This document shows positions 1 to 32,588 of a stretch of 32,588 bases of DNA, piece by piece. Positions within the stretch are counted from its first letter, which is position 1; each line of letters starts with the position of its first letter. Origin of the DNA: Methanoregulaceae archaeon. GTDB lineage: Bacteria; Armatimonadota; Fimbriimonadia; Fimbriimonadales; Fimbriimonadaceae. The notes under the pieces were generated by a model. That model was not told where the DNA came from and did no database searches. It saw only the letters and a program-made list of their open reading frames with translations. The stretch is from positions 1 to 32,588 of the forward strand of contig JADZEW010000038.1 of assembly GCA_020850325.1 (NCBI GenBank). Direction: 5' to 3'. The position numbers and the translations under genes are program-made.

Positions 1-229
1 AAGTTCCCAAGATAGCGTTCGACTCCCGCCGCGGACGACGCGTGCACACTCTCGCTATGGGCCTCGATTAGCCCAAGGGGAATCGTGCCTTCCCGCGTCG
101 TTCCCGACTCGCAGTGTTTTACTAGGGAGGAAGGCTGGCCCCGATCCCAGGTATCCTTAACGAGGGCGCGGCTCTGCGCCAGACGACTTCGTCTGAACCT
201 TGGAACCCCCGTTCGTGAGCTGAGAAGCT
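1..229. other. gyrA upstream region, no gene seen
   Basis: No convincing gene is visible in this stretch before gyrA. Short open frames exist on both strands but lack family features. No clear -35/-10 pair or strong Shine-Dalgarno sequence stands out before the gyrA ATG. The segment may hold the end of a gene or a promoter lying outside the window. Confidence 0.4.
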
Positions 230-2701
230 ATGCCCGACGATCAGAATCTCTCTATCGACGTACAAGAGGAACTTGGCCGTAGTTACGTCAACTACGCCAT
301 GTCCGTCATCATCGCCCGGGCGTTGCCCGATGTGCGCGACGGCCTGAAGCCTGTCCAGCGGCGAATCCTCTACGCCATGCGGCAGCTGAACTTGACCGCG
401 GGCGGTGCCTACACCAAGTGCGCCAAGGTCTGCGGCTACACGTCCGGCGACTTCCACCCCCACGGCGAAGCGATCATCTACCCGACGCTCGTCCGAATGG
501 CCCAGTCGTTCAACATGCGCTACCCCCTCATCGAGGGACAGGGCAACTTCGGCTCGGTGGACGGCGACTCGCCGGCCGCCATGCGATATACGGAGTGCCG
601 CCTGACGCCGCTCGCGATGGAGATGCTCGAGGACCTCGACAAGGAGTCCATCGACTGGGTGCCGAACTACCTGCAGAGCACCAACGAGCCCACGGTTCTT
701 CCCGCTAAGTTCCCTAACCTGCTCTGCAACGGCGGCTCCGGAATCGCGGTCGGCATGGCCACCAACCTGCCCCCTCACAACTTGACTGAGGTGTGCAATG
801 CGGTCCTCCACCGGCTGGAGAATCCGCAGTCCACCCTCGACGACATCATGGAGATCATGCCTGGGCCGGACTTCCCCACTTACGGCACCATCATGGGCGT
901 CAAGGGCATCCGCTCGGCTTACGAGACCGGCCGTGGCTCCATCATCATGCAAGCCAAGACGATGATCGAACCCGGGGATATGGGCAAGAGCATCATCGTC
1001 GTCACCGAACTTCCCTATCAGGTCAACAAGACCACCCTCATCAAGAACATTGCCGAGATCGCGAAGACCAAGCGATTCGACGGCATCACCGACGTACAGG
1101 ACTACTCGGACAAGCGCGGCATGCGGGTCGAGATCTCGATCCGCCGCGACGTTCAGCCGAACAAGGCGCTGAACTACCTGCTGAAGCACACACAGCTGCG
1201 CACTACCTTTGGCGCGATCATGTTGTCGCTCGTCGACGGTGCGCCGCGAGTTTCGCCGCTGCTGACGATCCTTGACGAGTTCATCAAGCACCGCCGCCGC
1301 GTCATCGAGAACCGAACCCGGTTCGAGCTGTACCAGGCGCTCGAAGAGGTGCACATCAATGAGGGCTACCAAATCGCTCGGCGGTTCCTCGACGAAGTCA
1401 TCGCCCTCATCCGCAAGTCGGAAGACGTCGGCGTGGCCCGCGTCGAGTTGGTCCGTGAGTTTGGTCTTTCGCCGCTGCAGGCAAATGCGATCCTCAACAT
1501 GCAGCTTCGCCAGCTGACCCGGCTGTCGCAGCAGGAACTCGAGAACCGCTACAAGGACGCCCTGTACCGCGTTCAGAACTTGCTCGACATCCTGAACGAC
1601 GAAGTCCGACTGCTCGGCGTGCTGAAGGGCGAGATCGAAGCCCTTCGCGATAAGCACGGCGACGAGCGGCGCTCGAAGATCATCACCCGCGAGCCGGGCG
1701 ACTTCAGCGACGAGGACATGATCCCCGAAGAGGAAGCGATCGTTTCCATCTCGCGCGACGGCTACATCAAGCGGGTGAGCATCGACGCCTGGCGACAACA
1801 AAAGCGCGGCGGCAAGGGTGTGAACAACACCCAAAAGGCCGATGACGAGCCAGCGCACCTCTTCCAGGTCAGCACCCACCACTTCATCCTCTTCTTTACC
1901 GATCGCGGCAAGGTCTACCGCCTGAAGGGCTACGAGATCCCCGAGTCGGGACGCTATGCCAAGGGCATGCCGGTCATCAACTACATCGCCATCGAGAGCG
2001 GTGAGCGGGTGACGGCAACCGTCTCGGTGAAGGACATCAACGCCGAGGGCTTCCTTTCCATGGTCACCCGCAAGGGCGAAATCAAGCGAACGGAGCTGAG
2101 CAAGTTTGGCAACATTCGCTCCAATGGCTTGATCGCGTTCAACATCGAAGACGGCGACGAACTCGGATGGGTGCTCCGCACTACCGGCAGTCAAGACATC
2201 ATCATGATCACCCGCGAGGGCCAGAGCATTCGGTTTAACGAAACTCAGGCGCGTGGCCGTGGCCGACAGGCGGGCGGCGTTCGCGCCGTGTCGTTCAAGA
2301 ACGATGAAGACCACCTGGTCTCGGCGGCGATCGTCCGCAACGAGGCTTCCCTGCTCGTGGTCGGCGAGAACGGATATGGCAAGCGCACGATGCTCGAAGA
2401 GTATCGGGTGCAGGGTCGAGGCGGCTCGGGCATCTTGACGATGAACGTGACGCCGAAGACGGGCCGGATCGTGGGCGCCGAGGTTGTGGAAGACGACGAC
2501 CGCTTGCTGCTCATGACCACGCAGGGCAAGGGCATCCGCATGAAGGTGAAGGACATCCGCATGGTTGGCCGAATCGCCCAAGGCGTGAAGCTGATCGACC
2601 TCGCGGCGGGCGACCAAGTGCGGTCGATCGCGCGGATCGTGCAGTCGGCCGACGACGGCGATACGGACGACGAAGACAACTTCGACGGCTCGGAGGAGTA
2701 G
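230..2701 (+). CDS. gyrA: DNA gyrase subunit A
   Basis: This is the breakage-reunion subunit of gyrase, which works as an A2B2 complex with GyrB to introduce negative supercoils in the cytoplasm. The 823-residue product starts with the typical GyrA N-terminus. The active-site tyrosine is Tyr120 in the motif AMRYTECRL, inside a topoisomerase IIA domain of about 470 residues. A beta-pinwheel C-terminal domain follows with a GyrA box near residues 522-528 (QKRGGKG), which separates GyrA from ParC. The tail is acidic. Length is normal for the family. In the quinolone region [11 protein letters not shown] the positions matching E. coli Ser83 and Asp87 are Ala81 and Pro85. gyrB is not in the window. 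A strong hairpin terminator follows the stop, so the gene seems to end its own transcript. The start has only a weak Shine-Dalgarno sequence. Confidence 0.98.
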
Positions 2702-2716
2702 TCCTCGGTTTGTGAT

Positions 2717-2754
2717 CGCCCGGAGTCATTTTTGACTCCGGGCGCTTGTGTTTT
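2717..2754 (+). terminator. Intrinsic terminator of gyrA
   Basis: A perfect 12-bp stem (2717-2728 with 2733-2744) encloses a TTTT loop and is followed by a T-rich stretch. It lies 15 bases after the gyrA stop and separates gyrA from the tRNA promoter. Confidence 0.85.
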
Positions 2755-2794
2755 CATCCCGCGCCCCTCGTGTCGTTTCTGTTCTTGTTTTGGC

Positions 2795-2823
2795 TTGCCG
2801 AGCGGCCCGAGGGCGGGTATAAT
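2795..2823 (+). promoter_or_regulatory. Promoter of tRNA-Glu
   Basis: TTGCCG at 2795-2800 and a consensus TATAAT at 2818-2823 are separated by exactly 17 bases. The expected transcript start is about ten bases before the mature tRNA. No terminator lies between the tRNA and the two genes after it, so this promoter may also drive that cassette. Confidence 0.75.
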
Positions 2824-2840
2824 CTCGGTCGCTGCCGCGT

Positions 2841-2917
2841 GCTCCGGTCGTCTAGCGGTTTAGGACATCGCCCTCTCACGGCGAAGATCGTGGGTTCGAA
2901 TCCCATCCGGAGTACCA
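2841..2917 (+). tRNA. tRNA-Glu (anticodon CTC)
   Basis: The 77-base gene includes an encoded CCA end. The anticodon arm is TCGCC / CTCTCAC / GGCGA, with CTC at 2875-2877, which reads GAG. The T-arm has the standard GTTCGAATC loop. The acceptor stem pairs GCTCCGG with CCGGAGT, so the first pair is a G-T wobble. The 3' part from 2861 onward is repeated exactly at 3713-3769, so the present 3' end may have been supplied by an inserted element. Confidence 0.96.
2861..2917 (+). repeat. 57-bp direct repeat, left copy (inside tRNA-Glu)
   Basis: This is the left copy of the tRNA-derived repeat. It runs from the 3' strand of the D stem through the anticodon arm, T-arm and CCA, and it is identical to 3713-3769. 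Identity ends sharply: the preceding base is T here and C in the other copy. Confidence 0.95.
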
Positions 2918-2937
2918 CTTTTGTCGGTCAAACTGAC

Positions 2938-3168
2938 ATGGACCCAAAGCTCATCCGAGACTGGAAGCGGGGACAGGAAGCTGCCAACCAGGTCATTCTG
3001 GAAGAAGCTCGAAATCGAACGCCCTCAGAACGCTTTGCTCTCCTTGAGGCGTTCTTGGTGCGGCTGGCTTCGATGAATCGCCTTACGCCAAGGTCGGATG
3101 ATTTGGACTTCCACCTTCGATGGCAACTCGCCCGGGAGGCCTGGCTTGCAAAACAGTCCCGAGCTTAG
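2938..3168 (+). CDS. Small partner protein of the nucleotidyltransferase (putative antitoxin-like)
   Basis: The 76-residue protein is charged and mostly helical, with no signal peptide or membrane segment. It begins MDPKLIRDWKRG and contains a TPSERFALLEAF stretch. I do not recognise a named family. A small ORF of this kind just upstream of a nucleotidyltransferase gene is a recurring bacterial arrangement resembling MNT or AbiEi/AbiEii-type toxin-antitoxin pairs, so a partner or antitoxin role is inferred from position. It starts 20 bases after the tRNA CCA end without a clear Shine-Dalgarno sequence, and is probably read from the tRNA promoter. Its last 23 bases overlap the next gene, which implies translational coupling. 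Longer in-frame starts would run through the tRNA and were discarded. Confidence 0.7.
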   Translation: MDPKLIRDWKRGQEAANQVILEEARNRTPSERFALLEAFLVRLASMNRLTPRSDDLDFHLRWQLAREAWLAKQSRA

Positions 3169-3715
3169 CGTCGCGTTGTCCAGGCTCAGCGCAGCCCTGA
3201 CCGAACTTGGCATGCGCTACGCGCTCATTGGAGGCATTGCCGTTATTCTTCGTGGCCACGACCGAGCGACGCAGGACGTCGATGCCGTCGTGCTTGACGC
3301 TGACGAATCACTTCCGACCATGCTAGAGGTGTTTCAGCGGCACGGTCTTGTTCCGCGACGCTCCGATGCCGAGGCTTTCGCAAGGCGCAACCGGGTCATC
3401 TTGCTGAGGGCACCGGATGGCACCGGAATCGACGTTTCGATGGGGGCGCTCCCGTTCGAAGAAGAAATCGTCGAGAGGGCAACCCACGAGAACTTGACTG
3501 ACGCAATCGCCATGATGGTCGCCACCGCGGAGGACCTCGTGATCATGAAACTTGTGGCCGCCCGAAGCCGAGACATCGACGACGTTCGCAGACTCTTCGA
3601 ACTGTATCCAAACATGGATCGGGTTCGTATTCTGCGAATTGTGACCGACTACGCAGATGCCCTCGACCAGCCTGAGCTCGTTCGCAACTTTGAGGCAATT
3701 CTAGGGGCCGACTAG
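3146..3715 (+). CDS. Nucleotidyltransferase of the AbiEii / DUF6036-like (MNT) type
   Basis: The 189-residue protein has the nucleotidyltransferase signature: a Gly-Gly pair at residues 29-30 (ALIGGIAVILRG) followed by an Asp-x-Asp metal-binding pair at 44-46 (TQDVDAVV). Such proteins transfer nucleotides or NMPs onto RNA, often tRNA, or onto proteins, and several act as toxins. The target here is unknown. I chose the TTG at 3146 because a GGGAGG sequence lies six bases upstream. An ATG at 3098 in the same frame would add 16 residues of atypical sequence. The TAG stop lies at bases 1-3 of the right-hand 57-bp tRNA repeat, so that repeat supplies the stop codon. The flanking repeats suggest horizontal acquisition. 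An antiphage or toxin role is inference. Confidence 0.8.
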   Translation: MQNSPELSVALSRLSAALTELGMRYALIGGIAVILRGHDRATQDVDAVVLDADESLPTMLEVFQRHGLVPRRSDAEAFARRNRVILLRAPDGTGIDVSMGALPFEEEIVERATHENLTDAIAMMVATAEDLVIMKLVAARSRDIDDVRRLFELYPNMDRVRILRIVTDYADALDQPELVRNFEAILGAD

Positions 3716-3769
3716 GACATCGCCCTCTCACGGCGAAGATCGTGGGTTCGAATCCCATCCGGAGTACCA
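3713..3769 (+). repeat. 57-bp direct repeat, right copy (tRNA-Glu 3' fragment)
   Basis: This exact copy of 2861-2917 lacks the acceptor 5' strand and most of the D-arm, so it cannot form a tRNA. Its first three bases (TAG) are the stop codon of the nucleotidyltransferase gene. If the element excised, this would be the distal attachment site. Confidence 0.95.
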
Positions 3770-3809
3770 AGATGAGGAATGGGCTTGACCCGTTCCTATC
3801 TTGGTATTT
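3767..3809 (+). terminator. Terminator-like hairpin after the tRNA fragment
   Basis: A 16-pair stem with one bulge and one wobble (3767-3783 with 3789-3804) encloses the loop CTTGA and is followed by TATTT. It begins within the CCA of the tRNA fragment. It may be the original tRNA-Glu terminator, now displaced. It would end the tRNA-cassette transcript and faces convergent genes. Confidence 0.6.
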
Positions 3810-3831
3810 GGGGGGATGAGAAGTTCACCCC

Positions 3832-3893
3832 GCCGACTAACATGCCAGGTGAACGATCCCCGGCTTCGAATGAGGAATCCCAGCCAGAGTACT
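3832..3893 (+). repeat. Probable decayed third copy of the tRNA-Glu 3' repeat
   Basis: The order of matches to 3709-3769 is conserved: GCCGACTA, ACAT, GCC, GG.GAA, GATC, TTCGAAT, then after a 7-base GAGGAAT insertion CCCA.CC.GAGTAC. It even includes the bases just before the repeat that end the nucleotidyltransferase gene. Gaps are several, so chance is not excluded. It suggests an older insertion or duplication at the same site. Confidence 0.45.
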
Positions 3894-3913
3894 CCTTAGG
3901 AAAGCCTCCTCCG

Positions 3914-4378
3914 TTATCTGAGCAACCTCGTGAACGAGAGCGCGACGAGCTTCCAAGTCCCCTTCTCTTGAACGTAGACTTCGGTAACCTCGAACGGGTT
4001 TATCACCTCGTTTCCGCCCAACACAGCGGTCAAGCGAATCGTGTTCAACACAATCGCCGTGGACTCGATGAACCTAACCGACGCCTTCTCGATCTTAGCT
4101 TCCTTGTAATGAATGCCTCCACTGCGAATGGTGTCCAGCTCTTGCTTCTTGGTCATCGTGGCGCCCATATGGACGAAGACCGCTTTCTCGTGGAAGAGGG
4201 CGTCGAGGGCATCCACCTTTTTGTCGGCCATCCACTGCCACTTGTCCTTTGACAAGGTCAGGAGTTGTTGTTCTTGGGCAGGATCCTTTTGAGTTGGGGT
4301 TTGGGCGCTGTTCACAGCGCAGAGTGAAGGGATGATCGCTGACACCAGCAGCATCAGGAGTGCGGTTGAGTTCTTCAT
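3914..4378 (-). CDS. Secreted NTF2-like (DUF4440 / SnoaL-fold) protein
   Basis: The 154-residue product has an N-terminal signal peptide (hydrophobic stretch LLMLLVSAII, cleavage near residue 25). A single NTF2-like domain follows: a helix around LLTLSKDKWQWMADKK, then DALFHEKAVFVHMG, and a closing strand GTWKLVALSFTRL. Proteins of this fold bind small hydrophobic ligands or act as small hydrolases or isomerases, and no specific reaction can be assigned. It is the last gene of the reductase-flavodoxin operon, 23 bases after the flavodoxin stop, with an AAGGA site before ATG. Its presence suggests a role in the same periplasmic redox or detoxification process. Confidence 0.8.
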   Translation of the reverse strand: MKNSTALLMLLVSAIIPSLCAVNSAQTPTQKDPAQEQQLLTLSKDKWQWMADKKVDALDALFHEKAVFVHMGATMTKKQELDTIRSGGIHYKEAKIEKASVRFIESTAIVLNTIRLTAVLGGNEVINPFEVTEVYVQEKGTWKLVALSFTRLLR

Positions 4379-4401
4379 AGTTGTTCCTTGTGTTCGGACC
4401 G

Positions 4402-5033
4402 CTAGTCCGCGTACATCTTTATCTTTCTTAACCAGGTTTCGACTTCTCTCTCGGCTTCATCCGACCTTGCTCCGTTGATGTTCGGGAGCTGGCTGCCCCG
4501 TTCGGTCCCGCCGCTTGTGGTGAAGCCCTCCAAGACCGTGCTTTGCTGGCAGAGTTGCCTTACGGTGTCGAAGCTGGAGCCTATGCCGTACCCGTCATTC
4601 GTGTTGAAGGGGATCACGGTCTTGCCTTTCAGGTCGTATTGGCTCAGAAATGACTTCATCGGAGGCGGTAGCTTCATCCCCCAAGTGGGAAAGCCGACGA
4701 AAACCGTGTCGTACTGGTCGATGCGGTCAATCTTTGTCTTCAACGGCGGTAGAAAACCGGATTCATTCTCCCGGACAACTTGCTGCACCGTTGCTCTGTA
4801 GTCGCTCGGGTAAGGCTTCTCCAATTCCAGAGCGACCATGGTGCCCCCAACCTTCTTCTTGATCAACTCGGCAATGACTTTGGTGTTGTTGGTTCGCGAC
4901 AAGTAGACGATCAGGATTTTCTTCGCAGACTGGGCAGGTCGACCCTGAACAGGCGGTTGATGAGCAGACATGCAGCCAGCAGACCAAACCAGAGTCGTCA
5001 GGATAGTCAGCTTTCCTAACGCCGTGAAGATCT

Positions 5034-5037
<4 letters not shown>
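4402..5037 (-). CDS. Lipoprotein flavodoxin
   Basis: The 211-residue flavodoxin carries a lipoprotein signal with lipobox (WSAGC, Cys about residue 22) and a linker, then a flavodoxin fold. The FMN phosphate loop is visible as SRTNNTK after the first strand (ILIVYL). A glycine-rich FMN-binding segment VFVGFPTWGM follows at mid-protein. Flavodoxins carry single electrons on FMN and are normally cytoplasmic, so membrane-anchored export is unusual. Related clusters often pair a flavodoxin with an aldo/keto reductase under AraC control. The GTG start overlaps the stop of the upstream reductase gene as GTGA, with a purine-rich ribosome site inside the reductase gene, so the two are translationally coupled. 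Export appears Sec-dependent because there is no twin arginine. Confidence 0.88.
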
Positions 5038-6200
<1,163 letters not shown>

Positions 6201-6365
6201 TGACTGATTCTCCAAAGCGATGGCACTGTAGCTCTCAACTTGGGCTATTCTACGTTTGGGAGTCCTTGCCACAGAACGACATTCCTGCAAATCTCTTGGC
6301 GAATCCTCCAAACGCAGCAACTGCGGGCTGACGAAGAAGGTAGTAGTAGCAACGAAGTTGATCCA
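6201..6365. promoter_or_regulatory. Divergent control region between the reductase operon and araC
   Basis: This 165-bp region separates two divergent genes and must hold both promoters and probably the AraC operator. I see no strong inverted repeat or consensus promoter. A weak minus-strand TAGAAT lies near 6247-6252. Confidence 0.5.
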
Positions 6366-7283
6366 ATGACAGACCGTGATTCTTTTCGCAACGCGGCAAA
6401 CCGCGAGGAGTTGATCGAGAGGATCGCCGAAGCGGTTCCATCCGACGGCTATCGAGAGCCGATGCCCGGACTCTTGCTCGGGCGAGCCTCGGAGCCCACT
6501 GAGAACCTTCATGGGGTGGTCCGCCCTTCCTTCTGTTTGATCGCTCAAGGGGCGAAGGAGGTGTACCTCGGCGATACGGTGTATCGGTACGACGCGGAGC
6601 GATACCTGATCGCGACCGTCGAGATGCCGATCACGGCAAGGGTCGTAATCGCATCTCCCAATGAACCGTACCTTTCGCTTCGGCTCGACTTGGACCCAGC
6701 TCTTATCAGTTCTGTGATGATCGAGGCAGGACAACTGCCACCAACAAGCGGCGGCGGCGCGAAGGCCATCGCGGTAAGCGCCTTAGATGCAGGAGTGCTC
6801 GATGCGACCTTGCGACTCATGAGGCTCGTGGGGTCCCCTGAAGATGCGCGTGTCCTCTCACCGACCGTGAGGAGAGAAATCACCTTTCGGTTGATGCAAG
6901 GAGAACAGGGAGATCGCCTGCGGCAGCTGCCCCTGTCGGGCTCTCAAATGAACCGAATAGCTCGCGCAGTGCAACGGTTGCGAAGAGAGTACGACAAGCC
7001 GTTGATCATCGAGGCGCTTGCGAAGGAACTCGGCATGAGCACATCTGGCCTGCACCATCACTTCAAGGCGGTTACCGACATGAGTCCGCTTCAGTTTCAG
7101 AAGCAACTCCGCCTACAGGAAGCGCGGCGCCTGCTCCTCAGCGAGGACATGAATATTGCGACCGCGGGTTACAAAGTGGGCTACGATGATCCCTCCCACT
7201 TTAGCCGTGACTACAAGAAGCTCTTCGGCACCTCGCCTGTGCGAGACGTAGAAAAGCTTCGACAGGTAGTTGCTCCAGATTAG
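6366..7283 (+). CDS. AraC-family transcriptional regulator (AraC_N / YqhC-like)
   Basis: The 305-residue regulator has an N-terminal AraC_N domain (about residues 20-170, including PSFCLIAQGAKEVYLGD). The C-terminal AraC DNA-binding domain has two helix-turn-helix units: ALAKELGMSTSGLHHHF, and AGYKVGYDDPSHFSRDYK followed by the family signature FGTSP. This combination is typical of YqhC-like activators that respond to aldehyde or electrophile stress. I chose the ATG at 6366 (MTDRDSF). The 42 residues upstream in the open frame look non-coding. It is divergent from the reductase operon and 101 bases upstream of an MDR oxidoreductase gene on the same strand, so both are plausible targets. Confidence 0.9.
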   Translation: MTDRDSFRNAANREELIERIAEAVPSDGYREPMPGLLLGRASEPTENLHGVVRPSFCLIAQGAKEVYLGDTVYRYDAERYLIATVEMPITARVVIASPNEPYLSLRLDLDPALISSVMIEAGQLPPTSGGGAKAIAVSALDAGVLDATLRLMRLVGSPEDARVLSPTVRREITFRLMQGEQGDRLRQLPLSGSQMNRIARAVQRLRREYDKPLIIEALAKELGMSTSGLHHHFKAVTDMSPLQFQKQLRLQEARRLLLSEDMNIATAGYKVGYDDPSHFSRDYKKLFGTSPVRDVEKLRQVVAPD

Positions 7284-7384
7284 CGGCAAAAAACTGGCAT
7301 CGTACAGCCGCGGCGGGACTCGAACTCTCCGGCAGCAGATTCATCGATCTCGGCCCGTTGGCTCCATACTGAGCCCGGGGAATC

Positions 7385-8395
7385 ATGAAAGCTCTTGTTT
7401 TCAATCGCTATGGCGATCTGGATCGGGTTGAGTTTGCCGACCTTCCTCGGCCAACGCCCAAGTCTGGTCAAGTTCTTGTTCAAGTCCGCGCGGCTGGCTT
7501 GAATCCCGTCGACAACAAGATCAGGAGCGGAGCCATGAAGCCCATCCTGCGGTATCAGTTGCCAGCAATACTGGGCAGCGACTTGGCGGGCGTTGTGGTG
7601 GAGGTGGGCGATAGCGTCTCACGCTTTAAACCTGGCGATGCCGTCTTCGCCAGCATCGATGGTCTTCGTATGGGCGCTCTGGCCGAATATGCGATCGTCG
7701 CAGAGAATGCCGTGGCTCTAAAACCGGCCGATCTGGACTTCGTTGAAGCGGCTTCCATCCCCATGGTCGCGATGACGTCATGGCAAGCCTTGAACGAGAT
7801 CGCGCACATTAAGCCCGACCAAAAGGTGTTCATCCCTGCAGGCTCTGGAGGCATCGGTACGTTTGCGATCCAACTCGCCACCTACCTCGGAGCCAAGGTG
7901 GCAACGACAACAAGTGCCAGCAACGTGGGTCTGGTGCGGAGCCTGGGTGCCGAAGTGGTGATCGATTACCAGAAGCAGAGATTTGAAGATGTGCTGAGCG
8001 ATTACGATGTCGTCCTGGACACCCTCGGTGGCGAATCGCTTGAAAAGTGCTTTTCAATCCTAAGGTCCGGGGGCGTCGTCGTCTCGATTGTCGGGCCACC
8101 CGACGCAGCGTTTGTTCGGGCGCGAGGCATGAACTTTCTCATGGTTTCCGCCCTGTGGCTCATCAGCTCGAAGATACATCGCCTTGCGAAGAAGCGCGGC
8201 ATCGATTACTCATTCCTGCTCGTGGACTCGAACGGTAGCCAACTTTCCGAGATCGGCGAACTGATCATCGAAGGCAAGATCCGGCCAGTGATCGACAAGG
8301 TCTTCCCGTTCGAACAGGCAAGAGATGCGCTCGCTTATCTTGAGATGGGTCGTGCAAAAGGAAAAGTCGTCGTCCAGATGAAGGAACAGCCCTAG
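7385..8395 (+). CDS. Zinc-independent MDR oxidoreductase (quinone oxidoreductase-like)
   Basis: The 336-residue medium-chain dehydrogenase/reductase has a GroES-like N-terminal domain (LGSDLAGVVVEVGDSV) and a Rossmann domain with the NADPH loop PAGSGGIGTFAIQLA around residues 150-165. The structural-zinc cysteine cluster is absent, as in quinone oxidoreductase and zeta-crystallin-like enzymes. It probably reduces quinones or enones with NADPH. It lies downstream of the araC gene on the same strand and fits the electrophile-stress theme. A GGGGA sequence sits five bases before ATG. Confidence 0.9.
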   Translation: MKALVFNRYGDLDRVEFADLPRPTPKSGQVLVQVRAAGLNPVDNKIRSGAMKPILRYQLPAILGSDLAGVVVEVGDSVSRFKPGDAVFASIDGLRMGALAEYAIVAENAVALKPADLDFVEAASIPMVAMTSWQALNEIAHIKPDQKVFIPAGSGGIGTFAIQLATYLGAKVATTTSASNVGLVRSLGAEVVIDYQKQRFEDVLSDYDVVLDTLGGESLEKCFSILRSGGVVVSIVGPPDAAFVRARGMNFLMVSALWLISSKIHRLAKKRGIDYSFLLVDSNGSQLSEIGELIIEGKIRPVIDKVFPFEQARDALAYLEMGRAKGKVVVQMKEQP

Positions 8396-8514
8396 GAGGT
8401 GGGCGCCTCGGTGTAACCGGTGTTGCCCCACTAAGCCTCCGGCCCGTCATCCCCGCCGTCGTGTCATCAAGGTAGATTGCGAATGAACGATCCAGTCTAC
8501 TAGGGGACCTATCC

Positions 8515-9477
8515 ATGATGATTCGCCTCGCTCAATGCAACTCCAGTGCGCGCACCGTTGCGCACATTTCCATCTTGCTCGGAGCCTCGCTGGCCACATC
8601 CGGTATGACGCCACAACCCTCCGACTCCAAGCAAGCGGACCTGCGTGCGCTGGAGGGCGAGTGGATTTTCGTCGAGGACCGCACCGTGGGACGCACGCTG
8701 GAGCAGCTGAGCCCACCGATGGGCGACAAGTTCATCTTCAAGACCGAGGCGGATGCGATCATTCTCGTGTGGGGTCATGGCGGTGGAGGCAATCGAGACG
8801 TGCGAATCAAACTCGACGGCACTCCCACCGAAATCCCGGGCACGACCGCCGGCGCACTGACCCGTTATCGGGCGAGTTGGAAGGACGGAGCCCTCACTTA
8901 CGAGATGGAGTTCATCCGCGCGGCCGGAAGCGCCCCCGCAACATTGGTCAAGCGAGAGTTCCGGATGACCCAGGACGGGCTGATCGTTCGTTCGAACTTG
9001 GGGACGGGCTCGGAGCTCGGACCGAGCGCCCTCTATCGCCATCCGGCGGACATCCCCATGCCTGCGCCGTTCAAAGCCGTGATCGCCGACATCGCGTGGC
9101 TCTCCGGCCCGTGGGTCGGTTCGCGGAGCTCAGGGGCGACGTTCGAAGAGCGATGGAGCCCGCCGAAGGGTGGCGCAATGCTCGCCATCTCGCGCACCGT
9201 AAACGCGGCGGGCAAGATGTCTGCGTTCGAGTTTCTGCGCATCGTCGAGCGAGACGGAGGGCTGGTGTATGTGGCTCAGCCGGGAGGCGCTCCGGCCACC
9301 GAGTTCGTGCTCACCGAACTGAGCAAGACCCGCGCCGTGTTCGACAACCCGCGCCACGACTACCCCAAGCGGATCATCTACGAACTCTCAGCCGATGGAA
9401 GCTTGACGGCGATCATCGGATACATGAAGGGCGGCACGCCTCGGCGGTTCGAGTTCAAACGCGAAATGCTCAAGTAG
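8515..9477 (+). CDS. Secreted two-domain protein with C-terminal DUF6265
   Basis: The 320-residue protein has a possible signal region at its N-terminus, then two domains. The first (about residues 40-170, from DLRALEGEWIFVED) resembles the lipocalin-like domains common in planctomycete-type TIGR03067 proteins. The second (about 190-320) shows the DUF6265 pattern: WLSGPWVG, EERWSPPKGGAML, a middle FEFLRIVERDGGLVYVA, then NPRHDYPKRIIY. The biochemical function of DUF6265 is unknown. The gene is followed 11 bases later by a LolA-like secreted protein. A degenerate copy of its C-terminal motif may survive at 12841-12915. ATG codons at 8515 and 8518 are both possible, with AGGGG upstream. Confidence 0.75.
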   Translation: MMIRLAQCNSSARTVAHISILLGASLATSGMTPQPSDSKQADLRALEGEWIFVEDRTVGRTLEQLSPPMGDKFIFKTEADAIILVWGHGGGGNRDVRIKLDGTPTEIPGTTAGALTRYRASWKDGALTYEMEFIRAAGSAPATLVKREFRMTQDGLIVRSNLGTGSELGPSALYRHPADIPMPAPFKAVIADIAWLSGPWVGSRSSGATFEERWSPPKGGAMLAISRTVNAAGKMSAFEFLRIVERDGGLVYVAQPGGAPATEFVLTELSKTRAVFDNPRHDYPKRIIYELSADGSLTAIIGYMKGGTPRRFEFKREMLK

Positions 9478-9483
9478 GATAAT
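9478..9483 (+). promoter_or_regulatory. -10-like box, leaderless-type start of the 9489 gene
   Basis: GATAAT ends five bases before the ATG at 9489, and no Shine-Dalgarno sequence is present. It overlaps the end of the previous gene. Confidence 0.45.
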
Positions 9484-9488
9484 GCATT

Positions 9489-10181
9489 ATGATCTTGGCT
9501 GCTCTTGCACTAGCGCAAACAACATCAGCAACCACCGATGTTACACGGCTCGTTCGTCAAGTCCGTGCCGCTTACGCCACCTGCAAGACGTATCGAGACT
9601 TCGGCACCCAAATGATTTGGAACGTCGACAAAGCGCGGACCAAGACCATCTGGGGTGAGTGGAAGTTCAATACGACCTTTGCCCGACCGGCACAGATACG
9701 CCTTGAAGTCAGCGAACGTAAGGGCGCCAGTCGCTGGGTTTCATCGGTCCTGTGGACGATCAAGAAGGGGCAAGGATCCGCCCCGGCACAAATCCACTTC
9801 GGGTTCGACGGCAGCGTCGAACGGGTCAAGGAACTCCGGGCCGGCTTTGCGAGCTTAGCAAGCCTTAGCTTCGGAATCGCAGATCGGGTGCCTTTGTTGC
9901 TCGCACCCTCCAAGGACCCGTTTGACTTGCTGGATGAGCACGAATGGAAGGTCGGCGCTATGGATAAGGTGCGTGGACACGACTGCTACGTTCTGCGTAG
10001 TGAAGACTCGTCTGTAAAGCTCTGGATCGACAAACGCACTTCGCTTCTCGTTCAAATCCATGAGCAGAACGACGTTGGCGGCGGTCGTAGCACACTCAAA
10101 GTCGTCCAATACACGCCAACGCTCAACACTCAGGTTCAACAGAATGAGTTCAAGGGACCGGTTCCCAGCGGTAAGCGATGA
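9489..10181 (+). CDS. Secreted LolA-like / DUF2092-type protein
   Basis: The 230-residue protein has a short hydrophobic leader (MILAALALAQTTSA). The remainder looks like the half-barrel LolA/LolB fold used by outer-membrane lipoprotein carriers and DUF2092 proteins: a helix with LVRQVRAAYATCKTYRDF, alternating strands, then VRGHDCYVLRS and a late strand SSVKLWIDKRTSLLVQIH. The last feature is typical for the family. Lipid or lipoprotein binding is plausible but unproven. It is closely linked to the DUF6265 gene before it and the DUF1801 gene seven bases after it. Confidence 0.7.
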   Translation: MILAALALAQTTSATTDVTRLVRQVRAAYATCKTYRDFGTQMIWNVDKARTKTIWGEWKFNTTFARPAQIRLEVSERKGASRWVSSVLWTIKKGQGSAPAQIHFGFDGSVERVKELRAGFASLASLSFGIADRVPLLLAPSKDPFDLLDEHEWKVGAMDKVRGHDCYVLRSEDSSVKLWIDKRTSLLVQIHEQNDVGGGRSTLKVVQYTPTLNTQVQQNEFKGPVPSGKR

Positions 10182-10188
10182 GGATAGT

Positions 10189-10614
10189 TTGAACGTAACT
10201 GAACAAATCGACACGTTCATCGCCAGCCAACCTGAGCCCAAGCGAAGTGAACTGAAGACCCTGCACGAGCTCACGCTTCAGCAGTCGCCAGGATGCAAGT
10301 TGTGGTTCTCCGACGGCAGGAACGACGAAGGCAAGGTGGTGGCCAACCCGACCATCGGCTATGGGTCGTACACCATCCACTATTCGGATGGGACCTCGCG
10401 GGAGTCGTTCCGAATCGGCCTGAGCACGAACAAGACTGGGATCTCGGTGTACATCATGGGCCTCGACGACAAGACTTTTCTGGCCCACACCTACGGCACG
10501 ACGATCGGCAAGGCGACCGTAACCGGCTACTGCATCAGGTTCAAATCACTTCGAGACATCGACTTGGACACGCTGGCCGCCGCGGTGCGGTACGGCCTTG
10601 AATGCCCGGGCTAA
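10189..10614 (+). CDS. DUF1801 family protein
   Basis: The 141-residue cytoplasmic protein matches the DUF1801 (YdhG-like, SufE-unrelated) pattern: an N-terminal helix with IDTFIASQPEPKRSEL, a conserved CKLWFSDGRN region, a strand pair around GYGSYTIHYSDG, and a C-terminal YCIRFKSLRDIDLDTL segment. The function of the family is unknown. I propose the TTG at 10189 because GAGG lies five bases upstream. The nearest upstream ATG (10144) is inside the preceding gene. Its TAA stop interlocks with the TAG of the convergent gene at 10611. Confidence 0.75.
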   Translation: MNVTEQIDTFIASQPEPKRSELKTLHELTLQQSPGCKLWFSDGRNDEGKVVANPTIGYGSYTIHYSDGTSRESFRIGLSTNKTGISVYIMGLDDKTFLAHTYGTTIGKATVTGYCIRFKSLRDIDLDTLAAAVRYGLECPG

Positions 10615-12764
10615 GGAGTGATCGTGAGGGTTGCCGTCCTCTGCACGGTGCCCAACTTGGCGATCACGGACAGCGTCCGCGTGGTGGTCACCGGAAGCGT
10701 GTTGACCGTGAAGCTCGCTTCCCGGGTTCCCGTGGCGATGTTCACGGTTGGGGGAACGCTGGCGACCGAACCGTTGACACTCAGCAACACAGACACGGTC
10801 GCGGCCGCATTGCCCGTCAGCCGGACGAGCCCCGTCGAGGGCGCCCCCCCCTTGACGCTGGACGGCGAGACGCTCACCGAGAGCAGGATCGGCGCGAGCA
10901 CACCTAAGTTGGCACCGCGCGAAGAACCCGGCACTGCAGCCACCACGAACGCCGTCAACGGGGCCACCACGGGAACCGTGGACGCCGAGAAGACTCCTTG
11001 AACCTGTCCTTGCGGGATCGTCACGAACGCTGGCAGCGTGACCGACGCTTGATTGTCGGTCAGGTTGACCCGCGTGCCGCCGACGGGCGCGGGCTTGCTG
11101 AGCACCACCGTGCCCGTCGAGCTGTTTCCGCCAACCACGGTGCTCGGGTTGAGCACAAGGCTCTGAATGAACGGGCCTGGCTGAATGGTGATCGTGCCGA
11201 TGCGTTGGACGCTTCCCAGTCGGGCAATCACATTGCCCGTGAAGGAGCTCGAAACCACCGAAGCGCTGGCGGGAAAGGTCGCTGAACTCTGGCCAGCGGG
11301 GATGTTGACTCCAGTGGGTGTCGTGAAGATGGACAGATTGTCGGACAAGGAGATCGCCGCACCGCCGCTGGGGGCAGGGCCCGAGAGCTGCACCCGGCCG
11401 GTCGTCGTGTATCCGCCGTAGACCGGGTTAGGCGTGAACGTCACACTCGAAATCGTGGGGCCAGAGTTCACGGTGACGACAACGGCATCGAAGGCGGGCG
11501 TATGGACTCCGTTCTCAACCTTTAGCATGAGGGTGTACACGCCTGCGGCGCTAAACGTCGCCGTCGTGTTCGCCGCACTCGGGTTCGAGAAGCTCACCCC
11601 GGCGGGTCCAGAGTAGCGATACCAACTGGGGTTGCCGTTCGAGACGCTGCCGTTCAGCGCAATCGCGGCACCAACGCTGGTGGTTCGGTCGGCCCCGGCA
11701 TTGGCCGTGGGCGGATTCGGAGATCGCGGCCCCTCGTTCTCGCCCGTGGTCTGCACGACTTCGAAATCGTTCACGTCGATGTTCCACAGGTCATCGAAGC
11801 ACCCGGCGGGCCAGCGATCGTCGGGGGTGATCGACGTTTGGAAGAAGTTGCCGTTGTCGGCGACGATCGCGCCGTACTTCTTGAGCGCCCGGGCGACACA
11901 CTTCGCCTCGTCGGACCACGTTGTCGGAATCACGAAGCTTGCCTTCAGGCGAAGCCGCTCGCCCATCGCGGGAACGTTCGGATCGGTCGTCGAAGGACTC
12001 GACGCGTGATGTCGGGCCGGATAAAGATACGCTCGCCGCGTGTGTTTGACGACGAGGCGCAGCGCATGCTCGATCTCGCCGCGCTGGACTTCATCGTAGC
12101 GCACCAGCGCCGGGAACATCGGGAGTCCCGCCGCGTCGCCCGAAGTCCACCCCGCCGGGCGCATTGCGTTCGAGTTGAGGTCGAACTTGGCTCCGTTGGA
12201 GGCTTGCCAAGCCCCGTTAGCGAGCTTCTTCATCTGCCACGTTTCGTAGAGATTGCCCGAACCGGGTTGAACCATCAGGCCATGTCGGTCTCCGCCCCAG
12301 TTGTTCACGTCTCGCTGCCATTGGTCGAGGGTTTGCCCTTCGGTGTTCACGGGCCAGAGCTCGATGGGCTGATTCGCCGGGATGGGATAGGGGCCGGGGT
12401 CGGATTCGTCCGGATAGGTGATGAAGTCGATGGGCACAAGCGGCTGACTGTTGGGCACCAACACGAAGTTCATCTCATAGAAAGCGCGGAAGTTGCGCCG
12501 GTTGCTTGCTAGCTCGCTACGGATCATGGCGATCATGGCGGCCGAGTTCGGCAGGAGCGGGCGGTTGGTGATGACTTCATTCCAAGCGCTGCTCGTGGGA
12601 AACACTTGGAGCGTGCTCAGGATGGCATCGGCTTGAGGGGTGTTGAACAGGGTCGCCACGGTAGGCGTCTGCAGCGCACCCAAGATCCGGCCAGCATGGT
12701 TGATTCGCTCGGCCGAGCCCAATGAAGCCGCACATGCAAGGAGGAACCACGCGAGCCGTCTCAT
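10611..12764 (-). CDS. Large secreted protein with PKD-like and Ig-like repeats
   Basis: The 717-residue protein has a signal peptide (LAWFLLACAASLGSA). An N-terminal region of about 330 residues is rich in Trp and Asn, with conserved-looking stretches such as WGGDRHGLMVQPGSG and LKKYGAIVADNG. I recognise it only as a secreted domain found in soil bacteria. A PKD-like domain follows (starting near NAGADRTTSVGA). Three Ig-like repeats come next, of the pattern SPSSVxGGxxSTGxVxLSxPAPxGG with a closing strand VxIPxG. No catalytic motif is evident. A surface-adhesion or matrix role is inference. The ATG at 12764 gives the best signal peptide. An alternative is 12788. It ends convergently on the DUF1801 gene with overlapping stop codons. 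Confidence 0.75.
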   Translation of the reverse strand: MRRLAWFLLACAASLGSAERINHAGRILGALQTPTVATLFNTPQADAILSTLQVFPTSSAWNEVITNRPLLPNSAAMIAMIRSELASNRRNFRAFYEMNFVLVPNSQPLVPIDFITYPDESDPGPYPIPANQPIELWPVNTEGQTLDQWQRDVNNWGGDRHGLMVQPGSGNLYETWQMKKLANGAWQASNGAKFDLNSNAMRPAGWTSGDAAGLPMFPALVRYDEVQRGEIEHALRLVVKHTRRAYLYPARHHASSPSTTDPNVPAMGERLRLKASFVIPTTWSDEAKCVARALKKYGAIVADNGNFFQTSITPDDRWPAGCFDDLWNIDVNDFEVVQTTGENEGPRSPNPPTANAGADRTTSVGAAIALNGSVSNGNPSWYRYSGPAGVSFSNPSAANTTATFSAAGVYTLMLKVENGVHTPAFDAVVVTVNSGPTISSVTFTPNPVYGGYTTTGRVQLSGPAPSGGAAISLSDNLSIFTTPTGVNIPAGQSSATFPASASVVSSSFTGNVIARLGSVQRIGTITIQPGPFIQSLVLNPSTVVGGNSSTGTVVLSKPAPVGGTRVNLTDNQASVTLPAFVTIPQGQVQGVFSASTVPVVAPLTAFVVAAVPGSSRGANLGVLAPILLSVSVSPSSVKGGAPSTGLVRLTGNAAATVSVLLSVNGSVASVPPTVNIATGTREASFTVNTLPVTTTRTLSVIAKLGTVQRTATLTITP

Positions 12765-12840
12765 AGCGTTATGACGTGGGTGTTCCACGGGACCGTTGCT
12801 GACGCACCCGTCGATTTATGGGCGTCGACTGTCTCACCGG

Positions 12841-12915
12841 TCCGAAGAACTCGGATTTGGCAAGATCACCACGATCGGTTTCGAGGAGGGCGGCACGCCA
12901 AGACGCGAAGATTGA
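12841..12915 (+). pseudogene. Possible C-terminal remnant of a DUF6265-like gene
   Basis: In frame, the segment reads as a 24-residue tail with GKITTIGFEEGGTPRRED before a TGA stop. It resembles the tail of the gene at 8515 (LTAIIGYMKGGTPRRFEF). The bases AGGGCGGCACGCC are shared exactly. No start or upstream domain remains. Similarity is short, so this is a weak call. Confidence 0.35.
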
Positions 12916-12946
12916 CCGGATAACATGTTAGAGTGGTGTCAAGACC

Positions 12947-13531
12947 ATGTACACCCAACATCAGCGTGACGTTCAGGACACCTTTGACTCGCGGCGGTTA
13001 GCGGATCGGATCGAGGAACGCCTTGTTCAGTCCGAGCTCGACGCGGACGATAAGGCGTTCATCGAACGCCAGATGATGTTCTTCCTCGCGACCGCCGACG
13101 AGCAAGGACATCTAAACTGCTCGTTTAAGGGGGGTCCCCGCGGTTTCGTCCGGGTCCTCGATGCGAACACCCTTGCCTTCCCCGACTACAACGGCAACGG
13201 CATGTTCCTCTCGATCGGCAACATTCGCGGCAACGCCGAGGTCGGTCTGCTGTTCATCGACTTCGAGCAGCCGAAGCGGCTCCGGGTCAACGGAGAAGCC
13301 AGCATCGACCCCAACGATCCGCTCCTCGCTGAGTTTACGGGCGCGCAACTGGTGGTAAGAGTCTCCGTGCGCGAAGCGTTTCCCAACTGCCCTCGATACA
13401 TCCCGAGGATGCAACTCGTCGAGGAGTCCCGGTTTGTTCAGCGAGTTGGCGAAGAGGCCCCGATACCCGATTGGAAGCGCTCCGATTGGGCGTGCGATGT
13501 GTTGCCGAGGTCGGACGTTGACTCCAGCTAA
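12947..13531 (+). CDS. Pyridoxamine 5'-phosphate oxidase (PPOX) family flavoprotein
   Basis: The 194-residue protein has the split-barrel PPOX fold that binds FMN or F420. Visible elements are the first barrel strands MMFFLATADEQGHLNCSFKGG, the central GNGMFLSIGNIRGNAEVGLLF, and LRVNGEASI. It is too short and divergent for PdxH, so it is more likely an uncharacterised flavin reductase-like member. Upstream, a 10-bp palindrome TAACATGTTA (12921-12930) lies 16 bases before ATG and could be an operator. No good Shine-Dalgarno sequence is seen. A hairpin terminator follows directly. Confidence 0.85.
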   Translation: MYTQHQRDVQDTFDSRRLADRIEERLVQSELDADDKAFIERQMMFFLATADEQGHLNCSFKGGPRGFVRVLDANTLAFPDYNGNGMFLSIGNIRGNAEVGLLFIDFEQPKRLRVNGEASIDPNDPLLAEFTGAQLVVRVSVREAFPNCPRYIPRMQLVEESRFVQRVGEEAPIPDWKRSDWACDVLPRSDVDSS

Positions 13532-13533
13532 TC

Positions 13534-13553
13534 GCGGCCCTTCAGGCCGCTTT
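13534..13553 (+). terminator. Terminator hairpin after the PPOX gene
   Basis: GCGGCC and GGCCGC form a six-pair stem with a five-base loop, followed by TTT. It begins three bases after the stop. Confidence 0.55.
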
Positions 13554-13632
13554 GGCATACCATGATCCGCCTCCAGCGCTCCGCCCTTCGCTATGATCTT
13601 GTCAGCCCGTTGGGCCCTCGGAAGTTGGAACG

Positions 13633-15120
13633 CTAGTTCCCAAACCGCCGCTTCAGTTCCGCAATAGTCGCGTTGCGGATATCCTCATGCGTCTGGACGA
13701 CCGTGATGTCCGGGTTGCCGTCCTTCTTGAGCCAGCCGAGGTTCTGCTCGTTACCCGTCAGCAGGAAGTCGCTGATCGCGATCGAGTAGTCGCGACCGTC
13801 CTCAATCGCCGCGCCCTTGTAGAGCGGCTGGTCGCCGTTGTAGGTGACTCCCGCCGTCTGCAGATAGCCGCCCTGGCCCTTGTTCGCGATGCCCTGGGCG
13901 AGAATCCGCTTCAGGTACGCACCCTTGATTTTGATCGAGACGATCTTGCCACCAAAGGGCAGGATGCGGATGACGTCGTACTCGGTCAGTTCGCCGGGCT
14001 GGATCGTGTCGTCGATGCGGATCGAGCCGCCGTTATAGATCGCGATTTCGCTGCCCGGTGCCGCGGCGAGCATGCCTTCCGCGATGATCTTGGCTAGCTC
14101 CGTAGGCTTGTTGCGGACGCTCGCCTCGCTTCCGTCCAGCGCAATGGGCACATCGGCCACTTTGGCCTCGGGGTTGAATCCGTCCTTCCGGAACGCATCA
14201 AACGCGATCTTGACCCACTTGTCGACTTCCGTCTTCACCGTCGGATCCTCGGGGATGTCGGCGGTCAGTCGGCGCAGGGTCGACTTCTTCTGGAGCTTGC
14301 GGGTGATGGGATCGAAGCCGAACTCATGGACGAACACCGACCGTGCGTTGGCGTCGGCCTTGTAGATGCCGGGCAGGCTCGCGATCTCGATGCGGTGCAT
14401 CTCGTGCTCGTGGCCGCCGATGATCATGTCGATCTCCGGAAACGCCCGGGCGATCTTGATGTCGTCCTCGTAGGCCAGGTGAGTGATCGCGATCAACACA
14501 TCGACCTTTGGCCGAAGCTCCTTAACTTGTTTCGACGCGGCTTCCATGAAGTCCGTGTAAGTAACGTACTTCGCCGGGTTGCTCGGAATCGTCACCCCGA
14601 AGTAGCCGACCCGCACCTGCTGCTCGCCGCTCTCGATCACCTGAATCCGGTTCATTTCCGTCTTCGGCAACGCGGTACCTTGGGCATTCCAAACATTGCT
14701 CGACACCCAGCCGAACTTGGATTCCTCCATGCGCTGACCGAACTGGGCTTCGTTGACGTCGAACTCGTGGTTGCCGAACGTCGCCAGATACAGCGGAATC
14801 GCGTTCAGCATCGCTACCATCTGCTTACCGGCGAGCCGCTCGCCATCCACGCGGGCGGTGCCGAGAGCGCTCGGGCTAAAGAAATCGCCCGCGATGACCA
14901 TGAAGGTGTTCGGATTGACCTGCTTGTAGGAGTTGTAGACGGTGGCAATCTTTGCCATGCCGCCCTCCTTGCTCACCGGGGTGATCTCGTAGACGTCGTT
15001 GATCTGGATCAGGTTGAACCTGACGAGATTGTCGCCCGGCTCGACCCCCGGCTTCTGGCCGATGGCAAAGGCGAAAATGGCGCAAAGCAACGCGAAGACG
15101 AGGGCCCGAGTCAGTTTCAT
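13633..15120 (-). CDS. Secreted 5'-nucleotidase / metallophosphoesterase (UshA-like)
   Basis: This exported phosphoesterase probably removes phosphate from nucleotides or cyclic nucleotides outside the cytoplasm. The 495-residue protein has a signal peptide (LVFALLCAIFAFA). Metallophosphoesterase motifs occur in order: NDVYE, IAGDFFSP, FGNHEFD, ITHLAYEDD and GGHEHE. The first motif has Tyr where UshA has His, a variant seen in related proteins. The C-terminal 5'-nucleotidase domain has NGGSIRIDD and a substrate-binding FGG. Length is right for the family. ATG at 15120 gives a clean signal peptide. The longer open frame is intergenic. A CATAAT box lies nine bases upstream without a Shine-Dalgarno sequence. 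It is divergent from the YVTN gene. Confidence 0.92.
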   Translation of the reverse strand: MKLTRALVFALLCAIFAFAIGQKPGVEPGDNLVRFNLIQINDVYEITPVSKEGGMAKIATVYNSYKQVNPNTFMVIAGDFFSPSALGTARVDGERLAGKQMVAMLNAIPLYLATFGNHEFDVNEAQFGQRMEESKFGWVSSNVWNAQGTALPKTEMNRIQVIESGEQQVRVGYFGVTIPSNPAKYVTYTDFMEAASKQVKELRPKVDVLIAITHLAYEDDIKIARAFPEIDMIIGGHEHEMHRIEIASLPGIYKADANARSVFVHEFGFDPITRKLQKKSTLRRLTADIPEDPTVKTEVDKWVKIAFDAFRKDGFNPEAKVADVPIALDGSEASVRNKPTELAKIIAEGMLAAAPGSEIAIYNGGSIRIDDTIQPGELTEYDVIRILPFGGKIVSIKIKGAYLKRILAQGIANKGQGGYLQTAGVTYNGDQPLYKGAAIEDGRDYSIAISDFLLTGNEQNLGWLKKDGNPDITVVQTHEDIRNATIAELKRRFGN

Positions 15121-15129
15121 TCCAACGGG

Positions 15130-15135
15130 ATTATG
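15130..15135 (-). promoter_or_regulatory. -10-like box of the 5'-nucleotidase gene
   Basis: CATAAT on the minus strand lies nine bases before ATG. With a start about seven bases downstream, the leader would be nearly absent. Confidence 0.45.
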
Positions 15136-15147
15136 ATTGACTGGGAG

Positions 15148-15223
15148 GGCTCCGCTCTGTCGGAGCCAATGTCTGCGAAGGCGTAGGCGCAGGTTTCGAG
15201 TCACAAGTGACGAGGCCCTGCGC
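15148..15223. other. Two hairpins in the divergent 5'-nucleotidase / YVTN region
   Basis: GGCTCCG and CGGAGCC (15148-15154, 15161-15167) form a perfect seven-pair stem. Nearby, GCGCAGG and CCTGCGC (15187-15193, 15217-15223) enclose GTCAC-AA-GTGAC. The region between the two divergent starts is 201 bp and has no gene. They may be RNA leader structures or operator DNA. Confidence 0.45.
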
Positions 15224-15321
15224 TCTGATTCCGCGCGGTTCGTCCCCTCGGCCCCCATACATCGGCAAGAAAACCTGCACCATGGGAATCATCGCAGCCG
15301 CATCACCGGTACCCTTCCACA

Positions 15322-16311
15322 ATGATCGCCACGCTCGTGTTCGTTGCCCTTCTGGCCAAGCCCACCGGAACTGCAGTGATCGTCAACCAGCAGTCGGACA
15401 CGGCGTCGATCGTCGATCTCGCGACATCCACCGCGGTTCACGTCCCCGTCGGCAACGGCCCTCACGAGTCGGCGGTCTCCCCCAACGGCAAGCTTGCGGT
15501 GGTGACGAACTACTTCAAGCAAGGCTCTGGGCCCGGCTCATCGCTCAGCGTGCTCGACCTCGCCACGAAGAAAGAAGTGAAGCGCATCGAACTCGACAAG
15601 CAAGCGATGCCACACGGCGTGGAGTGGGTGGATGACGGCAAGGTCGTCTGCACCGACGAACGCAACCAGCGGCTCTTGCTGGTCGATATTGAGGCCGGCA
15701 AAGTCGAGCGCGAGTACCCCACCGGGCAAACCGGCTCCCATATGCTCTCGCTCAATCTCGGAGCAAACCGGTTGGTCAGCTCGAACATGGGTGGCGGCAG
15801 CGTGACCATCTTTGACTTCAAGAGCGGTGAAAAGCTGGAGACCGTGTCCACCGGCAAGGAGTGCGAGGGTGTGGGCATCTCGCCCGACGGCAAGACGATC
15901 TGGGCCGGGAATCGGGCCGAGGATACGATCTCGGTGATCGACATGGCCACCCGCAAGGTGGTCAAGAAGATCGAATCGAAGGGCTTCCCTTACCGCGTGC
16001 AGTTCACGCCGAACGGCAAGTGGGCGCTCATCCCGCATGCGATGTCAGGCGAGCTGGTCGTGTGTGACGTCGAGAAGATGGAGGTCGCGCGCCGAATCAA
16101 GGTCGGCGCGGTCGGCGTGAAGATCGCGGTTCCGAAGCCGTCACCCGCGGGCGTGTGGCCCTATGCGGACAGCAACTTCGCCCTGGTGACGGTCCGCAAC
16201 GACGACTCGGTGGTGGTGGTCGATCTGAACACCGGCGAGACGCTGAGCCGCATCCCGGTGCAGAAGAGCCCTGACGGCGTGTCGATGCAGCCCGCGCGAA
16301 AACAGCCCTAG
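15322..16311 (+). CDS. YVTN / YncE-like beta-propeller protein
   Basis: The 329-residue protein consists of repeated propeller blades with motifs such as IVDLATSTAVHVPVGNGPHESAVSPNGK, here given only by its pattern: DLAT, VGNGPH, SPNGK, then GISPDGKTIWAGN and FTPNGKWALIP. This is the YVTN or surface-layer type seven-bladed propeller. A weak leader (MIATLVFVALLAK) suggests export. Such proteins bind DNA, metals or envelope partners, and no specific role can be given. No Shine-Dalgarno sequence is visible. The TAG stop overlaps the TAG of the convergent TolB-like gene in a shared CTAG. Confidence 0.85.
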   Translation: MIATLVFVALLAKPTGTAVIVNQQSDTASIVDLATSTAVHVPVGNGPHESAVSPNGKLAVVTNYFKQGSGPGSSLSVLDLATKKEVKRIELDKQAMPHGVEWVDDGKVVCTDERNQRLLLVDIEAGKVEREYPTGQTGSHMLSLNLGANRLVSSNMGGGSVTIFDFKSGEKLETVSTGKECEGVGISPDGKTIWAGNRAEDTISVIDMATRKVVKKIESKGFPYRVQFTPNGKWALIPHAMSGELVVCDVEKMEVARRIKVGAVGVKIAVPKPSPAGVWPYADSNFALVTVRNDDSVVVVDLNTGETLSRIPVQKSPDGVSMQPARKQP

Positions 16312-17200
16312 TTCGATGGACTCACTGCGACGTCGGCGAACCAAGCCATCGGGAGTTTCAGTTGGCGCTGTTCTCCCGTCTCAAGCTCTCCCACCCAAAG
16401 TTCGTTGGTCCAGACTGTCTTCTTTGGACCATAAGCGCTCAAATCCCTTTGGGTAGCGAAAGCCACATGTCGGCGGTCGGGTCGCCAGTCAAATGAGTAG
16501 CCCGCCCAAAAGAGCTCTTGAATCTTCCCGGTGTCCCATCTCACGCGATGGAGGCGTTGGGAGTGCATCGAAGGATAATCGAACGCCCATAGTCGATTCG
16601 ATTTGGGCTGGTGGATACCAAACCAGATCTGGATGTCCATCGACACACGACCCTTTGCCGTTTCGAGCGTTGCCTTGTTGTCCGGGTCGATAGTGAACGT
16701 ACCTGGATGAGCGTGGGAAAGGGACCGGACCGTCTTGGACACGAAGCCGCCGTCGGGTCCCTTGAAGGGGTCGTACCATCCGTTGGATATCAAAGCAAGC
16801 GGGATCAGTCGGCCGGTCGGGATTACGGTGAGGGGACGCTTCTGCTTGGTGCAGACCACCGGTACGCCGTCTTTCGCGGACTCGAAGGCCGTGTCCTTGT
16901 CGAGATAGCCATCCTCAGAAAGGAGTTTCGGCTTCCCTACGCGGATGCCGACCGTCCAGATCGACATCCTCCCGGGTCCTTCTTGTCGGAAACCTCATAC
17001 ACCAAGCGACTCGACCCAGCCCACATGACTGACTCACAAACTTGGCCAGGGAGACTGAGGAGTCTCTGGTGCCCTCCACTCCAGTCAACGATGTAGAGCC
17101 GCTGATAGCTGATTCTTTTGTCGGGATAGGGATGGTAGAAGCGGGCGACCAACGCCACATTGGGGAGGGACACGGATCCGACAAGGAGGGCGCCGAGCAT
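16308..17200 (-). pseudogene. TolB-like beta-propeller gene, frameshifted
   Basis: Two open frames meet near 16968-16977. The 5' frame starts at 17200 with a hydrophobic leader, then reads SSRLVYEVSDKKDPG. The 3' frame continues with SIWTVGIRVGKPKLLSEDG, as a TolB/WD40 blade should. One base missing in the CCCGGG run would rejoin them into a protein of about 296 residues. The ATG of the 3' frame touches a GGAGG sequence with no spacing, so it is a poor independent start. It is the second gene of an operon with the DinB-like gene, one base after its stop. A real mutation, programmed slippage or a sequencing error are all possible. Confidence 0.75.
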
Positions 17201-17201
17201 T

Positions 17202-17678
17202 TCAGAAGTGCACGTCGAGGTCGCCCCAGCAGGTCTGCAGGTAGTCCAGCTGGTAAGTGTGCCCGGTGGCGTGTAAGGTGGGCAGATTCATCAGAAACGT
17301 CATCGGAGCCGACCAGCCTTGTCCCGAATCGAGCCGCATCGCGACTTCCTCATCGGTCAGGGTTCCGAGGGCCTCGACCACTTCGGCGGTGTTTCGGCGG
17401 AACTCGGCTTCGATGTCGGGGAGCGTGGTGAGTGCGGCTTCCGCTTTGTTGGTCCGGTCGAGGTGCGCGACGACATCTTGCGGCAGCTGGCGGTCTCGGA
17501 TCATCTTCGCGAAGTTGCCCGCGGTGACGGCGGTGTGCGCGGCGATCTGCAGCGCGTTCTTCGCGGTCGGGCTCGGTGCCCAGGTCAGCTTGTCCTCGGG
17601 GACGAAGGAAAGGACGACGAGGAACTGCTCCATCGAGTCGACGGCGGTCGTTTGGCACAGGGCGATGAGTTCGCGCAT
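17202..17678 (-). CDS. DinB-like protein
   Basis: The 158-residue protein matches the DinB/YfiT four-helix-bundle family. It contains DSMEQFLVVLSFVPEDKLTW at the start, the metal-ligand His in IAAHTAVTAGNFAKM, and a second His region LPTLHATGHTYQLDYLQT. Members bind a divalent metal through three histidines. Some act as thiol-dependent transferases (bacillithiol or mycothiol), while others are uncharacterised. A CAGAAT box seven bases before the ATG, with no Shine-Dalgarno sequence, suggests a leaderless start. The downstream TolB-like gene begins one base after the stop. Confidence 0.85.
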   Translation of the reverse strand: MRELIALCQTTAVDSMEQFLVVLSFVPEDKLTWAPSPTAKNALQIAAHTAVTAGNFAKMIRDRQLPQDVVAHLDRTNKAEAALTTLPDIEAEFRRNTAEVVEALGTLTDEEVAMRLDSGQGWSAPMTFLMNLPTLHATGHTYQLDYLQTCWGDLDVHF

Positions 17679-17685
17679 GGGGTTG

Positions 17686-17691
17686 ATTCTG
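17686..17691 (-). promoter_or_regulatory. -10-like box of the dinB-like gene
   Basis: CAGAAT on the minus strand ends seven bases before the ATG at 17678. Confidence 0.4.
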
Positions 17692-17718
17692 GCGGGTCAG
17701 ACATCCAGGATGCCACCG

Positions 17719-18024
17719 CTACGCCCGGTCACGGTCAGCCAACTCGGGCAGACCGCGGATATCCGACCAATACTCCCGTCGGACATCCTCATCGATCCAC
17801 ACCGGCTTGTTGCTCGCATAGAGCCGATCGCCGCCGTCCAGTTTGCAACCAGAAATCCAATACGACTCGCCGGTCTCGATGTCGTAGTAGTTGGCCTTGT
17901 AACCACCCTTCAAGCTTCTGAACTCACGACCAGCATAGTAGAGCGTCGCACCCGTCTTGGAAGCGGTGACGCGCCCAATGCGAGCATCATCGCTGTTGAG
18001 TTGGTCCTTCCGCTCGATGTACAT
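17719..18024 (-). CDS. Small conserved protein of unknown function
   Basis: The 101-residue cytoplasmic protein reads MYIERKDQLNSDDARIGRV, then TLYYAGREFRSLKGG, YYDIETGESYWISGC and IDEDVRREYW. From memory, similar proteins of about 100 residues occur in several phyla and are sometimes mislabelled as deoxyxylulose-phosphate synthase. No thiamine-diphosphate motif is present, so that name should not be used. The fold looks beta-rich. The ATG at 18024 is preceded by GGAAGGGG, a good ribosome site. The longer frame to 18057 is less likely. The next gene upstream ends 38 bases away on the same strand. Confidence 0.75.
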   Translation of the reverse strand: MYIERKDQLNSDDARIGRVTASKTGATLYYAGREFRSLKGGYKANYYDIETGESYWISGCKLDGGDRLYASNKPVWIDEDVRREYWSDIRGLPELADRDRA

Positions 18025-18062
18025 GATTCGCCCCTTCCGCCTGGGTGGATTCTGCATGGCCC

Positions 18063-18560
18063 CTAAGATATACCCTTCGGGATCTGTTCCGGTTCGGGTG
18101 ACTCCTCGACCATCTCGATGAACTCGATGAAGGTCATTCGCTCGGCGATGAGTCGAGCCATGAGGGCGTCATCGACCCGGAACCCAAGCTCTCCCTCGAT
18201 GGCGAGCAGGATTTCGACCTCGTTGAGGTCGCCGTACCTCAGCACGAACATCAGCTCCACGGGATCGAGCGGATGGAAGGTGCTTCCAGCAGGATAGGCA
18301 TGGTCGATCACGATCCGCTCGATCGTGCGGCGGATGTTCATGTCGTACGTGAAGGGGGCCCAGACCGACTCCGGTACGGGTCCGCGCTCGATCGCTTGGT
18401 TGACAAGCGACACCTCCAACGCGATCTGTCGCTGGTAGCCAACCATCCCGCCGATCACTGGGATGCGGTCAATCCAGGTTCTACGTTGCTCGTGGCTCGG
18501 CGGATCGTGCAGTAGAGGAAAGGGCTCGTCCAAGGTTCTGCCGTAGTGTACGCGACACAT
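18063..18560 (-). CDS. Hypothetical protein with a degenerate acyl-carrier-like C-terminus
   Basis: The 165-residue form starts at MCRVHYGRT. An alternative ATG at 18605 adds 15 residues. The C-terminal 60 residues (ELMFVLRYGDLNEVEILLAIEGELGF, in outline: GDLNEVE, ALE-like helix, ELGF) resemble acyl carrier proteins or DUF1493. The phosphopantetheine serine of the usual DSL motif is replaced by an Asp-Leu-Asn sequence, so it is not expected to carry an acyl chain. The N-terminal part is unrecognised. The short space to the divergent gene at 18643 favours the shorter start. Function unknown. Confidence 0.6.
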   Translation of the reverse strand: MCRVHYGRTLDEPFPLLHDPPSHEQRRTWIDRIPVIGGMVGYQRQIALEVSLVNQAIERGPVPESVWAPFTYDMNIRRTIERIVIDHAYPAGSTFHPLDPVELMFVLRYGDLNEVEILLAIEGELGFRVDDALMARLIAERMTFIEFIEMVEESPEPEQIPKGIS

Positions 18561-18642
18561 GCGAAGTTTCCAAAGCGTAGCGATCCTACGATACCATTGG
18601 TCCATAATCCGACCAGCTATTGAAGTTCCGGGAGGAAACACA

Positions 18643-19185
18643 ATGCACACCCTACTTGCCGCTGTACTGCTGGCAACCCCGTTCGCCACTCCCAGCCAAG
18701 ACCCTATGATGCCTGCGCCACCCAAAGAGCTCAAGGCCATCAGCTGGATGCTGGGCGACTACACGTCTGATCTGACCATGTACGAGCCGGGCAAGGCCGA
18801 GGGCAGTCCCAGCCCCGGCACCGTCAGCTCAAAGATGTCGATGGGCGACATGTACATCGAATCGCGATTTACTGCCGACATGGGTGGCATGGCCATGACG
18901 GGCCTGCAGCTCACGAGCTATGACGCAGCCAAAAGCGAATACGTCGCCTATTGGTTCGACAGCATGGCCCCCGGCGTGCTGGAACTTCGAGGCAAGCTGA
19001 AGGGTCAGGTGCTGACGCTTGTGAGCAAGCCAGCGCCCATCCCCGGAATGCCCGGCAAGCACGCCTTCCGCGCAACCTACGGCCTGAAAGGTGGCGGCAA
19101 GTACCTCTTCCGACTCGAGATGAACTCCGGCGATGGGTTCCACAAGATGATGGAAGGGCTAAACACGAAGCCGTTTCCTCAGTAG
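18643..19185 (+). CDS. Secreted DUF1579-like protein
   Basis: The 180-residue protein has a signal peptide (TLLAAVLLATPFATPSQD). A lipocalin-like DUF1579 domain follows, starting with LKAISWMLGDYTSDL, which fits the family opening LxGxW followed by repeated beta strands. Methionine-rich stretches (SKMSMGDMYI, DMGGMAM) are conspicuous. The function of the family is unknown, with ligand binding possible. The start is firm because GGAGGA lies six bases before ATG at 18643. Confidence 0.75.
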   Translation: MHTLLAAVLLATPFATPSQDPMMPAPPKELKAISWMLGDYTSDLTMYEPGKAEGSPSPGTVSSKMSMGDMYIESRFTADMGGMAMTGLQLTSYDAAKSEYVAYWFDSMAPGVLELRGKLKGQVLTLVSKPAPIPGMPGKHAFRATYGLKGGGKYLFRLEMNSGDGFHKMMEGLNTKPFPQ

Positions 19186-19199
19186 CGGGCGAGTCGGTG

Positions 19200-19205
19200 T
19201 AGAAT
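19200..19205 (+). promoter_or_regulatory. -10-like box of the YCII gene
   Basis: TAGAAT ends nine bases before the ATG at 19215, without a Shine-Dalgarno sequence. Confidence 0.4.
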
Positions 19206-19214
19206 CGGCATTCC

Positions 19215-19550
19215 ATGCCCAGATTCCTCGTTGCCATTCACCACCCCGACACCTACGACCCGTCCGTCGAGGACGAGGCGATGACCCGCGACATCGACGT
19301 GCTCAACGATGAGATGGTCGCGGTGGGGATTCGGTTGTTCGTTGGCGGGTTGCACCCGGCGCGCTACGCGAAATCGCTTCGGTCCGAAGCGGGTGGGGTG
19401 AGCGTCGCCGACGGCCCGTATCTAATCACCGACGAGCACGTGGGGGGCTTCTGGGTGCTGGAATGCGCCGACATGGATGAGGCACTGGAGTGGGGCCGCA
19501 AGGCGGTTATCGCGTGCCGCGCTCCTGTCGAAGTGCGGCAGATTCACTGA
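19215..19550 (+). CDS. YCII-related (DGPF-type) protein
   Basis: The 111-residue protein has a ferredoxin-like YCII domain. The first strand FLVAIHHPDTY is followed by a helix, the family motif DGPY (from DGPF) at about residue 75, and FWVLECADMDEALEWGRKA. Such proteins are often cotranscribed with ECF sigma factors or with DinB and VOC genes, but here it stands alone. The catalytic role is unknown. A hairpin terminator follows and is shared with the convergent gene. Confidence 0.85.
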   Translation: MPRFLVAIHHPDTYDPSVEDEAMTRDIDVLNDEMVAVGIRLFVGGLHPARYAKSLRSEAGGVSVADGPYLITDEHVGGFWVLECADMDEALEWGRKAVIACRAPVEVRQIH

Positions 19551-19556
19551 TGGACG

Positions 19557-19576
19557 CGGGGAGAATTTTCACCCCG
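19557..19576. terminator. Bidirectional hairpin between convergent genes
   Basis: CGGGG and CCCCG pair around GAGAATTTTC, with one A-A mismatch. The stop of the minus-strand gene (19569-19571) lies within the hairpin. Confidence 0.5.
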
Positions 19577-20027
19577 GCAAGATCCCGTAGTCGGCTTCCT
19601 TAAGCACTCCATCGATGTACACCAGATAGACCCAAAACGAAGGAGCGAGATCGTCCGGGACCACTGCGCTATGGTGGTAGAAACGAAGTTCGCCGGTGAA
19701 GCGGTCGCGCTCTGACTTCGTTGCTGTCCAGCGGTCATACGGGCCGAGGTTAAGGGTGTCGAATCCGCCGTACTTATCCCGGTAGGAGCCCGTGCCGCGA
19801 CGCGCCTTTGGATTCGGTGTCCACTTCAGGACATCCGAGCTCTCATAGAACTGCGTTAGGTACGCGTCAAGTTCGCTGAGGCGGCTACCGACGGGGATGC
19901 GGGTCACGATGGCCTTGGGGTCGGGTCGGCAGGCGATGGAGATGAGACACGGAGCGAGACACAGGCCGAGTACCCCGACGATCAACACCGCGGTCGCAAG
20001 GGCGCGAGGTTTCCTCGGTGTGCTCAT
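19569..20027 (-). CDS. Hypothetical membrane-anchored protein
   Basis: The 152-residue protein has a basic N-terminus (STPRKPR) and one transmembrane helix (about residues 12-33, ALATAVLIVGVLGLCLAP), then a soluble domain. The soluble part begins with a conserved-looking VTRIPVGSRLSELDAYL, reminiscent of SmpA/BamE-like or immunity-type proteins, but this is not firm. I do not recognise the family. A TATAGT box lies five bases before the ATG without a Shine-Dalgarno sequence, a leaderless pattern. Confidence 0.65.
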   Translation of the reverse strand: MSTPRKPRALATAVLIVGVLGLCLAPCLISIACRPDPKAIVTRIPVGSRLSELDAYLTQFYESSDVLKWTPNPKARRGTGSYRDKYGGFDTLNLGPYDRWTATKSERDRFTGELRFYHHSAVVPDDLAPSFWVYLVYIDGVLKEADYGILPG

Positions 20028-20032
20028 GCCCG

Positions 20033-20038
20033 ACTATA
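20033..20038 (-). promoter_or_regulatory. -10-like box of the 19569-20027 gene
   Basis: TATAGT on the minus strand ends five bases before ATG. Confidence 0.5.
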
Positions 20039-20113
20039 GCTTATGGCGGTATGCGAGGCACGAGACCATCCTCGCACCTCGTTGTCTTTTCAATCCATCC
20101 TTGATGACCGGGC

Positions 20114-20119
20114 TAAAAT
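20114..20119 (+). promoter_or_regulatory. -10-like box of the M1 peptidase gene
   Basis: TAAAAT ends seven bases before the ATG at 20127 and overlaps an alternative ATG at 20118. If it is the -10 box, 20118 cannot be the start. Confidence 0.45.
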
Positions 20120-20126
20120 GAGCACC

Positions 20127-21710
20127 ATGTTGACGTCCGCCGTCCTTCTCGCCCTCACCGCCGCCCAGGGCCATGCGTCAGGCGGCGCCCTCAAACTCGA
20201 GCAGGCGGCGTACGATGTGCTCAACTACGACATCGCCATCCGCGTCGATCCCGCGAAGAAGACCCTCTCCGGCACCACGATCATGGAGGCCAAGACGGTC
20301 ATCCCGACCGGCACCATTCTTCTCGACCTCGACGACCCTTACACCGTCGCATCGGTATCCGAGGGTCGGACCGTCCTCCGCTACGAGCGGTTGAAGGGCG
20401 CGATCCGGGTGTTCTTTCCGCTGTCCAAGCAACCTGGAGACCCCATCCGAGTCTCGATCGCTTACTCCGGCACGCCGCACGTCGCCAAGAATGCCCCCTG
20501 GGATGGCGGCATCATGTGGGCCAAAACCCCCAGCGGCGCGGACTGGGTTTCGGTCGCCCTCCAAGGCGCGGGCGCCGACCTCATCTTCCCCTGCAAGGAC
20601 CACCCCTCCGACCGACCGGACAAAGCCACGATGCGCCTGACCGTGCCCGATCCGCTCATTGCCGTCGGCCCTGGCAAGCTCGAGAAGACGACCAAGAACG
20701 CGGGCGGGACCACAACCTTCGACTGGCACATGCCGCTGCCGATCAACAACTACTCGCTGGTGTTCAACGCCGCCCCCTATACGCTAGTGAAGGACTCGAT
20801 CAAGTCGGTCGGCGGCCAGACCATGCCGATCCACTACTACGTGCTGCCCGAAAACAAGGACAAAGCGCCGAAGCTGATCGAGGAGCAGAAGAAGTATCTA
20901 GCGTTCATGGAGAAGTATTGCGGGCCGTTCCCGTTCCGCACCGTAAAGCTCGGGATCGTCGAGACGCCGCACCTCGGAATGGAGCATTCGACTGCGATCG
21001 CGTATGGCAACCGCTATCGGTTTGCGGCGGATGGATATGATTGGCTGCTGCTCCACGAGTTCGGCCACGAGTGGTGGGCGAACCTGGTGGCGAATGCCGA
21101 CTGGCGCGACATGTGGATCCACGAGGGGTTCCAGAGCTTCCTCGACACCTTCTACATCGAGCAAATCCGCGGGAAGGAGGCGTACTTCGCGGGAATGAAG
21201 GGACGCCGCCAGCGCGTGCGCAACGCCGCGCCGGTCGCTCCTCGCGAAGAGACATCGAGCGAGTCTTACGGGGGCGACATCTACGACAAGGGCGCGTTGA
21301 TTCTGCACTCGTTGCGGTATCTGATCGGCGAGGAGGCTTTTCTGCGGTCAATCCGGCGAATGGCGTATCCCACGCCCGAGTCGGAGAAGTTCGCCGACGG
21401 ACGGGCGTTGCGGCTCGTGACGACGGACGACTACTTGACCATCGCTTCGCGTGAGGCGGGCCGCGACCTGAGCTGGTTCTTCGAGGTGTATCTACGGCAA
21501 GCAAAGCTGCCGGTGCTGAAGACCTCAGCGGCGGATGGAGTTTTGACTCTGCAGTGGGAAGTGCCGGGCGGTTTACCGTTCCCGATGCCGGTGGATGTCG
21601 TAGTCGGCGGCAAGACCGTGCGGGTTCCGATGATGGGGGGCAAGGGGTCAGTGCCGTATTCGGGCGCGGTGCCCGTGGTGGACCCGAACGGCTGGGTGTT
21701 GCGGGGTTAG
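20127..21710 (+). CDS. Secreted M1-family metallopeptidase
   Basis: The 527-residue protein has a signal peptide (MLTSAVLLALTAAQGHA), then a beta-rich N-terminal domain and a thermolysin-like zinc domain. The zinc site HEFGH is at residues 310-314, and the third ligand Glu333 follows after 18 residues (WIHEGF), exactly as in M1 aminopeptidases. The substrate-binding GxMEN motif appears as GMEHS, with His for Asn. A catalytic Tyr is likely in DIYDKGALIL. It lacks the long ERAP-type C-terminal domain, so it is a short M1 member. Aminopeptidase activity outside the cytoplasm is expected, although the altered motif may change specificity. The leaderless start at 20127 is supported by a TAAAAT box. 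Confidence 0.9.
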   Translation: MLTSAVLLALTAAQGHASGGALKLEQAAYDVLNYDIAIRVDPAKKTLSGTTIMEAKTVIPTGTILLDLDDPYTVASVSEGRTVLRYERLKGAIRVFFPLSKQPGDPIRVSIAYSGTPHVAKNAPWDGGIMWAKTPSGADWVSVALQGAGADLIFPCKDHPSDRPDKATMRLTVPDPLIAVGPGKLEKTTKNAGGTTTFDWHMPLPINNYSLVFNAAPYTLVKDSIKSVGGQTMPIHYYVLPENKDKAPKLIEEQKKYLAFMEKYCGPFPFRTVKLGIVETPHLGMEHSTAIAYGNRYRFAADGYDWLLLHEFGHEWWANLVANADWRDMWIHEGFQSFLDTFYIEQIRGKEAYFAGMKGRRQRVRNAAPVAPREETSSESYGGDIYDKGALILHSLRYLIGEEAFLRSIRRMAYPTPESEKFADGRALRLVTTDDYLTIASREAGRDLSWFFEVYLRQAKLPVLKTSAADGVLTLQWEVPGGLPFPMPVDVVVGGKTVRVPMMGGKGSVPYSGAVPVVDPNGWVLRG

Positions 21711-21713
21711 TCC

Positions 21714-22184
21714 TTACCGCGCCGCGTCGTAAGCCTGTAGCAACGCTGCCATGTCGATCTTCACCATCTCCATCATCGCCCCAAACATGGCCTGCGCCTG
21801 CGCGGTCGTTCCCGTCTTCATCTTCTCACCGAACCATGCAGGTTGCACCTGCCAAACTACACCATATCGATCCGTCAGCCAGCCGCACGCGTGAGTCTCG
21901 CCGCCTTCCCCCAGCTTGTCCCAGTAGTGGTCGATCTCTTCTTGGGTGTCGCAGTTGATGGTGTAACTGCTCGCCATCGTGAAGGCGCACTCGGGACCAC
22001 CGCTGATCGCAAGGAACTCGACGCCGTTGAGCTCAAAGGTGCTCGCGAGGTGCTTGCCGTCGGGCCATCGCTCCTCGTACTTAAGGCTGGAGTTGGGAAA
22101 GACCGATAGGTAGAACGCGACCGCTTCCTCGGCACCTTGGTTGAACATCAAACTGGGCGTTATGCGTTGCATAGGGCGAAGCAT
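21714..22184 (-). CDS. VOC-superfamily protein (PhnB-like)
   Basis: The 156-residue protein belongs to the glyoxalase/VOC superfamily, PhnB or 3-demethylubiquinone-methyltransferase-like branch. Visible features are QRITPSLMFNQGAEEAVAFYLSVFP in outline (TPSLMF, EEAVAFY), then HLASTFELNGVEFLAISGG and CGWLTDRYGVVWQV. The exact activity is unknown. I chose the ATG at 22184 because GGGAG sits five bases upstream. 22172 is an alternative. It is divergent from furA-katG and shares the 56-bp control region with the operator. Confidence 0.85.
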   Translation of the reverse strand: MLRPMQRITPSLMFNQGAEEAVAFYLSVFPNSSLKYEERWPDGKHLASTFELNGVEFLAISGGPECAFTMASSYTINCDTQEEIDHYWDKLGEGGETHACGWLTDRYGVVWQVQPAWFGEKMKTGTTAQAQAMFGAMMEMVKIDMAALLQAYDAAR

Positions 22185-22208
22185 ACTTGCTCCCGCCACG
22201 ACAGACTT

Positions 22209-22227
22209 ATCTGGACTTCATCCAGAT
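22209..22227. promoter_or_regulatory. Fur/PerR-type operator of furA-katG
   Basis: ATCTGGACTTCATCCAGAT is an inverted repeat with perfect seven-base arms and a five-base spacer. Read as a 9-1-9 site it matches the geometry of Fur-family operators. It lies 13 bases before the furA GTG and 24 bases from the divergent VOC start, so it could control both. Confidence 0.65.
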
Positions 22228-22240
22228 TATTGGGTAACCT

Positions 22241-24839
<2,599 letters not shown>

Positions 24840-24850
24840 TCTTCCGAGCG

Positions 24851-24894
24851 ATGATCGACCCTGGATAGAGTCTATCTATGAAGGGGTCGATCAT
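24851..24894 (+). terminator. Nested hairpin after katG
   Basis: ATGATCGACCC (24851-24861) pairs perfectly with GGGTCGATCAT (24884-24894). Inside, GATAG-AGT-CTATC forms a second small hairpin. There is no T-run, so termination is uncertain. The rest of the 222-bp gap to 25062 has no recognisable gene. Confidence 0.5.
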
Positions 24895-25062
24895 TCTGCT
24901 TATCGGTGCGTCCAGCGCCAGAGAGTCCTTACTGGCCATGGCCGTGCAAGAAGTCGCGGAAGGGCGCCAAAGTTAGGATGCGAAACTGGTTCTGGCCAGT
25001 TGACGTGGGCGAAACAGTTCCCGGCACGACTGACCGGTAGTGGACATGCACGAGTCAGATTA

Positions 25063-25476
25063 TCAGCCCACTCGACTCGCGCCTCGTTCTCGCTCTGCAC
25101 GACCGACCGCGATCGCAAATCCCACGAAAGCGGGTAGCCAGATCAGGTCGTTCATCACATTGATCCATCCGAATGACCAGGGAAGTTCGCCACGAAGCGC
25201 GGCGATGAGGAAGCCGATGGGGCCGAAGATCTTGCCCAGCAGACCAATATAGACCAAGGGACCAAAGCGCGCCGGGTCGCGGGCGATCAGCCAGTAGCCC
25301 AACGCATACACCCCAACGATCATGCCGATGCTCTGGAATAGTGCCGGATAGTTGGTCCGCGGGATTCCGAGAAGGTCGAACAGTGCATGGGGCCAAATCA
25401 CCACAAGAGCTCCCCAGAGCGCATTGTAGATGGCGGCCGCATAAAACCAAGGCTTGTACCTGTCCACTGGGCTCAT
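25063..25476 (-). CDS. Small four-helix membrane protein
   Basis: The 137-residue inner-membrane protein has four predicted transmembrane segments, near residues 10-28, 47-66, 72-95 and 106-125. Gly- and Pro-rich helices include IGMIVGVYALGYWLIA. No enzymatic or transport motif is evident, and I do not recognise a named family. The gene stands alone, 57 bases upstream of the hydrolase stop on the same strand. The start is ATG without a Shine-Dalgarno sequence. Confidence 0.7.
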   Translation of the reverse strand: MSPVDRYKPWFYAAAIYNALWGALVVIWPHALFDLLGIPRTNYPALFQSIGMIVGVYALGYWLIARDPARFGPLVYIGLLGKIFGPIGFLIAALRGELPWSFGWINVMNDLIWLPAFVGFAIAVGRAERERGASRVG

Positions 25477-25533
25477 TATGCGTTGCGGACCGAAGCCGGT
25501 TGCAGCACATCACCCAGCTCAAAGGCAAGGTCA

Positions 25534-26406
25534 TCACGGCTTCGTTCGATGGACTTCAAGGAACTTGACAATCGCCGTTCCGAACTCGGGCCGGGCCAGA
25601 AGAGTCACGTGGTCCGCCCCGTCGACCGCAACTTCCTCGGCCCGGAGGAGCTTCTTTCGCAGATCGGCGACCCGACCCTTCAAATGATCGGACTCCTTCG
25701 ATCCGTAGATGAAGAGCGAAGGGACCTTCGACCTCACGAGGGCTTCGCCCTGGACTTCGAGCCGGTCAAAGGTCAGCCCCGCGGCGGCTAGGGCCTTGGT
25801 GTCTTTGCCGTCGAACATCAGCTTCGCATAAAGCTCGGCTTGTTTCGGGGTCGGCTTCGGCCGACCGGAAGGGGCGACCTGGAGGAAGTAAGACGGCAGG
25901 TCGTTCTGTTCGACCGCACGGGCGAAGATCTCGGTCTCTTTGGAGCCTGATGAGGGCGCACCCGCCACGAGCGGGACTTGGCCGCCATAGATTGCGCTAA
26001 TCACGCGCTTCGGGTGATCGGCGACGACCTTGCCCGCGATGAATGACCCCATGGAATAGCCGACGAGGTGGGCGCGGTCGATCTTGAGGTGATCAAGCAA
26101 CCGAACGACATCGGACGCCATGAGTTCACCATAGGCGGACGTCTCATGCGGCTTACCGCTCTTGCCATGCCCCCGGCAGTCGAGCGCGATCACTTTGAAG
26201 CCCTTGGGCGGCTTGGGGCTGGGACTCCCGGTCGCATCTCGCCCCCACATCGTCGCGTCGGACATCCAACCGTGAATCAGCACCACGGCTTCGCCTTCGC
26301 CAGCCATCGCGTATCGGATGTCGACCCCGTTCGAATCGAACGTGCCGAGGTGTACTTGGGGCACCGCCAAAGACAGCTGGGCTAGCAGAGAGAGCGTCAT
26401 CAACAT
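25534..26406 (-). CDS. Exported alpha/beta hydrolase
   Basis: The 290-residue protein has a signal peptide (LMTLSLLAQLSLAVP) and a classic alpha/beta-hydrolase domain. The oxyanion-hole motif is VLIHGWMSD, the nucleophile elbow is GYSMGS with the catalytic Ser, the acid is probably in the SKESDHL region, and the His is in DGADHVTLL. The substrate is unknown, and esterase or lactonase activity is plausible. I chose the ATG at 26406 because it begins the signal peptide. The 53 residues upstream in the open frame do not look coding. The stretch 26407-26595 holds no recognisable gene. Confidence 0.88.
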   Translation of the reverse strand: MLMTLSLLAQLSLAVPQVHLGTFDSNGVDIRYAMAGEGEAVVLIHGWMSDATMWGRDATGSPSPKPPKGFKVIALDCRGHGKSGKPHETSAYGELMASDVVRLLDHLKIDRAHLVGYSMGSFIAGKVVADHPKRVISAIYGGQVPLVAGAPSSGSKETEIFARAVEQNDLPSYFLQVAPSGRPKPTPKQAELYAKLMFDGKDTKALAAAGLTFDRLEVQGEALVRSKVPSLFIYGSKESDHLKGRVADLRKKLLRAEEVAVDGADHVTLLARPEFGTAIVKFLEVHRTKP

Positions 26407-26595
26407 CGCGCACAGGGGATTACGGCAAAGGGACAATCGAGGTTGCCGGAAACGGAAGAGCGGGTACAAGCCAACCTGCATCCGCTGTGCGCTCCGAAGT
26501 CGATGGGGCGATGCGTATAGCCCTGAGTAGGTCGCGCACCTTCGGGCCGCTCCAATGGGCGACATTCATCCTCCTTCTGACCAAAGAGAGAACCA

Positions 26596-28023
26596 TCATG
26601 CCCGTCGCTGAAGTAGTTGCGCGACTAGCACTGCCGAAACCAAAGCGGCGGCCAACGCAAACGTGACTCGCATACCAAGTGCGATCGAGCTTGGAAGCGC
26701 GCGGCTGGGGTCGGTCATTCCGGAAACGAGCGCGAACAACGCTCCGAGGGCAGAAGCTCCCGTGATCAATCCGAGATTTCGTGACAGGTTGAGCAGGCCG
26801 CCGACCACTCCGCGCTGGTCTGCGGCTGCCGACGACATGATCAACGTGTTGTTGGCCGTCTGGAAGACCGCGTATCCTGCGCTGGTCACGATGATCGGAA
26901 TCGCATAGCCCAACAAGCCATGCGCGCTTGAGGATGTCGCCAGCGCTATCGAGCCAAGCGCCAGTCCTGCGAGACCGGCAGCGGTCATCCGAGTTGTTCC
27001 GAAACGATCGGCCAACTGACCTGCAGGAACACCGATCAACGCGACGATAACCGGGCCGATCGATAAGGCAAGACCGATCTGCAAGGGACTCAACGCAAGC
27101 ACCTTCGACAGGTAGAACGGTCCCACCACCAACGTGGACATCATGACCGCCGAAACGATGACCGACGAGCCTAGGCCAAGCCTCATCAAGCGATCCTGTA
27201 GCATCGAGATGGGAACCAACGGCGCTTCGGCCCTCGATTCGACAACATAGAAGACCACGAGACCAGCCAGTGCGGCGACGATAATCGCAACCGACAGAGG
27301 TCCAAACTGTCCACGATGGATCGTCATCGAGGCCGCGTAGGCTCCCAACGACACCGCCAAAATGGCCATTCCCGCGTAGTCGAAGGGAACACGACCCTCC
27401 ACGCTGCGCTTTGGATCAGTCGGCAAAAGCCTTTGGGCCAGGATGAGGGCTGCCACTGCAACGGGCACGCTAACCAGAAACACCGCCCTCCAGCCTAGAC
27501 CAGAGATGAGAAGCCCACCAGCGGTGGGGCCAAGCGCGGTTCCGACTGCGGACATCGTGCCCAAGAGCCCAACCGCACGTCCCGTCTCTTCCTTTGGGAA
27601 CACGTCAGAGGCGAACGCGACCGCGAGGGACATCATGGTTGCGGCACCGATACCTTGGGCAGCTCGAGCCCCGATCAAGACCCCGATATCCGATGCGAAA
27701 CCGCACGCAACCGATGCCGCCGCAAACACCGCAATGCCGATCAGCATCACTCGACGACGGCCGATGAGATCACCCACCCGACCGACGACGACGACAAGCA
27801 CGGTGACCGAGAGCAAGTAGGCAACGACGATCCACTGCGCATGCTGAAACGAGGCGCGGAATGCAGCCGATAGTGTTGGCAGCACGGCATTGGCGATGCT
27901 CGTATTCAGCGAGGCCAGGAGCATGGCGAGGCATAGGGGCACCATCCTTGCCGCCGTCGAAATCGCCCCTCGGTTCAGTGCCCGCGAGTCTGTCGCACCA
28001 TTTGTGCCTGGCAATGCGCTCAA
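26596..28023 (-). CDS. MFS drug-efflux transporter (DHA2, EmrB-like)
   Basis: The 475-residue protein is a major facilitator superfamily antiporter with about 14 transmembrane helices, typical of the DHA2/EmrB drug:proton family. The conserved motif A is visible as GRVGDLIGRRRVM and motif C as GTALGPTAGGLL. It exports hydrophobic compounds using the proton gradient. The start is TTG at 28023, overlapping the marR stop (TTGA) with GAGGAGG upstream, so it is coupled to the regulator. The MarR repressor and the palindromic operator upstream imply induction by a ligand, perhaps the exported drug. Confidence 0.93.
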   Translation of the reverse strand: MSALPGTNGATDSRALNRGAISTAARMVPLCLAMLLASLNTSIANAVLPTLSAAFRASFQHAQWIVVAYLLSVTVLVVVVGRVGDLIGRRRVMLIGIAVFAAASVACGFASDIGVLIGARAAQGIGAATMMSLAVAFASDVFPKEETGRAVGLLGTMSAVGTALGPTAGGLLISGLGWRAVFLVSVPVAVAALILAQRLLPTDPKRSVEGRVPFDYAGMAILAVSLGAYAASMTIHRGQFGPLSVAIIVAALAGLVVFYVVESRAEAPLVPISMLQDRLMRLGLGSSVIVSAVMMSTLVVGPFYLSKVLALSPLQIGLALSIGPVIVALIGVPAGQLADRFGTTRMTAAGLAGLALGSIALATSSSAHGLLGYAIPIIVTSAGYAVFQTANNTLIMSSAAADQRGVVGGLLNLSRNLGLITGASALGALFALVSGMTDPSRALPSSIALGMRVTFALAAALVSAVLVAQLLQRRA

Positions 28024-28469
28024 CGACTCTCCTCCTCGGCGGATGATCTCATGGCTCCATCGAGGATCTTCATGATGTGGTCTGCCTGTTCGTCCGTAAG
28101 CGTTCCAAAGAAGGTGTGCGCCATTTCGACCCGCATGGCCTGGATATGAAGAGCGTGCTTCCGGCCCTCTTCTGTGAGGTGCACCGTGGATGTTCGCCCA
28201 TCGGCACAGTCCTTCATTCGCAGGACCAGTTGCCTCTGCTCCAAGCTCTTGAGTGCCCTTCCGGCGTTGCTCCGATCGACGGTCAATCGACTTGAAAGCG
28301 CATCTTGCGTTGGTGCCTCCTGTTCGTTCGAGAGTAACGTCAGGATGCGCGCCTCCGTGTGATTCAGCCCCAGGCGAGCGAATCCGCGCTCGCCAAGCAG
28401 GTATCGCTGCCGGGCCATCTTGCCGATCAAATCAAAGAGGCTGTTCCGGCCGGTCTGCTCATTGCTCAT
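28020..28469 (-). CDS. MarR-family transcriptional repressor
   Basis: The 149-residue winged-helix regulator has a helical dimerisation region at both ends and a DNA-binding core (LNHTEARILTLL, DALSSRLTVDRSNAGRALKSLEQRQLV, HLTEEGRK). MarR proteins bind palindromes and release DNA upon binding phenolic or lipophilic ligands. It is the first gene of a two-gene operon with the MFS pump. The ATG at 28469 has no Shine-Dalgarno sequence but a TATCAT box six bases upstream. The 20-bp palindrome upstream occupies the spacer of that promoter, so direct autorepression is expected. Confidence 0.92.
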   Translation of the reverse strand: MSNEQTGRNSLFDLIGKMARQRYLLGERGFARLGLNHTEARILTLLSNEQEAPTQDALSSRLTVDRSNAGRALKSLEQRQLVLRMKDCADGRTSTVHLTEEGRKHALHIQAMRVEMAHTFFGTLTDEQADHIMKILDGAMRSSAEEESR

Positions 28470-28475
28470 GCGAAG

Positions 28476-28481
28476 ATGATA
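28476..28481 (-). promoter_or_regulatory. -10-like box of the marR operon
   Basis: TATCAT on the minus strand ends six bases before ATG at 28469, close to the palindrome at 28484-28503. Confidence 0.5.
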
Positions 28482-28483
28482 CC

Positions 28484-28503
28484 ATATGCGTGCGCACGCA
28501 TAT
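28484..28503. promoter_or_regulatory. MarR operator, 20-bp perfect palindrome
   Basis: ATATGCGTGCGCACGCATAT is a perfect palindrome lying in the spacer just upstream of the marR -10 box. It is also 48 bases upstream of the divergent secreted-protein start at 28552. Its size and position are as expected for a MarR dimer. Confidence 0.8.
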
Positions 28504-28537
28504 TTCATGAAGATTGCGTTCCTACCCCGCTCTCGGG

Positions 28538-28543
28538 CAGAAT
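28538..28543 (+). promoter_or_regulatory. -10-like box of the 28552 gene
   Basis: CAGAAT ends eight bases before ATG at 28552, without a Shine-Dalgarno sequence. Confidence 0.4.
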
Positions 28544-28551
28544 TCAGGGCC

Positions 28552-29085
28552 ATGGTACTGACGACGTCGATCATCTTGCCCGCACTACTGACCCTTGGGT
28601 TACCCATACAGGCCGGAAAAGCCAAGCCGCCCGTGAAGTTCAACAACGTCCAATATGTGCACCGCTACTCGAAAGGCAATCTGCACGAGTACACCCCGAA
28701 GAACCAGTCCGACCTCAAGAAGTGGACGGACATGTTCACCATCAACGACTATCCGCAGGTGAAGGATGGCGAGGGGCTAGCCTCGATCGCGAATGCGGTG
28801 CTCGAGAACTACAAGGGGGCGAAGGCGATGGTCGTGCGGACCGACTCGAAACCGCGCACCGCGACCAAGCCGGCCGAGCACCTGATCGTGGTGCTGTTCC
28901 CGCAGCCCACGTTTATCGAAGCGGCCTTTACGCGGCTCGTGATGAACGGCAAACAGGGGGCTTCGCTGGTGTACTCGCATCGGATTTACGGCACCAAGGC
29001 CGGCGACGCGATGAGCACGTGGCTGAAGTCCAACGGCGAGAAGATCGATAAAGCGCTGATGGCGATGCCGGTGCCGAAGCACTGA
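28552..29085 (+). CDS. Secreted protein of unknown function
   Basis: The 177-residue protein has a signal peptide (MVLTTSIILPALLTLGLP). A mixed alpha/beta domain follows, containing YVHRYSKGNLHEYTP, MFTINDYPQVKDG and FPQPTFIEAAFTR. I do not recognise the family and see no catalytic motif. It is divergent from the marR operon, and the MarR palindrome lies upstream, so it may be under the same repressor. ATG at 28552 with a CAGAAT box eight bases upstream is preferred over the longer start at 28507. Confidence 0.7.
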   Translation: MVLTTSIILPALLTLGLPIQAGKAKPPVKFNNVQYVHRYSKGNLHEYTPKNQSDLKKWTDMFTINDYPQVKDGEGLASIANAVLENYKGAKAMVVRTDSKPRTATKPAEHLIVVLFPQPTFIEAAFTRLVMNGKQGASLVYSHRIYGTKAGDAMSTWLKSNGEKIDKALMAMPVPKH

Positions 29086-29094
29086 GGATTTTGG

Positions 29095-29114
29095 ATTCAG
29101 ATTTCAGATTTCAG
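29095..29114 (+). repeat. Short heptamer tandem repeat (ATTTCAG)
   Basis: ATTCAG is followed by two ATTTCAG units, then a GTTCTG variant. It starts nine bases after the stop of the secreted-protein gene. It is too short to be informative on its own. Confidence 0.5.
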
Positions 29115-29234
29115 GTTCTGATTAGAATCGTAGCCGGCGGATGCATCGTGCCGCCGGTCCCGATGGGTCATTAAGGTGGTGAAAGACCCCGCGACGACGC
29201 GGCTGCCTCGTGCCCGCGCTATTCCGACTTCCTT

Positions 29235-29735
29235 TCAAGACTCCAACGCGAGACCGACGTGCGGCTGAGCATGTAGCCGCCCCCCGCGGACGGTAGCCCC
29301 GATCACGATGCCCGCGCCTACGAGCACCAGATTCTTGATGATGTACTGCCCTTCGAGGGTGGGCGCATACGGGAACCGCGTGAATGCCTCGCCCGGAAAG
29401 AGGAAGAGCGGCGTAACGGTGCCGACCATCTGCATGAACAGCAAGAACAGCGTGGCGCGCATCCAGAGCCCGAAAATCAGTCCGATGCCGATGAGACATT
29501 CCCATGCGGCGAGCAGCGGGATCGCGACGCTGGCGGGAACGAGGCCGAACGAGAGGATGTCGAGCGTGCGCGTGGCGAGGTCTTGCGCCGGGCTGAGGCC
29601 GGGAAAGAACTTGAGCGCGCCAAACCAGAGGAAGACGATTCCGAGGCTGACCCGGAGGAGGAGGACGCCATTCCTGGCCATCCACTCGGTGATCTTGGCG
29701 TCGAGGCGGTCGAACTGCGCGAATGATGACTTCAT
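29235..29735 (-). CDS. DoxX-like / DUF417 membrane protein
   Basis: The 166-residue membrane protein has four transmembrane segments. The first begins GVLLLRVSLGIVFLWFGALKFFPG, which in outline shows the RxxxGxxFxWxGxxKF pattern of DoxX/DUF417 proteins. Such proteins are small quinol- or redox-linked membrane components of mostly unknown role. I chose the ATG at 29735 (MKSSFAQFDRL), preceded by GAGAG. The longer frame includes upstream residues that look non-coding. A 10-bp inverted repeat and a crossing complementary pair lie in the leader. Confidence 0.8.
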   Translation of the reverse strand: MKSSFAQFDRLDAKITEWMARNGVLLLRVSLGIVFLWFGALKFFPGLSPAQDLATRTLDILSFGLVPASVAIPLLAAWECLIGIGLIFGLWMRATLFLLFMQMVGTVTPLFLFPGEAFTRFPYAPTLEGQYIIKNLVLVGAGIVIGATVRGGRLHAQPHVGLALES

Positions 29736-29757
29736 AGTGCTCTCTTGGAGCCAAGCC

Positions 29758-29829
29758 TTCGCCGATGCGCAGGTCAAAGACCCCCTCTTTCTACGTTCCA
29801 GCAAGATCTAGTTTGGCGAACCTGCGCAT
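29758..29829. other. Inverted repeats upstream of the DoxX-like gene
   Basis: ATGCGCAGGT (29765-29774) matches ACCTGCGCAT (29820-29829). TTCGCC (29758-29763) matches GGCGAA (29815-29820). The pairings cross each other, so they either compete or form a pseudoknot. The remaining gap to 29926 holds no recognisable gene. Confidence 0.4.
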
Positions 29830-29926
29830 GTCCATTCGAGCTATGGGGACGTTCGGCCCATGCTCCTGGATTTGCGCCTCGATCCGCGGGCGAGCATTAC
29901 TCAGACTTCTCTGCCTTCGTGCCCTG

Positions 29927-30520
29927 CTAAACGTAAAATCTCGCCCAGCCGACCCGCACATGCCAGGTCCCTTCTCGTTTCTCGAGGACGAACTGCACGT
30001 CGGCCGAGTGGATCGACCACGGCATGCTGAACTGCACCCATGCGAACTGGCCGTTCGGCGAATAGCGTGGCTTTGAGGCGCGAGCCGAAACGGGACCTGA
30101 TGAATAATCGCGGGTGATCCGGTCGACCAATTGGATGCCAGCCCTCCAGGTGACGTCTCGGAAGTCAACCAGCCGGGATGGGGCAGAGCTGCCCTTCTGC
30201 TTGGCCAGCGGGATGATCCTCCCGAGTTCTTGGGACGTGCGCTCGTAGTAGAGAAGATACTCTTTGTCCCGCGAGGTCTTGCTTTCCTTCTTGGTGCGTG
30301 CCACAGCAGAGTCCGCTTCGACCTTGAGCTTGCGCAAGGTCAACTCCATCGACGTGGGCTCATCTTTGGCGAACTTGTCCAGCACCTGGATGGGTTGCTT
30401 GGGTTCCCAGTCAGCTGCGTGCCAAATCTCCTTCTTGTAGAACGAGAGGAGCGCGGCCTGGATCACATCGCGGTCGTCGTTCCCCGCGAGGGCGAGCATG
30501 AGCAGCAGCGAAGCCTGCAT
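29927..30520 (-). CDS. Hypothetical secreted protein
   Basis: The 197-residue protein starts with a short hydrophobic leader (MQASLLLMLALAG), then a charged helical middle (KLKVEADSAVARTKKESK). A C-terminal beta-rich part, with YSPNGQFAWVQFSMPWSIHS in outline and a closing GTWHVRVGW, resembles the NTF2-like or lipocalin-like tails of other secreted proteins nearby. No family is recognised. A CAAAAT box lies six bases before the ATG without a Shine-Dalgarno sequence. An octamer-repeat region lies between this gene and the next gene upstream. Confidence 0.65.
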   Translation of the reverse strand: MQASLLLMLALAGNDDRDVIQAALLSFYKKEIWHAADWEPKQPIQVLDKFAKDEPTSMELTLRKLKVEADSAVARTKKESKTSRDKEYLLYYERTSQELGRIIPLAKQKGSSAPSRLVDFRDVTWRAGIQLVDRITRDYSSGPVSARASKPRYSPNGQFAWVQFSMPWSIHSADVQFVLEKREGTWHVRVGWARFYV

Positions 30521-30526
30521 AGGGGC

Positions 30527-30532
30527 ATTTTG
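30527..30532 (-). promoter_or_regulatory. -10-like box of the 29927-30520 gene
   Basis: CAAAAT on the minus strand ends six bases before ATG at 30520. Confidence 0.4.
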
Positions 30533-30545
30533 GCACGAAAGGCTT

Positions 30546-30576
30546 GTTAGCGTGTTGGCGTGTTGGTTTGTTGGAA
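30546..30576 (+). repeat. Octamer tandem array, left
   Basis: Units GTTAGCGT, GTTGGCGT, GTTGGTTT and GTTGGAA lie in strict phase of eight (the last has seven). A GTTC unit follows. They read on the plus strand. Confidence 0.75.
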
Positions 30577-30648
30577 GTTCAGGCGAGCTGCGGGCCGGCT
30601 TCACGGCAAGCAGAGCACGAGGAATCCCTACCTCAAGTCAACTCTTAT

Positions 30649-30704
30649 CAACCAACACACGAACTGGCTAACAATCCAACACGCTAACAGACAAACACGC
30701 CAAC
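30649..30704 (-). repeat. Octamer tandem array, right (inverted)
   Basis: Seven octamers in perfect phase read on the minus strand: GTTGGCGT, GTTTGTCT, GTTAGCGT, GTTGGATT, GTTAGCCA, GTTCGTGT and GTTGGTTG. They are opposite in orientation to the left array, about 70 bases away. GTTAGCGTGTTGG of the left array has an exact 13-base reverse complement at 30676-30688. Confidence 0.8.
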
Positions 30705-30710
30705 CCGCCG

Positions 30711-31736
30711 TCAGAAATCAAACTCGGCGATGTTCTCTTTCGTGAACGTGATCGTCCCGCCGAGCATCACGTTATCGCCGACGACCTTCTTCTCGCCCAG
30801 TCGACCGGCTTTGATCGTGGTCGAGCCAGACTTCAGATCTCCATCCACCAACGCTCGCGCGGCGAACACCGTCAGGTAGCCGAGATCCTTCGTGTTCCAC
30901 AGAGTCACCGACTTCACGACGCCGTCGTTCACGTAGGTGCGCATGTCGTTCGGCGTCGAGAGGCCGTTGACATAGACCTGCCCTGACTTGCCCGATTGCT
31001 TGATCGCTTCGGCAGCGCCCGGGAAAGCGGCAGAGCTGATCGCGAAGATGCCTTTCAGATTCGGATAAGCCTTGAGCATGTCTTGAGTCACCGAGAACGC
31101 CAGCTTCTGGTCCTCGTTCGACGGCTTGGTCGCAACCAAGTTCATGCCCGGGTACTTCTCCAGCCTCGTTTTCATGTGCTTCATCCACTCGTTCTGGTTG
31201 GCGGCGGTCAGGGTTGCGGTCACAATCGCCACATCGCCAGTGGCATTCTCGCCCCCCATGTCGGCGGCCATCGAATCCACCAGTGCAAAACCAATCTCTT
31301 CGGGCGTGGCCTGGTTGACCAAAAACTCGCGGTTCGCGGGGTCCGCATCGGCATCCCAAGTGATGACCCTCACTCCCGCGTCGCGCGCCCGCTTCATCGC
31401 CGGGCCGAGGACGGCGGGGTCGTTGGGCGAAACGGCAATAACGTCCACCCCCTGCGCCGTCCACTGGTCGATCAGCTTAGCGGCCTCAGCGGGATCGCCG
31501 CTGGTCGGACCGTCATAGATGAGTTCGACGTTGCCGAGTTCCTTTGCCGCCTCCATGGCCCCTTCCGAGCAGCTGGTGAAGTACGGCACCCCCTTCTTCT
31601 TGGGGAGCATTGCCACCGTGATCTGCTTGCCGGTTGCGGGAGCGGCACCGCCGGACTTGGGCATCGTGGTGGTCGTTTCCTTACCGACGCAGCCGGCGAG
31701 AGCGACGAGAGCGAGTGCGGCAACGAGAATCTTCAT
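30711..31736 (-). CDS. Sugar-type ABC substrate-binding lipoprotein (RbsB/RhaS-like)
   Basis: The 341-residue protein has a lipoprotein signal with lipobox LAGC (Cys about 16) and a periplasmic-binding fold of the ribose/rhamnose/AI-2 type (Peripla_BP_4). Visible features are VAMLPKKKGVPYF, DQWTAQGVDVIAVSPNDP, VRVITWDADAD and a hinge region near GIFAISSAAFPGA. It would bind a sugar or sugar-like ligand for an ABC importer. No permease or ATPase gene is present in the window, so it is an orphan here. A TATAAT box lies 12 bases before ATG, giving a very short leader. The octamer-repeat region lies directly downstream. Confidence 0.92.
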   Translation of the reverse strand: MKILVAALALVALAGCVGKETTTTMPKSGGAAPATGKQITVAMLPKKKGVPYFTSCSEGAMEAAKELGNVELIYDGPTSGDPAEAAKLIDQWTAQGVDVIAVSPNDPAVLGPAMKRARDAGVRVITWDADADPANREFLVNQATPEEIGFALVDSMAADMGGENATGDVAIVTATLTAANQNEWMKHMKTRLEKYPGMNLVATKPSNEDQKLAFSVTQDMLKAYPNLKGIFAISSAAFPGAAEAIKQSGKSGQVYVNGLSTPNDMRTYVNDGVVKSVTLWNTKDLGYLTVFAARALVDGDLKSGSTTIKAGRLGEKKVVGDNVMLGGTITFTKENIAEFDF

Positions 31737-31748
31737 GGTTGTGCGTCC

Positions 31749-31754
31749 ATTATA
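31749..31754 (-). promoter_or_regulatory. -10 box of the substrate-binding protein gene
   Basis: A consensus TATAAT on the minus strand lies 12 bases before ATG at 31736. A transcript starting about seven bases downstream would have a leader of about five bases. Confidence 0.55.
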
Positions 31755-31763
31755 GGCGCGATC

Positions 31764-32461
31764 TCAGCCCGCGCGACGATACAAGAAGACCTGCTTATCG
31801 GTCACCCGAAAGTCGAGCGAGGCATAGATTCGACCCGCCGGTTGGTCATCCTCAGCGACGATCACGAGCGTATCCAAGTTCCATACCTGGAATCCATGGC
31901 TGGCGACCTCATAAACCAGGGTCTGGCAGATACCCCTTCGCCGAAACTCGGGCGAGGTGCCGACACTCTGATAACGCCCCACACCGTCTTCGAAGTAGAG
32001 CCCGCAATCGGCCACCAACCGATCTCCGATGAAGGCGCCAAACCAAGCGCCCTTTCCTTCTTCCTGCAGCTTCCGGTAGTTCCGGCCCGACGCCTCGGCG
32101 AACGTCCGGTATCCCTGCTCGCTGAAGACCTCATCTCGGCACGCCACCTGGTTCTCGACGCGCTGACGCCAATCGTCATCGGAATCCAGAGTCCGAATGG
32201 CGACCTCGTCGTTTGGATGCGTGGGCGGGATCACCGCTTGCGCGGTCATCACCGAACACACCTCCCGCTGGAGTCCCAAGTCCTCGAACCGTGAAACGTC
32301 GTCGGTCAGGGGCGAATCCGTCTCCCAACCGATTGCCTCGTAGGAAGCGCCCGGAAACTCTTGCGCAAACGCTTCGCGCCAGCGGACTTCATCGCCCGGC
32401 TGAGGAGGGCAGTCGAAGTAAAGGAAGTTGCCCCAGTGAAATGTCGGATTGGACGGCGTCC
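31764..32461 (-). pseudogene. GNAT acetyltransferase, 5' end removed by an IS3-family insertion
   Basis: The frame stays open from the stop at 31764 up to the IS edge at 32461, giving about 231 residues. It begins TPSNPTFHWGNFLYFDCPP, a conserved segment of a GNAT subfamily that normally follows about 35 more residues. No start codon lies upstream of this in frame before a TGA inside the IS. The acetyl-CoA loop is intact as GTSPEFRRRGICQTLV. A shortened product could start at internal TTG 32279 or ATG 32249, but would lack the N-terminal strand. I therefore treat it as inactivated. In intact relatives it would acetylate an amine, substrate unknown. Confidence 0.8.
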
Positions 32462-32588
32462 TGGTCTGCCCCCCGGAATCCGGGCCAGTGATACCATTAG
32501 ACTCCGCTTGAAGGAGTCAACTTTGAAGAAATCGAGATTCAGCGAAGAGCAGATCGTCCGGATCCTGAACGAGGTCAGTTCGGGCAAG
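32462..32588 (+). mobile_element. IS3-family insertion sequence, left end (partial)
   Basis: The left end begins TGGTCTGCCCCCC, an IS3-type terminal repeat, with a CCCGGAATCCGGG palindrome just inside. A small hairpin GACTCC...GGAGTC (32500-32518) carries the ribosome site of orfA. The right end and any target duplication are outside the window. Confidence 0.8.
32523..32588 (+). CDS. IS3-family transposase OrfA, N-terminal fragment
   Basis: The first 22 residues, with a TTG start, include KKSRFSEEQIVRIL, the standard opening of IS3-family OrfA (helix-turn-helix protein that recognises the IS ends). AAGGAG lies six bases before the start. In this family OrfB with the DDE catalytic site is usually made by programmed frameshifting as OrfAB. 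The remainder lies beyond the window. Confidence 0.88.
   Translation, partial: MKKSRFSEEQIVRILNEVSSGK

What the first reader, a model, noticed from the sequence alone, without database searches (positions are those of the whole stretch)
30546..30704. Inverted pair of strict period-8 GTT octamer arrays
Four octamers on the plus strand and seven on the minus strand face each other across about 70 bases. Each unit starts with GTT and most fit GTTDGNNT. The phase is perfect over seven units. Only within-unit positions vary, and a 13-base block is repeated as an exact inverted repeat. This is unlike CRISPR and unlike ordinary operators. Possibilities are a non-autonomous mobile repeat, a phased protein-binding array or an RNA hairpin that forms in several registers. 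Heptamer repeats (STRR) in cyanobacteria are a loose parallel.
Basis: seen in the sequence. Interest (0 to 1): 0.7.

Follow-up and report, generated by a model that had tools for sequence, protein, structure and literature searches.

The report
Octamer repeats bracketing gene spacers
The spacer between two genes of this uncultured Fimbriimonadaceae bacterium is bracketed by two runs of a loose 8-base word that point at each other; the genome has about 37 such places, a sister species often has a related 7-base word in the same spacers, and the whole resembles repeats already described in Xanthomonas and Nostoc whose purpose is still unknown.

Summary
Four GTT octamers (30546-30577, +) and seven (30649-30704, -) face each other across 71 bases. 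Three-unit arrays match 42 times in this genome against 1 for the reversed control, at about 37 mostly intergenic places, and in only two genera among 291 Armatimonadota genomes. The hairpin reading is not supported: arms of one locus match each other no better than arms of different loci, the sense strand folds no better than the antisense, and terminators are neither replaced nor enriched. What is constant is geometry. All 34 two-armed spacers are convergent; the G/T strand reads away from the nearest gene, starting mostly within about 10 bases of a stop codon, or just outside the -10 box on the start side. In a sister species (30% divergence at 4-fold sites) 12 of 26 slots keep the octamer with its GTT-G core nearly unchanged, and 9 carry a different 7-base word (GTNGRAT) in the same orientation. 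The layout matches the GGGNATC heptamers of Xanthomonas and Nostoc, but the octamers hold no three-tier quadruplex motif, so that proposed basis cannot be general. It is a new variant of a known kind. A role at transcription-unit borders is plausible but unproven.

The parts
30546..30577 (+). left array, four GTT octamers, 25 bases upstream of the start codon of the gene at 29927-30520 (-), reading into the spacer
30649..30704 (-). right array, seven GTT octamers, beginning 6 bases after the stop codon of the gene at 30711-31736 (-), reading into the spacer
30578..30648 (.). spacer between the arrays; only short matches elsewhere in the genome; clearly alignable in the sister species
30545..30558 (+). 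one copy of the 14-base exact inverted block (other copy 30676-30689)
30527..30532 (-). -10-like hexamer CAAAAT, 6 bases upstream of ATG: the gene looks leaderless and the array lies outside its transcript
   Evidence: inference
29927..30520 (-). flanking gene, 196 aa as called here, no Pfam family
30711..31736 (-). flanking gene, periplasmic sugar-binding protein (Peripla_BP_4)

Best explanation
It is a lineage-specific intergenic short-tandem-repeat element that sits on gene edges. Each array is a run of a degenerate word (GTTRGNNT) whose G/T-rich strand reads away from the adjacent gene into the spacer, so two-edged spacers carry convergent arrays that only look like a hairpin. SHOWN: placement, orientation, unit heterogeneity, preservation of the GTT-G core between species, change of unit number, a 7-base word in place of the octamer in the same slots of the sister species, and location outside transcripts as far as the -10 boxes and stop codons tell. 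INFERRED: arrays grow and shrink by whole units through slippage or unequal exchange, and are kept because they act at transcription-unit borders. A polymerase about to enter a gene from the spacer would transcribe a C-rich, G-poor, unstructured repeat, which suits Rho-type termination or a binding protein, while the gene's own transcript does not contain it. I put about 0.85 on the identification as a gene-edge repeat of the same kind as GGGNATC and about 0.3 on the border function.
For: Recurrence. All 34 two-armed spacers are +/- (20 octamer, 14 heptamer), none -/+; single arrays point away from the nearer gene in 31 of 36. Most stop-side arrays begin -5 to +10 bases from the stop codon. 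A -10-like hexamer lies between array and ATG, above shuffled segments (p 7.5e-5), and -10 boxes 4-7 bases before ATG are general here (25 seen, 3.3 expected). Core identity between species G1 0.98, T2 0.91, T3 0.93, G5 0.98 against 0.70 at 4-fold sites. Slot sharing: 8 of 21 exact 7-mer loci of the sister species fall in the 26 tested octamer slots (hypergeometric p 4e-9 with an estimated 1130 spacers). Same geometry in the literature: PMC4692102.
Against: Gene contexts match background (p 0.46) and terminators are not depleted (7/58 against 14/110), so no border role is visible at that level. Ordinary spacers here show no matching base skew at gene edges. Only a few percent of spacers carry arrays. 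Conservation of A as well as C positions in the AC strand is more than a purely compositional rut model needs. Core identity may be inflated because an aligner can pair non-orthologous units. No RNA data.
Confidence: 0.5

Rival explanations
1. Neutral or selfish repeats without host function: heptamer and octamer words multiply by slippage in spacers that tolerate them, and fill all DNA not needed for the -10 box, start or stop.
For: Array spacers turn over faster than ordinary spacers (mean identity 0.775 same word, 0.587 switched or decayed, 0.885 without array). Only 2 genera of 291 genomes. Neighbours are ordinary genes (thyX, topoisomerase, groES, tuf, a class II tRNA synthetase). Gene contexts match background.
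Against: Does not explain why orientation follows the gene edge, why the core stays near-invariant while R4, N6 and N7 vary, or why the sister species puts another word in the same slots.
Confidence: 0.27
2. Binding array for a sequence-specific DNA protein (nucleoid or promoter-upstream factor), one protomer per 8 bases.
For: Core GTT-G conserved, R4/N6/N7 free; start-side arrays cover the expected -35 region of leaderless promoters.
Against: A 7-base word with a different core holds the same slots in the sister species; a pair is not needed (23 of 37 octamer spacers of G000 have no convergent pair).
Confidence: 0.1
3. REPIN- or MITE-like mobile element whose inverted ends are the arrays.
For: Always convergent; the focal slot in other genera has no array and mostly a short spacer; switched slots are replaced from edge to edge.
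Against: No shared body between loci; single-armed arrays are common; 12 of 26 slots keep the same word across species; no empty site among the 26.
Confidence: 0.09
4. RNA hairpin or terminator that pairs in several registers.
For: The + strand of the focal region folds better than shuffles (z -5.1), the - strand less so (z -2.7).
Against: Both flanking genes are on -, the poorer folding strand. Arms of a locus match no better than arms of other loci (permutation p 0.70 and 0.39). Sense folds better in 10 of 23 codirectional spacers. No terminator enrichment or depletion. Divergent spacers carry arrays too.
Confidence: 0.04

Closest known systems
GGGNATC heptamer repeats of Xanthomonas and Nostoc (Rehm et al. 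2015, PMC4692102)
   Same: Intergenic; degenerate short units; convergent pairs close together (70-75 cases in Xanthomonas); [quoted passage not shown] kept in the same gene context between relatives with length variation; ordinary neighbouring genes.
   Different: Unit of 8 with core GTT-G instead of 7 with GGG; 0 of 75 octamer arrays hold a three-tier quadruplex motif; not significantly scarce between divergent genes; the sister species has another word in many of the same slots.
TAACTGA heptamer direct repeats of Beggiatoaceae, cyanobacteria and Bacteroidetes (MacGregor 2015, PMC4679880)
   Same: Intergenic tandem words, mostly directed at start codons, no pattern in gene function, indels of whole units between close strains.
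   Different: Largely invariant word, almost never inverted, mainly on start sides and often 1 base from the start codon; ours also lie after stop codons.
Cyanobacterial STRR sequences
   Same: Several degenerate heptamer classes in one genome (from memory; not tested).
   Different: Unit length and core differ.
REP/REPIN elements
   Same: Intergenic, often as inverted pairs.
   Different: No conserved palindromic body; arms are multi-unit arrays; loops unrelated.

Membership tests
GGGNATC-type gene-edge repeats | 7-base unit with a GGG tract, able to form a G-quadruplex | tested here: not met
   8-base unit GTTRGNNT; three-tier motif in 0 of 75 octamer arrays and 4 of 38 heptamer arrays
GGGNATC-type gene-edge repeats | intergenic, G-rich strand reading away from the nearest ORF | tested here: met
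   one clear in-gene exception at L082:7261-7300
GGGNATC-type gene-edge repeats | frequent convergent pairs | tested here: met
   34 of 34 two-armed spacers convergent
[quoted passage not shown]
   12 of 26 slots same word, 9 of 26 other word in the slot
GGGNATC-type gene-edge repeats | under-represented between divergent ORFs | tested here: inconclusive
   7 of 38 array spacers divergent against 36 of 127 in the sample, p 0.46 over all contexts
Cyanobacterial STRR | heptamer units of the published words | not tested
   published words not scanned for; the unit here is 8 bases
REPIN/MITE | copies share a body or end sequence beyond the words | tested here: not met
   the focal loop gives only short matches elsewhere in the genome
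REPIN/MITE | target-site duplication or empty site | tested here: inconclusive
   no empty site among 26 slots; outgroup spacers too different to compare
RNA hairpin / intrinsic terminator | compensatory pairing of the two arms | tested here: not met
RNA hairpin / intrinsic terminator | T-tract after the stem, found at gene 3' ends | tested here: not met
   terminators at 7 of 58 array-flanked 3' ends against 14 of 110 controls; arrays also lie at starts

The most novel reading that the evidence does not exclude
These are word-independent border elements of transcription units. The slot and the direction are what selection keeps, while the tandem word (8-base GTTRGNNT, 7-base GTNGRAT, 10-base TTGGCTCGGR) is swapped between sister species, perhaps together with a binding factor. 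The quadruplex-forming GGGNATC repeats of Xanthomonas would then be one dialect of a broader border system that does not depend on quadruplexes.
Probability: 0.2. Interest if true: 0.8.

Novelty: new variant of a known kind. Interest (0 to 1): 0.5.

Why it matters
The role of gene-edge heptamer repeats in Xanthomonas, Nostoc and Beggiatoaceae is an open question, with G-quadruplexes as the idea tested for GGGNATC. Here is an independent lineage with the same placement rule and a word that cannot form the three-tier quadruplex, plus a sister species with another word in many of the same spacers. That separates the placement rule from the word and gives a natural experiment on what these repeats do.

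Tried and rejected
RNA family scan: only two tRNAs in the window. Multi-register hairpin: rejected on arm matching and strand tests. Arrays replacing terminators: rejected. Quadruplexes as common basis: rejected for the octamers. Link with the 23S rRNA-intervening-sequence protein gene, seen next to the one long array of G018/G058: only 1-3 such genes per genome, not linked. General base skew at gene edges: absent. Arrays as 5' leader sequence: unlikely in general, a -10-like hexamer lies between array and ATG in most cases. The literature library holds nothing on such repeats in Fimbriimonas or Armatimonadetes.

Full report
THE OBSERVATION. The arrays are as described: four units on + (30546-30577), seven on - (30649-30704), strict 8-base phase, 71-base spacer, and a 14-base exact inverted block. 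Two-unit matches in the window number 5 against 0.05 expected, and no order-2 shuffle reaches the weaker array. In the genome (G000, 3.52 Mb, 41 contigs) the three-unit pattern matches 42 times against 1 for the reversed control, the two-unit pattern 99 against 9. These fall at about 37 places. A random 400 kb sample holds no octamer array and 7-mer arrays at three places, plus some other tandem classes, so arrays mark only a few percent of spacers.

WHERE IT COMES FROM. A gyrase subunit A search places the window near Fimbriimonadaceae MAGs of Armatimonadota (92% DNA identity to the closest). Among 85 family genomes only G000, its congener G001 and two species of another genus (G018, G058, one long array each) have three-unit arrays. 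A four-unit pattern gives the same four among 291 genomes of the phylum. In G018 and G058 the array of about 17 units lies between a 23S rRNA-intervening-sequence protein gene and a groEL-like reading frame.

GEOMETRY. I called genes with a codon-usage ORF finder of my own, so coordinates of starts are approximate. Arrays are intergenic with one clear exception. In all 34 spacers with both orientations the + array comes first (20 octamer, 14 heptamer); none is reversed. Single arrays point away from the nearer gene in 31 of 36. Most stop-side arrays begin within -5 to +10 bases of the stop codon; start-side arrays mostly begin within about 40 bases of the start codon. Between array and start lies a -10-like hexamer, usually 5-12 bases before the start codon, better than shuffled segments (p 7.5e-5). 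The same spacing is general in this genome (25 seen, 3.3 expected at 4-7 bases), which suggests leaderless transcription. Start-side arrays then lie outside the gene's own transcript. For the focal locus the hexamer is CAAAAT at 30527-30532. In about a third of the start-side cases the array abuts the called start and no hexamer fits between; some of these starts may be miscalled.

NOT A HAIRPIN. The inverted look comes from two directional arrays. Local alignment of the two arms of a locus scores no higher than arms taken from different loci (octamer 380.5 against a permuted mean of 388.1, p 0.70; heptamer 214.5 against 212.4, p 0.39). In 23 codirectional spacers the sense strand folds better in 10 (p 0.23). 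At the focal locus the better folding strand is +, opposite to both genes. Intrinsic terminators occur at 7 of 58 array-flanked 3' ends and 14 of 110 controls.

EVOLUTION. G001 diverges from G000 by 30% at 4-fold sites. At the focal slot both species have convergent arrays; the loop aligns well while unit number and free positions differ. Of 26 slots compared, 12 keep the octamer, 9 carry 7-base arrays (GTNGRAT) in the same orientation, and 5 are decayed or hold other sequence (classification by my reading of the printed spacers). Some arms hold both words end to end (L078/L110, L085/L106, L087). By exact pattern G001 has 35 seven-mer matches to 15 in G000, the reverse of the octamer balance. 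Eight of the 21 exact seven-mer loci of G001 lie in the 26 tested slots, against about 0.5 expected (hypergeometric p 4e-9, with the number of spacers estimated from the sample). In slots that keep the octamer, identity per position is G 0.98, T 0.91, T 0.93, R 0.75, G 0.98, N 0.56, N 0.79, T 0.84. Mean spacer identity is 0.775 with the same word, 0.587 in the switched or decayed group, 0.885 without arrays. A caveat: the aligner may pair non-orthologous units, which raises core identity, and slots were called 'same' because an array was detected.

OTHER WORDS. A 10-base class (TTGGCTCGGR-like) occurs in G000 spacers, several times directly after stop codons (L148, L150, L154, L155), and another genus (G048) has 7-base arrays of ACCCGAA type in spacers, at least one with its G-rich strand reading away from the neighbouring gene.

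WHAT IS KNOWN. Rehm et al. 2015 (PMC4692102) describe GGGNATC heptamers in Xanthomonas and Nostoc with convergent pairs and the same placement rule; they showed quadruplex formation in vitro but identified no function. MacGregor 2015 (PMC4679880) describes TAACTGA heptamers directed at start codons. The present arrays share the layout of the first, differ in unit length and core, and hold no three-tier quadruplex motif (0 of 75), so they are a variant of that kind and not members by its defining word.

HOW IT MAY WORK. The arrays behave as directional DNA elements at the edge of transcription units. A unifying but unproven reading is that they act on transcripts about to enter a gene from outside, which would carry a C-rich, G-poor repeat (a Rho-utilisation-like composition, from general knowledge), while the gene's own transcript mostly escapes because it begins at or near the start codon. 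The conserved A positions and the absence of a general edge skew speak against a purely compositional effect. A functionless slippage repeat is the main rival; it does not explain the orientation rule or the slot sharing.

Noticed in passing
G000 sample L144-L163; window 30527-30532: -10-like hexamers peak 4-7 bases before start codons genome-wide (25 seen, 3.3 expected), suggesting widespread leaderless transcription in this lineage.
   Followed up: partly
L111:1539-2160 (G018), L142 (G058): A roughly 17-unit octamer array lies between a 23S rRNA-intervening-sequence protein gene (PF05635) and a groEL-like frame in another genus; G001 also has such a gene (C50:86-382) on the contig that holds its groES-side array slot.
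   Followed up: partly
L148:1348-1380, L150:15018-15062, L154:17943-17969: A 10-base degenerate tandem word (TTGGCTCGGR-like) in spacers of the same genome, several directly after stop codons.
   Followed up: partly
L168:18902-18941 and 19753-19782 (G048): 7-base ACCCGAA-type arrays in spacers of another genus, at least one with its G-rich strand reading away from the gene.
   Followed up: partly
L084, L094, L153: Dispersed REP-like palindrome (about GCGCGGTACGA..CCCGCGCGCCTCGTGG) in several spacers.
   Followed up: no
L126 (G001) and window 30600-30640: The focal loop and an unrelated slot in G001 share a GCAGGGCACGAG..CATCCCTGC-like hairpin, perhaps another small dispersed repeat.
   Followed up: no
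L082:7261-7300: A three-unit octamer array inside a predicted coding region (antisense), the only clear in-gene case.
   Followed up: no
window 32523-32588: Start of a transposase-like reading frame (KKSRFSEEQIVRILNEVSSG, IS3-type from memory), cut by the window end.
   Followed up: no
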